Assembly (NCBI RefSeq): GCF_019175365.1
Contig: NZ_CP059572.1
Span: 3,224,001-3,288,000, forward strand
DNA: 64,000 nucleotides
Source of the DNA: Actinomadura graeca
GTDB lineage: Bacteria; Actinomycetota; Actinomycetes; Streptosporangiales; Streptosporangiaceae
Direction: 5' to 3'
Positions 1-64,000 of the stretch are shown here, piece by piece. A model generated the notes under the pieces. The model was given only the letters and a program-made list of their open reading frames with translations, was not told where the DNA came from and did no database searches. Positions within the stretch are counted from its first letter, which is position 1. Every line of letters starts with the position of its first letter. A program made the position numbers and the translations under genes.

Positions 1-1
1 C

Positions 2-2473
2 CTCGCACCGAACGGTAAGGCGGCCATCGCCTACCGGGTGGAAGGTTCGGTCTCGCTGGCCAGCGGCGATCCGCTCGGCGACCCCGAGTCGTGGGACCAG
101 GCGATCGAGGCGTGGCTCGGCGAGTGCCGCGCGCACGCGTGGATCCCCGGCGCGGTCAGCGTCGGCGAGCGCGGCGCCCACATCTACCGGCGGCACGGGT
201 TCGACGCCCTGGAGCTCGGCGACGAGGCCATCGTCGACCTCACCGACTTCAACCTCGACGGCCGCGAGATGCGGCAGGTCCGCCAAGCGGTCCGGCGCGT
301 CGAGCGGGCCGGCTACACCGTCCGCATCCGGCGGCACTCGCAGATCCCCGGCTGGGAGATGGGCAAGCTCATCCGCAGCGCCGACGCCTGGCGCGGTGAG
401 GAGACCGAGCGCGGCTTCTCGATGGCCCTCGGCCGCCTCGGCGACCCCACCGACGGCCGCTGCGTGATGGTCGAGGCGTTCGACGCCCAAGGCGAGCTGC
501 GCGGGCTGCTGAGCTTCGTCCCCTGGGGCCGGACGGGCCTGTCGCTGGACCTGATGCGCCGCGACCGCCGCGCCGAGAACGGCCTGAACGAGTACATGGT
601 CGCCAAGCTCGCCGAGAAGGCCGCCGTGGTCGGCGCGCAGCAGCTGTCGCTGAACTTCGCGATGCTGCGCTCGGCGTTCGAGCGCGGCTCGCAGATCGGC
701 GCCGGGCCGGTCGCGCGCGCCTACTACCGGTTCCTGTCGTTCGCGTCGAAGTTCTGGCAGCTGGAGTCGCTGTACCTGGCCAACGCCAAGTACCTGCCGC
801 ACTGGCGGCCCCGGTTCATCTGCTACCAGCATGGGCGCCACCTCGTCCGGCTCGGGCTCGCCTACGCGCGCGCCGAGGGGTTCCTGCCGAGCTTCAACCG
901 CCCCAAGCTGGACCGCGCGGCCGCCATGGTCCCGTCCACGGACCTGGTCGAGCGGATCAAGGAGATCGAGGAGGCCGCCGACGCGGCCCGCGCGCCGCAG
1001 CGCCGGCTGTCGGAGCAGGAGCGGGTCCGGCACGCGAAGCTGGAGCAGATCCGCGCCTGCGGCATGGACCCCTACCCGCTGTCGTTCGAGCGCACCGACT
1101 TCGCGTCCGGGATCCGCGAGCGCTTCCCCGGGCTGCCGCCCGACACCCGCACCGGCGAGCACGTCGCCATCGCCGGGCGTGTCGTGCTGGCCCGCGAGCA
1201 CGGCCGGCTGATCTTCGTCACGCTGCGGGACGAGACCGCCGACCTCCAGGTCATGCTGACCTCCGACGCGCTCGGCGCCCCGTCGCTGCGCCACTGGAAG
1301 TCGCTGATCGACCTCGGCGACCAGGTGGGCGTGTCGGGCGAGGTCGTCACGTCCCGGCGCGGCGAGCTGTCGGTGCTGGCCGACGCCTGGCGGCTCACCG
1401 CCAAGTGCCTGCGGCCGCTGCCGAACAAGCGCGCCGGGCTGTCGGACCCCGAGGCCCGCGTCCGGCAGCGCTACGTCGACTTCATCGTCAACGACGACGC
1501 GCGCCGGATGCTGCGCATGCGCGGCGACGCGGTGGCCGCCGTCCGCGACGCGCTGCGCGCCCGCGGCTACCTCGAAGTCGAGACGCCGATGCTCCAGCCC
1601 ATCCACGGCGGCGCCGCCGCCCGCCCGTTCACCACCCGCATCAACGCCTACAACATGCAGCTGTACCTGCGGATCGCCCCGGAGCTGTACCTCAAGCGGC
1701 TGCTGGTCGGCGGCGTCGGCCGGGTGTTCGAGCTGAACCGCAACTTCCGCAACGAGGGCGTGTCGCACAAGCACAACCCCGAGTTCACGATGCTGGAGGC
1801 GTACGAGCCGTACGGCGACTACGACACGATGGCCGGCCTCACCCGCTCCCTGGTCCTGGACGCCGCGCGCGCGGCGCTCGGCACCACGGTCCTCGTCCGC
1901 GACGGCGTCGAGTACGACCTCGCGCGGCCCTGGGAGGAGATCACCGTCTACGAGTCGGTCTCCAAGGCCCTCGGCGAGGAGGTCACCCCCGACACCCCCG
2001 CCGCGACGGTGCGCGGCCTCGCCGACCGCGCCGGGCTGAACACCGACCCCGCGTGGGGGCAGGGCAGGCTCGTCCAAGAGCTGTTCGAGGCGCTGGTCGA
2101 GGAACGGCTGATGGCCCCGACGTTCGTCCGCGACTACCCGGCCGAGACCTCGCCGCTCACCCGCCCGCACCGCGACGACCCCCGGCTGGCCGAGAAGTGG
2201 GACCTCATCGTCTTCGGCCTGGAGCTGGGCACCGCCTACTCCGAGCTGATCGACCCGATCATGCAACGTCAGCGCCTCACCGAGCAGTCGCTCCAGGCGG
2301 CCGGCGGCGACCCCGAGGCCATGGAACTGGACGAGGACTTCCTGCGCGCACTCGAATACGCCATGCCCCCCGCGGGCGGCATGGGCATGGGCATCGACCG
2401 GCTCCTGATCACCCTCACCGGCCGCAGCATCCGCGAGACCATCCCCTTCCCCCTAGTCCGTCCAGGGTCCTAG
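2..2473 (+). CDS. lysX: Bifunctional lysylphosphatidylglycerol synthetase / lysyl-tRNA synthetase LysX (5' partial)
   Basis: The protein charges lysine onto tRNA and transfers it to phosphatidylglycerol in the membrane, which reduces sensitivity to cationic peptides. The reading frame is open to the first base: the codons before the GTG at 38 read NGKAAIAYRV, which belongs to the conserved DUF2156 transferase domain, so that GTG is internal and the membrane-spanning N-terminus lies upstream of the window. Visible order: DUF2156 domain (about the first 280 residues), a charged linker, an OB-fold anticodon-type domain (GEHVAIAGRVV to the PLPNKRAGLSDPE block), then a class II synthetase core with motif 2 (FRNEGVSHKHNPEFTMLEAY) and motif 3 (GMGMGIDRLLITLTG). 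The ending IPFPLVRP is the normal LysS C-terminus. The two-domain fusion is the actinobacterial LysX type rather than free-standing LysS. Confidence 0.95.
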   Translation, partial: LAPNGKAAIAYRVEGSVSLASGDPLGDPESWDQAIEAWLGECRAHAWIPGAVSVGERGAHIYRRHGFDALELGDEAIVDLTDFNLDGREMRQVRQAVRRVERAGYTVRIRRHSQIPGWEMGKLIRSADAWRGEETERGFSMALGRLGDPTDGRCVMVEAFDAQGELRGLLSFVPWGRTGLSLDLMRRDRRAENGLNEYMVAKLAEKAAVVGAQQLSLNFAMLRSAFERGSQIGAGPVARAYYRFLSFASKFWQLESLYLANAKYLPHWRPRFICYQHGRHLVRLGLAYARAEGFLPSFNRPKLDRAAAMVPSTDLVERIKEIEEAADAARAPQRRLSEQERVRHAKLEQIRACGMDPYPLSFERTDFASGIRERFPGLPPDTRTGEHVAIAGRVVLAREHGRLIFVTLRDETADLQVMLTSDALGAPSLRHWKSLIDLGDQVGVSGEVVTSRRGELSVLADAWRLTAKCLRPLPNKRAGLSDPEARVRQRYVDFIVNDDARRMLRMRGDAVAAVRDALRARGYLEVETPMLQPIHGGAAARPFTTRINAYNMQLYLRIAPELYLKRLLVGGVGRVFELNRNFRNEGVSHKHNPEFTMLEAYEPYGDYDTMAGLTRSLVLDAARAALGTTVLVRDGVEYDLARPWEEITVYESVSKALGEEVTPDTPAATVRGLADRAGLNTDPAWGQGRLVQELFEALVEERLMAPTFVRDYPAETSPLTRPHRDDPRLAEKWDLIVFGLELGTAYSELIDPIMQRQRLTEQSLQAAGGDPEAMELDEDFLRALEYAMPPAGGMGMGIDRLLITLTGRSIRETIPFPLVRPGS

Positions 2474-2480
2474 TTTTTTT

Positions 2481-2686
2481 GCAGTGCCCTTGGCGTCGGG
2501 CGCTGGAGCGCCCTCCTTCAACGGGCACCGCGGCGATCGCTGCATCGCTCCGAACTCGCCCTAGAGGGCTCGCTTCGCGATCAGGTTCTCGCTTCGCTCG
2601 AACCTGCCTTCGGACGCGATCGCAACGCTCGGGTCGTTGGCTGGGGCATGGACGGGTGATTGGTCGCTTGGGCGTTAGGGCACTGC
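2481..2686. repeat. 206-bp structured intergenic element bounded by perfect 10-bp inverted repeats
   Basis: GCAGTGCCCT at 2481-2490 is answered by AGGGCACTGC at 2677-2686. The interval fits exactly between two convergent genes, 8 bp after the lysX stop (with a run of seven T at 2474-2480) and 4 bp before the stop of the minus-strand gene. Inside are further stems: GGGCGC/GCGCCC at 2498-2513 and CAGGTTC/GAACCTG at 2582-2606 around a TCGCTTCGCTC loop. It does not look coding. It may be a bidirectional terminator or a copy of a dispersed MITE-like repeat; no target-site duplication is obvious. Confidence 0.6.
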
Positions 2687-2689
2687 GAT

Positions 2690-3214
2690 TTACACAACTC
2701 GATAGCCCTGGTCGGCTAGCCAGTGGCGGGCGAGGCCGCGGCGGGCCTCTTCGTCTTCGGGGAGGTCGCGGCCGGGGGGGATGGGGAGCCAGCGGGACGG
2801 GTCGTAGACCTCGGCGGCGGGTTCATCGGCCAGGTCCCCGATGTGCAGGACGTCGCCGTGGACGAGGTCGAGGACGTGCGGCTCGGTGTCCTCCAGCGCG
2901 GCGGCGATCGCGCCGAGGTCGGCGGGCAGGGGCGGCAGGGCGGCGGCGCGTGGTGTGCCGAGCGCCGCCGCGAGGTCGGCGGCCAGTTCCGCGTCGCCCG
3001 GCGCGTCCCGGGCGTCCAGCTCGGCGAGGCACTCCTCGGCCCGTTCGCGCGCGGCGGCCCGTCCCTCGGCGAGGGCGGCGGCGAGCACGTCGCCCGCGTA
3101 TTGGAGCACCGGCCCGAGCGGGCGGTCGCCGAGCGCCGCCAGGCCGCCGGAGCCGTCGCGGAGGTGTGCGGCGGCGCGCAGCCGCGCCAGATCGTCCTCG
3201 CCCCACCCGGTCAC
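2690..3214 (-). CDS. Hypothetical protein
   Basis: A 174-residue acidic, alanine/leucine-rich protein that I do not recognise. The GTG at 3214 is preferred over a TTG 13 codons upstream because AAAGGA lies 6 bases before it. The protein appears helical for its first 120 residues and ends in a proline-rich segment and HWLADQGYRVV. No signal peptide, membrane segment or catalytic motif is evident. It is convergent with lysX and directly downstream of the TetR gene on the same strand (49-bp gap), so the two may be co-transcribed. Confidence 0.7.
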   Translation of the reverse strand: MTGWGEDDLARLRAAAHLRDGSGGLAALGDRPLGPVLQYAGDVLAAALAEGRAAARERAEECLAELDARDAPGDAELAADLAAALGTPRAAALPPLPADLGAIAAALEDTEPHVLDLVHGDVLHIGDLADEPAAEVYDPSRWLPIPPGRDLPEDEEARRGLARHWLADQGYRVV

Positions 3215-3263
3215 AGGGTCCTTTGTACAGAGCGGCCGGACGATCCGGGCCAAGTGGAGGAAA

Positions 3264-3839
3264 TCACCGCGCGCGGCTGACGAGACCCTCCATCACGACG
3301 TCGAAGAGGTGCTCGTGCCTGAGCCCGATGGACGGGGCCACGTCGGCGATCGAGGCGAGCGCGCTGAACAGCGCGAACAGGTCGGTGCCATCGACGTCGG
3401 GACGGATGCGCCCGGCCTGCTGCGCGCGTGCCAGCAGCCGTCCGCCGGCGTCCCGCATCGCGACGCACGAGGCGTGCAGCGAGGACCGGCCGTCCTCCAG
3501 GGTGGCGATCATGGAGGCGGCGAGGCCCCGGTAGGTGGCGGCGCCCTCGGCGAAGGCGCGCAGCCATTCCGTCAGCGCCTCGGCGGGCGGGTGGGACGCC
3601 TCCAGCGCGGCGGCGTGCGCGGCGAGCCGGTCGAACCTGCCGCCGAGCAGCGCCTCCAGCAGTTCCTCGCGTGTCGCGAAGTGCCGGTAGAGCGTCCCCA
3701 TGCCCACCTCGGCACGGCGGGCGATGTCGCGCAGCGACGCCTGGGTGCCCTGCTCCTCGATGACCGTCCTCGCCACGTCGAGGATGCGGGCCCGGTTCCG
3801 CTGGGCGTCGGCCCGCAGGGCACGGGGAGCTTCGGTCAT
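3264..3839 (-). CDS. TetR/AcrR family transcriptional regulator
   Basis: A 191-residue regulator of standard length. Residues 15-60 form the TetR helix-turn-helix: the RILDVARTVIEEQGTQASLR helix block is followed by DIARRAEVGMGTLYRHFATR. The C-terminal ligand domain resembles the SbtR-type family, with long helices and the ending LFDVVMEGLVSRAR. The ligand cannot be predicted. The gene is flanked by an unknown protein downstream and an AlkZ-like winged-helix gene upstream, all on the minus strand. It may regulate either neighbour; the palindrome at 5015-5044 is a candidate site but the link is only positional. Confidence 0.9.
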   Translation of the reverse strand: MTEAPRALRADAQRNRARILDVARTVIEEQGTQASLRDIARRAEVGMGTLYRHFATREELLEALLGGRFDRLAAHAAALEASHPPAEALTEWLRAFAEGAATYRGLAASMIATLEDGRSSLHASCVAMRDAGGRLLARAQQAGRIRPDVDGTDLFALFSALASIADVAPSIGLRHEHLFDVVMEGLVSRAR

Positions 3840-3891
3840 CCCCCGATCCTAGAGCGTGCGGTCCGGAACAGGGCTCCGGTTGCCGTCCGCC

Positions 3892-4989
3892 TCACTCCGG
3901 GACGGTGATGCGGACGGCGTGCACGGCGCCCGGGGCGGCGAAGTCCAGCAGGCGGGCGGCCTCCTCCTCGGCCTCCGAGGCGTCCGGGAGGGGCTCGAAC
4001 AGCTCGATCGCCAGCTCGGCGCGGCCCTCCTCGCGGTCGTGCCGGAGCTTCCAGACGCCGTGGACGCGGCCGTCGACCAGCAGGGTCGCCTTGACCCACG
4101 CGCCGACGCAGACGGCCTTGCGCCGCTCGCCGGTCATCAGGCGCGTGCGGTCGGCGTAGGCGAGGAGGAGGTTGTCCAGGTCGGGCAGGAAACGGACGGG
4201 CGCGGGCACATCGCCGGAGGGCAGCGGCATCCCGGGCACGTCGAACAGCTCGGTGCCGTTCTCGTCCCGGAACACGTCGAGGCCGGGGCGGAGCCGCTCG
4301 AAGTCGGCGTCCATCCGCCGCAGCCCCGACCACGCCTGGAAGTCCTTGACCGAGGCGGGCCCGAACGCGGCCAGGTACCGGTGGATCAGCCGGTCGGGGC
4401 CCGGGTCCTCCTCAAGCGGCCTGCCGATCCAGTCCTCCGCCAGCGCGAAGGGCGTGGCGCCCCGGGTGTTCCACGTCCCGCTGGGCGGCGGGTGGACGAC
4501 CGGCACGAGTGCCTGCGACGACCAGCCGAGGGCCTGCGGGTCGCGGCCGGGCCACCGCTCGGCGAGGGCCCGCGCGAGCTGCGGACGGGTGAGCGTCCGG
4601 CCGTCGAGGAGCGTGCGGGCCTCGGCGGCCAGCTCGTCCAGGTCCCAGTCGCCGGTGACGCGGCCGAACGCCGCCTGGCGCCCGGCCAGCAGGCTCTCCC
4701 GGACGAGCGGCCGGATGTGCAGGAAGTCGTCGGCCGCCGCCATGTGCTGGGTGCCCCGCAGCAGCGACGAGCGGACGACGGAGCGGTCATCGAGGAGGTC
4801 GGTGAGGTCCTGCTGCCGGAAGTCCGCGAGACGCGCCCAGAGGGCGAGATAGGGCAGGTTCGGGTCCTGCGCCTGGAGGGCGACGAGACGTCCCACCGCC
4901 TGGAGGGCGGACATGCCGGAGCGGGCCAGCAGCAGCTGCCGCTCCAGCGTGGCGCGGTTGAGCGTGCGGCGGTCGAGGGTGCGCGCCAT
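3892..4989 (-). CDS. Winged-helix DNA-binding protein, AlkZ-like (HTH_42)
   Basis: This 365-residue protein matches the large actinobacterial family of winged-helix proteins related to the DNA glycosylase AlkZ, which unhooks interstrand crosslinks in Streptomyces. Diagnostic features are the N-terminal DRRTLNRATLERQLLLAR, the VGRLVALQAQDPNLPYLALW signature, GTQHMAAADDFLHIRPL and the middle block DFQAWSGL. Most genomes carry many paralogues of unproven activity, so a glycosylase role is only inferred. The start is the ATG at 4989 because GGAGGAA lies five bases before it; an in-frame ATG five codons earlier has no ribosome site. The upstream region holds a perfect inverted repeat. Confidence 0.8.
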   Translation of the reverse strand: MARTLDRRTLNRATLERQLLLARSGMSALQAVGRLVALQAQDPNLPYLALWARLADFRQQDLTDLLDDRSVVRSSLLRGTQHMAAADDFLHIRPLVRESLLAGRQAAFGRVTGDWDLDELAAEARTLLDGRTLTRPQLARALAERWPGRDPQALGWSSQALVPVVHPPPSGTWNTRGATPFALAEDWIGRPLEEDPGPDRLIHRYLAAFGPASVKDFQAWSGLRRMDADFERLRPGLDVFRDENGTELFDVPGMPLPSGDVPAPVRFLPDLDNLLLAYADRTRLMTGERRKAVCVGAWVKATLLVDGRVHGVWKLRHDREEGRAELAIELFEPLPDASEAEEEAARLLDFAAPGAVHAVRITVPE

Positions 4990-5014
4990 GGTTCCTCCGA
5001 GCATGGGAACAAAT

Positions 5015-5044
5015 CGTTCCGTTCCATGGTATCCGAACGGAACG
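5015..5044. promoter_or_regulatory. Perfect 10-bp inverted repeat (operator or terminator)
   Basis: CGTTCCGTTC at 5015-5024 and GAACGGAACG at 5035-5044 are separated by 10 bases. The repeat lies between the stop of the large upstream gene (10 bp away) and the start of the AlkZ-like gene, both on the minus strand. It can therefore fold as a hairpin terminator for the first or serve as a dimeric-regulator operator for the second. Each arm is itself a repeat of GTTCC/GGAAC, which favours protein binding. Confidence 0.5.
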
Positions 5045-5054
5045 GATCATTCCA

Positions 5055-8000
5055 CTAGGAGCCCTCCCGGTACGCCTCCACGGCGTAGCGGAGCCGGGCG
5101 CCGACCAGGAGCGCCTCGTCCGGCGGGCAGGCCAGCAGCCGCCGCGCCAGCTCCACGATCTGCTCGTCGGTCAGGTCGGGCTCGCGCGCGGCGATCCGCG
5201 CCACCAGCTCGACCAGCTCGGACCGCTTGTAGCCGACGATCGAGCGTCCGCGCCGCACCTGGAACGGGGCGGCGTCCGTCGCCACCTCGGCCACGGCCAC
5301 CGCCTCGTGCGGGGCCTCCTCGCCGGCCGGTTCGGAGACCGCCACAGGGGCCTGCTCGGGGATCGGCTCAGGAACCGGCTCGGGCACCGGCTCGGGACGT
5401 GCCTCGGGCGCGGGACGCGGCTCGGGGACGTCCGGCTCGGGCATCCGCGGGGCGGGTGCCCGCGGCTCGGGGGCGGACGGCCCGGCGGTCTCCGGTTCCG
5501 AGGTCAGGAACCTGAACAGCGGTGTCGTGGGGGTCAGGCGGCCGCGCAGGGTGGGCGGCAGCGGGGTCGCGGGGACGGGCCCCTCCGGCTCGGGCAGGTC
5601 CGGGCCGGACGGGCCGACGAGGATCAGCCGGGGCGCCAGCCAAAGCAGGAACAGGCCCTCGGCGCCCGCGCCGTGCTCGCCGTCCACGATGACGACGTCG
5701 AACGAGCCGGGACGCGGCGGCAGCGCCTCCGGGACGCGCCAGAGCGGCAGGATCCACCCCGGGACGATCTCGGACGGCGCGGACGACGGCGCGCCCGGCG
5801 GCAGCGCCGCCAGCGCCGCGTTCCAGGCGCGGGCGGACGCCAGCTCGTCCTGGACGGCGCGCAGCCGGGCCTCGGCGTCCGCGAGCGACGCGCTCAGCCG
5901 CTCCTCGGCCGGGGACGGCACGGTCTCGGCGAGCCGCCCCGACGCGCGGGCCCACGCCCACGCCTCGTCCCAGCGCTTCGTCCGGCTGCGCCAGGCGTCG
6001 TCGCCGTCGGTCGCGGCGAGCAGGTTCGCGAGGTCGGGGTGGACGGCGCGGACCCGTGCCAGCAGCTCCTCGCAGCGCAGTTGCAGCGACCGCTCGTGCC
6101 GTGCCTCGGCGAGCGCGCCGAGGCACCGGCCGTAGGCGGCGGCGTCCCGGGCGTCGATGGCGGCGAGCGCCGCCTCCAGCTCCGGCGGGTCGTCGGCGCC
6201 GGCCGGGCCGATGGAGTCGCGCAGCGCGTCGAGGTCGGCGGCGGCGCGGTTCACGCCGAGGCCCTCCAGCGCCCCGTCCAGCGCGGACACGTACCCGTGC
6301 CACTGGAGCGGATGGTTGAGCGGGACGGCCATGCCGGAGCGGTCGAGGAGGTCCACGGTCTCGTTCACCGCGGGCATCGCGTCGCGGACGCGGCCGAGGC
6401 GCGCGTGCGCGCGGACGAACCGGGCGAGGCGGTCGGCGGGCGGCGGGTCGGCCGGGAACGAGATCCCGGCGGCCTCCCACACGTACTGGAGCTCCTGGCA
6501 CGTCATCCGGATCATCAGCTCGGTGAAGACCAGGTCGAGAAGCTCGGGCGTGGTCGGCGGCGCGCCGTCCACGGTGGCGCCGCCCAGCAGCACCTCGGCC
6601 TGCCGCTGGGCCGCCGACCGCAGCGGCCCGCGCTTGAGGCTGCCGCCGTCGGCGAGGTAGGCGCGCAGGTCCTGGGCGATGCCCGCGAGCTTGCGCAGGT
6701 GCAGCTCGCCGGGCGGCAGCTCGATCCGGCGGTCCGCCATGCCCGCGGCGGCGCGCTCGGCCCACCGCGCCCGCGGCGCCATCTCCGCGACCCGCGTCCA
6801 GACGAGCGGGCGCCGGTGGGCGAGGGCGTCACCGAAGGCGCGGACGGCGAGGTCGGCGGGGTTCCAGCCGCCGGGGTGCCCGTCCAGCCCGAGGTCGCGC
6901 AGCGCCGCGGCGACGACGGAGGCGGCCCCGTCGAGCCGGGCGAGCAGCGCGGGGTCGCGTTCCCGCAGCCGCCGGGACAGGTCGGTCTCCGACCGCGCGG
7001 CGCGCTCGGACGCGACGGCCTCCGCCTCGATCAGCGTGCGCACGTACGCGGCGCTCGGCAGCGCGCCGGGGTCGACGTCGCGCCGCTCGCCGTGGACCTT
7101 GCGGGCGGGCGTCTCCTCGGCGAGCAGCACGACCAGCTCCGCCGCCTCGGCCCGGGAGATCGGCGGTCCCGGCGGCAGCCCGGGGCGGACGGGCATCCAC
7201 GACATCTCGGGGGCCTCGGCGCGCAGCCGCCGGGCCAGCTCGCCGAGCCCGCCGCGGTAGCCGGAGCCGAGGTCGGTGGCGCCGCTCTCCTCGGCGTCCC
7301 GGAGCCGTTCGCGCAGCCCGGCGGCCTCCAGCTCGGCCGCCTGCTCCCGCTCGGCGAGCGCGGCGACGCGTGCCCGCTCGCGGGACGGGTCGTGGGCGGC
7401 CGCGCGGGCGAGGACGGCGGTGGCGGCCTCCCCCGCCGCGGCGGGGTCGGCGACCGTGAGGCCGGCGAGCCCCGGCGGCAGCGCCGCGCGCAGCGCCTCC
7501 GACGCCGCCGTGCCGGACGTGGCGACCAGCACCCGCATCCCGCGGACGAGGACGGCCGCGAGGAAGTCGCGGGCGGTGTGCGGCGCCGCCTCCTCGACGT
7601 GCCGGACGTGCTGCCCGCCGCCCCGGGCGATGAACCGGGCCAGGCCCTCGGGGACGGGCGTCCCGTTGGCGAGCATGCCGATCATCTCGGTGTTGACGCC
7701 GGCGACGGCCGCCCGTCCGGGCGGGCGGACGACGAGCGCGGGCGCGAGCCGCACGCGGGGCACCGGCGGGAGGGACGCGCCGGGGTCGAAGGCCCAGTCC
7801 TCCCGGTACGCGGCGCCCTCGGCCGGGCCCGGAGCGGGGTTCCCGTCCGGGTCGGGGGCCATGGTGGACGCGATGGCGAACGAGCACCACTTGCGCAGGA
7901 CGTCGCCGACCGAGGCGTTCAGCCCGAAGCCCTGACCGGCCTGCACCGCGTCGGAGACCCAGCCGACGGGCCTGAACTCGGGGCGGTGTGCCAGCAGCTC

Positions 8001-8471
8001 GCGGTCGCGCAGGGTCGTGTGCCCGGCGAGGACGACGTCGACGCGCTCGGTCCGCTCGTCCACCACGATGCGGACGGGCGTGTGGAGCAGGTGGTCGTGG
8101 ACGGGCGCGCCGTCCCCGGGGCGCCACGCGAGCAGCCCCGCGGCGAGGACCACCTCGTGGCCGCGCTCGGGGGCCTGCTCGGCGAGGTCGCGCAGGAGCC
8201 GGTACCAGTGCCGCAGCCCGAGCCAGCCGTCGAACTCCTCCAGCACGCCCGGGGGCGCCAGCGGGATGACCGGGACGCTGAACAGGACGTCGCCGGGTCC
8301 CGCGTCGGCCTCCACGTAGACGTCGCCGGGCAGCCCGGCGAGCCAGTGGACCTGGTCGTGCCCGTCCAGGTTCCGTGCGGGGCGCCGCCGCGCCCGCGCC
8401 AGGTCGCGCAGGTACCCGAGCAGGCGGGCCGCCCGCTCGGCCTGCTCCGCGCCCGGGCCCTCGTCCGGCAC
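5055..8471 (-). CDS. Large degenerate superfamily 1 helicase-like protein (catalytic motifs lost)
   Basis: An 1138-residue protein. The GTG at 8471 is chosen because GAAGGAG precedes it by five bases; an upstream GTG at 8519 has no such site. The general plan follows the actinobacterial DNA2/NAM7-type helicases: an N-terminal accessory region, an ATPase start near residue 285, a long helical insertion, a Walker B region near residue 923 (FDVVIVDGEHG, then LILVGPSGPD) and the ending VGYKRSELVELVARI. The expected GPPGTGKT is replaced by a GGGQHVRHVEEA-type stretch and the DEAS box by DGEH, so ATP hydrolysis seems impossible. A Pro-Glu repeat tract (PEPVPEPVPEPIPEQ) precedes the C-terminal domain. 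Role unknown; perhaps a structural pseudo-helicase. Confidence 0.6.
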   Translation of the reverse strand: MPDEGPGAEQAERAARLLGYLRDLARARRRPARNLDGHDQVHWLAGLPGDVYVEADAGPGDVLFSVPVIPLAPPGVLEEFDGWLGLRHWYRLLRDLAEQAPERGHEVVLAAGLLAWRPGDGAPVHDHLLHTPVRIVVDERTERVDVVLAGHTTLRDRELLAHRPEFRPVGWVSDAVQAGQGFGLNASVGDVLRKWCSFAIASTMAPDPDGNPAPGPAEGAAYREDWAFDPGASLPPVPRVRLAPALVVRPPGRAAVAGVNTEMIGMLANGTPVPEGLARFIARGGGQHVRHVEEAAPHTARDFLAAVLVRGMRVLVATSGTAASEALRAALPPGLAGLTVADPAAAGEAATAVLARAAAHDPSRERARVAALAEREQAAELEAAGLRERLRDAEESGATDLGSGYRGGLGELARRLRAEAPEMSWMPVRPGLPPGPPISRAEAAELVVLLAEETPARKVHGERRDVDPGALPSAAYVRTLIEAEAVASERAARSETDLSRRLRERDPALLARLDGAASVVAAALRDLGLDGHPGGWNPADLAVRAFGDALAHRRPLVWTRVAEMAPRARWAERAAAGMADRRIELPPGELHLRKLAGIAQDLRAYLADGGSLKRGPLRSAAQRQAEVLLGGATVDGAPPTTPELLDLVFTELMIRMTCQELQYVWEAAGISFPADPPPADRLARFVRAHARLGRVRDAMPAVNETVDLLDRSGMAVPLNHPLQWHGYVSALDGALEGLGVNRAAADLDALRDSIGPAGADDPPELEAALAAIDARDAAAYGRCLGALAEARHERSLQLRCEELLARVRAVHPDLANLLAATDGDDAWRSRTKRWDEAWAWARASGRLAETVPSPAEERLSASLADAEARLRAVQDELASARAWNAALAALPPGAPSSAPSEIVPGWILPLWRVPEALPPRPGSFDVVIVDGEHGAGAEGLFLLWLAPRLILVGPSGPDLPEPEGPVPATPLPPTLRGRLTPTTPLFRFLTSEPETAGPSAPEPRAPAPRMPEPDVPEPRPAPEARPEPVPEPVPEPIPEQAPVAVSEPAGEEAPHEAVAVAEVATDAAPFQVRRGRSIVGYKRSELVELVARIAAREPDLTDEQIVELARRLLACPPDEALLVGARLRYAVEAYREGS

Positions 8472-8622
8472 CGCGGCTCCTTCCCTCCCGCTGGGAACGG
8501 TGGTGCCCCGATCTAACACCCCAGGACGGGCCCGGCCAAGGGTTTGCGGTGATCATGCCGTGGTGGCGGGGCGGCGGACGCCGCCCCGGCCGCCGTGGCG
8601 GGTGTCATTCGCCAGGTACCGG

Positions 8623-8826
8623 TCAGTGGGTGCGGGCCACGTAGCGATCCTCGCTGGGCAGCATCACCCACAGCACCAGGTAGATCACGAACTGCGGGCC
8701 GGGCAGCAGGCAGGACAGCAGGGCCAGGAGCCGGACCGTCCAGGGGGCCATGCCGAACCGGCGTGCGAGCCCGGCGCAGACACCCGCGATGATCCGGCCT
8801 TCGCGCGGACGGTAGAGGCCGTTCAT
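8623..8826 (-). CDS. PspC-domain membrane protein
   Basis: A 67-residue PspC domain protein: MNGLYRPREGRIIAGVCAGL is the hallmark start, followed by RFGMAPWTVRLL and one hydrophobic segment of about 25 residues. The family is associated with envelope-stress sensing at the inner membrane. The ATG at 8826 is favoured over longer starts because the domain begins at residue 2 and a GGGGAG lies about nine bases upstream. It stands alone, with GC-rich hairpins both up- and downstream. Confidence 0.88.
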   Translation of the reverse strand: MNGLYRPREGRIIAGVCAGLARRFGMAPWTVRLLALLSCLLPGPQFVIYLVLWVMLPSEDRYVARTH

Positions 8827-8949
8827 GATTTCTTCTCCCCGAGAGGTCGGGCGGCACGTGCCGTGCCGCGTGACGTGACCGCGGTCCCGCGGCCACATAC
8901 CCCACGGTACGAATCGGACACCACACCCCACATCGGCCGTTCGTCCCGT

Positions 8950-8968
8950 CCCGGAGCCCTACTCCGGG
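8950..8968 (-). terminator. Hairpin downstream of the HAD gene
   Basis: CCCGGAG (8950-8956) and CTCCGGG (8962-8968) form a perfect 7-bp stem with a 5-base loop, starting 15 bases after the HAD gene's stop on the minus strand. A smaller AGGGG/CCCCT stem (8972-8984) overlaps the stop itself. There is no T-tract, as is common for actinobacterial terminators. Confidence 0.5.
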
Positions 8969-8983
8969 ATTAGGGGATGCCCC

Positions 8984-9691
8984 TTAGGGGGCGTTGTGCC
9001 GCTCGACCAGACCGGGGAGGGAGGCCAGGTCGTCCAGGACGAACAGGCAGCGGCCCAGCGCCTCCCGCTCGTCGCGGAGCCCCTCCTGGACGTGCCCCCA
9101 CGGGCCGCGCCTGAGGAACGCGGCGAGCATCCCGTGCTCCAAGGCGGGCCGCACGTCGTTGTCGATGCGGTCCCCCACGTACAGGACGTGCTCGGGCAGG
9201 ACGTCGGCGAGCTGGGCGCAGCGTTCGAAGAACTCCTGGGACGGCTTCCGGATGCCCCACACGTCGGAGATCCCGACGACGTCCGCGTCCAGGCCGAGCG
9301 CCTCCATCTGCGCGGCGGCCTCGACCGGCTGGTTGCCCGCGATGCCGACGTACAGGCCCTGGCCGCGCAGCGCGGACAGGCACGCCCGCGCGTCGGGGTA
9401 CAGGTCGTCCGGGCCGAACCCGTTCGGCACGCCGACCTCGGCGCGCCGCTTCTCCTCCGCCTCCAGGTCGAAACCCGGGCGGAAGTACTCGAAGAGGTCC
9501 CTGTGGTCGCCGCCGGTGGCCAGCAGCGCGCCGAGCTTGGTGAGGAACGTGTGCCGGGGCACGCCGAGCCAGTCGGCCCACCGGCCGTAGATCTCGCCCT
9601 CGTTGATCAGCGTCTCGCCGATGTCGAAGAACACCGCCTGGATCGGCCGGGGCGCGAACGAGTCGGGCGCCGCGGACGGGACGGACGCCAT
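8984..9691 (-). CDS. HAD-superfamily hydrolase
   Basis: A 235-residue phosphatase-like protein with a helical cap. Motif I is FFDIGETL, so the nucleophilic Asp is present but the usual second Asp of DxD is Gly, seen also in other HAD hydrolases with a DxG start. Motif II is VGIAGNQ, motif III GIRKPSQEFF and motif IV VLYVGDRIDNDV. The substrate is not predictable. The ATG at 9691 lies 14 bases after the stop of the metallo-hydrolase gene, so the two are probably one transcript. Confidence 0.88.
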   Translation of the reverse strand: MASVPSAAPDSFAPRPIQAVFFDIGETLINEGEIYGRWADWLGVPRHTFLTKLGALLATGGDHRDLFEYFRPGFDLEAEEKRRAEVGVPNGFGPDDLYPDARACLSALRGQGLYVGIAGNQPVEAAAQMEALGLDADVVGISDVWGIRKPSQEFFERCAQLADVLPEHVLYVGDRIDNDVRPALEHGMLAAFLRRGPWGHVQEGLRDEREALGRCLFVLDDLASLPGLVERHNAP

Positions 9692-9705
9692 GGGGGGACG
9701 GGGGG

Positions 9706-10359
9706 TCACGCCGCGGCCAGGTCCACGGACTCGCCCGGTGCCAGGCGCCGGAAGTCCGCGCCGAGCTCCTCGCCCGCCGCGGACACGTGCTTCTCCATGA
9801 CCGACAATCCGATGTCGTTGAGGAGGCCGTCGTGCACGACGAACGCGCGGTCCGGGCGCACCGCCCGCGCGTAGGAGTACAGCTCCGGGATCTTCATCCA
9901 CGGCGCGTTGCCGGGCAGGCACAGTGTCGGCACCCGCTCCACCGGCACGGTCAGCGCGTCGCCCGGGTGGAACACCTCGCCGTCCACCAGGAAGCCGACG
10001 TTCGGGATGGGCGGCACGTCGGGGTGCAGGATCTCGTGCTCCTGGCCGTAGACGTGCACGCTGAACCCGGCGACGGTCACCGCGTCCCCGTGCCCCACCT
10101 GCTGGACGCGTCCGCCGAGGTCGGCCAGGCTTTCCGCGACGACCCGGGACGTCCACACGCGGAGGCCGGGACGCGCCGCGAGGGCCGCGCGCAGGCCGTC
10201 GGCGTCGAAGTGGTCGAAGTGCTCGTGGGTGATGAGGACGGCGTCGCACGTGGCGAGGGCGTCCGCCGCGCCGCTGAACGAGCCGGGGTCGATGAGGAGC
10301 GTCCGGTCGTCCCGGGTGATCTGGACGCAGGCGTGTCCGAGCTTGGTGAGACGCATCAT
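9706..10359 (-). CDS. MBL-fold metallo-hydrolase (UlaG-like)
   Basis: A 217-residue metallo-beta-lactamase-fold enzyme of the UlaG / L-ascorbate lactonase-like type. The metal motif HxHxDH is visible as THEHFDHFD near residue 45, with IDPGS before it and the downstream metal ligands in FHPGDA and VVHDG. The substrate is unknown. It is the first gene of a probable two-gene operon with the HAD hydrolase and is divergent from a small membrane protein across a 61-bp gap. Two successive ATG codons could serve as start; a GGAAAG sits upstream. Confidence 0.88.
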   Translation of the reverse strand: MMRLTKLGHACVQITRDDRTLLIDPGSFSGAADALATCDAVLITHEHFDHFDADGLRAALAARPGLRVWTSRVVAESLADLGGRVQQVGHGDAVTVAGFSVHVYGQEHEILHPDVPPIPNVGFLVDGEVFHPGDALTVPVERVPTLCLPGNAPWMKIPELYSYARAVRPDRAFVVHDGLLNDIGLSVMEKHVSAAGEELGADFRRLAPGESVDLAAA

Positions 10360-10420
10360 CCGATCTTTCCACGCGGCGGCCGTCCGCCCGCGGACGCCCC
10401 CGGGTGAGACACTGGGGCGC

Positions 10421-10585
10421 GTGCCCTCACGGAAGGAACTCGACCGGCAAGTGCGCGATCACTACGGGACATGGCGCGACCGGCCGCGCGGCCTGGCCTG
10501 CGCGGTGATCGCCGCCTTCATGGTCCTCACGACGGCGGCCTTCGTCTTCGCGGTCGCCGCGGTCGTGCTGGCCGCCAGGTCGTAG
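10421..10585 (+). CDS. Small single-pass membrane protein
   Basis: A 54-residue protein with a charged N-terminus (PSRKELDRQVRDHYGTW) and one hydrophobic helix (CAVIAAFMVLTTAAFVFAVA). It starts with GTG at 10421, shortly after a weak GGGG ribosome site. Function unknown. Codon third positions are G/C-rich, consistent with real coding. Transcribed divergently from the metallo-hydrolase gene. Confidence 0.65.
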   Translation: MPSRKELDRQVRDHYGTWRDRPRGLACAVIAAFMVLTTAAFVFAVAAVVLAARS

Positions 10586-10627
10586 GCGGCGGAGAGCGGC
10601 CCTGAGGGCCGGGACGCCGGTGACGGG

Positions 10628-10648
10628 GCCCGGCCCCTCAGGCCGGGC
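10628..10648. terminator. Perfect 8-bp hairpin between convergent genes
   Basis: GCCCGGCC (10628-10635) and GGCCGGGC (10641-10648) with a 5-base loop abut the stop codon of the HesB-like gene. A second small stem GGCCC/GGGCC lies at 10598-10610. The region can terminate transcription from both sides. Confidence 0.55.
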
Positions 10649-10939
10649 TCAGGTGGCGGTGCCGTCCGCGATGGTGAAGGACACGTCGCCCTGCGGGTCG
10701 ACCTGGGCGTCGAGCGTCTTGTCGTCCAGCATCTCCGCGACGCCCGACTGCAGGTAGACCTTCGCGCCCTGCTCCTCGACGACCTGGTCTCCGGCCTCGG
10801 GCTCGGGGGCCACCGAGAGCCGCAGCGCGTCCGAGCCGTCGACGCCGGGCTCGATGCGGATCCCGGTGTCGGGCGGCAGTTCCGGGTTGGCGGTCACCGT
10901 CCGTATGACCTGGACGGCACCGCTGGTCAGCGTGAGCAC
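10649..10939 (-). CDS. HesB/IscA-like protein lacking cysteines
   Basis: A 96-residue protein of the HesB-like family common in actinomycetes (LTLTSGAVQVIRTVTANPEL, then GIRIEPGVDGSDALRLSV and VYLQSGVAEMLDD). True A-type Fe-S carriers have a Cys pair near the C-terminus (CGC) and one in mid-protein; this protein has no Cys at all, so it is unlikely to carry clusters the same way. GTG at 10939 is the start because GAGGAG lies 7 bases before it. It is a single gene between hairpins. Confidence 0.75.
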   Translation of the reverse strand: MLTLTSGAVQVIRTVTANPELPPDTGIRIEPGVDGSDALRLSVAPEPEAGDQVVEEQGAKVYLQSGVAEMLDDKTLDAQVDPQGDVSFTIADGTAT

Positions 10940-11081
10940 GATTCTGCTCCTCACGTCTCTGTCGTTCTGGATCGGAATCTGCCCCACCCTCCCCGCTGCC
11001 TTCGGCCGTAAACGCGATCCGGGCCTTTCCGGGTGGTGTGGGGGGTCGTCCCCCGGGCGGGGCCGGTCGCGGACGCGCGGC

Positions 11082-11849
11082 CTAGGCGATCGCGGGGCGG
11101 ATGGTAGCGCCACCGTCCACGATCATGGTCTGGCCGGTCATCCAGGACGCGGTGTCCCCGGCCAGGAACACCGCGGCGCTGGCGATGTCCTCGGGGACGC
11201 CGATCCGCCCGAGCGGCATGTACCCGGCGATCCGCTCCTCGTTCTCCTCCCAGAGCGCGCGGGCGAGGGCGGTCTTGACCAGGCCCGGGGCGATGCAGTT
11301 GACGCGGACGCGCGGCGCGAGCTCCATCGCGAACTGGCGGCTGAGGTGGACGACCGCGGCCTTGGTGGCGTTGTAGTAGCCGATGCCGTGCTCGGTGACC
11401 AGCCCGCCGACGGAGGCGATGTTGACGATGGCGCCGCCGCGCTCGCGCATGGACGCGCGCCAGGCGAGCTGCGTCCACTGCACGACGGCGAACTGGTTGA
11501 CCTCGACGGTCTTGGCCGCGGCGCCGGGCTCGATGTCGGTCATCGGGCCGAAGTGGGGGCTGGTGCCCGCGTTGTTGACCAGGACGTCGAGGGAGCCGAA
11601 CTCGGCGACGGCCGCGTCCACGCAGGCGGCGGCCTGGTCACGGTCGCCGACGTGGGCGGCCTTGGCGAGCACCCCGGCGCCGGGGTGCTCGGCGCGGATC
11701 TCCTCGGCGGCCTCGTCCAGGGCCTCCTGCCTGCGGGACGAGAGCACGACGTTGGCGCTCTCGGCCGCCAGCGCCCGGGCTATCGCCTTGCCGATCCCCC
11801 GGGACGCCCCGGTGACGAGGGCCGTTTTCCCCTGTAGCCCGGTCCGCAT
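11082..11849 (-). CDS. SDR-family oxidoreductase (FabG-like)
   Basis: A 255-residue classical short-chain dehydrogenase. The NAD(P) motif TGASRGIG is at residues 14-21, NNAG in the LVNNAGTSPHFG stretch, the catalytic Ser in IVNIASVGG, and YYNATK supplies Tyr and Lys. The C-terminal WMTGQTMIVDGG is typical of FabG/3-ketoacyl or alcohol dehydrogenases. Arg in SSRR after beta-2 suggests NADPH preference. The start at 11849 is preceded by GGGAGAG. Substrate unknown. Confidence 0.9.
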   Translation of the reverse strand: MRTGLQGKTALVTGASRGIGKAIARALAAESANVVLSSRRQEALDEAAEEIRAEHPGAGVLAKAAHVGDRDQAAACVDAAVAEFGSLDVLVNNAGTSPHFGPMTDIEPGAAAKTVEVNQFAVVQWTQLAWRASMRERGGAIVNIASVGGLVTEHGIGYYNATKAAVVHLSRQFAMELAPRVRVNCIAPGLVKTALARALWEENEERIAGYMPLGRIGVPEDIASAAVFLAGDTASWMTGQTMIVDGGATIRPAIA

Positions 11850-11940
11850 CGCTCTCCCTCGCCCGCCTCGTACCCGAATCCCGCTCGGTTCACCGTACAC
11901 AGGTGACCGGCGGGCCGGTCACCTGGCCGGACGGGACGCG

Positions 11941-13560
11941 TCAGCCGACGGTGAAGCCGTCGCAGCCCATGTAGAACGCGTCGCCGTTGGCGCGGACGTG
12001 CATCCAGATGACCGTCCAGTCGCCTTTGACCAGCGGGTACGCCGCGCTGCCCGAGCCGTCCCAGTCGAAGTCGTCGGGATAGCGCAGGGTCAGCCAGCCG
12101 TCGCCCGCCGGATACGGCCGCGGCCGGCTCCGCACGATCCCGGTCACGCCGTTGCCCTGCTGGTCGCCGGGCGGCCGGACCTCGGCGGCCAGGTAGTAGC
12201 CGGACGGCCGCGCGTACTTGAAGCGCATCCCGAGATCGACCGTGGACTTGGTGTACGGGACGCGCGGGGACGACGTCTGCACGTCGGCGGCGAGCTTCGT
12301 GTCCTCGGGACGGACGGCGGGAAGGCAGTTGGCGTCCGTCTTGGACCAGTGCACCTGCGCGAAGTCGTCGGTGGGCTGCTTCACCAGGATCACGTCCGGT
12401 GGCGGCCCCGACGCCTGGCCACGCGGCGTCCCCGACGGCCCGGCGGAACCCTGTCCCCCGGCGGATTTCAGTCCCCCGGAGGGGTTCGACGCGGCGCCGG
12501 GCGTACCGGTCGTGCCGTTCGTCCTGCCCGGCCCGCCCTTGGCGCCGCCGTCACCGTCCAGGAGGGCGCGCGCACCGAGCGACCCCAGCAGCACGACGGC
12601 GACCACGCCCGCGGCCGCGAGGAGGGCGCTCCGCCGCGCCCCGGCCCCGGCGCGCCCGGCCGGGACGAGACCGGACGCGATGGCCTCGGGCACCCCGGCG
12701 GGCACCGGCGGCGCCACGCCCACGACCCGCCGGTAGTCGGCGTCGCCGGTGAGGGCGCCGTGCGCGGCGGTCAGCTGGAGCAGCCGTTCGGGCGTGGGAC
12801 GCCCGGCCGGGTCCTTCGCCGCGCACAGGGCGACGATCTCCGCGAGCCCGGGGTCGACGCCGTCCAGGTCGATCTCGCCGCTCAGCGTCCGGTGGAGGAT
12901 CGCCTCGATGCGCCCCCCGCCGAACGGAGGCCGCCCGGTGGCGGCGTAGGCGATGGTGCCCGCCAGCGAGAAGACGTCGGACGCCGGAAGCGGCTCCTGC
13001 TCCCGCACGACCTCGGGCGCGACGTAGCCGGGTGTCCCGTTCCAGGCCCCGGTGCGGGTGATCTGCGTCTGCCCCTCGCCCCGCGCGATGCCGAAGTCGA
13101 TCAGCCGGGGCCCGTCGGGCGCGAGTATCACATTGCCCGGCTTCAGGTCGCGGTGCTGCACGCCCTGCCGGTGGATCTCCAGCAGGCCCGTGGCCAGGGC
13201 CGCGAGCAGCCGCAGGCACGTCCCGGGCGGCAGCGGCCCGTGCTCGGCCACCGCCTGCCGCAGCGTCGGCCCCGGCACGTACTCGGTGGCCAGCCAGTAC
13301 GGCGGCGCGCCGAGCCCGGCCCCGACCATCGCCGCCGCGAACCGGCTGCGCACCCGCTCGGCCGTCTCGACCTCGCGCCGGAAACGCGCCAGCGCCGTCG
13401 GGCCCTCGAAGTCCTCACGGATCACCTTGAGCGCGATGTGCCGCCCGCTGCCGGTCAGCCCCAGGTACACCTGCCCCATGCCGCCCGCGCCGAGGCGGGC
13501 CAGGACCGGGTAGCCGCCGATCTCGGACGGGTCCTCAGGACGCAGTGGCTCCACGGTCAC
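11941..13560 (-). CDS. Transmembrane serine/threonine protein kinase (PknB-like)
   Basis: A 539-residue sensor kinase. The kinase domain spans about residues 14-270 with the glycine loop GAGGMGQV (24-31), Lys45, catalytic HRDLKPGNV (Asp138), DFG (155-157) and APE (181-183). A single membrane helix lies at about 311-334, followed by a Gly/Ser/Pro-rich stalk and a roughly 150-residue extracytoplasmic domain with two Cys (ANCLPA and YMGCDG) that could form a disulfide. There are no PASTA repeats, so it is not a peptidoglycan-binding PknB orthologue; the ligand is unknown. Monocistronic. Confidence 0.93.
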   Translation of the reverse strand: MTVEPLRPEDPSEIGGYPVLARLGAGGMGQVYLGLTGSGRHIALKVIREDFEGPTALARFRREVETAERVRSRFAAAMVGAGLGAPPYWLATEYVPGPTLRQAVAEHGPLPPGTCLRLLAALATGLLEIHRQGVQHRDLKPGNVILAPDGPRLIDFGIARGEGQTQITRTGAWNGTPGYVAPEVVREQEPLPASDVFSLAGTIAYAATGRPPFGGGRIEAILHRTLSGEIDLDGVDPGLAEIVALCAAKDPAGRPTPERLLQLTAAHGALTGDADYRRVVGVAPPVPAGVPEAIASGLVPAGRAGAGARRSALLAAAGVVAVVLLGSLGARALLDGDGGAKGGPGRTNGTTGTPGAASNPSGGLKSAGGQGSAGPSGTPRGQASGPPPDVILVKQPTDDFAQVHWSKTDANCLPAVRPEDTKLAADVQTSSPRVPYTKSTVDLGMRFKYARPSGYYLAAEVRPPGDQQGNGVTGIVRSRPRPYPAGDGWLTLRYPDDFDWDGSGSAAYPLVKGDWTVIWMHVRANGDAFYMGCDGFTVG

Positions 13561-13611
13561 CGGCCCGCTCGTCGTCCACGCATGCCCGAAATGCTCTCAC
13601 CACCGCCGCGG

Positions 13612-13983
13612 TCAGTCCGCCTCGCGGGCCACGTACAGCGCCCAGCCGATCAGGGGCACCTGGAGCGGGAGGCGCCCGTAGGCCACGGCCCGCAGCGGCA
13701 GGGACCGGTGCCGCCAGTCGCGCGCCATCTTGATGTTCGCGGGGAACACCGCCGCCATCAGCCCCGCCGTGGCGAGCGCCCCCGCCCGGCGCGTCCGCGG
13801 ATGCGCGACGGCCGCCGCGCATGCCAGCTCGGCCACCCCGCTGGCGTAGGTCCACCACCTGGCGCGCCCGGGGAGCCGCTCGGGCACGAGGGTGTCGAAC
13901 GGCCGCGGCATGAGCAGATGGGCCGCCCCCATCCAGGCCATGAAGGACACAAGACGGCGTGTGGCCCGCGACGAGTCGCTCAC
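13612..13983 (-). CDS. DoxX-like membrane protein
   Basis: A 123-residue protein with about four hydrophobic helices. The second helix region (VAELACAAAVAHPRTRRAGA) and the FPANIKMARDW block are typical of the actinobacterial DoxX-like family. Members are small integral membrane proteins of unclear role, sometimes linked with redox stress. It begins at ATG 13983, some 50 bp upstream of the kinase gene and on the same strand. Confidence 0.75.
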   Translation of the reverse strand: MSDSSRATRRLVSFMAWMGAAHLLMPRPFDTLVPERLPGRARWWTYASGVAELACAAAVAHPRTRRAGALATAGLMAAVFPANIKMARDWRHRSLPLRAVAYGRLPLQVPLIGWALYVAREAD

Positions 13984-14053
13984 ATCTGCGATTCTCGCAG
14001 ACGAGACGCCTCGTCCAATAGTCCGCCCCGCCGCACCGCGCCGGGCGCGGGGT

Positions 14054-14509
14054 TCAGGGGCGCGAGGGTGGCGGGGGTGGCGGGGTGCGGGGGGCCGGGG
14101 TGTGGCCGGGGCAGAGGTGGCGCGGGCAGGGGGCGGACGGGCCGCAGGGGTTCCCGGCGAAGCGGTACCAGAGGCCGTCCCAGCCTCTGCGCCCGATGTT
14201 GATCGTGAGGTAGAGGCCCCCGCCCCGCCGGACGGTCTCGCGGTAGGCGGCGCCGAGGCCCCGGAACGGCTGCTCGTCCTCCAGCCAGAGCAGCGCCGGT
14301 TCGATCGCGCAGTAGGGGCAGGTGTCGTAGAAGAACAGGAACTCGTGCGTCCTGAGCGCGGCGGCCCGCAGGCCGGTGCGGCGCGCGAGCAGGCAGAGGG
14401 GGACGGACTCGCCGCCGGAAAAGGTCACGTGGACGATGTTCTGCCGCTTCACCTGGAGGACGTCCCTCAGCACGTTCTCGAACTCGGCGACCGGCAGGTT
14501 CTGCCGCAT
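14054..14509 (-). CDS. Hypothetical protein with Cys/Pro-rich tail
   Basis: A 151-residue protein I do not recognise. The first 110 residues are a compact domain (VHVTFSGGESVPLCLLARR, FFYDTCPYCAIEPALLWLED), including a CPYC pair. The last 35 residues are rich in Cys and Pro (CGPSAPCPRHLCPG, then a proline run). The ribosome site GGAAGGGAG precedes ATG 14509. The CxxC plus clustered Cys could bind zinc. Not obviously linked to its neighbours. Confidence 0.6.
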   Translation of the reverse strand: MRQNLPVAEFENVLRDVLQVKRQNIVHVTFSGGESVPLCLLARRTGLRAAALRTHEFLFFYDTCPYCAIEPALLWLEDEQPFRGLGAAYRETVRRGGGLYLTINIGRRGWDGLWYRFAGNPCGPSAPCPRHLCPGHTPAPRTPPPPPPSRP

Positions 14510-15112
14510 GTATGTCTCCCTTCCATTCGCCGCTTTTATCGGGAAAAGGCTAAAGCGGAATCATGAATTCGATCACTCTGGGCGCCGGGGCTTGGGACCG
14601 CGAAAGCGGGCGGGGCGTCCTCGGGAGGGCCGCTCCCATGGTCTCCCCGTTCCACGTCCCGCAGGTGGGCCGACGCGGCGCCAGGGAATGCGGCGGCCGC
14701 CATCGTGATCGCGGAATCGCAGGAGATCCGGCCGGATGGGAGCGTGATACCGACTCGGCCCATGAAGTCACGCACCCTTTTCGCGGACTGCCGACACAAT
14801 CCGGTGAAGTCACTCGACTTTCTTCAGGGTAACCAGATACGCGAAGAAGATGACTTACTCATGCGTCACGTTCGCGTTCACCGCTTTCACCCGGGCCCGC
14901 GGTGTCCGCGGCGCCGCGCACCGCCGATGTGAGGCAAGTCACCCCGGCGGGGCCGTGTGACCTGCGGCTTTACGGTCAGGGGAGGAGTGTCACCCTGCGT
15001 GACAGGACTCCGGGGGCGGTCTGCCGCGGCCGGGGGGACCGCCGCGACCGTCCCCGGACCCCATTCCCAGGCCGGAGTCCGCGGGGCCGCGGGCCAGCGG
15101 AGTCCGGGGAGG
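14510..15112. other. 603-bp intergenic region, no convincing gene
   Basis: Base composition is less GC-biased than in neighbouring genes, especially 14510-14880. Short open frames on both strands have no ribosome sites, third-position bias or family resemblance. The only structure I can support is the TGTCAC/GTGACA palindrome at 14988-15004 and an unresolved GC-rich stretch before the MarR stop codon. Confidence 0.5.
14988..15004. promoter_or_regulatory. Palindrome TGTCAC-n5-GTGACA
   Basis: A perfect 6-bp inverted repeat with a 5-base spacer in otherwise empty sequence downstream of the MarR gene. It is either an operator-like site or a small hairpin. No adjacent start codon depends on it. 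Confidence 0.3.
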
Positions 15113-15583
15113 TCACGGGAGGCGGCGGATCTCCTCGATGACATCGGGCATCGCGGCGTTGTTGCCGCGTATCCAGGTCAGGAGGAAGGCGATCTGCTCG
15201 TCGCTGAAGTCCTCCAGGCGCTCCTGGAACATGCGGCCGATGGGCTCGAAGTAGCGTCCGAAGCGGGCGACGTTCTCCTCGACGAGCTCGACGATCACGC
15301 GGCGGCGGTCGTCGGGGTCGCGGGTGCGCTTGACGTACCCGGCCTTCTCCAGGCGGTCGATGACGGCGGTGATGGCGCCGCCGGTGGTGATGCCCATGAG
15401 CTGCGCCAGGCCGCCGGGGGTCTGGGGGCCGTCCAGCGACAGCGCGTTCACGCACTGCGCGTCCGTGACGTTCATGCCCGCCTTGCTCGCGGTGGCGTGG
15501 TGCAGCAGCACCGTGAACATCGTGCTGCGCTGGGTCTCCATCTGCAGCTCGGCCGCCATCCGCTCGCGCTCCGGGGTGGACAC
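15113..15583 (-). CDS. MarR-family transcriptional regulator
   Basis: A regulator of about 156 residues. The winged helix spans roughly residues 45-105: TPGGLAQLMGITTGGAITAV is the recognition region and DPDDRRRVIVEL the wing. The gene is transcribed toward open space, with the catabolic operon upstream on the same strand. Start choice is uncertain: GTG at 15583 has AGAAGG eight bases upstream, while an earlier GTG at 15592 has its purine run too close. A palindrome overlaps its 5' leader, so autoregulation is likely. Confidence 0.88.
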   Translation of the reverse strand: MSTPERERMAAELQMETQRSTMFTVLLHHATASKAGMNVTDAQCVNALSLDGPQTPGGLAQLMGITTGGAITAVIDRLEKAGYVKRTRDPDDRRRVIVELVEENVARFGRYFEPIGRMFQERLEDFSDEQIAFLLTWIRGNNAAMPDVIEEIRRLP

Positions 15584-15593
15584 GCCCCTCACC

Positions 15594-15610
15594 TTCTCTC
15601 ATATAGAGAA
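15594..15610 (-). promoter_or_regulatory. Putative MarR operator
   Basis: TTCTCT-CATAT-AGAGAA is a perfect 6-bp inverted repeat with an AT-rich centre, located 11-27 bases upstream of the GTG start of the MarR gene. Its size and position fit a MarR dimer site that blocks its own promoter. Confidence 0.5.
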
Positions 15611-15705
15611 ACACAACTCAAGAGCGACTCTCCACAGGAGATTCTAGCCGCCGAGGGCACGTGGAGGACAGGCGGGCGACGGCCGGGTGTGGCGGACGGG
15701 ACACC

Positions 15706-17268
15706 CTACTTTCCCGCCACCTCCCTGGCCCAGCGGTAGTCGGCCTTGCCCGCGGGCGAGCGCCTGATCTCGGCGACGAACCTGTAGAGGCGGGGCACCT
15801 TGTAGCCGGACAGCTCCCGGCGGCAGTGCGCGTCCAGCTCCGCGGCGGACGGCGCGTCCCCCGCCGGCTGGACGACGGCGGCGACGCGGGCGCCCCAGCG
15901 CTCGTCCGGAACGCCCGTCACGACCGCGTCGTACACGGTGGGGTGGCCCTTGAGGACGGCCTCGACCTCCTCGGGGAACACCTTCTCGCCGCCGGTGTTG
16001 ATGACCTGCGAGCCGCGCCCGCGGACGGTGATCGAGCCGTCCTCCTCGACGGTCGCGAGGTCGCCGGTGAGCAGCCACCGGCGGCCGTCCACCTCGGGGA
16101 ACGTCCGCGCGGTCCGCTCGGGGTCGTTGTAGTAGCCGCGGGCGATGTGCCCGGTCCGCGCGACCTGGCCGACGACGCCGGAGCCCGGGACGACGGGCCG
16201 GAGCGCGTCGTCCAGGACCGCGACGTCCTCCACGTCCGGTATGAAGCGCAGGCCCTGCTCCGGCGTCGAGCCCGCCACCGCCTCGGCGGTCGACCCGGAC
16301 TCGGTGGAGCCGAAGCGGTCCAGGATGACGGTGCCCGGGAGGAGCCGCTGGAGGCGGTCGCGGACGCTGCCGCTGAGGATCGCGCCGGTGGAGACGCAGG
16401 CCAGCAGTGACGAGGCGTCGTGGCCGCCACGCGCCAGCTCGTCCGCCATCGGGATCGCCATCGCGTCGCCGGTGAGGGTCAGGGAGGTGACCCTCTCGCG
16501 CTCGACGGCCCGCCAGACGGCGGCGGCGTCGAACGTGCGCGTGTAGACGGTCGTGGCGCCCATGAACCAGGCGATCCAGGTGGCCATCTGCGCGGCGCCG
16601 TGCATGAGCGGCGCGGCCGGCAGCATCACCAGCGGGCCGCCGCCGCGGGCCATGGCGACGACGTCCTCGGGACGGGACGGGCGCGGGAGCGCCGGGTTCC
16701 AGAACGCCAGGAGCAGCCGCCCGGTCGACCACATGACGCCCTTGGGCATGCCGGTCGTCCCGCCCGTGTAGATGATGTAGGTGTCGTCGGGCGAGCGGGG
16801 CGGGAACCCGCGCGTGCCGGGGGCGTCCCGCAGGGCCTCGTCGTAGGCGACCGCGCCGGGGATCGACGGGGTGCCGCCGACGGCGACCAGGTGCCGCAGC
16901 TCCGGCGCGGCGGGCGCGGCGGCGGCGACCCGGTCCTCGAACGCGACGTCGTAGAGCAGCGCGACGCTGTCGGAGTCGCGGTAGAGGTGGAGCAGCTCGC
17001 CCTCCACGTACCGGTGGTTCACGTTGACCGGCACGGCGCGGATCTTCAGGACGGCGAGCAGCGCCGCCGCGTACTCGACGCCGTTGTACAGCTGGACGGC
17101 GACGTGCCGCCCCGGCCGCACGCCCGCGGCCTCCAGGTGGTGGGCGAGGCGGTTGGCGTGCTCGTCCAGCTGGGCGAAGGTGAGCCGCCGGTCGCCGCAC
17201 ACCAGCGCGACGCGGTCCCCGACCGCGTCCGCGATCCCCTCGAACAGGTCGGCGTGGGTGAACTCCAT
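15706..17268 (-). CDS. Acyl-CoA synthetase (AMP-forming, FadD19/FadD17-like)
   Basis: A 520-residue adenylate-forming ligase that would activate a carboxylic acid with ATP and CoA. The P-loop motif is YIIYTGGTTGMPKGVMW, followed by MLPAAPLMHGAAQ, the adenine motif DRFGSTESG, LLTGDLATVEEDGSITVRGR and the C-terminal Lys in SPAGKADYRWA. The TGGTTGMPKGVMW form is typical of actinobacterial ligases acting on steroid side chains and related bulky acids. It is the last gene of a five-gene minus-strand operon, 14 bases after the thiolase-like gene. Exact substrate not predictable. Confidence 0.88.
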   Translation of the reverse strand: MEFTHADLFEGIADAVGDRVALVCGDRRLTFAQLDEHANRLAHHLEAAGVRPGRHVAVQLYNGVEYAAALLAVLKIRAVPVNVNHRYVEGELLHLYRDSDSVALLYDVAFEDRVAAAAPAAPELRHLVAVGGTPSIPGAVAYDEALRDAPGTRGFPPRSPDDTYIIYTGGTTGMPKGVMWSTGRLLLAFWNPALPRPSRPEDVVAMARGGGPLVMLPAAPLMHGAAQMATWIAWFMGATTVYTRTFDAAAVWRAVERERVTSLTLTGDAMAIPMADELARGGHDASSLLACVSTGAILSGSVRDRLQRLLPGTVILDRFGSTESGSTAEAVAGSTPEQGLRFIPDVEDVAVLDDALRPVVPGSGVVGQVARTGHIARGYYNDPERTARTFPEVDGRRWLLTGDLATVEEDGSITVRGRGSQVINTGGEKVFPEEVEAVLKGHPTVYDAVVTGVPDERWGARVAAVVQPAGDAPSAAELDAHCRRELSGYKVPRLYRFVAEIRRSPAGKADYRWAREVAGK

Positions 17269-17281
17269 CGTGCCCCCCGGA

Positions 17282-18439
17282 CTATGGCTTGGTGTCGCCG
17301 ACGATCCACATCGCGAAGAACTGGGCGCCGCCGCCGTAGGCGTGGCCGAGCGCGCGGCGGGCGCCGTCCACCTGGTGGCCGCCGGCCCGGCCGCGGACCT
17401 GGAGCGCCGCCTCGGCGAACCGGATCATCCCGGACGCGCCGATCGGGTTGGCCGACAGGACGCCGCCGGACGGGTTCCAGGGGATGTCGCCGTCCGGCGC
17501 GGTCGCGCCCGACTCGGTGAGCCGCCAGCCGTCGCCCGCGCCGCAGAACCCAAGGTTCTCCAGCCACATCGGCTCATACCAGGAGAACGGGACGTACACC
17601 TCGGCGCAGTCGAGGTCGGCGCGCGGGTCGGTGATCCCGGCCTGCCGGTAGACGTCCGCCGCGCAGTCCGCCCCGGCGCGCGGGCTGACGGCGTCGCGTC
17701 CGGGGAACGCGAGCGGCTCGGAGCGCATCGCGGTGCCGTGCACCCACGCCGGGCGGGACGGCGCCCTCCGCGCGGCGTGCTCGGAGGCCAGCACCATCGC
17801 GCAGGCCCCGTCGGAGGACGGGCAGGTCTCCAGGTAGCGGATCGGCTCCCACAGCATCGGCGTGGACTCGACCATCGCGCGGGTGATGCCGGGGATCCTC
17901 AGGTGCGCGTACGGGTTGCGCAGCGCGTTGCGACGGTCCTTCACCGCCACGAGCGCGCCGATGTGGCCGGGCGCCCCGGAGCGGTGCACGTAGGCGCGGA
18001 CGTGCGGGGCGAAGTACCCGCCCGCGCCGACGACCAGGGACGTCGTGAACGGGGAGTCCACCGTCAGCGCCCACGTCGCGTCCGACTCCGACTGCTTCTC
18101 CCACGCGACCGCGAGGACGCGGTCGTGGACGCCGCCGTGGACCAGCCCCGCCGCGGCGATCGCGGTGGACCCGCCGACCGAGCCCGCCGTGTGCACCCGC
18201 GTGATCGGCTTGCCGGTCGCGCCGAGCGCGTCGGCCAGCATCGCCTCGGGCATCACCACGCCCTCGAACAGGTCGGGCGCCTTGCCGATGACGACGGCGT
18301 CGATGTCGGCCCAGGTGAGGTGGGCGTCGTCGAGCGCCCGGCGCGCGGCCTCGCGCAGCAGGCCGGGGATCGACACGTCCCGCCGCCGGCTCCGGTACGC
18401 CGTCTGCCCGATTCCGATGACCGCGCAGGGCTCACCCAT
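17282..18439 (-). CDS. Thiolase-fold lipid-transfer protein (Ltp/SCP2-type), catalytic Cys absent
   Basis: A 385-residue thiolase-superfamily protein of the Ltp kind that pairs with DUF35 proteins in steroid side-chain degradation. The nucleophile region reads HTAGSVGGS instead of a CxSG motif, the usual GHP-type motif is replaced in NPSGGVLSANPIGASG, and the C-terminal catalytic Cys position reads GHAYGGGAQ. It therefore more probably acts as a retro-aldolase partner or acyl-CoA lyase than as a thiolase. ATG 18439 overlaps the stop of the upstream paralogue by 8 bases, implying coupled expression. Confidence 0.82.
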   Translation of the reverse strand: MGEPCAVIGIGQTAYRSRRRDVSIPGLLREAARRALDDAHLTWADIDAVVIGKAPDLFEGVVMPEAMLADALGATGKPITRVHTAGSVGGSTAIAAAGLVHGGVHDRVLAVAWEKQSESDATWALTVDSPFTTSLVVGAGGYFAPHVRAYVHRSGAPGHIGALVAVKDRRNALRNPYAHLRIPGITRAMVESTPMLWEPIRYLETCPSSDGACAMVLASEHAARRAPSRPAWVHGTAMRSEPLAFPGRDAVSPRAGADCAADVYRQAGITDPRADLDCAEVYVPFSWYEPMWLENLGFCGAGDGWRLTESGATAPDGDIPWNPSGGVLSANPIGASGMIRFAEAALQVRGRAGGHQVDGARRALGHAYGGGAQFFAMWIVGDTKP

Positions 18440-19472
18440 GGCCGCCGCCCGCCAGGACGCACACGAGGTTCTGCTGGAGGCACGGCCCGGACGCGGCGTG
18501 GCCGAGCGTCCTGCCCGCCGTCCCGTCGTGGACGCGGGACGCGGCCTCGCCGATGCGGATCAGGCCCGTCGCCATCTCGGGGTTCGCCGACAGGGGCCCG
18601 CCGGACGGGTTGACCTCCACGCCGCCGCCGAGCCCGAGCGCCTCCCGCAGGATCGGCTCCTCGTGGCTGAACCGGGTGTGCAGCTCGGCGACCTCGATCC
18701 CGGACGCGCCCGCCCTCGCGCCCGCGAGGCGCGCGGCGTCCGAGCGGGTCAGGTCGCGGACGCCCGGCGCGTGGGCCTCGCTGCGGTGGTCGATGCCCGC
18801 GATCCACGCGGGCCGCCCGCACAGCCCGCGCGCCGTGTCCCCCGCCGCCAGGACGATCGCCGCCGCTCCGTCGGTGACGGGCGCGACGTCGCAGGCGCGC
18901 AGCGGGGCGACGTCGTAGCCGGTGTCCCCGGGGTCGGGCAGGTGCAGGGCGAACGGGTTGCCGCGTCCGGACGCGCGGGACCGCGCCACCACCGCGCGCA
19001 GGTCGTCCTCGGTGGCGCCCGACCGTTCCAGGTACGCGCGGGCCTGGAGCGCGGCCAGGGACACCGGGTCGATGCCGAGGGGCGCGAGGTGGTACGGGTC
19101 GAGCTGCTGGGCGAACACCGCACGCGGGTCCGCCTGCGACGGCTTGCCGAACCCGTACACGAGCGCGGTGTCGACGTCGCCGTGCTGGAGCCGCACCCAC
19201 GCCTCGTGCAGTGCCCACGCCGCGTCCATCTCGACGTGGCTCTCGGAGATCGGCGGCCACGCGCCGACCGCGTCCAGCGCGGACACGAACGAGAACGGCG
19301 CGCCCGCGAGGTAGTCGCACGACCCCGAGCAGGTGAACCCGAAGCGCCGCAGCCCGGTCCGCTCCCTGACCTCGGCGATGACGGGGGCGAGCATCTCGGC
19401 CTCCTGGAGCCCGCCGTCCCCGGCCGTGTGGCGGGTCTGCGCGAAGGCGACCACGGCGACCTGGCGTCTCAC
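18432..19472 (-). CDS. Second thiolase-fold protein (Ltp-type)
   Basis: A 346-residue paralogue of the next gene in the operon. The N-terminal half is divergent (GFTCSGSCDYLAG) and the usual nucleophile position falls in HVEMDAAWALHEA, without Cys. It retains the ending NPSGGPLSANPEMATG and LGHAASGPCLQQN. GTG at 19472 overlaps the stop of the DUF35 gene as GTGA, fixing the start. Two adjacent Ltp proteins plus one DUF35 protein are characteristic of heteromeric thiolase/aldolase complexes in actinobacterial lipid catabolism. Confidence 0.8.
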   Translation of the reverse strand: MRRQVAVVAFAQTRHTAGDGGLQEAEMLAPVIAEVRERTGLRRFGFTCSGSCDYLAGAPFSFVSALDAVGAWPPISESHVEMDAAWALHEAWVRLQHGDVDTALVYGFGKPSQADPRAVFAQQLDPYHLAPLGIDPVSLAALQARAYLERSGATEDDLRAVVARSRASGRGNPFALHLPDPGDTGYDVAPLRACDVAPVTDGAAAIVLAAGDTARGLCGRPAWIAGIDHRSEAHAPGVRDLTRSDAARLAGARAGASGIEVAELHTRFSHEEPILREALGLGGGVEVNPSGGPLSANPEMATGLIRIGEAASRVHDGTAGRTLGHAASGPCLQQNLVCVLAGGGHG

Positions 19473-20431
19473 AGGTGGTCCCCGATCGCGGCGAGGGGGA
19501 CGTCGGGCTCGTCGAGCGGCTCGAACCACCTGATGTTCGCCAGGGTGCGGCCCCATTCCCCGCGCGGGCGCCATGCGGCCCTGACCCGCATCCCCATGCG
19601 GACGCCTGCGGCGGGGACGCCCGCGACGAGCGCGAGCATCGTGACCCCGGCGCCGTCGAGCAGGACGTGGCCCGACACGAACGGCACCCCGGGCGCGCGC
19701 GGGTCGGGGACGTGGCTGACGGTGAACGTCGTGAGCGTGCCGGTGTCCGGCAGCTCCACCTCCTGCGAGGTCGGGACGCCGTCGCGCGGGCACAGTCCGC
19801 TCATCGGGACGATGACCCGGCCGCACGCCGCGCACCGGTGCCCGAGGATCCTGCCCTCGCAGAGGCCCTCCAGGAACCGGCCGAGCGCCCGCCCGGGCCG
19901 CAGGCCGTACTCCAGCCGCGACGGCGAGCCGATCATCGTGACCTCGGGCCGGAAGCACTCGATGTCGCCGATGGCCCCGGTGCGCTCGGCCCGCCACCGC
20001 GGGCGGACGCGCATCCCGGTCCTGAGGGGCCTCGGCGGATCCGCGCCCTCCTCGAATTCGCCGAGGTCGAGCGCGTGCAGGAGGGCGGTGTCGGCCCCGT
20101 CGGGGCGGATCAGCGCCCACGCGAACGGCCGCCGCAGCGGATGGCCGGGGGCCGGGCGCGGCACCCACGACCACGTCGTGACCGTCCCGGCGGGGCCGAC
20201 CTCGACGAACTCGCCGGTCACGTCGTCGCCGGTGGCGGGGTCGTGCTCGGTGGGCGGGACGAGCACCCTGCCGCCCGCGGTGCGGACGCCGACCAGCCGC
20301 CCGTCGCGCAACTCGCTGAGGAACCGGCCGATGACCGGGCCGACCGAGCGCGTGTACCCACCCGGGAACTCCAGGACGTGGTTCGGCGCCGGCCGGGGCG
20401 CCCCGCCGCCGGGCGCGGCGTCAGACGGCAC
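19469..20431 (-). CDS. Tandem DUF35 / OB-fold acyl-CoA-binding protein
   Basis: A 320-residue protein made of two DUF35 (zinc-ribbon plus OB-fold) units, about residues 25-165 and 170-310. The second unit keeps a zinc ribbon (CAACGRVIVPMSGLCPRDG); in the first the equivalent segment (GVRTAGGRVLVPPTEHD) has no Cys. DUF35 proteins form complexes with Ltp-type proteins and bind CoA-thioesters. The gene overlaps the upstream ligase by 11 bases and the downstream thiolase-like gene by 4, so the products are probably made in fixed ratio. Confidence 0.85.
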   Translation of the reverse strand: MPSDAAPGGGAPRPAPNHVLEFPGGYTRSVGPVIGRFLSELRDGRLVGVRTAGGRVLVPPTEHDPATGDDVTGEFVEVGPAGTVTTWSWVPRPAPGHPLRRPFAWALIRPDGADTALLHALDLGEFEEGADPPRPLRTGMRVRPRWRAERTGAIGDIECFRPEVTMIGSPSRLEYGLRPGRALGRFLEGLCEGRILGHRCAACGRVIVPMSGLCPRDGVPTSQEVELPDTGTLTTFTVSHVPDPRAPGVPFVSGHVLLDGAGVTMLALVAGVPAAGVRMGMRVRAAWRPRGEWGRTLANIRWFEPLDEPDVPLAAIGDHL

Positions 20432-22016
20432 CGGCGCGGCCCGTCCAGTACGGGTCCCGGAGCTTGCGTTTGAGCAGCTTGCCGTTCGGCTCGCGCGGCA
20501 TCGTCGCGATGAAGTCGATCGACCTCGGCCACTTCATCCGCGCCAGCCGCCCCTCCAGCGACGCGAGGATCTCCGCCGCCAGCGCCGGGCCGGGCTCGGC
20601 GTCCTCGGACGGCTCCACGACCGCCTTGACCTGCTCGCCCCACTCCTCGTCGGGGACGCCGAACACGGCCACGTCCGCGACCTTGGGATGCAGGGTGATC
20701 TCGTTCTCGATCTCGGCCGGATAGATGTTCACCCCGCCGGAGATGATCATGTCGGCCTTGCGGTCGGACAGGAACAGGAAGCCGTCCTCGGTCAGGTAAC
20801 CCATGTCGCCGACCGTGAAGAAACGCCCGTCCGCCGCGTCGGCGCCCGCGCCGGCCTTCGCGGGCAGGCGGTTCTCCTCGGTCTTCTCCCGGTCGCCCTT
20901 GTACTCGAACGCGATGCCGCGCATCCTCATGTAGATCGTCCCGTGCGTCCCGGCGGGGACGGGCTCGCCGTCGTCGTCCACGACCAGCAGCTCGCTGACC
21001 GGCCACGCCTTCCCGACCGTCCCGGGGTGGGCGCGCCAGTCGGCGGGGCCGGCGATCGCGCCGCCGCCCTCGGTCGCCGCGTAGTACTCCCAGACGCAGT
21101 CGCCCCACCAGTCGAGCATCCGCTGCTTGATCGGCACCGGGCACGGCGCCGCCGCGTGGATCGCCCATTTCAGCGACGAGGTGTCGTACCGGTCGCGGAC
21201 GTCCTGCGGGAGGCCGAGCAGCCGCTTGAAGTGCGTCGGGACCAGGTGCGTGCTGCTGATCCGGTGGTGCTGGACGAGCCGGAGGAACCCCTCCGCGTCC
21301 CAGCGGTCCATGTAGACCAGCCGGTGCCCCATGTGCAGGGCCGAGGCGCCGAAGAGCGAGACGGCCGTGTGGTAGCTCGGCGACGTGACCAGGTGCGCCT
21401 CGTATCCGCCGCCGGCGGGCTCGCCCGGCGTGATGCCGAACATCGCGGGCAGGAAGGTCAGCATCTCGGCGGCGTCGTCGGGGTCGATCCCGGCCAGCGG
21501 CCGCCTGACGCCCTTCGGCCGTCCGGTCGTCCCGGACGTGTAGTGCATGGTGGTGCCGTTGGTACGTTCTCCCGGCGGCGTGTCGGGGTGGCCGTCCACC
21601 AGGTCGCCGTAGGGACGGAAGCCCTCGACGTCCCCGAACGCGAACCTCCGGTGGGGTTCCAAGGCCGCGGCGGCGCGCGCGCCCTCCGCCGCGTAGCGTT
21701 CGTGGACGAAGAACGCCTTGGCCTCGCTGTCGCCGACGATGTAGCCGATCTCGGGCCCGGTGAGATGCCAGTTGACCGGCGTGTAGTACCAGCCCGCCTG
21801 CAACGCCGCCAGGTACAGCACGAGCCCCTCGGTGCCGTTCGGGACGAGCCCGCAGAAGCCGTCGCCGTCGCGCAGGCCCAGTGCCCGGAGCGCGTGGACG
21901 AGCCGGTTGGCGCGTGCGAGCAGCCCGCCCGCGGTGTGCTCCGTCCCGTCCGGATCGACGGCGGCGACCCAGCCGGGGTCGGCCTGCGCCAACCGCCAAA
22001 AGCCCAGCGACCCCAT
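20421..22016 (-). CDS. Acyl-CoA synthetase (AMP-forming)
   Basis: A 531-residue ligase, first gene of the operon. Motifs: HYTSGTTGRPKGVRR, SPSYHTAVSLFGASALHMGH, EYYAATEGGG, GDMGYLTEDGFLFLSDRK, GGVNIYPAEIENEI and the C-terminal Lys in PNGKLLKRKLRDPYW. It belongs to the FadD4/bile-acid-CoA-ligase-like group. The start is set by a strong AAGGAGG three bases before ATG 22016. Its promoter region is shared with the divergent enoyl-CoA hydratase and holds three dyad elements. The substrate is probably a cyclic or branched carboxylic acid, by context only. Confidence 0.88.
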   Translation of the reverse strand: MGSLGFWRLAQADPGWVAAVDPDGTEHTAGGLLARANRLVHALRALGLRDGDGFCGLVPNGTEGLVLYLAALQAGWYYTPVNWHLTGPEIGYIVGDSEAKAFFVHERYAAEGARAAAALEPHRRFAFGDVEGFRPYGDLVDGHPDTPPGERTNGTTMHYTSGTTGRPKGVRRPLAGIDPDDAAEMLTFLPAMFGITPGEPAGGGYEAHLVTSPSYHTAVSLFGASALHMGHRLVYMDRWDAEGFLRLVQHHRISSTHLVPTHFKRLLGLPQDVRDRYDTSSLKWAIHAAAPCPVPIKQRMLDWWGDCVWEYYAATEGGGAIAGPADWRAHPGTVGKAWPVSELLVVDDDGEPVPAGTHGTIYMRMRGIAFEYKGDREKTEENRLPAKAGAGADAADGRFFTVGDMGYLTEDGFLFLSDRKADMIISGGVNIYPAEIENEITLHPKVADVAVFGVPDEEWGEQVKAVVEPSEDAEPGPALAAEILASLEGRLARMKWPRSIDFIATMPREPNGKLLKRKLRDPYWTGRAGAV

Positions 22017-22043
22017 CGGACCTCCTTCGCGCGACGGTTAAAG

Positions 22044-22112
22044 TAGATCACGTTCTCGTTTTGCTTATCAAGCCCCTTTGATAAAGCCCATTTCGCACTA
22101 GAATCTGTTCTT
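22044..22112. promoter_or_regulatory. Divergent promoter with two KstR-like boxes and a third dyad
   Basis: TAGATCACGTTCTC (22044-22057) and TAGAATCTGTTCTT (22099-22112) each match the KstR consensus TnnAACnnGTTnnA except at one core base and the last base. Between them TTATCAA (22065-22071) and TTGATAA (22078-22084) form a perfect 7-bp inverted repeat. For the plus-strand gene, TTGATA (22078) and TAGAAT (22099) make a plausible sigma-70-type promoter with a 15-bp spacer, the -10 lying inside the second box. This would place both transcripts under a TetR-type repressor. Confidence 0.5.
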
Positions 22113-22137
22113 ATTATTGACTTGTCCTGGAGGAACC

Positions 22138-22947
22138 GTGGAGCGGCTGCCGATCAGCACCGAGCATTGCGTCGTCGAGCGGGACGGGCCCGTCGTCATC
22201 GTCACGATGGACCGTCCCGAGAAGCGCAACGCGCTGACCTCGGCGATGCTCGTCGGCCTCGCGGAAGCCTGGGCCTACATGACGGAGACCCCGCAGGTGC
22301 GCGCGGGCATCCTCACCGGCGCCGGGGGGACGTTCTGCTCCGGCGCCGACCTCACGGCCATGGAGCGGCCGCCCTCCGAGCCCCGGGTCAGGGAGCGCAT
22401 GGCCCGGATCCCCGACTTCCATTGGAAGGGCCTGCTCCGCGAGGGCCGCCCGGCCAAGCCGCTCATCTGCGCCGTCGAGGGTCACGCCGTCGGGGGCGGC
22501 ACCGAGCTGCTCGTCGGCACCGACCTGCGCGTCGCCGCCGAGGGCGCGACGCTCGGCCTGTACGAGGCGGGACGCGGCCTGTTCCCGATGGGCGGCTGCG
22601 CCGTCCGCCTCCCCCGCCAGATCGGCTACGCCAACGCGATGGACCTCCTGCTCACGGCCCGTCCGGTGACCGCGCGCGAGGCCCTCGCCATGGGGCTGGT
22701 CAACACGGTCGTCCCGGACGGCTCGGCGCTCGACGCCGCCCGCGGCCTGGCGGAACGGATCGCCGGATGCGGTCCCCTGGCCGTGCAGGCGATCCTGCGC
22801 GCCCACCGCGAGACCGAGCACCTCCCCGAGGCCGAGGCCCTCAGGATCTCCGACGAGATCGGCTGGCCCGTCCTCGGCTCCGACGACGCGAAGGAGGGCG
22901 CGCGCGCGTTCAGGGAGAAGCGCCGTCCCGTCTACAAGGGCACGTGA
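22138..22947 (+). CDS. Enoyl-CoA hydratase / isomerase family protein
   Basis: A 269-residue crotonase-fold enzyme for the beta-oxidation step that hydrates enoyl-CoA. The oxyanion-hole segments are TFCSGADLTAM and AVEGHAVGGGTEL; the glutamate region reads LYEAGRGLFPMGG, with one Glu in place. Start is GTG at 22138, five bases after GGAGG; an upstream in-frame TTG has no ribosome site. Divergent from the ligase/Ltp operon and sharing its putative operators, so probably co-regulated. Confidence 0.9.
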   Translation: MERLPISTEHCVVERDGPVVIVTMDRPEKRNALTSAMLVGLAEAWAYMTETPQVRAGILTGAGGTFCSGADLTAMERPPSEPRVRERMARIPDFHWKGLLREGRPAKPLICAVEGHAVGGGTELLVGTDLRVAAEGATLGLYEAGRGLFPMGGCAVRLPRQIGYANAMDLLLTARPVTAREALAMGLVNTVVPDGSALDAARGLAERIAGCGPLAVQAILRAHRETEHLPEAEALRISDEIGWPVLGSDDAKEGARAFREKRRPVYKGT

Positions 22948-23054
22948 TCCCACCCGAACTAAAAGCAATAAAGGATGTCCGGAATTCGCCGCGGGTTTCG
23001 AATGCGGGCGCTGTGGCACAAGCCCGACCGGAAGCCAGAGGAGGAATGACGGTC

Positions 23055-23513
23055 ATGGCCCTGCACCTAGGACGGAACATCGGACACAAGCGGCACGAGC
23101 CCGGCGAGCACGCGTCGCCCGAGCGGCGGCGGCTCTGGTTCCGGCGGAACGAGCCGGGGGGCGACACCGAGGCCGGGCGGACCGGGGAGCACGCGGGGAC
23201 GACGGCCGTCGCCGCGCGGAAGCCGCGCCGGTGGCGGCGCAGCCGGCACAACCCGGTCAGCATGATGATCCTGGCCGCCGGATGGGCGGCGGTGGTGATC
23301 CTCGCGCTCGGGATGCTGCTGACGTGGGGGGACGCCAACCCGGGCAACACGATCGTGGACGCCACGCTCGACGCCGGGCGGTGGCTCGCGACGCCGTTCC
23401 ACGACGTGTTCACGCGCTCCGACCCCGACGAGCAGCTCTACATCAACTGGGCGATCGCGGGCGTCGTGTACTACGCCATCGCGCGCACCCTGTCGTGGAT
23501 GACCCGCTTCTGA
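23055..23513 (+). CDS. Two-helix membrane protein of unknown function
   Basis: A 152-residue protein with a very basic, disordered first 70 residues and two hydrophobic segments (MMILAAGWAAVVILALGMLL and WAIAGVVYYAIARTLSWM) separated by about 45 residues. ATG 23055 is preferred to ATG 23046 because GAGGA lies nine bases upstream of the former and touches the latter. The stop codon TGA is immediately followed by the stop of the convergent gene (TGATCA), leaving no spacer. Confidence 0.7.
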   Translation: MALHLGRNIGHKRHEPGEHASPERRRLWFRRNEPGGDTEAGRTGEHAGTTAVAARKPRRWRRSRHNPVSMMILAAGWAAVVILALGMLLTWGDANPGNTIVDATLDAGRWLATPFHDVFTRSDPDEQLYINWAIAGVVYYAIARTLSWMTRF

Positions 23514-24623
23514 TCAGCTCCGGGTGAGGCCGCCGAGCCGCTCGACGGCCTCGGCGTACTCCTCGATCAGCTCGTGGACGACCCGGGCGGCGGGCCTCAC
23601 CCGGTCCATCGAGCCGACGACCTGCCCGACCGGGAAGGTGACCAGCTCGCCGTCGCCGGAGCGCGCGATGCGCGGGAGCGCGTCCGCGACCAGCATGAAC
23701 TGCATCGGCATCGGCAGGCAGCCCGGTGATCCCTCGCCCTCCCACGCGTCCGTCCACGCGGTCCTGAGGAAGCGGGCGGGCTTGCCCGTCCACGCGCGGG
23801 ACCGGACGGTGTCGCGGGAGGTGGCCGCGAGCAGCTTGGGCAGGACGCGCCCGGGGGTGTCCGCCTCGCTCACGGTGAGCCAGATCGAGCCGGTCCAGAC
23901 GCCATCGGCGCCGAGCGCGAGGCCCGCGGCCATCTGCCGTCCCCGGCCGATGCCGCCCGCCGCGAGGACGGGGGTCCCGGCGCCGACCGCGTCCACGACC
24001 TCGGGGACGAGGACCATCGTGGAGACGTCGCCGGTGTGGCCGCCGGCCTCGGTGCCCTGCGCGACGACGAGGTCCACGCCCGCGTCGGCCTGCTTGCGCG
24101 CGTGCCGGGCACTGGACGCGAGGCCCGCGACCCTGACGCCGCGGCCGTGCGCCCGGTCGACGACGTCGGCCGGGGGCGGGCCGAGCGCGCTGGCGAGCAG
24201 CGCGATGGGATGCCGGAGCGCGACCTCGACCTGCGGGCGGGCGGTCTGGTCGGTCCAGCCGAGCAGCGTCCGCGCGGCGGTCCCGGCGGACGGCTCGACC
24301 CCGTGCCGGGCGAGCAGGTCCTCCAGGAACGCGCGGTGCCCGTCGGGGATCATGCTCTGGAGCCTGGCGAGCAGGTCACCGGCATCGCCGAGGTCGGCGC
24401 CCTCGTACGCGGCGGGCATGACGACGTCCACGCCGTACGGCCTGCCTCCGGTGTGCTCGTCGATCCAGGCGAGTTCCAGTTCGAGCTCCTCGGGGGTGAA
24501 GTAGAGGGCGCCCAGGACGCCCATGCCCCCGGCGCGGCTGACCGCGGCGACCACGTCGCGGCAGTGGCTGAACGCGAAGATCGGGTACTCGATGCCGAAC
24601 AGGTCGGTGGCTCGTGTCCGCAC
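23514..24623 (-). CDS. Nitronate monooxygenase / 2-nitropropane-dioxygenase family flavoprotein
   Basis: A 369-residue FMN-dependent TIM-barrel protein. The FMN phosphate motif is visible as PVLAAGGIGRGRQMAAGLAL, the signature AQGTEAGGHTG precedes it, and the N-terminus (IEYPIFAFSHCRDVVAAVS) is standard. Related proteins occur in steroid-ring degradation loci (the M. tuberculosis Rv3553/IpdC type), which fits the neighbouring Ltp/ligase operon, but classical nitronate oxidation is equally possible. Convergent with the preceding membrane protein. Confidence 0.82.
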   Translation of the reverse strand: MRTRATDLFGIEYPIFAFSHCRDVVAAVSRAGGMGVLGALYFTPEELELELAWIDEHTGGRPYGVDVVMPAAYEGADLGDAGDLLARLQSMIPDGHRAFLEDLLARHGVEPSAGTAARTLLGWTDQTARPQVEVALRHPIALLASALGPPPADVVDRAHGRGVRVAGLASSARHARKQADAGVDLVVAQGTEAGGHTGDVSTMVLVPEVVDAVGAGTPVLAAGGIGRGRQMAAGLALGADGVWTGSIWLTVSEADTPGRVLPKLLAATSRDTVRSRAWTGKPARFLRTAWTDAWEGEGSPGCLPMPMQFMLVADALPRIARSGDGELVTFPVGQVVGSMDRVRPAARVVHELIEEYAEAVERLGGLTRS

Positions 24624-24662
24624 GCAGCGACCCTAGGCGCGCCCCGTGCGGGAGAACAGGTT

Positions 24663-25679
24663 CTACCGGGTGAGGTCGGCGGACGCGGGTGGTGGCGCGT
24701 CGCCGAACCTGCCGTCCGGGCGGCGCGGTGCCCGCGGCGGTGGCGGGGCTCCGGGACCGAAGCCGACGACGCTGCCGACCAGCAGCATCATCAGGGCGCC
24801 GAGGACGGCGGCGGCCGGGATGTAGAGGCGCACCATGCCGATCTTGAGCGCGGCGCCGTCCGCCATGTCGACCAGGGCCCGCTGGTCCTTCGGGACGGTG
24901 ACGAGGTCGGCCTGCGCGACGACCATCCTGCCCTTGCCGTCCGGGGTCCGGACGGTGCTGCGGATGTTCTGGCGGTGCTTGACGGGGATGCCCGTGCGCG
25001 GATCGACCCAGACGGTGTTGTACGCCTCGGTGTACCGGTCGACCTTGCGGTCCCCGCCCTTGGCGCCGAGCCCGAGCAGCCTGCCGGGGAGCCGGGTGTC
25101 GAGTGCGGCGGTCCTGGTCAGCGGGACGTGCTGGGTGAAGCGGTAGGCGGTGAGGCCCTGCACCTCCTCGACGCCGTTGAAGTGCATGGGCGCGGGCTGC
25201 CTGGTCGTCATGTCGAAGAACGGGTAGTCGCGCTTGCGCACGTCGGCGAGCGGGAACAGCAGGCCGTAGCCCGACATCCGCACGGAGTCGTCGCCGTCGA
25301 CGTTGGCGCCGCAGCAGTCGACCAGCTCGGCCGTCCGCCGGTCGAAGGCGATCCGGTAGCCCTGGATCTGGATGGGCTTGTCCGGGTCGGATTTGTCGTA
25401 GATGTTGGTCGTGCTGTCCCAGACCGCCACGTCGTCATTGCCCTCGTTGGCCCGGACGTCCCCGCGGACGGTGTTGACCGCCGTGAGGCTGACGCCGTTC
25501 CTGAGCTTGAGCGCGGCGGCGTCGAAGTAGGCGGCGTTCGTCGCCTCCAGCCGGGTGAGCTGGTAGCGGTTCAGCGGCGCCACGACCACCCGGTCGGCCA
25601 CGTAGAAGCGGACCAGCGGGGCGAGGGAGAGGAAGAAGGCGCCCAGGGCGATCAGGACGAGGCCGACCGGTCGCCTCAT
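24663..25679 (-). CDS. DUF3068 (PorA-family) membrane-anchored protein
   Basis: A 338-residue protein with an N-terminal hydrophobic anchor (VGLVLIALGAFFLSLAPLVRF), a beta-rich extracytoplasmic domain and a C-terminal membrane helix (YIPAAAVLGALMMLLVGSVV) followed by a proline-rich tail. This is the layout of DUF3068, including M. tuberculosis Rv0227c. ATG 25679 is chosen because GGAGG lies five bases upstream. Role unknown; the synteny with arabinan-transferase genes suggests a cell-wall job. Confidence 0.88.
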   Translation of the reverse strand: MRRPVGLVLIALGAFFLSLAPLVRFYVADRVVVAPLNRYQLTRLEATNAAYFDAAALKLRNGVSLTAVNTVRGDVRANEGNDDVAVWDSTTNIYDKSDPDKPIQIQGYRIAFDRRTAELVDCCGANVDGDDSVRMSGYGLLFPLADVRKRDYPFFDMTTRQPAPMHFNGVEEVQGLTAYRFTQHVPLTRTAALDTRLPGRLLGLGAKGGDRKVDRYTEAYNTVWVDPRTGIPVKHRQNIRSTVRTPDGKGRMVVAQADLVTVPKDQRALVDMADGAALKIGMVRLYIPAAAVLGALMMLLVGSVVGFGPGAPPPPRAPRRPDGRFGDAPPPASADLTR

Positions 25680-25749
25680 GCACACCTCCGGGGCTGCCGA
25701 TGTCGTGCGGCCGTGGCCGCCTCCGGCCGGGTTACCCTACAGTACTTCC

Positions 25750-25775
25750 CGAACCGCCCGTCCAATAGCGGTTCG
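25750..25775. promoter_or_regulatory. 8-bp inverted repeat in a divergent promoter
   Basis: CGAACCGC (25750-25757) and GCGGTTCG (25768-25775), 10 bases apart, lie between the divergent DUF3068 and methyltransferase genes. The sequence around it (AGTACTTCC..., ..CCAATAG) is the least GC-rich part of the gap, as expected for a promoter/operator. Confidence 0.45.
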
Positions 25776-25865
25776 CCTCAGGCGGCGCAGGACGCACCCG
25801 CGCGGCAGAAGCCGGTGGAGGTCCCTCCCGCCCGTCCCGTCTCCGCGCGACCCCGTGAGGTGGCC

Positions 25866-26651
25866 ATGGCCTCGGCACCCCCTGCCCCGCACAGGCACGT
25901 GCCCGGGGACGACGCGCCGCGGCACCGGGCGACGCTGGCGCGGTCGGTGCGGCTGCTCGGCGCGTTCCGCCGTGAGCAGCGGGAGCCGGAGTACTTCTAC
26001 GAGCTGATGGCCCGCGACACCGTCGCGCACCTCGGCGTCTACACCGACCTCCGCGGCGCGACGGTCGTCGACGTGGGCACGGGCTCCGGTTTCTTCGCGC
26101 GCGCGCTGACCGCGGCGGGTGCGCGTTGCGCGGGCATCGACCACGATCCCGCCGAGCTGACCGCGCATGGGGCACCGGGTGCGGGGACGGTGGTCGCCAG
26201 CGCGCTGTCCCTCCCCTTCCGGACGGGCTCGGCCGACGTCTGCTTCTCGTCCAACGTGCTGGAGCACGTCCCCGACCCGTGGCGCATGGCCGGGGAGATG
26301 GTGCGGGTGACCCGGCCGGGCGGGACGGTGTTCCTGTCGTTCACCAACTGGCTGTCCCCGTGGGGCGGCCACGAGACCTCGCCCTGGCACTACCTCGGCG
26401 GCGACCGGGCGGCGCGCCGGTACGAGCGGCGGACGGGCCGCCCGCCCAAGAACCGGTACGGCGAAAGCCTGCACCCGGTCTCGGTGTCGGCGGCCCTCTC
26501 GTGGGCGCGCGGGCGCGAGGACGTGCGCGTCCTGGACGCCGTGCCGCGCTACCACCCGCGCTGGGCCGCGGGGATCGTCCGGGTCCCGGGCGTGCGCGAG
26601 TTCGCCACCTGGAACCTGGTGCTCGTCCTGCGCAAGGCGGGCGGCGCGTGA
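25866..26651 (+). CDS. SAM-dependent methyltransferase (Rv0224c-like)
   Basis: A 261-residue class I methyltransferase. SAM motif I is VVDVGTGSGFFA, motif II acid in GIDHDPAEL, and motif IV region reads SSNVLEHVPDP; WLSPWGGHETSPWHYLGG is a distinctive stretch of the mycobacterial Rv0224c group. It probably methylates a glycan or lipid precursor of the envelope, by context. ATG 25866 is preceded by GAGGT. Its stop overlaps the acyltransferase start as GTGA. Confidence 0.87.
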   Translation: MASAPPAPHRHVPGDDAPRHRATLARSVRLLGAFRREQREPEYFYELMARDTVAHLGVYTDLRGATVVDVGTGSGFFARALTAAGARCAGIDHDPAELTAHGAPGAGTVVASALSLPFRTGSADVCFSSNVLEHVPDPWRMAGEMVRVTRPGGTVFLSFTNWLSPWGGHETSPWHYLGGDRAARRYERRTGRPPKNRYGESLHPVSVSAALSWARGREDVRVLDAVPRYHPRWAAGIVRVPGVREFATWNLVLVLRKAGGA

Positions 26652-27859
26652 CGACGGGGGCGCCGCCGATCTCCGGGCACCAGAACACCCTCGACGGGCT
26701 CCGGGCCGTGGCGGCGCTGGCCGTCCTGACGTTCCACGTGGCCGGGTCGGCGGGGGCGACCCTCGATCCGTCCGGCGCGCGGTGGCTGTACAACGGCGGG
26801 CAGGTCGGGGTGCCGATCTTCTTCACGCTGTCGGGGCTGCTGCTGTACCGCCCCTGGGCCGCCGCCGCGCTGGACGGGCGGGCGGCCCCGAGGCCCGGCG
26901 CGTACTTCCGCAGGCGCGCGGCGCGCATCCTCCCCGCCTACTGGGTCGTGATCATCTGTTACATGGCCACGGCCGGGCGCGGCCACGCCGGTGACCCCGG
27001 CACCTGGATCCCGCTGCTGACGCTCACCCAGACCTACCTGCCGGATCCCTGGTGGGACGGCGACCTCGGGCCCGCGCATCTCGGGCAGGTGTGGAGCCTC
27101 GCCGCCGAGGTCGGCTGGTATGCGACGCTGCCGCTCACGGCGGCGGCCCTCGGCTGGTACGCGCGGCGGGCCCGCGGCGACGACACCGGCGCGCGGGCAC
27201 GGCGGCTGCTGGTCGGGATCGGCGCGTACGCGGCGCTGTCGCTGCCGTACTCGGCGGCGATGTTCGTCCACGGCGCGCATCCGCGGATGGGGCTGTGGCC
27301 GCCGAGGTTCCTCGCGTGGTTCGCGATCGGGATGGCGCTGGCCGTGGTGACGGTGTGGGCGCGGCTGGACGGCGGGCGCCCGGTGGCGGCGCTGTGCCGG
27401 GCCGTCGCGGACTCGTGGGCCGCGTGCTGGGCGGGCGCGGCGGCGCTGTACGTGATCGTGTCGACGCCGGTGACGGGGCCGGTGCGCCTCCAGACGCCGG
27501 ACGCGTTCTGGACGTCGCTGCTCGACCTCGTCCTCAGCGGGGCGTGCGCGGCGGCGCTGGTCGCGCCGGTGGCGCTGGCACCGGCGGGGCATCCGGCGCT
27601 GGAGGCGATCCTCGGCAATCCGGTGATGCGGTTCCTCGGCCGGATCTCCTACGGCCTGTTCCTGTGGCAGACACTGATCATCGTCGGCTGGTACGAGGCG
27701 GCGGGCCGGACGTTCCGGGGGGACGTGGCGACGGATCTTCCGCTGCTGGCGGCGGCGTCCATCGCAGCGGCGACCCTGAGCCACCACCTGGTGGAACGGC
27801 CGTCGCTGAAACTGGCCCGCCGTCCCGCCCGGGTTCCGGCGACGGCGCCGTCCAGCTGA
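26648..27859 (+). CDS. Acyltransferase 3 family membrane protein
   Basis: A 403-residue polytopic O-acyltransferase. The start motif NTLDGLRAVAALAVLTFHV contains the conserved Arg and His; FFTLSGLLLYRPW and RRRAARILPAYW follow, with about ten hydrophobic helices and the C-terminal HHLVERPSLKL. It would O-acylate an extracytoplasmic glycan. The GTG start overlaps the methyltransferase stop. Its last 182 bp overlap the convergent AftD-like gene on the other strand. Corresponds positionally to M. tuberculosis Rv0228. Confidence 0.88.
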   Translation: MTTGAPPISGHQNTLDGLRAVAALAVLTFHVAGSAGATLDPSGARWLYNGGQVGVPIFFTLSGLLLYRPWAAAALDGRAAPRPGAYFRRRAARILPAYWVVIICYMATAGRGHAGDPGTWIPLLTLTQTYLPDPWWDGDLGPAHLGQVWSLAAEVGWYATLPLTAAALGWYARRARGDDTGARARRLLVGIGAYAALSLPYSAAMFVHGAHPRMGLWPPRFLAWFAIGMALAVVTVWARLDGGRPVAALCRAVADSWAACWAGAAALYVIVSTPVTGPVRLQTPDAFWTSLLDLVLSGACAAALVAPVALAPAGHPALEAILGNPVMRFLGRISYGLFLWQTLIIVGWYEAAGRTFRGDVATDLPLLAAASIAAATLSHHLVERPSLKLARRPARVPATAPSS

Positions 27860-30800
27860 ACGCGATCCCGTCGGCGGAGGCGCCGGAGGGCGGGCGTGCC
27901 CGCCACAGCCCGGCGGCGATCCGCCCGGCCACGGCGAGGCCGAGCAGCTGGGGCGCGATGTCGCCGAGCACGCCGGACGGGGCGCCGGGGTTGCCGAGCG
28001 TGCCCGTCCAGGCGGCCGCGGCGAAGCTGGCCGTTCCGGCGGTGAGGGCGAGGGCGGCCGTCCAGGGCGAGGCGAGGGCGCGCGCGACGCGGGAGCGGCG
28101 GCCGCCTGCCCAGCCGCAGGCCCCCGCGACCACGGCGGCGACGGCGAGCCCGGGGAGACCGGAGATCCAGCCGCCGAGAACGGCCGCGAGCGCGACGGCC
28201 GCCCAGCCGGGCCGGCCCCCCGCGGCAGCGGGCGCGGCAAGCGGGCGGGGGCGCGGGCGCGGGCCACGCCGGGCACCCGGCCAGACGGCGGCGACCAGCA
28301 GGAACACCAGCAGCGCCAGCCCGGCGGCGACCGCAGCGAGCTGCGGACGGTCGGGCCCGTAGGTGAGCCGGACCGTGCCCTTCGTCCCGGCGGGCACCAC
28401 CCAGCCCTGCTTCCACCCGTCCAGCCGGACGGCCCGCAGACGGGTGCCGCCGACGGTGGCGCGCCATCCGGCGTTGAAGTTCTCGTTGACGACGAGGAAC
28501 GACGGCCCGGCCGCGTCCACGCCCAGCTCGCGCGTCCCCGGCCCCCAGCGCCGCACCTCGACCGGCCGCGGCGCGGCGGCGCTGCGGCCGATGCCGCCGA
28601 CGGTGACGGTCTCGACGCGGAACGAGTCGAGCGGGACGGCCGTCAGGTGGTTCGCCCCGGCCGCGAGCCGGACCGGGCGGCAGGCCGTGAACCGCAGCGG
28701 CACACCGCCGAGCAGGTCGCCGAGCGTGCCGTCGGCCCTGGTGGCGACGGGCCTCCCCCCGATCCGCAGCTTGGGCCCGTAGCCGCAGGGGAGCCGGAGC
28801 GGCAGGCCGCGGACGTCGCGGAACGGGCGGACGCCGGGGACGGTCACGTCCGTCAGCTGCACCGGCCGGAGCCGCGCGTCCCTCCGGAAGGTGAGGGTGA
28901 GCCGGTCGGTGGTCAGCGGCGCGAACGCCAGCCTGCCGCGCGCGTCCGGCAGGACCTCGCGGATCCCGCCGTCCCGTCCCTCGACGCGGACCCGGACCGG
29001 GCCCGACGCGCCGGGCGGGCGGGTGAGCGTCAGCGCCGAGACGCGCCTGCGGCCCTTCCACGCGATGGTGAGCGCGGGCGCGGGGTCGCGCTCGGCGGCG
29101 ATCCACGCCGTGCCGGGGTCCGCGTCGAACGCCGACCGCGGCTGCCCGGCCGGATGGGAGGTGAGGGTGGACGTCGCGGTGACGGCCGGCTCCCCCTTCG
29201 GCGTCGTGTACCGCTGGACCAGCCGCCGGTCGGTGAGCACGGCCGTCCCGGTGAGGGGCGCGCGGGCGAGCGCCGGGGACGTGAACGTCCGGTCGAATCC
29301 GTAGCCCTCCTCGTCGCCGGTGCCGAGGGACGGCGAGCACACCCACCGCAGGCTGCCCCTCATGCAGTCGGGCCTGGCGCCGGGCGCGCGGCTCATGGTG
29401 TACGCGGCGGGCGCGTCCGCACCGGCGGGCGGCGGCAGCGCGTAGGTGCGGGACGGGCGCACGCCATCGATGGTCAGCTCGGCGATCCCCGCGCGGGCGA
29501 GCGCTGGCACGACCGGCTCGGACGCGACGGCGATGACGCGCACCCGCACCCAGCGCGTCGGCCCGCCCGGCACGCGGAGCGGCTGCGCCGCCGGGACGGG
29601 CCGGACGTCCTGCTCCAGCGCGCCGCGCTCGGTCTCGACCGCCACCCGCGCCACGGGCGGCCCGGCGCCGGGGTCCTGGACGAACGAGGCGGACAGGGAC
29701 GGCACGGCGCGCGGCCCGTCGAAGCCGACGCGCAGCCACTGCCCGACCGGCCCGTCCCAGCCGCCGGTCTGCCATGACGTCGACGGGTCGCCGTCCAGCG
29801 CGGCGAACGGCGTGGCGCCGGGGTCGCGCCCCTGCGGGATCGCGTCGTCGCCGCCGCGGGAGGTGGACGCGGTCACGTCGCGGACACCGCCGCCGTAGGC
29901 GGCGCGGGTGGTGTATCGGTCCCAGCCGTCGTCCAGCACGTCGGCCGCGCGGGCGGCACCGGAGGCGGAGAGGGTCGGCGACGTCTGGTGCAGTTCCCCG
30001 AAGGCGCGGCGCAGCAGCCGGGGCGAGTCGGTCACCACCGGCGTCCCCCGCAGGTCCGGCGCGTCGTCGCCGAGCAGGACGGGTCCGGCGGGCAGCGCGC
30101 CGTCGTCGGCCATCGCCAGCAGCGACTCCGGCCCCCCGTACACGCGCACCGGACGGGACGCGGGGGCGAGTCCCGCGACGTCCGCCGCGCCCGTCACCTC
30201 GTAGACCTCCAGCGCCGGGTACCGCTGGTCCACCGCCGACACGGCGTCGTCGACGAGGTCGCCGCCGGCCGGGGGGCCGAACGCGGCGGCCCGCCGCAGG
30301 CCGGGCGAGGCGTCCAGCGCCTGGTGCACCCGCGCCGGGTAACCGCCGCGCAGCGCCTCCCGCCGCAGGTCGTTGCGCACGAGGACGTACCGGATGCCCA
30401 TCCGGCCGAGGAAGGCGGCGAGGCCCGGCGAGCCCTGCCCGGACCGGACCTGCTCGTCGATCGCGTCCAGCGCCCGCGTGTATCCGGGCGACCCGGCCGG
30501 GACGAGCTGCCGGACGCCCCACCGGGCCGTGAGCAGCGGCTGGACGATGTCGTCCATCGGACGGCCCCACACATACTCGCCGAACGAGGCCCCCGGGACG
30601 GCGAGGACGCCCTGATGCCCGGCCCGCCCGTTCAGCCAGGACGCCGCGTCCCGCCAGTAGCGGGGCACCTGCGTGAAGTCGCCCGGACCGGACAGGCCGT
30701 GCGCCGCCGCCGTCACGCCGATCCCGCCGAGCGCGAGGACCGCCGCCGCCGGGACGCCGGCCAGTCCGCTCCACGCGCGTCCGAGCACACGCCGGTGCGG

Positions 30801-32018
30801 CGCGGTGGGCAGGGCCGCGAGGCCGAGCGCCAGCGGCAGCCGGACGACCGCGTCGAACTTGTGCAGGTTGCGCAGCGGCGCGAGCGGCCCGTCCAGCAGG
30901 TCGCGCACCTGCGGGGCGAGCGGGCCGGGCAGCCCGCCGAGGTGGCCCGCCGACACGATCGCCAGCCCGGCCAGCAGCGTCACCAGCAGGAACGTCCGCT
31001 CGGACGGCGCCGCGGACCGGCGCAGCAGGCCCGCGACGCCGAGCGCCGCGACCACGCCCGTGCACAGGACGGGCAGCGGGCTGAGCGACAGCGCGTGCCC
31101 GACCGGCCACCAGACCTGACCGTCCACGACCAGGTAGCCGACCCAGCGTTCCGCGCCGCGCAGGACGGTGACCAGGCCCGTCGGCCCGGTCGTCGTCGAC
31201 GCCTTCTCGGTGTAGGTCAGCCAGGAGAACCCGTACGTCCCGGACAGCAGCAGCGGGATCAGCCACCACGCGGCGGCCGCGCCCGCCGCCGCCGACCACC
31301 ACGCGAGCAGCCTGAGCCGGAACGTCCCGCGCGGCCGTGTCGCCAGGTACAGCAGCGGGACGACCAGGACGGCGACGGTCGCCGTCGCGTTGACGCCGCC
31401 GCAGCACGCGACGGCCAGCCCCGACCGGGCCGCCGCGCGCGCCCGCCCGGTCTCGCCCGACACCGCCGCCACCAGCGGCAGGACGATCCACGGCAGCATC
31501 GCGGCGGGCAGGTACTCCGAGGAGAGCCGGCCGAGCGCCGCCAGCCCGTTCGGCGCCAGCGCGTACGCCATCGCGGCGACGAGGCGGGTCCCCGGCCCGC
31601 CCAGGCCGAGCCGCCCGGCGAGGCGCCGCGTGCCGGTGAACGCCAGGCACATCAGCAGCGTCAGCCACAGCCGCTGGGTGATCCACGGCGGCAGCCCGGC
31701 CAGGTCGCCGAGCGCGTGGAACGGGCCCATCGGGAACAGGTAGCCGACGGCCTGGTTCTGGAGCTGCCCGAACTGCTCGGGGTCCCAGGGACGCAGCGCG
31801 CGGCCGAGGAAGCCGAGCGGGTCCACCGCCATGTCGATCTTGGTGTCGGCGAGGATCGCGCCGGGACGGCTGCCGAACGCCAGCGCCGCCAGCACCAGGC
31901 AGCAGGCGGTCACGCGGAGCCTTTCACGGAGCCGCGCCGCCGCGTCCGCGCCTTCGCCAGTGCCCTCCTGTGGTCCGCCCGGGGAGCCGACCGGGGTGCC
32001 GGCCTCTCGCACGGCCAT
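27678..32018 (-). CDS. aftD: AftD-like alpha-(1->3)-arabinofuranosyltransferase (DUF3367)
   Basis: A very large polytopic glycosyltransferase of about 1446 residues. N-terminal GT-C membrane part with the acidic loop ADTKIDMAVDPLGFL and the LQNQAVGYLFPMGPFHAL motif characteristic of AftD, helices to about residue 430, then a long periplasmic part with carbohydrate-binding-like beta domains (ALDGDPSTSWQTGGW and AFDADPGTAWIA repeats), and C-terminal membrane helices. ATG 32018 gives a start 35 bases after the upstream gene; a GTG at 32087 would overlap it. The last about 60 residues are encoded opposite the acyltransferase gene. It would add arabinofuranose to wall or lipid glycans. Confidence 0.88.
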   Translation of the reverse strand: MAVREAGTPVGSPGGPQEGTGEGADAAARLRERLRVTACCLVLAALAFGSRPGAILADTKIDMAVDPLGFLGRALRPWDPEQFGQLQNQAVGYLFPMGPFHALGDLAGLPPWITQRLWLTLLMCLAFTGTRRLAGRLGLGGPGTRLVAAMAYALAPNGLAALGRLSSEYLPAAMLPWIVLPLVAAVSGETGRARAAARSGLAVACCGGVNATATVAVLVVPLLYLATRPRGTFRLRLLAWWSAAAGAAAAWWLIPLLLSGTYGFSWLTYTEKASTTTGPTGLVTVLRGAERWVGYLVVDGQVWWPVGHALSLSPLPVLCTGVVAALGVAGLLRRSAAPSERTFLLVTLLAGLAIVSAGHLGGLPGPLAPQVRDLLDGPLAPLRNLHKFDAVVRLPLALGLAALPTAPHRRVLGRAWSGLAGVPAAAVLALGGIGVTAAAHGLSGPGDFTQVPRYWRDAASWLNGRAGHQGVLAVPGASFGEYVWGRPMDDIVQPLLTARWGVRQLVPAGSPGYTRALDAIDEQVRSGQGSPGLAAFLGRMGIRYVLVRNDLRREALRGGYPARVHQALDASPGLRRAAAFGPPAGGDLVDDAVSAVDQRYPALEVYEVTGAADVAGLAPASRPVRVYGGPESLLAMADDGALPAGPVLLGDDAPDLRGTPVVTDSPRLLRRAFGELHQTSPTLSASGAARAADVLDDGWDRYTTRAAYGGGVRDVTASTSRGGDDAIPQGRDPGATPFAALDGDPSTSWQTGGWDGPVGQWLRVGFDGPRAVPSLSASFVQDPGAGPPVARVAVETERGALEQDVRPVPAAQPLRVPGGPTRWVRVRVIAVASEPVVPALARAGIAELTIDGVRPSRTYALPPPAGADAPAAYTMSRAPGARPDCMRGSLRWVCSPSLGTGDEEGYGFDRTFTSPALARAPLTGTAVLTDRRLVQRYTTPKGEPAVTATSTLTSHPAGQPRSAFDADPGTAWIAAERDPAPALTIAWKGRRRVSALTLTRPPGASGPVRVRVEGRDGGIREVLPDARGRLAFAPLTTDRLTLTFRRDARLRPVQLTDVTVPGVRPFRDVRGLPLRLPCGYGPKLRIGGRPVATRADGTLGDLLGGVPLRFTACRPVRLAAGANHLTAVPLDSFRVETVTVGGIGRSAAAPRPVEVRRWGPGTRELGVDAAGPSFLVVNENFNAGWRATVGGTRLRAVRLDGWKQGWVVPAGTKGTVRLTYGPDRPQLAAVAAGLALLVFLLVAAVWPGARRGPRPRPRPLAAPAAAGGRPGWAAVALAAVLGGWISGLPGLAVAAVVAGACGWAGGRRSRVARALASPWTAALALTAGTASFAAAAWTGTLGNPGAPSGVLGDIAPQLLGLAVAGRIAAGLWRARPPSGASADGIAFSWTAPSPEPGRDGGPVSATAVPPGGGSGSPLRWTPPPAAEDPSPRPPGTSGPPPRTSRR

Positions 32019-32053
32019 CTCGTCCCAGCCCCTCTCCGCCGAGCGCCGCTCCT

Positions 32054-33271
32054 TCAGGCCCGTCCCCGATGCCCCGACAGGGTCCACCCGGGGTGCTCGT
32101 CACCGTACCGGTGGACGTCGCGGACCGAGGCCGCGAGCAGTCCCGCCATCCGCGCGGCGGTCCGCTCCCAGTCGAACTCCGCCGCCCATGCCCGGCACGC
32201 CGCCGCGACCTCCGCGCGCCGCGCCGGGTCGGCGAGTTCCTTCAGCGCGCGCTCGGCCGTGTCCGCCGCGCCCTCGCCCGCGCCGGTCAGCCAGCCGGTG
32301 ACGCCGTCGCGGACGGCGTCGCGGAGCCCGTCCACGTCGCGCGCGACGGTCGGCACGCCGAGCGCGGCGGCCTCGATCACGCTGAGCCCCCAGCCCTCCC
32401 CCTCGGAAGTACTGAGGTGCAGGTCGGCGCGGGCGAGCAGGGCGGTCTTGACGCCCTCGGCGACATAGCCGTGCGCGATCACCGTGCCGCCGAGGCCCCG
32501 CCGCCCGATCCCCTCGGCGAGCGCGGGCGCCTCCGGGCCGTCGCCGACGACGTGCAGCGTGAGCCCGGGGTGGCGCCCGGCGAGCCGCTCGGCCAGGTCG
32601 AGGAGCAGGTCGAGCCGTTTGTGCGGGACGAGCCGCGTCACGCAGACCAGCTCCGGGTCGCCCACCGGCCCCAGCGCCGACCCGTCCGCGCTGGCGGGGG
32701 GCGTGCACCCGTTGGGGACGACGTACGCCGGACCGGTCCACGCCAGCCGCTCGCGGACGGCCCTCAGCGTCGACGGCGACACCACCGCGTACGCGTGCCG
32801 CCGGTACGTCCAGCGGCTGACCGGACCCTCCAGCTTCTGCCCGAGCCACGCGAGCCACGACGGGAAGTACAGGCCGAACTGCATGTCGTGGACGTGGTGG
32901 ATCACGCAGAACACCGGCACGCGCCGCGGCAGCACCCACGGGCTGAAGAACGGGATGCCGTTCTGGCAGTCGACGACCGCGTCGAACGAGCGGCGGCGGA
33001 CCAGCATCCACAGCAGCACCAGCGGGTAGACGGTGAACCGCCCGCCCAGGCGGACGAACTCGACGTCCTCGACCCGGTCCCGGCGCCGCTGCCCCGGCGC
33101 CCTGCACGTCACATAGCGGACGCGCGCGCCGCGCCCGGCCAGCCTGCGCGCCAGCTCCCACGCGTAGCGCTCGGCGCCGCCCGCCGCCGGATGCCACGGG
33201 TCGCGCCAGTTGACGACCGCCAGCCGGAGGCCCGTCACGGAGACGTCACCGGCTTCGGGACACCCGCTCAT
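32054..33271 (-). CDS. GT4-family glycosyltransferase (Rv0225-like)
   Basis: A 405-residue GT-B enzyme. The N-terminal domain has VNWRDPWHPAAGGAERYAWE, the donor domain has VTRLVPHKRLDLLLDLAE, GDGPE and the EGWGLSVIEAAALGVPTVA motif that holds the nucleotide-sugar. ATG 33271 overlaps the stop of the GT2 gene as ATGA, so translation is probably coupled; an internal GTG at 33238 is a possible alternative. Its neighbours indicate a role in cell-envelope glycan assembly. Donor and acceptor unknown. Confidence 0.9.
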   Translation of the reverse strand: MSGCPEAGDVSVTGLRLAVVNWRDPWHPAAGGAERYAWELARRLAGRGARVRYVTCRAPGQRRRDRVEDVEFVRLGGRFTVYPLVLLWMLVRRRSFDAVVDCQNGIPFFSPWVLPRRVPVFCVIHHVHDMQFGLYFPSWLAWLGQKLEGPVSRWTYRRHAYAVVSPSTLRAVRERLAWTGPAYVVPNGCTPPASADGSALGPVGDPELVCVTRLVPHKRLDLLLDLAERLAGRHPGLTLHVVGDGPEAPALAEGIGRRGLGGTVIAHGYVAEGVKTALLARADLHLSTSEGEGWGLSVIEAAALGVPTVARDVDGLRDAVRDGVTGWLTGAGEGAADTAERALKELADPARRAEVAAACRAWAAEFDWERTAARMAGLLAASVRDVHRYGDEHPGWTLSGHRGRA

Positions 33272-34128
33272 CCCGGTCCGGCGCCCGAGGCCGAGGACGA
33301 GGAGAGCCCGCTCGCCGAAGACAGGCCGCCCTGCGGCGGGACGACCGGGCCGGAAACCGCCCCGGGTGCCGTGACCACATCGCGGACCACGACAGCGGGC
33401 GGCCCGGCACGTCCGACACGCGCGCGGATGCGGGCCAGGTCGACGAAGCACTGCAACGAATGCCGCCGCACCGAGAACGTCGACCCCGGGCGGTCGCGCC
33501 AGATCACCGGGATGTCGGTCACGACCGCGCCGCGCCGCACGCACTGCGCGAGGAGCTCGACGTCGAAGGAGAACCCGGCGGTGCGCACCTCGGCCGCCGC
33601 CGCGCGGCCGAGCGGCCCGGCGAAGAACTTGAACCCGCACTGGGTGTCGGACAGGCCGCCCGCGATGTCGCGCACGACCCGGTTGAAGGCCAGGGCGCCG
33701 AGCCGCCGGAGCGGCAGCGCGTAGCCCTCGACGACCGACCGACCGTGGCGCCTTGACCCCACCACGACCGGGCGGCCCTCGCGCAGCAGGACGAGCGCGT
33801 CGTCCAGCGCCGCGAGGTCGGTGGCCATGTCCGCGTCCATGAACCCGATGTAGGGGGCGGACGTGGCGAGCAGCCCGGCGCGGACGGCGGCGCCCTTGCC
33901 GCGGCGCTCGCAGCGCAGCAGCCGGACGGGCACGGGACCGCGCCAGGAACGGGCGATGCCCGCCGTCCCGTCGGTGCTCGCGTTGTCCACGACGAGGATC
34001 GTGGCGCGCACCGGGAGCCGCGCGAGCTTGTCGCCGAGCAGGCCCAGCCCCCGGGGAAGCCGGCCGGCCTCGTTGTAGGCGGGGACGACGATCTCCAGGG
34101 GGGCGGGGCCCTCAGGCCGGGACCCCAT
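33268..34128 (-). CDS. GT2-family glycosyltransferase (polyprenyl-phosphate sugar synthase-like)
   Basis: A 286-residue GT-A enzyme resembling dolichyl/polyprenyl-phosphate glycosyltransferases: EIVVPAYNEAGRLPRGL, VVDNASTDGT, RGKGAAVRAGLL, FMDADMATD (the metal DxD-type motif) and GFKFFAGPLGR. No C-terminal membrane helices; the tail is Ser/Pro/Gly-rich and probably disordered. It would make the lipid-linked sugar donor for GT-C enzymes such as the AftD-like protein next door. Overlaps the GT4 gene by 4 bases. Confidence 0.9.
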   Translation of the reverse strand: MGSRPEGPAPLEIVVPAYNEAGRLPRGLGLLGDKLARLPVRATILVVDNASTDGTAGIARSWRGPVPVRLLRCERRGKGAAVRAGLLATSAPYIGFMDADMATDLAALDDALVLLREGRPVVVGSRRHGRSVVEGYALPLRRLGALAFNRVVRDIAGGLSDTQCGFKFFAGPLGRAAAAEVRTAGFSFDVELLAQCVRRGAVVTDIPVIWRDRPGSTFSVRRHSLQCFVDLARIRARVGRAGPPAVVVRDVVTAPGAVSGPVVPPQGGLSSASGLSSSSASGAGPG

Positions 34129-34140
34129 CAGGACGCGGGA

Positions 34141-34272
34141 TCAGCGGGAGCCGTAGTTGTACAGCGGCTTGACGACCGGGTCCTTCTGGGAGGCGTTCGC
34201 GAGTTGCACGGCACCGAAGGAGGCGCCGGTGGCCAGTAGTACACCGACCAGCGCGGCGATGGCGATGCGCAT
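34141..34272 (-). CDS. DUF2613 small exported protein (Rv0236A-like)
   Basis: A 43-residue protein: one hydrophobic N-terminal helix (IAIAALVGVLLATGASFGAV) and a short tail ending in the family signature KPLYNYGSR. DUF2613 genes sit beside aftD in mycobacteria, and the same holds here. ATG 34272 shares a base with the stop of the upstream gene (TGATG) and has GAAGGG upstream. Function unknown; probably an accessory of the arabinosyltransferase system. Confidence 0.88.
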   Translation of the reverse strand: MRIAIAALVGVLLATGASFGAVQLANASQKDPVVKPLYNYGSR

Positions 34273-36326
34273 CAGGTGACCCTTCGACGGGGGTTGCGGG
34301 GGTGGATACCGCCGAGTAACGGAAGGCCCACAGTAGTGCGTGGGGCGAGGATCGACCAAGAGACCAGAAGGCACACGGCAGTCCACGCGGCCACCACGGG
34401 TACCACCGGCACCGTCCGCTCCCGCACTGGTCGGACCCCGTCGATCCGGTAGACGGCCAGGTCGGGGCCCCGCAGTACCTCCACCGCGCCGGGCGGGCGG
34501 TTGGCAGTCGTCTCCGCGTCGGCGACGACGTACCGCACGCCCGCGTCACGCAGCGTCGAAGCAGGCGGCACCCCGGCCGCCACGGCCCGGTTCAGCCGGA
34601 CGGCCCTCGGGTCCTCAGCCGCGACGGCCGCGCCGGACACCCCGCCCACGGCGACGGCGTCGTTCACGATCACACGCCGGTGCAGGTAGCGCGGCAGCGG
34701 GTCGAGGACGCGGCGCCCGTGGTTCCAGGGGTAGCTCCGGTAGGCCGCCCACGGCAGCACCAGCACGTCACCGGACGCCCGGTCACTATCGATGATCTGC
34801 CGCGCGCGCGCCCAGTCCGCCGGGTACCGGACGGCCCGGAGCTCGCCCGCCGCGCCCCACGCCAGCGTGGGCAGCAGGAACAGCGGCGCGAGCACCGCCG
34901 CCGGGGCGACCAGCGGCAGCCGCGCGTCGGCGGCCCGGTCGGCGGCCGTCCCGAGCCCCACCGCGACGACGACGGCCAGCGGCGCCACGTACTGCTGCCC
35001 GTCGCGCAGCACCGCGAACCCCGCCCACAACCCGATCAGCCCTTCGAGCGCGCCCCCCGCCACGGCACCCGACGCCGCCACGGCGAACCCGGCCGCCCCC
35101 GCCGCGCCGAGGCCCGTGCCCCACCCCGTCCGCGCGTAGGCGGCGAGGGCCACGACCACCACGAGCAGCCAGACGGCCGCGGTGACGGGCGCGCCGTACC
35201 CGGCCGGGACGGTCTCGCCGTTCCAGACGCCGCCCAGCGACAGCAGGCTGCCGAGCGTCCCGAACGGCGTGTCGGCGCGGGCCGCGAACGCCCCCACGGC
35301 TGCGCCGTCCTCGGGGATCCCGGCGGGGCGCAGCAGCCCCGGCACCAGCCACGGGAGGCTGAGTCCCCCCACGGCCGCGACGACCCGGCCCCCGGCGCGC
35401 GCGCGTCCCGCGCCCGTGCCCGTGACCACGGCGACGGTCAGGGCGGCGATCCCGGAGACGGTCAGCGCGGCGAAGCCGCCGATCGCCGCGGGGATCAGCG
35501 CGCGGACCAGCCGACGGGCGCCCCCCGGCCGGTCCGTCCCGGCCGCCGCCGCCATGACCCAGGGCAGCGCGGCATAGCCGAGCAGCAGCGCCCACTGCCC
35601 GAGCAGCAGCCGCTCGGCGACGAACGGGTTCCAGGCGTAGCAGACCCCCGCGGCCAGCCGGGGCACGAGGCGGCGCGACGGGACGAGCGACGCCGCCGCC
35701 GTGCACGCCATCACGAAGACCGCCAGCAGGACGAGCTTCTGGACCACGTCCGCCGGGACGACGGCCGCGAGCGCCGTGACGACCGCGTCGCTCGGCACGT
35801 GCCGCGGGACCGTCCCGGTCAGCCCGAACGTCAGCCGGGTGAACGCCGGGCCGGGCACGAACACCATGTCGTAGGACAAGACGAAGCCCGGCGCGAGCCC
35901 CGGCCCCAACGCCACCACCCCAAGCCCCAGCCCCGTAACCCCGGCGACCAGATGCAACACCCCGCCACTCAGGGGGGTCCGCCCGCCCGCAGGGGTCCGC
36001 TCGCTCGCGGAGGCTTGGTCACTCGCAGGGGTCCGGTCACCTGCGGAGTCCCGCTCACCCGCGGGGGCCCGGCCACTCGCGGGGGTCCGGCCACTCGCCG
36101 AGGCCCGGCCGTCCGCGGGGGTCCGGCCGCCCGCAGGGGTCCGTCCACCCGCGGAGGCCCGCTCACCCGCCGGAGTCCGGCCGCCCGCAGGGGTCCGTCC
36201 ACCCGCGGAGGCCCGCTCACCCGCCGGAGTCCGGCCGCCCGCAGGAGGCCGGTCACTCGCCGAGGCCCGGCCGTCCGCGGGGGTCCGGTCGTCCGCGGGG
36301 GTCCGGTCGTGGGGTGGGCGGTTCAT
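34272..36326 (-). CDS. Polytopic membrane protein with tandem-repeat N-terminus (Rv0226c-like)
   Basis: A 684-residue protein. The first about 115 residues are low-complexity repeats built from GRTPAG/GERASA units; the rest has about 12 hydrophobic helices and a terminal soluble domain (VLVLPWAAYRSYPWNHGRRV, YVVADAETTANRP) like the C-terminal region of GT-C-type enzymes. An acidic loop in the first membrane block (SYDMVFVP) would be the GT-C catalytic candidate. Position next to DUF2613 and GT2/GT4 genes suggests an envelope glycosyltransferase. ATG 36326 has AGGG upstream. Confidence 0.78.
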   Translation of the reverse strand: MNRPPHDRTPADDRTPADGRASASDRPPAGGRTPAGERASAGGRTPAGGRTPAGERASAGGRTPAGGRTPADGRASASGRTPASGRAPAGERDSAGDRTPASDQASASERTPAGGRTPLSGGVLHLVAGVTGLGLGVVALGPGLAPGFVLSYDMVFVPGPAFTRLTFGLTGTVPRHVPSDAVVTALAAVVPADVVQKLVLLAVFVMACTAAASLVPSRRLVPRLAAGVCYAWNPFVAERLLLGQWALLLGYAALPWVMAAAAGTDRPGGARRLVRALIPAAIGGFAALTVSGIAALTVAVVTGTGAGRARAGGRVVAAVGGLSLPWLVPGLLRPAGIPEDGAAVGAFAARADTPFGTLGSLLSLGGVWNGETVPAGYGAPVTAAVWLLVVVVALAAYARTGWGTGLGAAGAAGFAVAASGAVAGGALEGLIGLWAGFAVLRDGQQYVAPLAVVVAVGLGTAADRAADARLPLVAPAAVLAPLFLLPTLAWGAAGELRAVRYPADWARARQIIDSDRASGDVLVLPWAAYRSYPWNHGRRVLDPLPRYLHRRVIVNDAVAVGGVSGAAVAAEDPRAVRLNRAVAAGVPPASTLRDAGVRYVVADAETTANRPPGAVEVLRGPDLAVYRIDGVRPVRERTVPVVPVVAAWTAVCLLVSWSILAPRTTVGLPLLGGIHPRNPRRRVT
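36121..36245. repeat. 54-bp perfect tandem duplication inside a coding repeat
   Basis: The 54-bp block 36121-36174 is repeated without a mismatch at 36175-36228, and a third partial copy runs to about 36245. It encodes 18 residues of the GRTPAG/GERASA array, which extends in degenerate form over about 35985-36315. Exact identity points to recent slippage or unequal recombination, a VNTR in frame. Confidence 0.85.
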
Positions 36327-36365
36327 GGCGCCCTGGACGCTACCCGACGGGGCCGGGCCCGGGGG

Positions 36366-37769
36366 TCAGGCCGCGACCTTCAGCCGCTTGACGAACTGGT
36401 TCAGGTCCGGCCACACCTTTTTGTGGGTGTTCGGCAGCGACGCGAACACCACGGCGGGCGCCGGGCGGCCCGTGTCGATCACGGCGGTGGCGACGATCTC
36501 GCCCGTCGCGCGCACGCCGGTCCGCTTGTAGGTGAGGTACGAGGCGATCAGCCAGCCCTTGTGCCCGCTCACGGTCAGCGGCGCCGACGCCAGTGGCGCC
36601 GTCCGGTGCGGGAACCCGTAGTACTGGCCCTCGAAGCCCTTGGCGGCCATACCGGTGACGTTCTTCACGCTCCCCGGGCCCTTGTAGGAGCTCCGCAGCG
36701 ACGGCGCCAGCGTGCCGGTGAGGAACTGCCCGTACCAGAGCCGCCCCGGGTGCCGCTCGGTCACCAGGACCTGCTGCCCGGACCAGCCCGGCGTGCCCAG
36801 CTTGTTCTGCTTCGTGGGGAGCTGCCAGGGCGCGGCGAACCGGGGCCACGACAGCCCCGAGCGCGCGTCGGTCACCTGCCCGAGCACGCGGCTCGGACGG
36901 CCCGCGAACGTGCGGAGCGGCCGGTCGGGCGGCAGCTTCACCCGCGCCTCCTGGAGGTCCTGCGGCTGCTGCTGCGGCGGCTGCGCGGACGCCGTCCCTC
37001 CCGGTGTGCCCTCTCCCCGCTTCGGCTCGCCGTCGCCGCCGCGTCCCTTCAGCAGGTAGACGCCACCGGCCGCGACCAGCGCGACCACCAGCAGGCCCAC
37101 CCCGCCGACCAGGACCAGCCGGGTCCGACCGCCGCCGTCCAGCTCGCCGCGCGCGGCGCTGGGCGAGCCGCCGAGCTTGGCGTCGGCGGCCTCCTCGTCG
37201 GCCATCCAGTCGGGCATCTGCCAGTTGCCGCTGCTCGGCTTGCCGGGACGGGCCGGTCCCCCGACCCCCGTCGGGACGGCCGGCTGGTAGCGCGGGTCAC
37301 CGTCGCCCTCGTCGAACAGCGAGCCCTCCCACTGGGGGGAGTCGTCGCCCGGGACCGGCGCGACCTTCACGTCCTCGGCGGCCACCGGCTCACCGGGCGC
37401 CTGCCCGGCCTCGGCGAACCCGCCCTCGGCGAACCCGGCCTCGGCGAACCCGGCCTCGGCAGGGCCCGGCGCGGCGGGCTCGGGCTCAGCGGGCTCGGGC
37501 CCGGCGGCCACAGGCTCCTCGGCCACGGGCTCGGCGCGCGCGGGTTCCGCGGGCGCGGGCCAGGCGGGCGCGGGCGGCGGCTCCGGCGCGGCGGCCGGGG
37601 TCTCGACCTTTCCCCAGATGTCATGCGGCGCGAGCGGCGGCGGTTCCGTGAACTCGGTGCGGCCCGGGGCCTCGGGGACGGCTCCCTGCGGGGCGTCCGT
37701 TCCCGATCCGGCCTGCGGCTCCCCCGGGCCCCGGCCGGTGTCACTCTCGCTCATTTCGGTCCAGCGCAC
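36366..37769 (-). CDS. Single-pass membrane protein with Pro/Ala/Glu-rich cytoplasmic region
   Basis: A 467-residue protein. Residues 1-215 are disordered and acidic (PAEPEP-type runs, AEAGFAEAGFAEGGF repeats, and a DSPQWEGSLFDEGD island), followed by a membrane helix (LVLVGGVGLLVVALVAAGGV) and a roughly 190-residue extracytoplasmic domain (WPRFAAPWQLPTKQ, KGFEGQYYGFPH, HKKVWPDLNQFVKRLKVAA) that I cannot name. GTG 37769 is selected because GGGGGAG stands six bases before it; the nearby ATG codons lack ribosome sites. Probably an envelope protein expressed with a short leader. Confidence 0.72.
   Translation of the reverse strand: MRWTEMSESDTGRGPGEPQAGSGTDAPQGAVPEAPGRTEFTEPPPLAPHDIWGKVETPAAAPEPPPAPAWPAPAEPARAEPVAEEPVAAGPEPAEPEPAAPGPAEAGFAEAGFAEGGFAEAGQAPGEPVAAEDVKVAPVPGDDSPQWEGSLFDEGDGDPRYQPAVPTGVGGPARPGKPSSGNWQMPDWMADEEAADAKLGGSPSAARGELDGGGRTRLVLVGGVGLLVVALVAAGGVYLLKGRGGDGEPKRGEGTPGGTASAQPPQQQPQDLQEARVKLPPDRPLRTFAGRPSRVLGQVTDARSGLSWPRFAAPWQLPTKQNKLGTPGWSGQQVLVTERHPGRLWYGQFLTGTLAPSLRSSYKGPGSVKNVTGMAAKGFEGQYYGFPHRTAPLASAPLTVSGHKGWLIASYLTYKRTGVRATGEIVATAVIDTGRPAPAVVFASLPNTHKKVWPDLNQFVKRLKVAA
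37408..37461. repeat. 15-bp coding tandem repeat (AGFAE units)
   Basis: Three 15-bp units of the form [GC]CCTCGGCGAACCCG at 37408-37452 and a partial fourth encode the GFAEA/GFAEG array in the membrane-anchored protein. Units differ by one base. Confidence 0.8.
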
Positions 37770-37918
37770 GCCGCGCTCCCCCTGATCGGACATGCGGCAC
37801 ACGTTACGCGAAGATCATCATTTGCGTCCGGAAGGGTAATCACGCTCCGGACACAATGCCCCCGCGCGCAGGCCCCTTACGTACCGCCCGCCGTGCCCTG
37901 CACTCCGCAGTGGCGTGC

Positions 37919-38725
37919 TCACCCCAGGACGAGGCCGCCGGTCCCCTCCCGTGCCCCGTCCGCGAGGCGTTCCCGGGCCAGGAGCGTCCCGCCCGCGACC
38001 GCGCCGGGCATCGCCAGGACCGCCCCCAGCGGGATGAGGAACACCACGAACGTCGCCGCGCCGAACCCCACCGCGAGCGGGCGGTTCCGCTTGAGCAGCG
38101 CGAACCGTTCGCGCCGTCGCAGCCCGCGCCGCTCCAGCGCCACCGACGTCAGCTCACCGGCGAGGAAGTAGCCGGACACGCACGCCGCGACCACCGGCAC
38201 GACCGTCTGCCCCACCACCGGCAGGAACCCGCACGCGAAGAACACCACCGCGAACGCCAGTGCGATCACCGCGAGGAGCACCGCGTCCTTGACCGCCCGC
38301 GCGATCTGCACCAGGAGCGGGACGTCCGGCTCCGGCGGCGCGCCGCCCTGCGACTCCTCGACCCGCACCGCGATGGCCTCGTAGAACGGGTCGCCGACCA
38401 GCAGCGTCACCGCGGTGAACGTGATGACCGCCAGGAACAGCGACGTGCCGAAGAGGGCGAGCCCGGCGACGACCCGCGCCGACGTGCGCGCCCCGTCCGC
38501 CCAGCCGTCGGCGAACGGCGTCGCCCATTCGGCGAGGCCGTCGAGGTTGTACGCCAGCGCGGTGAGCGCCGCCACGTACAGCACCAGCACGATCAGGGCG
38601 GGGATGAGGCCGAACAGCCACTGGGCGGGGTGCCGGGCCGTCCACGCGATGCCGCGCAGCAGGTAGCCGACGCCGTTGAACAGGTCCTTGAGGCCCGACG
38701 GCCGGGGGGCGTCCTCGTCGCTCAC
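37919..38725 (-). CDS. EI24-domain (CysZ-like) membrane protein
   Basis: A 268-residue integral membrane protein: GLKDLFNGVGYLLRGIAWTA, VGDPFYEAIAVRVEE and GFLPVVGQTVVPVVAACVSG are standard for the EI24/CysZ family. Actinobacterial members are of unproven function; CysZ itself is a sulfate transporter. GTG 38725 follows a GGGG ribosome site and begins MSDEDAPRPSGLKDL. Stands 10 bp before the SDR gene's end on the same strand, so it may be its downstream operon partner. Confidence 0.87.
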   Translation of the reverse strand: MSDEDAPRPSGLKDLFNGVGYLLRGIAWTARHPAQWLFGLIPALIVLVLYVAALTALAYNLDGLAEWATPFADGWADGARTSARVVAGLALFGTSLFLAVITFTAVTLLVGDPFYEAIAVRVEESQGGAPPEPDVPLLVQIARAVKDAVLLAVIALAFAVVFFACGFLPVVGQTVVPVVAACVSGYFLAGELTSVALERRGLRRRERFALLKRNRPLAVGFGAATFVVFLIPLGAVLAMPGAVAGGTLLARERLADGAREGTGGLVLG

Positions 38726-38735
38726 GCACCCCACG

Positions 38736-39605
38736 CTATCGGGACGGCAGCCCCACCAGGCGCGCCGAACGCTCCCAGACGTCCCGTCCGAGCCCCGGAT
38801 CCTTCAGCGCCCCGGCCATCGGCAGCAGCCCGGCGCCCGGCGTGGAGCTGTAGAAGCCGCCGCTGCACGTCTCGAACTCCGGGTCCGCCGCCAGCCGCAG
38901 CGCCATCCGCGCGCCCTGCGCGGGCGTGCGCAGGACGGGCGTGCGCGCCAGCAGCGTGCCCAGCCTCTCGGTGCCCCGCACCTCCCGCGCGAGCCCGGTC
39001 GCGACGGCGCCGGGGCACACCGCGTTCGCGGTGACCCCGCTGCCCTCCATCCGCCGCGCCAGCTCCCGCGCGAACAGGATGTTCAGCAGCTTCGACCGCC
39101 CGTACACGCGCATCGCGCCCGCCGCCCGGTACGTCCCCGGCTCGGCCATCCGCTCCACGTCCAGCCGCCCGGCCTGCCGGTGCGCCTCGGACGCCACGAC
39201 CACCACCCGCGACGGCGCGCCCTTCTCCAGCGGCCCGAGCAGCAGGTTGGTGAGCAGGAACGGCCCCAGGTGGTTCGTCGCGATCATGCGGTCGTGGCCG
39301 TCGGCGCTGGTCTTGGCCCGCAGCAGGTGCACGCCCGCGTTGTTGACCAGCACGTCCAGCCGGTCGAACCGCTCCACCAGCGACGCGGCGACCCTCCGCA
39401 CGTCCATCTGCACCGACAGGTCGCCGAGGAACGTCTCGACCCGCGCGCCCGGGACGTCGCGCGCCAGCTCGTCCACCGTCGCCCTGCCGCGCAGCTCGTT
39501 GCGGCACACGATGGCCACGTGGAACCCCCGCCGGGCCAGGCCCCGGGCGATCTCCTTCCCGATCCCGGACGTCCCGCCGGTCACGATGGCGATCTTGGTG
39601 TGCAT
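38736..39605 (-). CDS. SDR-family oxidoreductase (retinol-dehydrogenase-like)
   Basis: A 289-residue NAD(P)-dependent dehydrogenase of the RDH/WWOX-like group: IVTGGTSGIGKEIARGLA, CRNELRG (NADP-type Arg), NNAGVHLL, VVVVASEAH and VYGRSKLLN with the catalytic Tyr and Lys. ATG 39605 is chosen since the dinucleotide fold begins immediately and GGGGTGGGG precedes it. Substrate unknown; the EI24-like gene follows directly. Confidence 0.88.
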   Translation of the reverse strand: MHTKIAIVTGGTSGIGKEIARGLARRGFHVAIVCRNELRGRATVDELARDVPGARVETFLGDLSVQMDVRRVAASLVERFDRLDVLVNNAGVHLLRAKTSADGHDRMIATNHLGPFLLTNLLLGPLEKGAPSRVVVVASEAHRQAGRLDVERMAEPGTYRAAGAMRVYGRSKLLNILFARELARRMEGSGVTANAVCPGAVATGLAREVRGTERLGTLLARTPVLRTPAQGARMALRLAADPEFETCSGGFYSSTPGAGLLPMAGALKDPGLGRDVWERSARLVGLPSR

Positions 39606-39713
39606 GTCCCCACCCCACCACCGCGCGGGACGTCCCGGCAAGCGACCCCCGAAACCGCCCCGCGCCCGCCCGGCGCCCGCCCGGCGCCCGGCCCGCCCGC
39701 GCGGGGCGGCCGC

Positions 39714-41942
39714 TCACTGGCCGAGCATCGACCGGATCCGCACCCAGGCCATCAGCAGCAGCCGCTTCCACTCCGGGTACAGCAGCCGGACGAACACCTC
39801 CTGCCTGACCTCCTTGACCCCGCGGCGCCGCGGCCCCTCGTCCGCCCACCGCCGGACGGCGTCCAGGACGACCATCCGGCGCCGCAGGTCGGCGACCTGC
39901 GGCGCGACCGCCGCCTGCGCGGCCTCCCCGGGCGTCCGCTCGATCATCGCGACGATCCGCTTGCGCATCCGCGGATGCGCGGCCGCCGCGTCCAGCCACA
40001 GCCGGAACGCCGGCTCGAACGCGGGGTGCGCGCCGGGCGACTCCGCCTCCGCGCCCACCGCCACGGCCCACGCCGCCGCGCACTCCATCGGGTCGACGGC
40101 GTCCCGACCCACGAGGATCGCCGGGAACCCCTCCCCCGTAACCTCGACGGTCAGCATGAGGAAGATTTCCGTCCCCACCGCCGCCGTGTGCGGGTTCGGG
40201 CGTCCCGCCCACGCCAGCGCCGCGCGCAGCACGTAGGCCCGGTACCCGCCCGCGGCCAGCCGCCGCGCCGCGTCCAGCAGCAGCGGGCGCATGTGCGGGC
40301 CGCATCCCGCGAGCAGCTCGATCACCTCCAGCACGCTCCGCAGCCGCGTGCCGTCCGGGACGGCCGGGCCGGGGGCCACAGACTCCCCCGGCGGAGCGGC
40401 CAGCGGACGGTCGTGCTCGGCCAGCGCGACCCGCAGCCCCACGCGCGCCCGGTGGAACATGTCCTTCTGGGAGGACAGGTGCGCGGCGGTCCGGCACCAG
40501 GTGAGCGCGGCCTGGAACACCCTCCCGGGGTGGAGCTCGGCGAGCGCCCGCACCACCTCGTACACCTCGTCCTGGACCTGCTCGTCCCCGTAGGTGCCGA
40601 GGTGCTTGAGCCGCGTCAGCGCGATCGACGCGTGCGTCTCCCCGAGCACCTGGCAGACGCGCACCACCGTCAGCTTCAGCGTCTGCGCCGTCCGCCGCTC
40701 GGTGGACCACCCGTAGAGCTGCCGCCGGACGCGCCCGCCGACCCGCTGGTGCAGGCACGTCCTGGCCAGCGCGACGTACGCCAGGTCCGCGGAGTGGTGC
40801 ACCGACGCCCACTCCGCCGCCTTCCGCAAAATCTTCCCCACCGCGTCGTGCTCGGCCGCGAGGTCGGCGAACACCGCGACGAGCTTCTGCCGGAGCCCGT
40901 CCCGCAGCTCCACGACCTCGTCGGTGGGCAGCTCCGACAGCCACGACAGCAGGTCCATGCGCGCGAGCGGGTAGTCGTCCCAGACGTGCTGGAGGACGGA
41001 GTCGGCGTACCCCTGCCGCCGGAACACGACCAGGTCGTCGACCCGGTCCGCGCCGAGCAGCTCGCTCAGCCCGGTGGACGGGCACCAGGAGAGCCCGCCG
41101 CCCTCCACCTTGATCTTGAGCTGGCGCGCCAGGGACATCGCCGCCCCGTACACGCTCGTCTCGTCCGCCGGGGCGATCGTCGCGGCGGCGATCATCAGGG
41201 TCTGGTCGCGCAGGTCGCCGTTGGACACGAACCAGCCGCGCAGATGCTCGTCCCAGCCCCGGTACGCCAGCTCCACCTCGCGCTCGTCGCCGCCCGCCGC
41301 GACGAGGTCGGCGAGGCGGCGCGCGTCGCCGGGCGTCGCGTCCTTCAGCAGCTCGGCGGCGCGCGGCCAGTCCGGCCAGCCGCGCCCGACGCCGCGCCGC
41401 GCGAGCCGCGCCCGGTAGACGGCGTCCGGCGGCGGCGGATGCACCGGCAGGACGCGCAGGAACTCCGAGAACGGCCGCTGCTCCGCCTGCGTCCCCACGA
41501 CGAGCAGGAACCCGCCCGAGGCGTGCACCGCCTCCAGGCACGACCGCAGCCGCGACGGGTCCTCATCACCCGCGCGGACGAGGTACCCGCACGCCCGCGC
41601 GGCGGCGATCTCCTCCACGTCGTCCTCGTCGGTGGAGAACAGCCGGATCGGCAGGTCGGGGCGCAGCCACCGCAGCGCCGCGACGGCCGTCGTCGTGACG
41701 CCCGTCCCGGACGCCCCGGCGAGCGCGACCGCGTGGTGGCGGTCGAGCGCGCCGACGATCTCCTCGTGGTTGAGCGCGGGCACGTACCCGGCGACCCGGT
41801 CGGCGATCTCCCCCTCCGACAGCACCATCGACGGACGGCCCCGGACGAACTGGAGCTGCGTCTGGATGAGGTCGCCCGAGACCGTGTTCCCGATCGCGCT
41901 CTGCCCGTCCCCGGTGACGGTCACATCGTCGAACTCCGTCAT
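39714..41942 (-). CDS. P-loop-like helical-repeat protein with N-terminal GDGQSAIGN signalling-type motif
   Basis: A 742-residue protein not assignable to a named family. Residues 7-25 (VTVTGDGQSAIGNTVSGDL) repeat almost exactly the C-terminal motif of the protein encoded just upstream. Residues 71-90 look like an NTPase start, GASGTGVTTTAVAALRW, but the Walker lysine is Val82; LLVVGTQAEQ follows at a distance suited to a second strand. The remaining 600 residues are helical (LAYVALARTC, ALAELHPGRVFQAALTWC) as in solenoid sensor regions of STAND/NLR-like proteins. ATG overlaps the upstream stop as ATGA and AGGAG lies five bases before. By gene order I infer a receptor/partner for the cyclase-like protein. 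Confidence 0.7.
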   Translation of the reverse strand: MTEFDDVTVTGDGQSAIGNTVSGDLIQTQLQFVRGRPSMVLSEGEIADRVAGYVPALNHEEIVGALDRHHAVALAGASGTGVTTTAVAALRWLRPDLPIRLFSTDEDDVEEIAAARACGYLVRAGDEDPSRLRSCLEAVHASGGFLLVVGTQAEQRPFSEFLRVLPVHPPPPDAVYRARLARRGVGRGWPDWPRAAELLKDATPGDARRLADLVAAGGDEREVELAYRGWDEHLRGWFVSNGDLRDQTLMIAAATIAPADETSVYGAAMSLARQLKIKVEGGGLSWCPSTGLSELLGADRVDDLVVFRRQGYADSVLQHVWDDYPLARMDLLSWLSELPTDEVVELRDGLRQKLVAVFADLAAEHDAVGKILRKAAEWASVHHSADLAYVALARTCLHQRVGGRVRRQLYGWSTERRTAQTLKLTVVRVCQVLGETHASIALTRLKHLGTYGDEQVQDEVYEVVRALAELHPGRVFQAALTWCRTAAHLSSQKDMFHRARVGLRVALAEHDRPLAAPPGESVAPGPAVPDGTRLRSVLEVIELLAGCGPHMRPLLLDAARRLAAGGYRAYVLRAALAWAGRPNPHTAAVGTEIFLMLTVEVTGEGFPAILVGRDAVDPMECAAAWAVAVGAEAESPGAHPAFEPAFRLWLDAAAAHPRMRKRIVAMIERTPGEAAQAAVAPQVADLRRRMVVLDAVRRWADEGPRRRGVKEVRQEVFVRLLYPEWKRLLLMAWVRIRSMLGQ

Positions 41943-42700
41943 CGGCGCTCCTGCCGCAGATCGCCGCCGACGATGTTGCCGATCGCGTTCTGGCCGTCCC
42001 CGCCGATGGTGATCCCGCCGATGGACGGCCTCTCCCCGGGCGGGACGGACGCGCGCGGAGCCTCCGCGTCCCCCGCTTCGTGCTCGGCGGGCTCGGCGAT
42101 ATCGGGCGCCCGCGACGGCTTCGGCACGTACAGGTGGGCGTGCCGGGCGAACTGCTTCACCGCGATGGCCACCTCGGTGAACTGGCTCTCGCGCAGCCCG
42201 GTACGCCCGCCTGCGACGTAGACGCTGAACATCTCCGCCGAGAACAGGAACGCGGCGTAGGTGACCTCCGGGTCGCTGTCGCGCAGCGCGTCCCGCAGCG
42301 GCGGCCCATCGACGAGCCGGTTGACGTCGACGGTCGCGGCGGAGATGCCCGGCGCGTCCGGGCGCTCGTCGTCCACGAGCCCGACGTGCATCGCCACCCG
42401 GAGCCGCAACCGCATCCCCCGCGCCCGCAGCCCCGGCGCGGACGCGGCGAGCTCGTCCTGCAACCGCCGGGGAAAGGGGTCCGCCAGCCGGGGCGCCACC
42501 TCGTGCGGCAGCACCGCGAGGACGCCGTCGCCGGTGCTCTGCACGAACCGGAGGCCCTTCCACGTGTCGCCGAGCCCGCTGTCCTCGAACGCCGCCGCCA
42601 GCACGCGCCGGATCTCCAGGTGCAGACGGGGCAGCTGCACGTCGCTGTGTGCGCTGAACCTCTCGGCGTCGACGACGAGAAGGGCGCGGAAGGCTTCCAT
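41939..42700 (-). CDS. Class III nucleotide-cyclase-like protein with C-terminal GDGQNAIGN motif
   Basis: A 253-residue protein. The core (1-195) follows the class III cyclase plan in the degenerate form common in actinobacteria: first metal Asp in LLVVDAERFS (Asp11), STGDGVLAVLP with the second metal Asp58, RVAMHVGLV, and NRLVDGPPLRDAL holding Arg128. The residue three before GDG, normally the adenine-selecting Lys, is Gln54, and the Asn usually four before the Arg is not in place, so activity and base choice are uncertain. A disordered acidic linker (200-225) leads to TIGGDGQNAIGNIVGGDL (231-248). ATG 42700 is used because GGAGAG precedes it and the fold starts at once. Operon with the P-loop-like gene. 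Confidence 0.7.
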   Translation of the reverse strand: MEAFRALLVVDAERFSAHSDVQLPRLHLEIRRVLAAAFEDSGLGDTWKGLRFVQSTGDGVLAVLPHEVAPRLADPFPRRLQDELAASAPGLRARGMRLRLRVAMHVGLVDDERPDAPGISAATVDVNRLVDGPPLRDALRDSDPEVTYAAFLFSAEMFSVYVAGGRTGLRESQFTEVAIAVKQFARHAHLYVPKPSRAPDIAEPAEHEAGDAEAPRASVPPGERPSIGGITIGGDGQNAIGNIVGGDLRQERR

Positions 42701-42762
42701 GGATGCTCTCTCCAGGGGTTCGGCAGATTCCCCCAACCCTGGAGAAGCCGGGCGGCCGCCTG

Positions 42763-42778
42763 TGTCTGAAATCAGACA
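42763..42778. promoter_or_regulatory. 16-bp perfect palindrome TGTCTGA-AA-TCAGACA
   Basis: This site overlaps the stop codon of the Crp/Fnr-family gene and lies 63-78 bases upstream of the ATG of the cyclase-like gene. Its 16-bp length and TGT...ACA ends are those of Crp/GlxR-type operators, though the inner bases differ from TGTGA-n6-TCACA. It could instead act as a short terminator hairpin. Confidence 0.5.
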
Positions 42779-43431
42779 GACCCGTGACCCGATTCGGCCA
42801 GCGCCCGCAGCCCGGGCAGGTCCACGATGACGATCCGGCGCCGCTCGGTCATGACCAGCCCCCGCTCCCGCAGCCGCGCCAGCTCGGCGGCGACCACGCT
42901 CCGCGACAGCCCCACCGCCTGCCCGATCTCCGTCTGCCCGAGCCCCACGTCCACCGGCTCACCCTCGGCCACCGCCGCCAGCCGCACCAGCGCCCGCGCG
43001 ACCCTCGGCCCGGCGGGGAGCGCGGCGGTCTCCGCCCGCCACGTCTCCCCTTCCCGGATGCGCCGCATGGCCCGCCGGAGCAGCTCGTCCCGCACCCCGG
43101 CCGACTGCGTCAGGAACCGGAACCGCTCGGCGGTCACGACGCGCGTGACGCACGCGTCCACGGCCACGACCGTCGCCGACCGGTCGTCCCCGCCGAGCAC
43201 CGCCATCTCGCCCAGCAGCTCGCCCGGCCCCCGGACGGCGACGAGCAGCACCTCGCCCTTCGGCAGCGTGAGCGATACCTTGACCCGTCCCGACACCAGC
43301 ACCAGGACATGCGTCGGCGGATCGCCCTGCCGGAGCACGACCTCTCCCGCGCCGAACCGCCGCTCGCTCCCCGCCGAGACCAGCCGCTCCCACATCAGCC
43401 CCGAGACGTCCACACCCTCTGTCTCCCACAC
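42772..43431 (-). CDS. Crp/Fnr-family transcriptional regulator
   Basis: A 219-residue regulator. The cyclic-nucleotide-binding beta-roll is intact: GEVVLRQGDPPTHVLVLVSG and the phosphate-binding cassette GELLGEMAVLGGDDRSATV (about residues 70-88), with the Glu and Arg that hold cNMP. The C-terminal winged helix has QTEIGQAVGLSRSVVAAELA. Start is GTG at 43431 or GTG at 43413; the latter has GGGAG eight bases upstream. It is followed after 71 bases by the cyclase-like/P-loop pair on the same strand, which suggests a small signalling cassette in which it may read the cyclase product. Confidence 0.9.
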   Translation of the reverse strand: MWETEGVDVSGLMWERLVSAGSERRFGAGEVVLRQGDPPTHVLVLVSGRVKVSLTLPKGEVLLVAVRGPGELLGEMAVLGGDDRSATVVAVDACVTRVVTAERFRFLTQSAGVRDELLRRAMRRIREGETWRAETAALPAGPRVARALVRLAAVAEGEPVDVGLGQTEIGQAVGLSRSVVAAELARLRERGLVMTERRRIVIVDLPGLRALAESGHGSV

Positions 43432-43492
43432 CGGCCCCGGCCACGCCTCAAGAACCGGAAAGAGACACCCGGCGACCGGCCGCCCGGCCGCC

Positions 43493-44629
43493 CTATACGG
43501 CGATCGGCTGGGCGAGGCGTTCGCGGTACTCGGCGACGACGGGCCGCCCGGCCTCCGCCTCGGGCACGGCGTCCAGCACCCTCTTGGCGATCACTCTCAC
43601 GTATCGACAGCTGTGGTCAGAGGGAATGTTCGCCAGAGTGCGCTCGGCGTGGCCGATACCGTCATCGATATCTCCTCCACGTACCAGCGTCACCGCCTCG
43701 TGCAGTGCGACCTGAGCGCGCGCCCTGATTCTGGTGGGCTCGTACGCGGCGGAAGCGGCTGCGTGGGCCTGTGCCGCCTCCTTGACCGGACCTATCGCCG
43801 AGTAGACGAAGCTCTCGGTGTGCAAGAGCCGGTGCTCCGGCCATGTCTGAAGCGAACCTCCGTCCGCGATGACGGCGTCCGGGAGCGTCTCGAAGGTACG
43901 TCGAAGCCGCCCGACCGCGGCTCGCGCATCGTCGGTGGCACCGATCACGGAAAGCACTTGGGCCTTGCAGGCCATGGCCTTCAACGTGCCGGTTGTCGTG
44001 TTGCCGTCGGACAGGCGAATGGCGGCCTCGGCCCGATCGAGCACCAGTCGGAAGGGTCTCCCCTGATAGAGGGTGTCCATAGCCTCATGGCCCTGGACCC
44101 AGACCCGAAGATTGCGATCGTCCGAGACGTCGGCGTAGTGGCGTGCGGAATGCCACCAGTCGCGGGATTCGCGCAGCATGCCCACCTGAGTCGCCGTCAT
44201 GGCCATGATGGAGGCCAGGGTCGCGCCGACACCATAGAACTTGGCGAGTTTCTCGACGTCGTCAGTCCGGTCGATGACCGCTGTCAGAGCGAGAACGTCG
44301 GCGGCGATCTCGGACATGAGCGCCTGCGGCGGGCTGACCAGATAAGAGTGCCCGTATTCCCAGGCGACTTCCTGCCAGTCCTCGGCGGCGTGCTCGTGAC
44401 CGCGTTGGGCGAGTGATGCGTCGAATTCATTTCGGACGACCGAAAGAGCATCGCCTTGAGCGGCCGTTACTGCGCCCAGCGCTACCAGGCTCTCCAACAC
44501 CCTGCGGCGTTCCACGACTGCTGCCGCCTCCTCTTCACCGAGAGGGTCGGCACTCATGCTACCAAACAGGTCCGCTTCGTCCAGCTCGAAAATGCGGGAA
44601 CTGACGGGCGTTCCGGAAAGACCGGGCAT
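43493..44629 (-). CDS. TPR-type regulator paralogue lacking its HTH domains
   Basis: A 378-residue protein that is a partial copy of the gene just upstream. It keeps the first 12 residues (MPGLSGTPVSSR), then joins directly to IFELDEADLFGSMSADPLGE, skipping the 139 codons that hold both XRE helix-turn-helix domains; the rest is the helical TPR-like region (SRDWWHSARHYADVSDDRN, VWVQGHEAMDTLYQGRPFR). The frame is intact and the shared promoter and ribosome site (GAGGT) are kept, so a protein is probably made. It could act as a dominant-negative partner of the full-length regulator. Confidence 0.8.
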   Translation of the reverse strand: MPGLSGTPVSSRIFELDEADLFGSMSADPLGEEEAAAVVERRRVLESLVALGAVTAAQGDALSVVRNEFDASLAQRGHEHAAEDWQEVAWEYGHSYLVSPPQALMSEIAADVLALTAVIDRTDDVEKLAKFYGVGATLASIMAMTATQVGMLRESRDWWHSARHYADVSDDRNLRVWVQGHEAMDTLYQGRPFRLVLDRAEAAIRLSDGNTTTGTLKAMACKAQVLSVIGATDDARAAVGRLRRTFETLPDAVIADGGSLQTWPEHRLLHTESFVYSAIGPVKEAAQAHAAASAAYEPTRIRARAQVALHEAVTLVRGGDIDDGIGHAERTLANIPSDHSCRYVRVIAKRVLDAVPEAEAGRPVVAEYRERLAQPIAV

Positions 44630-44823
44630 GAGAATCGACCTCACGGATAGGGCGCGGTCCTGGCTGGACGATTCCAGCATGACAGCGCATGCCGGGCCGA
44701 GAGAGATGCGACAAGAATGCCACCGAAATGCCACACTCCCTTATGATCAAATAACCGGCGATGGGGTGCCGACCGGGCATTATCCGACGTGAATCAGGCC
44801 GTGAACGCCGCCGCCCGGCCGCC

Positions 44824-46377
44824 CTATACGGCGATCGGCTGGGCGAGGCGTTCGCGGTACTCGGCGACGACGGGCCGCCCGGCCTCCGCCTCGGGCACGG
44901 CGTCCAGCACCCTCTTGGCGATCACCCGGATCCCGCGATGGCGATGGGCGACGGGAAGGCCGGTGAAGGTGCGTTCAGCGTGAGCGATGCCGTCACCGAT
45001 GTCTCCTTGACGCACCATCGTTGTCGCCGCGTGGAGTGAGACCTGGGCCAGCGCTGGAGCCCTGTCCGGCGAGTATGCCGCGAGGGCGGCGGCGTGGGCG
45101 CGTGACGCCTCCTTGGCAGGCCCGAAGGCCGAGTAGACGAAACTCTCGGCGTGCAAGAGCCGGTTCTCCGGGCAGTTCAGGATCGAGCCGCTGTCCGCGG
45201 TGGCGCTGCTCGGCAGCTTCTCAAAGGCGGTCCACGCCTGCCTGAGCGTCGTCTTCGCCTCGTCGACGGCCCCGATCTGGGCGAGGGTCTGGGCCTTGGC
45301 GCCCATCGCCTCCAGCAAACCCGGCGTGGCACGCCCATTGGACAGGCGGATCGCGCTCTCAGCCTGATCGAGCACCATCCGGTAGGGCCGCCCCTGGTAG
45401 AGGGAACTCATGGATTCGTGCCCTTGCACCCACACACGGACATCGCGGTCGTCAGACACGTCGGCATAGCGCCGCGCCGAGCGCCACCAGTGGCGGGACT
45501 CGCCCAAAAGTTCCAGAGCGCTCGTCGTCATCGCCATGAGCGACGCCAGGGTCGCGCCGACGCCATAGAGCCCCCCGAGACGGACGGTGTCGGTCTCCCG
45601 ATCGATGACGTCCATCAGGGCGACGATGTCACCGGCGAGTTCCGGCATGAGGGCTTGGCGCGGCGTGAACAGATAGGAGCGACCGTGCTCGTCAGCGACT
45701 TCTCGCCAGTCGTCGACGGCATTTCCGTGGCCGTGTTGGGCGAGTGATGCGTCGAATGCATTTCGGACGACCGAAAGAGCATCTCTTTGTGCGGCCGTTA
45801 CTGCGCCCAGTGCTACCAGGCTCTCCAGCAACCTGCGACGTTTCACAACTTCTGCCGCCTCCTCTTCACCGAGAGGGTCGGCACTCATGCTACCAAACAG
45901 GTCCGCTTCGTCCAGCTCGAAGATGAGCGCGATGGTGGAGGCCCAGTCGCGAGGATAATTCGCACCTTTTTCCCAATGGCGGATCTGCCGGGCCATGGAG
46001 GTGATGTCGCCGTTCACGATATTGGCGGCCGCGAACAGGCGCCTGGCCATCTCGCGCTTGCTCCACCCCCGGGCCTCCCGCTCCTGCCTGATCCGGGCGC
46101 CGACGCGCACGTTGAGGGGGTTGAGGGCCTTGGGCGGACGCGCGGAGGCGGACGGGTCCAGCAGGGCGGCGAGCTCGTCCAGGCTCATCTTGCAGACCTC
46201 GGCCAACACGGGCCGCAGGTGGGGCTGGGGCTCGGTGTACCCCGCCTCCCAGCGGGAGATGGTGGAGCGCTCGACGCCCAGGAACACGGCGAGGGAGTGC
46301 TGGGTGTGCCCGGCGGCGCGGCGCGCCCGGGCCAGGTGTGGACGGGAACTGACGGGCGTTCCGGAAAGACCGGTCAT
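44824..46377 (-). CDS. XRE-family regulator with TPR-like sensor region
   Basis: A 517-residue actinobacterial-type regulator. The first XRE domain reads HLARARRAAGHTQHSLAVFL and GVERSTISRWEAGYTEPQ; a second, more diverged one reads GARIRQEREARGWSKREMAR to QIRHWEKGANYPRDW. From about residue 165 the protein is a helical solenoid of TPR kind. Such proteins often control morphological or secondary-metabolism loci. ATG 46377 has GAGGT eight bases upstream; longer frames lack a ribosome site. It is the intact member of a tandem pair. Confidence 0.88.
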   Translation of the reverse strand: MTGLSGTPVSSRPHLARARRAAGHTQHSLAVFLGVERSTISRWEAGYTEPQPHLRPVLAEVCKMSLDELAALLDPSASARPPKALNPLNVRVGARIRQEREARGWSKREMARRLFAAANIVNGDITSMARQIRHWEKGANYPRDWASTIALIFELDEADLFGSMSADPLGEEEAAEVVKRRRLLESLVALGAVTAAQRDALSVVRNAFDASLAQHGHGNAVDDWREVADEHGRSYLFTPRQALMPELAGDIVALMDVIDRETDTVRLGGLYGVGATLASLMAMTTSALELLGESRHWWRSARRYADVSDDRDVRVWVQGHESMSSLYQGRPYRMVLDQAESAIRLSNGRATPGLLEAMGAKAQTLAQIGAVDEAKTTLRQAWTAFEKLPSSATADSGSILNCPENRLLHAESFVYSAFGPAKEASRAHAAALAAYSPDRAPALAQVSLHAATTMVRQGDIGDGIAHAERTFTGLPVAHRHRGIRVIAKRVLDAVPEAEAGRPVVAEYRERLAQPIAV

Positions 46378-46587
46378 GAGAATCGACCTCACGGATAGGG
46401 CGCGGTCCTGGCTGGACGATTCCAGCGTGACAGCGCAGGCCGGGGCCCGAGAGAGATGCGACAAGAATGCCACCGAAATGCCACACTCCCATATGATCAA
46501 ATAACCGGCGATGGGGTGCCGACCGGGCATTATCCGACGTGGATCGGGCCGTCAACGCACCCGTAACGCCGACGGCTCGGGCGACGG

Positions 46588-47700
46588 TCAGAATCGCTCG
46601 AAGCGGAAAGGTGCCAGGACATCGTCATGGTCTTCGCCCAGCGCTTCGCCCGCCACCAGATCTCCGGCGTGCAGGCACAGGGTCGCGCCGCTGTGGGAGA
46701 CGGCGAAATAGAAGTTGGGCAGTTCGGGCGCCCGTCCCAATACCGGCAGCCCGTCGCCGGGAATGGGCCGCTCCCCCACGCGGACGCTCTCCACGGTGGC
46801 GGCCCGGATCCCCGGATAGAGCGCGCGGCCCGCCTCCAGCAGGCCGTCCACCGCCGACGGCTCGACGGCGATCTCGCCGCCGGACACCCGCACAGCGCCG
46901 TCGATCTCCGCGGTGTGCAGCAGCAGGCGCTTGGCGCCGCCGGGCCGCAGGTGCACATGCGGCGCGTGGACGACGCAGGTCACCGACACCGCGACGGGCG
47001 AGGTGTAGACGAGCACGCCGCGGGTGTTGCGCATCGGCAGGCTCAGGCCGGCGAGCTCGGCGATCGCGGCGGCCCGCGGTCCCGCGCAGTTGACGACCGC
47101 GTCCGCCGACAGCCGCCGCCCCGACGCGAGCCGGACGGCGCGCACCCTGCCGTCGGACACCTCCACATCGGTGACGGCGACGTTCCGTACCAGCTCGGCG
47201 CCCCCGGCGACCGCGCTCGACAGCAGATGGCCGACCAGGCGCGCCGGCTCGATCCAGCCCTCGCGCGGGAAGAACGCGATCTCGTCCGGCAGCGCCGCGG
47301 GGTCGATGTCCGGTTCGAGGTCCCGTGCCTCCGCGCGGCTCAGCCAGCGCGCCTCGTACCCGTAGTCCAGGACACCGGCGACCTTCGCCCGCAGCTTCTC
47401 GCGGCCCGCGTCGTCACCGGCCCACTCCAGGTTCCCGCCCTCGTGGTACCAGTCGCCGCGGGGACGCGCGGCCGCCAGCCTCCGGTGCGCCTCCATGCTC
47501 GCGACGTTGAGATCGTGGTAGGCCCGCGGCTCCTTCCCGCAGGAGTTCGTCCAGGAGAACGTCGCGCCGGAGGTGCCGCCCGCGGGCGCGCCCGCGTCCA
47601 CGACGACCACCCGGGCGCCCCGCCGCGTCAGCGCGTCGCCCACCGCCGCCCCGTAGACCCCGGCTCCGACGACCACCACGGTCTCGACCACGCGGACCAC
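46588..47700 (-). CDS. FAD-dependent amine/D-amino-acid oxidase family protein (DAO)
   Basis: A 370-residue flavoenzyme. The N-terminal dinucleotide fold is VVVVGAGVYGAAVGDALTRR, followed by GTSGATFSW, a substrate domain, and the C-terminal FAD-contacting ERPIPGDGLPVLGRAPELPN and FYFAVSHSGATLC. It belongs to the DAO group (glycine/sarcosine/D-amino acid oxidases); the actual amine is unknown. GTG 47700 is the likely start. A CACAC-n4-GTGTG dyad at 47742-47755 lies in its promoter region. Confidence 0.88.
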   Translation of the reverse strand: MVRVVETVVVVGAGVYGAAVGDALTRRGARVVVVDAGAPAGGTSGATFSWTNSCGKEPRAYHDLNVASMEAHRRLAAARPRGDWYHEGGNLEWAGDDAGREKLRAKVAGVLDYGYEARWLSRAEARDLEPDIDPAALPDEIAFFPREGWIEPARLVGHLLSSAVAGGAELVRNVAVTDVEVSDGRVRAVRLASGRRLSADAVVNCAGPRAAAIAELAGLSLPMRNTRGVLVYTSPVAVSVTCVVHAPHVHLRPGGAKRLLLHTAEIDGAVRVSGGEIAVEPSAVDGLLEAGRALYPGIRAATVESVRVGERPIPGDGLPVLGRAPELPNFYFAVSHSGATLCLHAGDLVAGEALGEDHDDVLAPFRFERF

Positions 47701-47856
47701 CCCGTCCCCTGACGGCCACCCGCCGCGCGAGTGGACAATTCCACACCATCGTGTGCGGAACGTAATCCTTTTGCAAAGACGCCAGGTCAGGGTCGGATGG
47801 AGCGGGCGAATGGACCGCGCCGCCAGGGATCCGGGCGACGCGGGAGGGGGGCCGGG

Positions 47857-48600
47857 TCAGGTGAGGGGGCGTCCGGGACGGGGCACGCCGGTCTTGGCCT
47901 CGGTGAGGCGGGTCCGGGCCTCGGCGAGGCGTTCGCGCAGGTCGTCCACGGACTTTCCGGTGACGCCGGGCGTGGCGGTCTCGTCGGCGACGAGCCGCTC
48001 GTACCACTCCACCACGCGGCGCGCGTAGCCGATCTGGAGGGCCTGGCTGCGGGACGGGCTCCCGGTGGCGGCCTCCTCCAGCAGCCCCGCCGCGGCCTCG
48101 ACCATCGCGCCGTGCTCGGCGGTGCTCATCGGCACGAGCCCGGCCGAGACCTGGTGGTCGGGGTCACCGCCGATCATCGCCTCCTGCTGCCGCACGGCCG
48201 CCCAGCCGTCCAGCCGCGCCAGCGTCTCCGGCGACGCCTCGGCGCCGGTCGGCAGGCCGGCGACGCGGGAGTCGCCGGTCAGCCAGGACTCGATGATCGC
48301 CTGGTCCACCTCCCGGCCGGCCTCGGCGTAGCGCTCCTGCGCGGCCTGCTTGGACACCTCGCCCAGCGCCTCGCCGATCGCCGCCCACGGCGCACCGCGG
48401 CGCCGGTCGTACAGGACGGCCAGCCGCACGACGTCCTCGACCGCCGCGGCGAGCTGCCGCGCCTCGTCGGTGACATCGCCCGGAAGGCCGTCGGCGTCGG
48501 TGCGCGCCAGCCCGGTCGCGCGGTCGGCCAGCGCGGCCGCGGCCTCGCTCAGCGCGACCCGGATCCGCGACGCGCGGTTCAGGTCCACGGATTCGCTCAC
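47857..48600 (-). CDS. Sigma-like helix-turn-helix protein of unknown function
   Basis: A 247-residue, mostly helical protein. Residues 69-92 (APWAAIGEALGEVSKQAAQE) match the sigma/ClpN-like HTH found in many actinobacterial DNA-binding proteins, where the usual form is GVSRQAAQQR. The C-terminal half is helical with no named domain. GTG 48600 is taken as start, with only a weak ribosome site; a TTGACG (48630-48635, minus strand) could be the -35 element. Possibly a nucleoid or regulatory protein. Confidence 0.7.
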   Translation of the reverse strand: MSESVDLNRASRIRVALSEAAAALADRATGLARTDADGLPGDVTDEARQLAAAVEDVVRLAVLYDRRRGAPWAAIGEALGEVSKQAAQERYAEAGREVDQAIIESWLTGDSRVAGLPTGAEASPETLARLDGWAAVRQQEAMIGGDPDHQVSAGLVPMSTAEHGAMVEAAAGLLEEAATGSPSRSQALQIGYARRVVEWYERLVADETATPGVTGKSVDDLRERLAEARTRLTEAKTGVPRPGRPLT

Positions 48601-49191
48601 CCGACAAGGATCTTGTGACACGCGACACCCGTCAACAAACCCGACACATCCCCACCACTCGCCCCAACCGCGCAGCGCGCATCCGTGGCCGCACGCCCCG
48701 CCGTCCGGCCGCCGTCCCGGACGGGGGCGCCGGGCCCTGTCGGCTGCCTGGTCTGCCACGGGACCGGTGTACAGCGCGGCCGCCTGCCAGACGCATGCCG
48801 TCTTCCCATAGCCTCGCGGGCCCTCGCGGCAGGCGCATGGCTCCCCGGGACGGGCGACCGGGGCGCCTCCCATTCCCCGTGACCGATCCCCGTCGGCGGA
48901 TGACGGCCATTTCGGCGGCGTCCCGTCTACGGCATGCGTGATCTGGGCGGACGTCCCCCGCGATCCCTGACAGTGATCCCTTACCTGCATGACTCACATG
49001 TTTTCCTTCTCGCACACGCAATCCGAAAACGTAATGGTTTCGCCCGTCCATCCGTTACCGCGGAGCCTGATGCCCAGGGTTAATGATCACATCATTGGCC
49101 CGTCATCGCCCAGAGATACCGTGTAGTCTGTGCAATCGAGCGTCACGAGCAGCCAGGGTAACCGCGCGAGTCGGGACGGAGGCCGCGGAGG
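48601..49191. other. 591-bp intergenic region
   Basis: Between two genes transcribed away from each other. Short frames on both strands lack consistent third-position bias. I see one perfect palindrome, AATGAT-CAC-ATCATT at 49082-49096, in a lower-GC stretch (49000-49140) that probably holds the promoter of the plus-strand small gene. Nothing else is supported. Confidence 0.5.
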
Positions 49192-49599
49192 GTGGTACAG
49201 CGCAGGTCAATACAGTGTGCTGTCGCCCTTTGCGTCGTCGTCATATGCGGTTGCCTGCACCTGGTATGCGGCTCCTGCCTCCAGTCCGCGCGGCCCGGAC
49301 AACCCGCGGCACCGACCCTGACGCTGATGGAGAATCCACGAAAGGTCGAGGCGGTCACCTCGGACGACGGCTGCGCGAAAGAGCGGTCCGGGCGGAAGGC
49401 TCCCGAGCATCTCACCATCCGGCTGACCAGCAGGGCCCTCGGCCCGCAGCTGGTCAGGGCCCCCGACGCCCTGTCGTCCCCCGCACGGCGCGCCTTCGAG
49501 GCGAGCGCCGTCCCCCGCCGCGCCGGCGGCTTCCTGCACGCGATCGGCGGGCAGGCCGCCGGGCAATTCCTTGCCCTTTTGCAGGTCTTCCGCTGCTGA
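49192..49599 (+). CDS. Small hypothetical protein, possibly exported
   Basis: Open frame of 135 residues. From the ATG at 49327 on, codon third positions are strongly G/C and the product (MENPRKVEAVTSDDGCAKER to GGQAAGQFLALLQVFRC, 90 residues) looks like real coding sequence. The upstream 45 codons add a Cys-rich hydrophobic segment (CAVALCVVVICGCLHLVCGS) but have poorer codon bias, so either start is possible and neither has a clear ribosome site. A strong hairpin follows at 49640. I do not recognise the family. Confidence 0.4.
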   Translation: MVQRRSIQCAVALCVVVICGCLHLVCGSCLQSARPGQPAAPTLTLMENPRKVEAVTSDDGCAKERSGRKAPEHLTIRLTSRALGPQLVRAPDALSSPARRAFEASAVPRRAGGFLHAIGGQAAGQFLALLQVFRC

Positions 49600-49639
49600 C
49601 AGCCGCGTTCACCGTCCCCTCTTCTTTTCGGTGCGCACC

Positions 49640-49657
49640 CCTGCCCCTGAGGGCAGG
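49640..49657 (+). terminator. Hairpin after the small plus-strand gene
   Basis: CCTGCCC (49640-49646) and GGGCAGG (49651-49657) form a perfect 7-bp stem with a 4-base loop, about 40 bases past the stop at 49599 and well before the carbonic anhydrase gene. No T-tract. Confidence 0.5.
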
Positions 49658-49828
49658 ACCCCGGTAAATCATCAGTGCCCGAAACGCATTTGTGAGACGA
49701 GCTCCTCCATGTGCGTCTGACCCGTCGGCGCCGCGACCGGGTCCACCGTGCGCCCGATCCGTTTCCCAGTCGACTCCGTCCATTGCCCCTACCGGTCATC
49801 TGACGGTTTATTCGAGGGTGTGTTCCGC

Positions 49829-50464
49829 ATGCGTACTTTCATTGACCATGCTCGTTCCTTTCGCGAGGACGTCACCAGGCGCGGTGAGGACTTCAGCGGC
49901 CTCGCCGCGGGCCAGTCACCGCTGGCGCTGTTCATCAGCTGTTCCGACTCGCGGGTGATCCCGTCGCTGTTCACCGGCGCCCGCCCGGGTGAGCTGTTCG
50001 AGCTGCGCACCGCCGGGAACATCGTTCCCCCCTACCGCCTGGACCGCCCCGCGGGGGAGGTCGCGACCATCGAGTTCGCCGTCGAGATGCTCGGCGTCGC
50101 CGACATCGTCGTCTGCGGCCACTCGCACTGCGGCGCCGTCGGCGCCCTCCTCGGCGCCGCCGACCTGCGCGCCGCGCCCGCGCTCCGCGGGTGGCTCGCC
50201 GAAGTCGCCGACGGGACGCCGGGCATCGGGCGTCCCGCGCAGGCCGCCGAGGACGGCGCGTCGCCCGCCGCGCCGCCGCGCGGCGACCACGCGGCGGCGG
50301 CACAGCGCCACGTGCTCGCCCAGCTGGACCGGCTGCGCCGGTACCCCAGCATCCGGCGGCGCGTCGCCGACGGCCGGATCACCCTGCACGCCTGGTACTA
50401 CGAGGTCCACACCGGATCGGTCCTCATGCACCGGCCGAGCACCGACGCCTTCCTTCCCCTGTAG
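49829..50464 (+). CDS. Beta-class carbonic anhydrase
   Basis: A 211-residue zinc enzyme that interconverts CO2 and bicarbonate. The zinc and catalytic motifs are complete: ISCSDSRVIPSLFTG (first Cys, Asp-Arg dyad), AGNIVPPY, and VVCGHSHCGAVGALLG (His and second Cys). The C-terminal WYYEVHTGSV is typical. ATG 49829 has GAGGG ten bases upstream; longer starts would add an unrelated leader. It is followed after 10 bases by a SulP transporter, a known functional pairing. Confidence 0.93.
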   Translation: MRTFIDHARSFREDVTRRGEDFSGLAAGQSPLALFISCSDSRVIPSLFTGARPGELFELRTAGNIVPPYRLDRPAGEVATIEFAVEMLGVADIVVCGHSHCGAVGALLGAADLRAAPALRGWLAEVADGTPGIGRPAQAAEDGASPAAPPRGDHAAAAQRHVLAQLDRLRRYPSIRRRVADGRITLHAWYYEVHTGSVLMHRPSTDAFLPL

Positions 50465-50474
50465 CGAGGATCTG

Positions 50475-51983
50475 ATGCTCCCCACACCCTTGCGCTCCCC
50501 CCGGGTCCTGCGGGGCGAGATCTCCGCGTCGCTCGTGGTCTTCCTCGTCGCGCTGCCGCTGTGCGCGGGCGTGGCGGTCGCCTCAGGCGTCCCCGCCGGG
50601 CTCGGGCTGATCACCGGCATCGTCGGCGGGCTCGTCGTGGGGCTGCTGCCCGGCAGCAGCCTCCAGGTCAGCGGCCCCGCCGCGGGCCTGACGGTGCTGG
50701 TCTACGAGGCCGTCCAGGAGTACGGGCTCGGCGCCCTCGGCGCGATCGTCATGGCCGCGGGCCTGGCGCAGGTCGCACTCGGCATGCTGCGGATGGGCCG
50801 CTGGTTCCGGGCCATCTCGGTGGCGGTCGTCGAGGGCATGCTCGCCGGCATCGGCCTCACCATCATCGCCGGGCAGCTGTACGCCATGGCCGGGGCGACC
50901 GCGCCCGGCTCGGGCATCGCCAAGATCGCCGGCGTCCCGGAACTGCTCCTGGACAGCGCCGGATCGGGCCCCGCGTTGGCCGCCCTCGGCATCGGCGTCA
51001 CGACGATCGGGCTGCTGATGGGATGGCCGTACCTGCCCCGGCGGGTCCGCGCCGTCCCGGCCCCCCTGGCGGCCGTCGCCCTCGCCACCGGCCTCTCGCT
51101 CCTGCTGGACGCGCCGGTGGCGCGGCTGAAGGTGGAGGGCCTGCTCGGCTCCATCCAGCCGCCGGGTGGCGACGACCTGGCCCGGCTCGCCGAGGTCGGC
51201 GTGATCGGCACCGTCGTCGCGTTCGCGCTCATCTCGTCCGCCGAAAGCCTGTTCAGCGCCGCCGCCGTGGACCGCATGCACGACGGCCCGCGCACCGACT
51301 ACGACAAGGAGCTGATGGCGCAGGGCTTCGGCAACACCCTCTGCGGCGCGCTGGGCGCGCTGCCGATGACGGCCGTGATCGTGCGCAGTTCCGCCAACGT
51401 CCAGGCGGGCGCGAAGACCAAGGCGTCCCGGGTCCTGCACGGCTTCTGGCTGCTGCTGTTCGCCGCGCTGCTCCCCGGCCTGCTGGAGGTCATCCCGCTG
51501 GCCGCCCTCGCGGGCGTGCTGGTGTTCGCCGGCTGGAAGCTCATCCCCCTCGCGCAGCTGCGCCGCCTGTGGCGGGAACACCGGGGCGAGTCGGTCATCC
51601 TGGTCGTCACGGCGGTGGCGGTGGTCTCCCTCAACCTGTTCGAGGGCGTCCTGCTCGGCCTGCTGCTGGCCGTGGTCAAGTCGGCCTGGGACACCTCGCA
51701 CCTCCAGATCCAGGTGCACGGGGTGGACGACGACGGGGACGAGCCCCGGCGCCCCGTCCGCGTCACGCTCACCGGCAACGCCACCTTCCTGCGCCTGCCG
51801 CAGATCATCGACACGCTGGACGGGCTGCCCCACCACCGGCCCGTCGAGCTGGACCTCACCGGCGTGCGGCACCTGGACCACGCCTGCCGCACCGCGCTCA
51901 CGGGCTGGGTGGACCGGCACAACCAGGCGATCCCCGCACCCGCCCCGGTGGAGGACCGCCCGGTGGTGACCGCCTCCCGCTGA
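50475..51983 (+). CDS. SulP-family bicarbonate/sulfate transporter with STAS domain
   Basis: A 502-residue SulP permease. N-terminal RGEISASLVVFLVALPLCAGVAVASGVPAG is the family signature, followed by LQVSGPAAGLTVLVYE, about 11 further hydrophobic helices and a C-terminal cytoplasmic STAS domain (VTLTGNATFLRLPQIIDTL, LDLTGVRHLDHACRTAL). Coupling with carbonic anhydrase points to bicarbonate uptake rather than sulfate. ATG 50475 has GAGGA four bases before it. A strong hairpin follows the stop. Confidence 0.92.
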   Translation: MLPTPLRSPRVLRGEISASLVVFLVALPLCAGVAVASGVPAGLGLITGIVGGLVVGLLPGSSLQVSGPAAGLTVLVYEAVQEYGLGALGAIVMAAGLAQVALGMLRMGRWFRAISVAVVEGMLAGIGLTIIAGQLYAMAGATAPGSGIAKIAGVPELLLDSAGSGPALAALGIGVTTIGLLMGWPYLPRRVRAVPAPLAAVALATGLSLLLDAPVARLKVEGLLGSIQPPGGDDLARLAEVGVIGTVVAFALISSAESLFSAAAVDRMHDGPRTDYDKELMAQGFGNTLCGALGALPMTAVIVRSSANVQAGAKTKASRVLHGFWLLLFAALLPGLLEVIPLAALAGVLVFAGWKLIPLAQLRRLWREHRGESVILVVTAVAVVSLNLFEGVLLGLLLAVVKSAWDTSHLQIQVHGVDDDGDEPRRPVRVTLTGNATFLRLPQIIDTLDGLPHHRPVELDLTGVRHLDHACRTALTGWVDRHNQAIPAPAPVEDRPVVTASR

Positions 51984-51992
51984 GACGCCCGC

Positions 51993-52034
51993 CCGGATCC
52001 GATCCGCCGGAGGACCCCGGCGGAACGGATCCGG
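51993..52034 (+). terminator. Strong 18-bp hairpin terminator after the SulP gene
   Basis: The arms 51993-52010 and 52017-52034 are complementary over 18 positions with one A-A mismatch and a 6-base loop (AGGACC). It begins 9 bases after the transporter stop and lies between convergent genes. Confidence 0.75.
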
Positions 52035-52040
52035 ACAGAG

Positions 52041-52100
52041 CGGGTCGGTTCAAAGCGCGGCCGGTCAGAGCACGGCCGGTCAGAGCGCGGCCGGTCAGAG
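52041..52100. repeat. 15-bp tandem repeat at the patatin stop codon
   Basis: Three units C[GA]CGGCCGGTCAGAG at 52056-52070, 52071-52085 and 52086-52100 with a degenerate fourth at 52041-52055. The patatin gene's TGA (52095-52097) lies inside the first unit met by its ribosome, so each further unit repeats an in-frame stop. Confidence 0.8.
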
Positions 52101-53336
52101 CGGGTCGTCCAGCTCCGCCACGGCGGCCGAACGGAACGCGCCCAGGAAATCGGCCACCCGGTCGACGGCCTCCATGCGCCAGTAACGGCCGAGCTGTTCT
52201 TTCGCGTCCTCGTAACCGAGTTCGTAGAGGCCCTCCACGCGCCGTGGGGAAAGGTCGATCATTCCGGTGAGCGGGCCGGTGGGACCGTGCGGCGCGATGG
52301 GACGGCTCGGCATGACCTCGATGATGCGCAATTCGGGGAACCGCGAGGGTTCGAAGAGCGGGCGGGGGTTCAGATGCGCCACCACCACGGTGGGGCAGTC
52401 GGTGACCGCCAGCAACGCGCCGACGGGGATGTTGTCGCCGATCCCGCCGTCCCGGAACGTGCGTCCGTCGACGTTCCTCGGCGGAAGGAGGATGGGAAGG
52501 CCGGCACTGGCGAGAACGAGGTTGTGGATCTCCTCGGGGCGCAGGTGATTGATCCGGCGCCATTCAGAGGACTCCCGCAGCAGTTTCCCGCGGACCACGT
52601 CGAGCAGCCATCCGAAACGCAGCGGATTCCCCCGGATCGGACCGCTCCTGTCCCGGACCCGGGGAATCAAGGACCCGAAGGGGAACGGCGCCAGGGTCAG
52701 GCTGTTCGGATCCACGGACGGGAAGATCGACACCCACATCGGTATGCCCGACCGAAGCGCGTGCTCGTCCACGTGCTTCGCCACGAGCCCGTCCAGGAAA
52801 CCCGGGCTGAGCATCGGCCCGCCCAGCCGGGGCAGCAGGTTGAGCCATTGCCGCAGGGCGGGCTCGTCGAACTCGCCGTCCGGGCGCGGCAGATCCGCGG
52901 CCTCCCGGGCGACCTCGGATTCGGGCCCGGAGAACCGCGGCGGCCCGGTCTCCTCGGCGACCTCCCGCCAGACGCGCACGAGACGGTCGGCGCCCTCACC
53001 GAGGGACGGCGCCGCCGCCACGACGGCGCCGTTGAGCGCGCCGATGCTGGCCCCGGAAATGGCGGTCACCGGTGTGCCGACCTCCGCGAGGAAACGCACC
53101 ACCCCGGCCTGGTAGGCGCCTTTGGCGCCACCTCCGGCCAGCACCAGCGCGACCGGCTCGTCCCGGGGATCGCGGCGGCCCGCGGAATGGAAGACCGCCA
53201 CCGGATCCTGAAGGCCGAGCGGTTCCCCGCCCGGCAATGGGGCGCCTTGGCCGTAAAGCGGTTCCTTCGCGCGCCGGGCGGCGCGGTCGCCTATCCGCCT
53301 CGCGCGCCGGGCCAGCTCGCCCTCGTCGTCGCTCAT
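52095..53336 (-). CDS. Patatin-like phospholipase
   Basis: A 413-residue lipase of the patatin fold. The oxyanion motif LAGGGAKGAYQAG is at residues 67-79, the nucleophile is Ser97 in SGASIGAL, and the dyad Asp296 lies in FRDGGIGDN, so it should be active on phospholipids or acyl esters. The first 60 residues are basic and unique to this protein. ATG 53336 overlaps the previous stop as ATGA. It is the last gene of a four-gene operon with an Hsp70-like protein and two coiled-coil proteins and is the plausible effector of that set. Confidence 0.9.
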   Translation of the reverse strand: MSDDEGELARRARRIGDRAARRAKEPLYGQGAPLPGGEPLGLQDPVAVFHSAGRRDPRDEPVALVLAGGGAKGAYQAGVVRFLAEVGTPVTAISGASIGALNGAVVAAAPSLGEGADRLVRVWREVAEETGPPRFSGPESEVAREAADLPRPDGEFDEPALRQWLNLLPRLGGPMLSPGFLDGLVAKHVDEHALRSGIPMWVSIFPSVDPNSLTLAPFPFGSLIPRVRDRSGPIRGNPLRFGWLLDVVRGKLLRESSEWRRINHLRPEEIHNLVLASAGLPILLPPRNVDGRTFRDGGIGDNIPVGALLAVTDCPTVVVAHLNPRPLFEPSRFPELRIIEVMPSRPIAPHGPTGPLTGMIDLSPRRVEGLYELGYEDAKEQLGRYWRMEAVDRVADFLGAFRSAAVAELDDPL

Positions 53337-54475
53337 TGCGATGTCTTCGGGGAAACGCCGCGTTGCAGGTCGTGGCGGGCGGCGAGCTGCGCCGTGGCCT
53401 GTTCGTCCACCAGCCGCCGGACGAGGCCGTCGACGGAGATCGTGCCGGGCATCCAGACCAGTTCCCGGGCACGGGAGAACGCCTCCACGCCCGGCTTCGG
53501 TCTCCTGGCGTCCCCGTCCCGGCTGGACAGGTCCAGCGCCATGGACAACGCGGCCGACAATGGTCCCTGTTCGGTGGCGAATTCGGGGACCAGCCCGACG
53601 CCGAGGATCTCGGCGACCATCATCGCCTGGTCGGCGTCCCGCACCTCCCCGACCAGGTCGTCCAAGATCGCCGGGACCGGCCGCCGACCGTCCCACCGGC
53701 CTTTCGAACGCGGATCGGAAAGGATCGCCCGGCTCAGCTTCGGGCGGAACTTCGCCCAGCTCTCCCGCGATGGCGACGCGGCTCCGGCGCGGAGTTCGAA
53801 ATGGCCGCACGCGCCCGTCCAGACCTCCTGGGAAAGAAGCACGATCTGGCAGATCCAGGGAAGGTCCGCGTAGGTCCGGCCGTCGAGCCAGAGGCCGACC
53901 GTCTGCTCGAAGAAGTCCTCACTGCTCTGCCACAGCTCGCCGGACGTGATCCGCTCGTCGTGGTCGGCGAGGGCCTGCGCGTGATCGGCGAGGATCCTGG
54001 CGTGCTCGGCCAGCTCGGCCGAGTGGACGTCGAGAAGCCGCTGGTGCGCGTCCAGCCGCGAGCGGCACGCGTCGACGAGCTCGGCGAGCGAGGCGACGAC
54101 GTCCGACAGCGCGGCGATGTCGGCGGCGTTGGAGGCCGCCATCTCCTCGGCGTGCCCGGACACGTACGCCAGGCGGCGGACATGCCCGGCGACCCGCGCC
54201 ACGTCGGCGTCCAGCACGATCCCCCGCAGCCGCATCTCCTCCAGCCGCTCCACGAACGCGCGCTGATGCCCGACGAGGTCCCGGTCGGTCTGGATCTGCG
54301 CCTTCCGGTCGCGCCCGGTGATCCGTCCGACCAGACGGCCGAAGAACGACTGCCCGGCGCGGTGCTCCACGCGGCGGCCCGTCAGCTCCACCGACTGCGC
54401 CAGTTCCTTGGTGGCCCGCCCGTAGGCGACCGGCACCTCCGCGACCAGCGACTTGATCCGGGACAGCAGGCCCAT
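53333..54475 (-). CDS. Coiled-coil protein of the Hsp70/patatin operon
   Basis: A 380-residue protein of unknown family. A basic N-terminal segment (MGLLSRIKSLVAEVPVAYGR) leads to a long helical region with a heptad-rich stretch (LDAHQRLLDVHSAELAEHAR, ILADHAQALADHDERI), then a compact domain starting at LWQSSEDFFEQTVGLW. The ATG shares a base with the stop of the upstream gene (TGATG) and its stop overlaps the patatin start. No catalytic motif is visible. Probably a scaffold joining the chaperone-like and lipase components. Confidence 0.75.
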   Translation of the reverse strand: MGLLSRIKSLVAEVPVAYGRATKELAQSVELTGRRVEHRAGQSFFGRLVGRITGRDRKAQIQTDRDLVGHQRAFVERLEEMRLRGIVLDADVARVAGHVRRLAYVSGHAEEMAASNAADIAALSDVVASLAELVDACRSRLDAHQRLLDVHSAELAEHARILADHAQALADHDERITSGELWQSSEDFFEQTVGLWLDGRTYADLPWICQIVLLSQEVWTGACGHFELRAGAASPSRESWAKFRPKLSRAILSDPRSKGRWDGRRPVPAILDDLVGEVRDADQAMMVAEILGVGLVPEFATEQGPLSAALSMALDLSSRDGDARRPKPGVEAFSRARELVWMPGTISVDGLVRRLVDEQATAQLAARHDLQRGVSPKTSQ

Positions 54476-55269
54476 CACGGCACCTCGGTGAACACGACGG
54501 GGTTGCCGAACACCTGGCCGCGCACGAGGTAGGCGGGGATCACCACGAAGACCACCGGGCGGTCGATGGACGAGGGGTGCCACAGCCCGACGGTGTCCTC
54601 GGTGATCACGTCGGGCACCGAGAAGTCGAACTCGACCGGATGCGCGGATCCGGCGATCTCGGCGCGCAGCGCGGTGGTGTCCCTCAGAAGGCGGGTGATC
54701 TTCGTGTAGAAGACCTTCTGCCTGTCCCGGTCGCCGAAACGCGAGGGCTTCGCCTCGGGCTCGAGCAGCGCGCGGAACGCCGACTCGTTCACCGTCGGCT
54801 CGGCGAAACAGGCCGACACCAGCTCGGAGACGAGTCGTGCCTGGTGGTAGGGGTACCGCCGGTCCTTGACGTCGAATCCGGACAGGTCGGCGTGGCTGCG
54901 CGCCAGATCCCGGAAGCGGCTCCCGCACAAATGGCGCATCTGCTTGACGTAGGTCTCGTGGCGGTGGGAGTCCTCGTCGGTCAGTTCCGGCGACTGGTGG
55001 ACGAGTTCGGAACGCACGGCGCCGAGATCGCGGTCCAGATCCGCCTGCGCCGCCCGCAGGTCCCTCAGCTCCGTTTCGAGCCCTTCGGCGTAGGCCCGCA
55101 AGGCCCGCAGCTCCGCCTCCTGCCGGTCGGCCCTCTCGGTGAGCTCGCCGAGCTGCTGCGTCTGAAGCCGGAAAGCCCCGAAGAGATCCTCCAGGCCGTT
55201 CTCCAGACCCTTCTTCGAACTGAAAAGCATGGTGCTGACGGTGTTCAAGATACCCACTTCTCGGTCCAT
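54475..55269 (-). CDS. Second coiled-coil protein of the Hsp70/patatin operon
   Basis: A 264-residue protein. Residues 20-90 form a predicted coiled coil (LGELTERADRQEAELRALRA, YAEGLETELRDLRAAQADLD); the C-terminal 150 residues are a separate domain (QMRHLCGSRFRDLARSHADL, RPVVFVVIPAYLVRGQVFG). It resembles small chaperone-associated or GrpE-like shapes only in general layout, so no function is assigned. It follows the Hsp70-like gene by 8 bases and overlaps the next gene by one base. Confidence 0.75.
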   Translation of the reverse strand: MDREVGILNTVSTMLFSSKKGLENGLEDLFGAFRLQTQQLGELTERADRQEAELRALRAYAEGLETELRDLRAAQADLDRDLGAVRSELVHQSPELTDEDSHRHETYVKQMRHLCGSRFRDLARSHADLSGFDVKDRRYPYHQARLVSELVSACFAEPTVNESAFRALLEPEAKPSRFGDRDRQKVFYTKITRLLRDTTALRAEIAGSAHPVEFDFSVPDVITEDTVGLWHPSSIDRPVVFVVIPAYLVRGQVFGNPVVFTEVP

Positions 55270-55277
55270 TCGGGATC

Positions 55278-57065
55278 TCAGCGGAGGTAGTCGACGTCGA
55301 AGGTGGTCTCCTGGATCTCGCCGGTCCGGGGATTCTCCGCGCGTACCCGCGTCTCGTTCCCGCCGAACGACAGATAAATGCGGATCGGCCTTTCGCCGCG
55401 CTCCTTTCCCTCGGATTCGGAGATGTCGACGGTGATCTCACCGAGCTTCTTGCACGTCTCCTCGGTCGCGTACTCCGGATCGTCCTCAAGCGAGGAGAAC
55501 AGCCTGAGGCCCAGCTCCCTCTGGTCCTTGGAGATCGGGAAGTAGTTCCGCACCCGCTCCTCGTTCACCTCGACGCTCTCGTCCGCTATGACGATCCGGT
55601 CGAACCGCGTATTGCATTTGAGGCCGTCGTCGCCCGTCACCTGGGAGTCCGCGGGATCGACGCCGTGCCGGAAGTCCTTGCACACCGCGAGGCCGATCGT
55701 GTACCGGGAACGCCGCGAGCGGATCGCGTCGGGGTCGTAGCAGAAATGCACCGCCCCGAAGAGCACGGCGGTGGCGGGGTCCTCGGCGACCAGGACCTCG
55801 GCCTCGTCCCGGAACCTCTCATGAATGGACGCCTGAAGGTACTCGGACCGGCCGAAGCCACCGACGATCACGAGTTTCTCGCGCTGGTCCGAGAACCCGT
55901 CGTTGCGCCGCATGACCGACAGCTGGTGCTCGACCGTCTTGAGGATCGGCGCGATCGCCGTGTCGAAGATGGCCTGGGCGTCGTCCTCCCGCACGACCAG
56001 GCCGCATTCGGCGCCGTACTCGGCCGTGAGCCGCCGGCGGTCCTCCTCGTCGAGCAGCCCCCACAGATGGTGCCCCATGCGAAGGAGGATGGGGTCGATG
56101 ATGCGCGGCCTGCCGTCGATCTGATCGACGATCAGATTGACCTTCTCGCGCTCCCACTGCGCCTCCAGATCGTCGAGATCGTGACGGCAGTGCTCCTTCG
56201 CCCGCTCCATGACGTCCGCGCCCAGCACCCTGGTGAGATAGTCGTCCGTGAAGGCCGCGTTCACGTACTCGGAACCGAATTTCCCGCCGTCGGGACGGCC
56301 GATCTCGTACAGCCGCGGCTTTCCGTCCGGGGACATCCTCACGCGGAACGCGGTGATGTCGACGGTGCCGCCGCCGCAGTCGACGACCATGAACCGGTCA
56401 CCGGTGTTCGACAGGTCCAGATGCTCACGCGCGTCGTCCATGCCCAGCACCCGCGCGTGCCGGATCCAGCAGTAGACGGCCGCCGCCTCGGGCTCCCGCG
56501 TGATCAGGAGACTGTTCTCGTCCTTGGGAAAGCCCGCCTTCTCCGCGGCGTCCCGCATCAGCGCGCGATCGTTCTCGTCCCAGATGGCGGGCACGGTCAG
56601 GCACCAGCGGATGTGCTCCTCCCGGTAGCCGCGCTTGGCGATATCGGCGACCGCCTCCGAACGCACCTCGCGCAGATAGGCGGTGATCAGTTTCTGGACG
56701 TCCCGGGTATCGCGCAGATAGACCGTCCCCTCACCGCGGGGCACGTCACCGTTGTACACCTCGGGCTTCAGCGCCATTTTGAACGCGTAGGCGTAGCCGT
56801 GCCGGTCGGCCTCGGCCGTTCCCTTCATACGCCGCCATTTGCGCGAGGCGTCGAATCCCCTCGCCACGACCTCTTCACCATCGGCGCCCAGAAGCAGCGC
56901 GGTGAGGTTCTTCGCGGTCGCCTCGGGACTGCCACGATGACGGCTCTGATAATTGATCTTCCGGTGGTCGGGCGAGTCGTTGATGGCGTCGATCGTGGCC
57001 CATCCCCACCCCGTCCCATGCGTCCCGAAGTCCACCGCCGCCGCGACCTGATGTTCGGCCGTCAT
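55278..57065 (-). CDS. Hsp70-like ATPase (HSPA12-type)
   Basis: A 595-residue actin-fold ATPase related to the HSPA12 branch of Hsp70. Phosphate-1 motif AAVDFGTHGTGWGWA (residues 9-23), connect region REPEAAAVYCW, phosphate-2 VVDCGGGTVDITAF (227-240) and the adenosine motif LVIVGGFGRSEYLQ (398-411) are intact. A short C-terminal beta-domain (YLSFGGNETRVRAENPRTGE) replaces the canonical peptide-binding part, and no DnaK-type lid is present. First gene of the operon; no J-protein or GrpE is nearby. Probably an ATP-driven switch of the complex. Confidence 0.88.
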   Translation of the reverse strand: MTAEHQVAAAVDFGTHGTGWGWATIDAINDSPDHRKINYQSRHRGSPEATAKNLTALLLGADGEEVVARGFDASRKWRRMKGTAEADRHGYAYAFKMALKPEVYNGDVPRGEGTVYLRDTRDVQKLITAYLREVRSEAVADIAKRGYREEHIRWCLTVPAIWDENDRALMRDAAEKAGFPKDENSLLITREPEAAAVYCWIRHARVLGMDDAREHLDLSNTGDRFMVVDCGGGTVDITAFRVRMSPDGKPRLYEIGRPDGGKFGSEYVNAAFTDDYLTRVLGADVMERAKEHCRHDLDDLEAQWEREKVNLIVDQIDGRPRIIDPILLRMGHHLWGLLDEEDRRRLTAEYGAECGLVVREDDAQAIFDTAIAPILKTVEHQLSVMRRNDGFSDQREKLVIVGGFGRSEYLQASIHERFRDEAEVLVAEDPATAVLFGAVHFCYDPDAIRSRRSRYTIGLAVCKDFRHGVDPADSQVTGDDGLKCNTRFDRIVIADESVEVNEERVRNYFPISKDQRELGLRLFSSLEDDPEYATEETCKKLGEITVDISESEGKERGERPIRIYLSFGGNETRVRAENPRTGEIQETTFDVDYLR

Positions 57066-57270
57066 CTCCGCCCCCTGGCCATGTCACCACCGTTTTCCCC
57101 TTCGGCAAGGGTGGCCCACACCGCCGCCTGCCGCCCGAATCTGGCCAGATGAAGCCAGACATCGATCAGGTAACGGAACGCGCCCAGGAAAGCGGCCGGC
57201 GGGCATTAACGGGACGGCCTACTCAGGCGGGTCGGCATCCCGGGACGGTTCGGCGAGATGTGCGCGCTTG

Positions 57271-58443
57271 TCAGGCCGTCATGGCCGCCCGGTAGGGGCG
57301 GAAGAAGGCGCGGAGCTCCTCCGCGTAAAGCTCGGGCTCCTCGAACGGCGCGAAATGGCCGCCGCTCGGAGGCTCGGTGATGCGCACGGCGTTCGCCGTG
57401 CGTTCGAGCCACGCCCTCGGCGGGCGGACGACGTCGCCGCGGAAAATCGAGAAGCCGGACGGGACCTCGACCCGGCGGGCGAGCTGGGCCGGTGGGATGG
57501 CGCCATTCGCTTTGTACATCCGCATCGACGAGCCGATCGTCCCCGTGAGCCAGTAGAGCGTGATGTTGGTGAGGATCTCGTCCTTCGTGAAACGTCGTTC
57601 GACGTCCCCTCCGCAATCGCTCCACGCCTGGAGCTTTTCGAGGATCCACGCGGCGAGCCCGGCCGGTGAGTCGGTGAGCCCGAAGGCGGCGGTCTGGGGT
57701 TTCGTGCGGTGCATGGCGCCGTAGGCCCCTTCGGTCACCGACCAGGCGGCGGTGCTGTCGATCCAGGCGCGTTCTTCGGGCGTGAGGTCCTCGGGCGGGC
57801 CGGTATAGACGGGCAGGCCCGCGTCCGTCCGATGGACGGCCACGACCCGGTCGGGGTGGTCGAGCGCCAGGTAGCGGCTCACATGGCTGCCTATGTCGCC
57901 GCCCGCCGCCCCGAACCGCGGGTAGCCGAGGACGTCCATCAGCTCGGCCCAGAGACCGGCGACGGCGATCGAGTTCAGCGGCGGCCCGGTGGGACGGTCG
58001 GAGTACCCATAGCCGGGCAGGTCGGGCACGGCCACGTCGAACGCGTCGGCCGGGTCGGCGCCGTGCGCGCCGGGGTCGGTGAGGAGCGGGACGACCTTCG
58101 AATAGCGCCAGAACGAGTCCGGCCACCCGTGGGTGAGGACCAGGGGCAGGACGGGCCCGGCCGTCGCGGCGGCCCGGGCGTGCACGACGTGGATGCCCAG
58201 GCCACCGACCCGGACGCGAAAGTGCGGAAGCCGCGCGAGTGCCGCTTCCTGCGCGGACCAGTCGAACCCGTCCGCCCAGTAGCCGACGAGTTCGCGAAGG
58301 TAGTCCAGGTCGGTCCCGAGGGACCAGCCGGCGTCCTCGGGCGCGTCCGGCCAGCGCGTCGCACGCAACCGCGCGCGGAGATCCTCAAGTGCCGCTGGCT
58401 CGGTTTTCAGGGTGAACGGATCGACGTGCGGCGTGTCCGGCAT
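57271..58443 (-). CDS. Epoxide hydrolase (EHN domain + alpha/beta-hydrolase)
   Basis: A 390-residue microsomal-type epoxide hydrolase. The N-terminal EHN lid domain (FTLKTEPAALEDLRARLRAT and LREL..YW..GFDW) is followed by the hydrolase fold: oxyanion HGWPDSFW, nucleophile Asp in AAGGDIGSHVS, two cap-domain Tyr candidates (LPVYTG, TLYWLTG) and the catalytic His in GGHFAPFEEPE. It adds water to epoxides; substrate unknown. ATG 58443 follows GGTGAG; a GTG three codons earlier is also possible. The roughly 200 bp after its stop hold a TCTGGCCAGA palindrome (57140-57149). Confidence 0.9.
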   Translation of the reverse strand: MPDTPHVDPFTLKTEPAALEDLRARLRATRWPDAPEDAGWSLGTDLDYLRELVGYWADGFDWSAQEAALARLPHFRVRVGGLGIHVVHARAAATAGPVLPLVLTHGWPDSFWRYSKVVPLLTDPGAHGADPADAFDVAVPDLPGYGYSDRPTGPPLNSIAVAGLWAELMDVLGYPRFGAAGGDIGSHVSRYLALDHPDRVVAVHRTDAGLPVYTGPPEDLTPEERAWIDSTAAWSVTEGAYGAMHRTKPQTAAFGLTDSPAGLAAWILEKLQAWSDCGGDVERRFTKDEILTNITLYWLTGTIGSSMRMYKANGAIPPAQLARRVEVPSGFSIFRGDVVRPPRAWLERTANAVRITEPPSGGHFAPFEEPELYAEELRAFFRPYRAAMTA

Positions 58444-58583
58444 GAATCTCACCCTACGCGCGTCCCAAGCGCATCTTTCGGCCCGCCCGACGGCATTCGC
58501 AACGGCTCATGGGCTAAGCCGACCACCGGCTTTCGGCGTCGGAATGCCGGGGCGGCCCTCGCCCGCCGCCCCGGCTGCGCAGG

Positions 58584-59009
58584 TCAGGACGCGGTGTACT
58601 CGGCGACGACGTCCACGACCCAGGTGACGCCGAACCGGTCCTTCAGCATCCCGTACAGGGGCGCCCATTGAGCGGGCATCAGCGGCTGGACGATCGTCGC
58701 GCCGTCGGAGAGCTTCTCCCACAACGCGGTGATCTCCTCGGTCCCCTTGCCCCGGAGCGAGACGAAGAACGCGTTCTCGCCCTGCTCCCAGGGCAGGTGC
58801 GAGGGCACGTCGTAGGCCATCACGCGGAAGCCGTTGCCGGCGATCACCTGGCCCCACATCACCTGGTCCGCCTCGGACGGCTCCTGGACGTTCCCGGCGT
58901 CCTTGTACGTGACCACGGCGAGGTCCCCACCGAACACGGACCGGTAGAACGTGAGTGCCGCGCGGGCGTCACCGCGGAAGTTCAGGTGCGTCACAACATC
59001 GATGGACAT
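58584..59009 (-). CDS. VOC/PhnB-like glyoxalase-fold protein
   Basis: A 141-residue protein of the PhnB/VOC group: VTHLNFRGDARAALTFYRSV is the usual start, FGGDL follows, and DRFGVTWVVDV closes the fold. PhnB-like members often lack catalytic activity and act as binding proteins; metal ligands cannot be fixed from sequence alone. Transcribed divergently from a WYL regulator across 100 bp, a common pairing in which the regulator controls the VOC gene. Confidence 0.87.
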   Translation of the reverse strand: MSIDVVTHLNFRGDARAALTFYRSVFGGDLAVVTYKDAGNVQEPSEADQVMWGQVIAGNGFRVMAYDVPSHLPWEQGENAFFVSLRGKGTEEITALWEKLSDGATIVQPLMPAQWAPLYGMLKDRFGVTWVVDVVAEYTAS

Positions 59010-59109
59010 GTTCGGTTCCTCAGCTTTCGATACCTGTCATCTGCTCTGTGACCCACGATGGCAGCAGTAGCGGACAGGATCTGGCCGCTACCGGAGGCAC
59101 AATGGAGGC

Positions 59110-60087
59110 ATGCCCAAGACCGCCGCACGGCTGCTGGCGTTGCTCTCGCTGCTCCAGGCGCGCCGGGACTGGCCCGGCGCGCTGCTGGCCGAGCGCCTGG
59201 AGATCAGCCCCCGCACCGTGCGGCGCGACGTCGACCGCCTGCGCGAGCTCGGCTATCCCATCGTGGCGATCAAGGGTCCGGACGGCGGCTACCGCCTGGA
59301 CGCCGGCGCGGACCTGCCCCCGCTGCTGTTCGACGACGAGCAGGCCGTGGCCCTGGCCGTCGCGCTCCAGCTCGCCACCACCGCCGGAGCGGGCATCGGG
59401 GAGGCCGCGGCGCGCGCGCTGACCACCGTCCGGCAGGTCATGCCCGCCCGGCTGCGGCACCGGATCGACACCGTCCAGGTCACGCCCGTCCAACGGCCCG
59501 CGCCGCAGGTCGAGAGCAGCGTGCTCACGGCGGTCGCCGCCGCCCTCCACGCCCATGAGGAACTGCGCTTCGACCACGTCACCGCGTCCGCGGGCGGGGA
59601 CGTCCGGCCCTCGCCGCGCCGCGTGCAGCCGCACCACCTCGTGACCTGGGGCGGGCGCTGGTACCTCGTCGCCTGGGACCTCGATCGCGACGACTGGCGG
59701 ATCTTCCGCGCCGACCGGATCACCCCGCGCACCCCCACCGGGCCGCGCTTCACCCCGCGCGAGGTGCCCGGCGGCGACGTGGCCGCCTACGTGACCAGCA
59801 CGTTCCAGGGGTCGGACGGTGCTGGCGGCTGGCCATGCCGGGGCGAGGTGATCCTCGGCCTTCCCGCCTCCACCGTTTCCCTCTACACCCGCGACGGGAT
59901 CGTCGAGGACGTCGGCCCGGACCGCTGCCGGCTCGTCCTGGGCTCCTGGTCATGGACCGGCCTGGCCGCCGCCATCGGCAGGTTCGACGCCGACATCGAG
60001 GTGGTCGGGCCACCCGAACTCAAAGCCGCCTTCGCCCGCCTGGCCCGCCGCTACACCGCCGCGGCCCGCCCCGGCGCCCACGCCTGA
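59110..60087 (+). CDS. WYL-domain HTH transcriptional regulator
   Basis: A 325-residue regulator. The N-terminal winged helix (RLLALLSLLQARRDWPGALL, then LEISPRTVRRDVDRLRELGY) is followed by the WYL domain (VQPHHLVTWGGRWYLVAWDL, where the conserved WYL is seen as WYL in GRWYLVAW) and a C-terminal WCX part. WYL domains sense nucleic acids or small ligands. Divergent from the VOC gene, which is its probable target. Confidence 0.92.
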   Translation: MPKTAARLLALLSLLQARRDWPGALLAERLEISPRTVRRDVDRLRELGYPIVAIKGPDGGYRLDAGADLPPLLFDDEQAVALAVALQLATTAGAGIGEAAARALTTVRQVMPARLRHRIDTVQVTPVQRPAPQVESSVLTAVAAALHAHEELRFDHVTASAGGDVRPSPRRVQPHHLVTWGGRWYLVAWDLDRDDWRIFRADRITPRTPTGPRFTPREVPGGDVAAYVTSTFQGSDGAGGWPCRGEVILGLPASTVSLYTRDGIVEDVGPDRCRLVLGSWSWTGLAAAIGRFDADIEVVGPPELKAAFARLARRYTAAARPGAHA

Positions 60088-60137
60088 CCGGCGGGACGCG
60101 GGAACGAAGCGGCCACGGGCGGACGGCCGAAGGGCGA

Positions 60138-61232
60138 TCAGCCCTTGGGCTTGCGTCCCTTCCAGACGATGATGTCGATTTTGACGAAGGTATTCGTCCC
60201 TTGCTTGCGCACACCCCGGACTGCGACTCCCGCCACGACACCGGTGTCGGTCGTGACACACATGCGCAGTGTCTTCGTGACACGAGTACTGGCGGCGTAG
60301 CGGGTGGTATCCCGGCATGTGGCGTAGCTGAGTTTCTCGCCACGTGTGACGACGACGATCCGGCCGTCGGCGGCCGTGAACTGTCCCGCGCTGAACCCGA
60401 GATCGCCTCCGAAAGCGCCTTGGAGAGGAGCGATCGGCTCGTCCAGGAAACGCAGATGATAATCCCGGGGGATCTCGATACGCCCCGTGTTGAGCCGCGC
60501 GCCGAGCGGTTCGTTCTTGTACTTGCCCTCGTAGGGATCCGCGTCCCGCTGGCCGAACAGCACCCAGACCGTCGCCAGGGCGATGACGGCGAGCGCGACC
60601 ACGGCACCGCACCCGATCTTGAGCTGGATCACCGGCCGGGCGCTGGTCTTCCGCGGCGGCGGCGCAGGCCACGGCTGCGGATCGACCTTCCTCGCCTGGG
60701 GCTTGGACTTGGTCTTGGTCTTGGTCTTGGATCCCGATCGCTGCCCCGAGCGCCGCGTCGTCGGCGTCGAACCCTTCGGCCGCACGGCATGCGGGGCCGC
60801 GCTTCCCGTCGACTGGAGCCGTCCGGTGAGCTGGCGCACCTCATTGGCCTTGCCCGGCTCGCCGATCAGCGTGAGGAACTCGGCCATCGACTGCAACGCG
60901 GTCCTGGCGGTCGTGAGGTCGAGGTCATTGAGCTGTTCGTGCGACGCGAGATTGCGCGCCTCACGAATCCGGTGTGCGAGGTTCTTCGCCTGCCTTGGCA
61001 GCACCTTCGGCCCGAAGGCCCGTTCGTCTTTGGTCAGCACCCAGATCAGGAATCCCAGATCCCCGAGATGTTCTTGGGACGCCCCCGGACGGGGATGCCG
61101 TCGCACGAAATCCGGAAGCCAGTTCTTTCCGTGCGCCCCGGTCATGCGCTTTTGGACGAATGGGTTCAACACCTGAGTGACCGTCCTCAGCCCCGCGGTC
61201 ACCTGGTCTTGATTGACTAGCTTCGTCGTCAC
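60138..61232 (-). CDS. Membrane-anchored HEPN (Swt1-like) protein
   Basis: A 364-residue protein. Residues 1-130 are helical with REARNLASHEQLNDLDL, a HEPN-type RNxxxH motif (Arg93 to His98) in the place expected for Swt1-type HEPN RNases. A basic linker with KTKTKTKSK repeats (encoded by five 6-bp CTTGG[TA] units at 60702-60731) leads to one membrane helix (about 206-226) and a roughly 135-residue outer domain with two Cys. GTG 61232 is taken as start though its ribosome site is weak. Could be a toxin or defence RNase tethered to the membrane, or a non-catalytic relative. Confidence 0.68.
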   Translation of the reverse strand: MTTKLVNQDQVTAGLRTVTQVLNPFVQKRMTGAHGKNWLPDFVRRHPRPGASQEHLGDLGFLIWVLTKDERAFGPKVLPRQAKNLAHRIREARNLASHEQLNDLDLTTARTALQSMAEFLTLIGEPGKANEVRQLTGRLQSTGSAAPHAVRPKGSTPTTRRSGQRSGSKTKTKTKSKPQARKVDPQPWPAPPPRKTSARPVIQLKIGCGAVVALAVIALATVWVLFGQRDADPYEGKYKNEPLGARLNTGRIEIPRDYHLRFLDEPIAPLQGAFGGDLGFSAGQFTAADGRIVVVTRGEKLSYATCRDTTRYAASTRVTKTLRMCVTTDTGVVAGVAVRGVRKQGTNTFVKIDIIVWKGRKPKG

Positions 61233-61315
61233 CGGAGCAGCATAGGACCGCCGCACTGTCCACCAGATGAATCCCGACAAATGGCCACTGGTGGACTCCC
61301 CGCCACCGGTTCCGC

Positions 61316-61432
61316 ATGGCCCTGGACGCGGCCGAACGGTTCTCCGCCGACGTCAGCGGCCCCTTCGCCTTCGTCTCCGGGCAGACCACCGACCGCCCAG
61401 CCACCCTGTACCGCCAGCGTCGGACGCCCTGA
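61316..61432 (+). pseudogene. Possible C-terminal gene fragment
   Basis: Starting after an in-frame TGA at 61268, the frame reads NGHWWTPRHRFRMALDAAER and then FSADVSGPFAFVSGQTTDRP to the stop at 61432, with good third-position GC. It looks like the tail of a protein without its body. A 38-residue gene from ATG 61316 is the alternative. Family not recognised. Confidence 0.25.
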
Positions 61433-61489
61433 ACCGCCGTCCTCGGACGCTCCGAGCCATCCCTCAACCCGGATCAATGGTGTATCGCG

Positions 61490-61513
61490 GACGTATCGAA
61501 AATCGCATACGTC
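61490..61513. promoter_or_regulatory. Dyad GACGTAT-n10-ATACGTC
   Basis: A perfect 7-bp inverted repeat, 170 bases upstream of the VanY-type gene in the intergenic region with the HEPN gene. Spacing suits a dimeric regulator such as TetR or an OmpR-type response regulator; no regulator of VanR kind is visible in the window. Confidence 0.4.
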
Positions 61514-61682
61514 ACCGCAACGGCCTTCCGCCTTCAGTAGGCGCATGGGCCACAGCGCATCACTCTCAGCGCCACCCCGTCGTACGCGCAGGATCGTTCT
61601 CGTCATTCTGGCGTTCCCCGGTGGCCGCCAACGTCAGGGACCAGCCACTCGGCATCCCCGCCCGGCCACTCGGCGGTGAGTC

Positions 61683-62363
61683 GTGGCGAATCCACCTTCG
61701 ACCACCAAAGCGGACGTCCTCGCCGCCGCCACCCGGTTCCTCGCGGCGCTGCTGGTACCGCTGGCCTTCTGCCGGGCACCCGGCCGTGCCCGTTTCCTGG
61801 CCTGCCAGTGGGCATTGAGCCTGCGCTTCCCCGCCGAAGATCTCCGTGGGCTCACACCGGAGACGCTGAGGGCGTTCACGCACGCGCGAGCCGAGGCGTT
61901 CTGGCGCGACGGGCAGCTGATCGGGCTCACCTCGGGACACCGCGACGTGGCGGAACAGCACCGGATCTTCGTCGAGGAGGTGCGGCGCACCGGCTCGGTC
62001 TCCGCGGCGCGGCGGCGGGTGCTGCCGCCTGAGGAGTCCAGCCACGTGCGGGGGCTCGCCCTGGACGTCCGGCCGACCGAGGGCGCGCGGTGGCTCGAAC
62101 TCCACGGCGGGCGGTACGGGCTCTACCGCGTCTACGACAACGAGTGGTGGCACTTCGAGTACCGCACGGCCGAGCCGGTCAGGCTGCCGCATCCGGATGC
62201 CGCGGCGTGGACGTCCGATCACGGTGCCGCCTACCGGCCATGCCAGGTGCCCGGCAACGGGTCCTGGCACCACCGGCCGCGTCCCCATCCGGCCGAAGCC
62301 GATGCGAACGGCCGCGCGCCGATGTACAGGGGTCCCGCCGAGGATCCGCGGAGGCGGCCGTGA
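61683..62363 (+). CDS. D-alanyl-D-alanine carboxypeptidase/dipeptidase (VanY/VanX-type)
   Basis: A 226-residue zinc peptidase. The SxHxxGxAxD motif is ESSHVRGLALD (His121, Asp128) and the second part EWWHFEY (Glu154, His157) completes the site. A hydrophobic N-terminal stretch (AATRFLAALLVPLAF) may anchor it or be a signal. It would remove the terminal D-Ala of peptidoglycan precursors. GTG 61683 is the apparent start. Its stop overlaps the racemase start as GTGA, so it belongs to the alanine racemase / ligase operon that follows. The C-terminal 50 residues are disordered and Arg/Pro-rich. Confidence 0.88.
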   Translation: MANPPSTTKADVLAAATRFLAALLVPLAFCRAPGRARFLACQWALSLRFPAEDLRGLTPETLRAFTHARAEAFWRDGQLIGLTSGHRDVAEQHRIFVEEVRRTGSVSAARRRVLPPEESSHVRGLALDVRPTEGARWLELHGGRYGLYRVYDNEWWHFEYRTAEPVRLPHPDAAAWTSDHGAAYRPCQVPGNGSWHHRPRPHPAEADANGRAPMYRGPAEDPRRRP

Positions 62364-63490
62364 ACCGCGTCCCGGCCGCGCTTCAGCGCCGGGCGGGCAC
62401 GTTCCGTCCGCCGACCTTGCAGATGCTGCCCGTGGCGGTGGCCGCCAACGTGGTCGAGATCCGCGCGCGGACCCGGAGCACGATCATGGCCGTGGTCAAG
62501 GCCGACGGCTTCGGCCACGGCGCCGTCACGGTCGCCAGGGCCGCCGTCGCCGCCGGCGCCGGGTGGCTCGGGACGACCAGCGTCGCGGAGGCCGCGGCGT
62601 TGCGCGCCGCTCGCCTGGCGGTGCCGATCCTCACCTGGCTGCACCCTTCCGGGATCGACGCCGAGGCGGCCGCCGCCGCCGGGGTCGATGTCGCGGTCGG
62701 ATCCGTAGACGAGCTCGCCGCACTGCTCGCGCAAGCCACCCCGACGGTCCGGATCCATCTCCATATGGACACCGGAATGTCCCGTGGCGGCTGCCCCCGC
62801 GGGCAGTGGGACGAACTGATCGGCCTCGCCCAGCGTGGTCAGCGGGCTCGGAGGGTCCGCGTGGCGGGCGTCATGGGGCATCTGCCGCTGGCCGACCGCG
62901 CCGACCCCGCGGCGAACGCGCCCGCGGTCGCCGCCATGCGCCAGGCACGGCAGGCGGTCCGGGCGGCGGGGCTCGGCTCACCGCCGGCCCATCTCGCCGC
63001 CACCTCGGGGACGCTGACCGACCCGGCGACGCACTTCGACATGGTCCGCGTCGGGGCGGGGCTGGTCGGCATCGACCCGTCCGGGACGGTGCGGATGCAC
63101 GACGCGTCCCGTCTGACCGCACCGATCGTCCATACGACGGCGGTCCCGGCTGGCACACCGGTCGGCTACGGCGGCACGTACGTCACCGACCGCGCCACCC
63201 ATCTGAGCGTCCTGCCCGTCGGGTACGCCGACGGGATCCCGCGCGAATGCTCGCCCCAGGCCGGTGTCGCGATCCGCGGGCGCCGCCTCCCCGTCGCCGG
63301 ACGGGTCTCGATGGACCAGATCGTGATCGACACCGGCGCCGAGTCCTTCCCGGCCGGCACGTCCGCGACCGTGTTCGGCCCGGACGGGGGCGCGACCCCG
63401 ACCGTCCACGACTGGGCCCGCTGGGCCGGGACCATTCCGCACACCATCGTCACCGGCATCGGGCCGCGTGTGAAAAGGAGCATCGCATGA
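62360..63490 (+). CDS. alr: Alanine racemase (PLP-dependent)
   Basis: A 376-residue fold-type III racemase making D-Ala. The PLP lysine is Lys47 in VVKADGFGHGAV; the usual Tyr of KADAYGHG is Phe here. The catalytic Tyr lies in VGYGGTY, and GRVSMDQIVID is the Met/Asp loop. The first 20 residues are not conserved. GTG 62360 overlaps the VanY stop, and the stop overlaps the ligase ATG as ATGA. A second housekeeping alr is likely elsewhere, as this copy sits with vanY- and ddl-like genes, so a resistance-type role or racemization of another residue such as Ser is possible. Confidence 0.9.
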   Translation: MNRVPAALQRRAGTFRPPTLQMLPVAVAANVVEIRARTRSTIMAVVKADGFGHGAVTVARAAVAAGAGWLGTTSVAEAAALRAARLAVPILTWLHPSGIDAEAAAAAGVDVAVGSVDELAALLAQATPTVRIHLHMDTGMSRGGCPRGQWDELIGLAQRGQRARRVRVAGVMGHLPLADRADPAANAPAVAAMRQARQAVRAAGLGSPPAHLAATSGTLTDPATHFDMVRVGAGLVGIDPSGTVRMHDASRLTAPIVHTTAVPAGTPVGYGGTYVTDRATHLSVLPVGYADGIPRECSPQAGVAIRGRRLPVAGRVSMDQIVIDTGAESFPAGTSATVFGPDGGATPTVHDWARWAGTIPHTIVTGIGPRVKRSIA

Positions 63491-64000
63491 CACGGCGGAT
63501 CGTGATGATCGGCGGCGGCGAGAACGCCGAGCACGACGTCTCGCTGGCCACCTCCGCGGCGATCGCCGGGGAACTGCGCGCGGGCGGGTTCGACGTCGAC
63601 GAACTGATCATCGACCGTGACGGGACGTGGAGGCACGGAGCGGAGGCGCTGGGATCGCAGGTCGCCGGCTCCCTGGCCGCGGCGCTCGGCGTCATCGAAC
63701 GCGCCGACGTCGTCTTCCCCGCCGTCCACGGCCCGTCCGGCGAGGACGGGACCCTCGCGGCCCTGTGCGCTCTCGCGCACACGCCGATGGTCGGCTCGGG
63801 CCTGCGCGCCGGAGCGCTCGGCATGGACAAGTGGGCGACCAAGCTCGCGGCGAAGGCCGTCGGGATCCGCACCGCCCCCGGCCGGCTGGTGACCGCGGCG
63901 GAGATCACCGATGTCGAGTTCGAGAAGGACGTGGTGGTCAAGCCCGCCTCGGCCGGTTCGAGCTACGGTGTCGCCTTGGCCCGCGACGCCTCCGGGCTCC
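63487..64000 (+). CDS. ddl: D-alanine--D-alanine (D-Ala-D-X) ligase, 3' partial
   Basis: The first 171 codons of an ATP-grasp ligase that joins D-Ala to D-Ala or another D-residue. GGGENAEHDVSLATSAAIAG is the N-terminal motif, AVHGPSGEDGTLAALC the serine-loop, MDKWATK and VVKPASAGSSYGVALA the ATP-binding start. The specificity-deciding omega loop lies beyond the window end, so D-Ala, D-Lac or D-Ser cannot be told apart. Coupled to the racemase by ATGA overlap. Confidence 0.9.
   Translation, partial: MTRRIVMIGGGENAEHDVSLATSAAIAGELRAGGFDVDELIIDRDGTWRHGAEALGSQVAGSLAAALGVIERADVVFPAVHGPSGEDGTLAALCALAHTPMVGSGLRAGALGMDKWATKLAAKAVGIRTAPGRLVTAAEITDVEFEKDVVVKPASAGSSYGVALARDASGL

Follow-up and report, generated by a model that had tools for sequence, protein, structure and literature searches.

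Matching terminal motifs in a cyclase-like protein and its STAND-like partner: a candidate amyloid-signalling-like module in Actinomadura

In the stretch of 64,000 nucleotides of Actinomadura graeca DNA analysed here (the window), a cyclase-like protein ends, and the product of the next gene begins, with nearly the same 15 residues. Do these two copies couple an effector to a receptor, in the manner of bacterial amyloid signalling, as the original prediction had it, or are they alike for some other reason? Table 1 gives the layout of the locus.

Table 1. Features of the locus, with positions in the window.
Feature	Position	Strand	Basis
CRP/FNR-type regulator gene, cyclic-nucleotide-binding domain and HTH, immediately upstream of the cyclase gene	42772..43431	-	PF00027 6.5e-22, PF13545 3.8e-14
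Cyclase-like effector gene, 253 aa (ATG at 42700, stop 41939-41941)	41939..42700	-	Foldseek, profile, conserved residues
Ordered cyclase fold, residues 1-200	42101..42700	-	pLDDT (AlphaFold2)
Disordered C-terminal tail of cyclase, residues 207-253	41942..42082	-	pLDDT (AlphaFold2)
Tail motif GDGQNAIGNIVGGDL, cyclase residues 234-248	41957..42001	-	Sequence; recognisable in 31/31 orthologues
ATGA overlap of cyclase and receptor genes	41939..41942	-	Sequence
STAND-like receptor gene, 742 aa, ATG at 41942	39714..41942	-	nSTAND3 profile, Foldseek
Head motif GDGQSAIGNTVSGDL, receptor residues 11-25, in low-confidence N-terminus	41868..41912	-	31/31 orthologues
Degenerate Walker A GASGTGVTT, receptor residues 76-84	41691..41717	-	Lysine position substituted in orthologues
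Helical HEAT-like C-terminal receptor part, residues 204-742	39717..41333	-	AlphaFold2 model, Foldseek HEAT/ARM matches

Matching and co-variation of the two ends

Tail and head motifs are identical at 12 of 15 residues, and both this agreement and the overlap of the two genes proved exactly as predicted. Between the last 50 residues of the cyclase and the first 50 of the receptor the local score was 74; 10,000 shuffled end pairs gave 21.1 (sd 4.1, maximum 45). In the window, 31 further pairs of neighbouring coding-like ORFs, with mechanically assigned starts, reached end-to-end scores of 35 or less. When the A. graeca genome itself (9 Mb, 97% complete) was queried with 25 residues of the motif, only the tail and head sites were found at E ≤ 10, with 3 candidates scored.

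Among 65 Actinomadura genomes searched, at least 36 contained a receptor match, and 31 of them gave orthologous pairs; weak or partial receptor matches (G025, G026, G031, G055 and G056) were excluded from the orthologues. Three of the genome searches scored only some of the candidates from the first look, no more than 16, 4 and 9 per genome, which makes their counts lower bounds. One cyclase (G043) is frame-split: its C-terminal piece alone entered the motif comparisons, and it was omitted from the cyclase alignment and tree, leaving 30 rows. Both motifs were present in all 31 pairs, the copies at L033 being degenerate yet alignable, and the one-sided motif that was to speak against the prediction occurred in none.

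Identity between cognate tails and heads was 0.619, versus 0.532 (sd 0.011) after permutation, with none of 20,000 permutations as high. A tree-based test on 30 pairs counted 317 matches where 236 were expected (sd 21; maximum 310 in 5000). In this test, co-variation was concentrated in motif columns 8, 10 and 12 (p ≤ 0.0002), and 10 of the 18 columns tested had none (p > 0.25). The own head was top-ranked for its tail in 13 of the 31 orthologues. The co-variation proposed as a check on the pair was thus found, and the sequence comparisons indicate that it goes beyond phylogeny.

A broader cyclase set comprised 69 loci; in 61 a coding ORF follows downstream, and in 45 the tail measures 25-110 residues. 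In 36 divergent loci the cognate tail/head score was 39.2, versus 25.6 (sd 1.16) for permuted pairs (0 of 20,000), with a clear match (z ≥ 2) in only 17; the own head ranked first for its tail in 14 of the 45 broad loci. In the divergent loci, to judge from these scores, the gene pair is kept and both partners switch jointly to other motifs. Distant homologues of the receptor were followed in 20 loci, chosen from the genome search. A TIR protein is encoded upstream of the receptor in three of them; an HTGxG motif is common to the TIR protein and its receptor, and one cyclase pair uses it too. Eight of the 20 had no evident adjacent partner, which counts against strict pairing. A trans partner for such orphan heads was sought in five genomes with a 33-residue head peptide; in four it matched only the receptors, one of them at E 0.435, and the fifth gave no match. 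A mobile setting was considered and rejected: phage records gave no match to the receptor, and five plasmid records (four Streptomyces, one Embleya) matched the cyclase, each at less than 60% identity.

Cyclase-like protein, receptor and CRP-type neighbour

In the AlphaFold2 model of the cyclase-like protein, 19 of the 20 ten-residue blocks of residues 1-200 have a mean pLDDT above 90, and one has 75; tail segments 207-219, 221-249 and 251-253 lie below 50. The first 40 residues of the receptor, modelled likewise, have block values of 47-57. Low confidence at both ends argues against the motifs being ordered parts of the two folds, the other outcome that was to refute the prediction. Among the best 50 Foldseek matches listed for the cyclase model, which include Cya2, Ma1120 and CyaC, ranks 1-49 are nucleotidyl cyclases and rank 50 is Cmr2. 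A profile comparison with Ma1120 gave E 0.0056. The predicted structure is that of a class III nucleotidyl-cyclase fold, in agreement with the first assignment, and D11, D58, R128 and K182 are invariant in 30 of 30 orthologues.

The partner is a STAND-like protein with a HEAT-like helical C-terminus, variable beyond about residue 480 in the orthologue alignment, and a degenerate P-loop. The nSTAND3 profile was found at E ≤ 0.05 in 16 of 31 receptor members (best 2.6e-4); the window receptor scored 16.9 bits, below the cut-off of 27.2. Foldseek matches to its model include HEAT/ARM proteins, Avs4 (rank 4) and Avs5 (ranks 15, 16 and 42), the Avs matches with TM-scores of only about 0.1-0.2. Degeneracy of the P-loop, noticed at the outset, is real: the Walker-A lysine is absent from all 31 receptors, its position being occupied by V (16), R (9), A (3), T (2) or N (1). 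A known defence family for the pair was rejected, because in Pfam, NCBIfam and PADLOC the window cyclase matched nothing at E ≤ 1 and the receptor had weak matches only. Pfam returned four unrelated weak matches, one member each, for 30 cyclase orthologues.

A CRP gene lies immediately upstream of the cyclase gene at 29 of the 30 orthologous loci and next to it at 44 of 69 other cyclase loci; the remaining 25 showed none, several of them because little upstream sequence was available. A G[E/D]...RSA stretch, which we take to resemble an intact phosphate-binding cassette, is present in 28 of the 29 CRPs of the orthologous loci. The cyclic-nucleotide-binding domain of the window CRP matched the PADLOC models PycTIR (7.6e-13) and PycC (9.6e-7). 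Homologous modules with a PycTM gene next to them occur on a Streptomyces plasmid and in two Actinomadura genomes, and the A. graeca genome has no PycTM match. In all, 21 PycTM sites were found in 20 of the 65 Actinomadura genomes, three of them below the family cut-off. A cyclase-family gene lies near two above-cut-off sites (L195 and L196) and near L084, a weak, below-cut-off match on the opposite strand; the other 18 sites had none within up to about 8 kb on each side, less at contig ends. The idea that PycTM always belongs to the module was therefore rejected, with a cyclase-family gene near 3 of 21 sites, one of them weak.

Proposed mechanism and its alternatives

Matched, apparently co-evolving tails suggest that the receptor may switch the cyclase on by a prion-like or similar docking contact. 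We judge it fairly probable that the three genes form a module with amyloid-signalling-like coupling, in which the cyclase takes the effector slot and the CRP is the likely reader. The STAND-like protein would be the sensor, bearing the disordered head motif, and the cyclase-like protein the effector that would make the signal, bearing the matching disordered tail. Once triggered, the receptor would oligomerise, and its clustered heads would template or dock the tails, perhaps in cross-beta (amyloid) form, so that the cyclases would cluster too. In class III cyclases, which act as dimers, the active site lies where the two subunits meet, hence clustering would turn them on. The most likely reader of the nucleotide that they would make is the CRP-type regulator encoded beside them, and defence may be the purpose of the module.

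Head and tail might instead dock by ordinary, non-amyloid strand pairing or through a small folded interface, the remaining pathway being unchanged, which we regard as somewhat unlikely. Co-variation at few positions is what any interface would give. Moreover, the motif profile matched none of four published amyloid-motif peptides above shuffles: of 1000 shuffles, 103 scored as high as the BASS3 peptide, 184 as the Methanothrix, 303 as the sigma and 466 as the RDW70414 peptide. Against this, the amyloid-signalling layout set out in excerpts of PMC7889193 is of just this kind: motif-sized, disordered and G/N/Q-rich stretches that close the effector and open the receptor, in many unrelated types. 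What stands of the predicted hallmark is the paired, disordered and co-varying ends; membership in a named BASS/RHIM family is so far unsupported, given the four peptides.

Under either binding mode, the cyclase fold could be inactive, a nucleotide-binding or scaffold domain read by the CRP or the receptor; this we think unlikely. In its favour, of 97 aligned cyclase members only 22 retain the N-x3-R asparagine that is canonical in adenylyl cyclases, and 81 have Q or E in place of their base-specifying lysine; the window cyclase has V and Q at the two positions, respectively. Inactive cyclases are also described in vWA systems, in excerpts of PMC7159879. However, the metal aspartates (96/97 and 97/97), the arginine (97/97) and the late lysine (93/97) are conserved, and the neighbouring CRP has an apparently intact ligand site.

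It is very improbable that both motifs bind one third partner and are alike for that reason: this would likewise yield matching sequences in both proteins, but the genome query matched this pair only, and motif type appears to change jointly in both partners across loci. Functionless likeness left by gene conversion, or by a small coding segment duplicated not long ago, which the mere ~90 bp between the copies and the near identity of some motifs might evoke, can hardly be the explanation and appears already largely refuted. Motifs are retained in 31/31 pairs, and at agreeing amino acids the share of identical codons is 73% between cognate copies and only slightly lower, 69%, between non-cognate ones, a test that speaks against conversion as the source.

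The amyloid-signalling-like coupling of receptor and cyclase may belong to a wider scheme, quite possible but put forward tentatively. Actinobacterial plug-in modules would use short, interchangeable, co-evolving prion-like tails to join non-canonical STAND-like receptors to one of two enzymes, a TIR protein or a class III cyclase. Where the enzyme is a cyclase, its dimerisation by aggregation would yield a cyclic nucleotide read by the operon CRP (and at some loci also by a PycTM-like membrane effector), that is, amyloid-triggered cyclic-nucleotide immunity. If true, two separately studied fields, amyloid-type signalosomes and cyclic-nucleotide immune signalling, would be joined. Many head/tail pairs that differ in sequence but share one receptor-enzyme frame would be a rich natural experiment on motif specificity, and cyclase clustering would give an easily measured small-molecule output for an otherwise hard-to-assay event.

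Comparison with known systems

The primary paper on BASS motifs is reportedly that of Dyrka in 2020. In excerpts of PMC7889193, PMC8086366 and PMC12261475, the BASS1-10 motif pairs join Bell, CHAT or TIR effectors to NLRs. Like the window pair, BASS pairs carry a short motif C-terminally in the effector and N-terminally in the receptor of the adjoining gene, and they share with these loci overlapping genes, many motif types, occurrence in actinobacteria and TIR proteins with related receptors. Unlike them, the window pair has a class III cyclase fold as effector and a receptor with a degenerate P-loop and HEAT-like helices. The window receptor recalls Avs receptors, with Avs4 and Avs5 among the Foldseek matches listed, and differs from them by the low TM-scores, the effector on a separate gene and the loss of the Walker-A lysine. 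In Pycsar (PycC with PycTM or PycTIR), too, a class III-type cyclase goes together with a protein that reads cyclic nucleotides; the window cyclase, however, lacks a PADLOC match at E ≤ 1, its genome gave no PycTM match, and there is an extra receptor gene.

In the open-access literature we found no paper pairing cyclases with such short motifs, and the word "cyclase" has 0 occurrences in PMC12261475, PMC7889193 and PMC8086366. cNMP cyclases are, however, described as signal makers in STAND/VMAP/iSTAND conflict systems in excerpts of Kaur et al. (2020, PMC7159879; 2021, PMC8195603). As proposed for the window pair, these systems have signal-making cyclases and homotypic adaptors in adjacent genes, and CRP-like factors stand beside some peptide-processing systems; their adaptors, in the same excerpts, are folded EADs or Death-like domains, whereas the window pair has short disordered motifs. 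The combination of cyclase and receptor, not known as described at the outset, looks new in part only: since cyclase signal-makers in related conflict systems were already described by Kaur et al. 2020, what looks new is how small motifs in the tails couple the partners, and in these loci also the connection with a CRP.

The matched ends of cyclase and receptor

Three consecutive genes encode a CRP/FNR-type regulator, a class III cyclase-like protein that is the putative effector, and a STAND-like protein, here called the receptor; the last two are joined by an ATGA overlap. The final 20 residues of the cyclase (its tail) contain GDGQNAIGNIVGGDL, and the initial 25 of the receptor (its head) contain GDGQSAIGNTVSGDL. 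The motif pair is exactly where the original prediction put it, and 12 of 15 residues are identical. Tail and head align with a score of 74, the maximum being 45 in 10000 shuffles and 35 among 31 other adjacent coding-like ORF pairs in the window, whose starts were set mechanically. In the organism's own genome (9 Mb searched, 97% complete), a 25-residue motif query found two sites at E ≤ 10, both of them this pair. The translations of the two adjacent regulator ORFs directly upstream of the CRP gene have long near-identical stretches in common, and the first listed matches an NsdA-family TPR-like model below the model cut-off.

Genes of the locus and adjacent regulator ORFs in the window
Feature	Position	Strand	Remark
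CRP/FNR-type regulator gene	43431-42772	minus	first of three consecutive genes
253-residue protein gene (cyclase)	42700-41939	minus	second of three consecutive genes
742-residue protein gene (receptor)	41942-39714	minus	third of three consecutive genes
Regulator ORF	43493-44734	minus	
Regulator ORF	44824-46530	minus	

Receptor matches were present in at least 36 of 65 Actinomadura genomes. The motif, with the consensus GDGxQNAfGNxVxGDL, was on both ends in all 31 extractable orthologous pairs, so that a motif in one partner only, regarded beforehand as contrary evidence, was not encountered among them. At locus L033 it is degenerate yet alignable; at L034 (G043:C543) the cyclase gene is divided between two frames in a draft genome.

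The two ends were found to co-vary in the orthologous pairs. Over 21 aligned columns, agreement was 61.9% for cognate and 53.2% (sd 1.1) for permuted ends, and 61.6% versus 51.6% when 16 clusters were represented by one pair each; in both cases, none of 20000 permutations was as high. The cognate head ranked first, ties allowed, for 13 of the 31 pairs. Swapping partners at 70-85% body identity lowered agreement in 42 of 51 pairs, raised it in 1 and left it unchanged in 8; above 85% (n=7 pairs), it fell in 4, rose in 1 and was unchanged in 2. Common ancestry was controlled for by simulating head columns, without regard to the tail columns, on the tree of both protein bodies for 30 pairs. The real ends had 317 matches; the simulated ones averaged 236 (sd 21), with 310 as the highest value in 5000 runs. 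The co-variation lies mainly in three columns (each p ≤ 0.0002 by tree simulation), and it is concentrated rather than general, because p was above 0.25 for ten of 18 tested columns. DNA copying was rejected as the source of the likeness: where residues agree, codon identity was 73% for cognate versus 69% for non-cognate ends, and the ends are therefore alike at the protein level.

Folds of the two partners

In the cyclase AlphaFold2 model, built from 30 sequences, residues 1-200 are well ordered, and pLDDT is below 50 across nearly all of residues 207-253, including the motif. For the receptor, 31 sequences were used; confidence is low at the N-terminus of its model, with block means of 47-57 as far as residue 40, and the rest comprises a P-loop-like domain and an extended helical region. 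In neither model, then, is the motif an ordered part of the fold, the other outcome that would have spoken against the prediction.

The suspected class III cyclase fold was recovered both by Foldseek, with Cya2, Ma1120 and CyaC as best matches (E-values around 1e-6 to 3e-6, target-normalised TM-scores 0.56-0.76) and nucleotidyl cyclases at ranks 1-49 among the best 50, and by a sequence profile match to Ma1120 (E 0.0056). Of 97 aligned family members, 96 and 97 have the first and second metal aspartate, 97 the transition-state arginine and 93 the late lysine. Q or E occupies the base-specifying lysine position in 81 members, and 22 retain the N-x3-R asparagine. These residues are named by what we take to be their canonical roles. 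Read most simply, the family alignment suggests an active enzyme whose choice of base cannot be predicted.

The P-loop of the receptor is degenerate, as supposed, the Walker-A lysine being replaced by V, R, A, T or N in 31/31 sequences. nSTAND3 was matched at E ≤ 0.05 in 16/31 receptor orthologues and at E ≤ 0.01 in 4/10 more distant partner proteins. Foldseek likeness to SAMD9, condensin, HEAT/ARM proteins, Avs4 and Avs5 is resemblance only, since TM-scores were all low.

Partners and motifs at other loci

Twenty receptor places were chosen from the list of distant homologues, three being the cyclase-less ones among 18 loci of other genera. Eight had a cyclase, three another upstream protein bearing a matched end, one an unclassified 154-residue upstream ORF, and eight no evident partner next door. 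The three upstream matched-end proteins (L208, L212, L216) all score above the Pfam cut-off for TIR. The receptors at these loci share 32-40% identity with each other and about 31-34% with that of the cyclase locus L211, over at least 500 residues; identity to the window receptor is 25-31% across shorter alignments, with E-values of 4e-12 or lower. An HTGxG motif is at both ends of all four pairs, one head reading HAGxG. The cyclase thus takes the place that a TIR enzyme fills at these loci, and nothing else points as strongly to its predicted effector role. Receptor homologues at L197, L198, L201, L202 and L205 have motif-like heads and no evident adjacent partner; no second carrier of the L198 head peptide was found in five genomes searched.

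A cyclase lies upstream in 15 of the 18 receptor loci examined in other genera of the family, and several loci, L115, L117 and L118 among them, have altogether different yet matched motif pairs. Class-wide, cyclase matches at E ≤ 1e-8 occurred in at least 53 of 296 genomes, own genome included. A broad test drew on other-genera receptor loci, class-wide cyclase matches and paralogues. In 45 testable loci, the tail/head score was 44.7 for cognate versus 26.6 (sd 1.28) for permuted ends (0/20000), with the cognate head ranked first in 14. For the 36 loci without close relatives, it was 39.2 versus 25.6 (sd 1.16; 0/20000), and 23.6 with residue-shuffled heads; 17 of these loci reached z ≥ 2 and 11 rank 1, the other half giving no clear match at that threshold. 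The longest matched pair seen, at L134, aligns 37 residues of a cyclase tail with the next protein's head (score 113, z 22.6). Pairs at L204, L210, L214, L117, L124 and L128 share a [VI][VI]QAGxVxGG-like motif, which we take to resemble BASS1. By eye, the cyclase-family paralogues L065, L067 and L082 seem to carry an additional folded domain, TIR-like or EAD-like, at the C-terminus in place of a short motif.

The CRP neighbour and known systems

A cyclic-nucleotide-binding regulator stands directly before the cyclase in 29/30 orthologous loci (gap about 46-91 bp), and a CRP-type regulator precedes it in 44/69 other cyclase loci. A G[E/D]...RSA stretch, presumably resembling an intact phosphate-binding cassette, is present in 28/29 of the orthologous-locus CRPs and is less regular at other loci. 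The PADLOC PycTIR and PycC models of Pycsar match the nucleotide-binding domain of the window CRP. On a Streptomyces sp. NBC_00055 plasmid (L154:3649-7630), the order is PycTM, Crp, cyclase and matched-head gene, then an IS701 transposase; the matched ends, TVNFSHHGEHGVQTYNL and SVSFTHAGKHGIQAYNL, were identified by eye. In two Actinomadura genomes, PycTM lies ~1 kb past CRP, cyclase and receptor on the same strand. As a generally linked member of the module PycTM was rejected, 18 of 21 Actinomadura PycTM places having no cyclase of this family in the flanks searched, which spanned at most about 8 kb per side; the window genome gave no PycTM match.

In the favoured mechanism the two ends may form cross-beta fibrils. 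No relation was found between the motif and four published amyloid-motif peptides (BASS3, Methanothrix, sigma, RDW70414). STAND-type conflict systems with cNMP cyclases, EADs and CRP-like factors are described by Kaur et al. (PMC7159879, PMC8195603), and BASS with Bell, CHAT and TIR in several reviews (PMC7889193, PMC8086366, PMC12261475). Layout, disorder, motif diversity and the TIR alternative are as these reviews describe for BASS. Since no cyclase joined to a receptor via paired short motifs was found in the literature searched, mostly open-access, we count the coupling as a variation on known systems, new in form.
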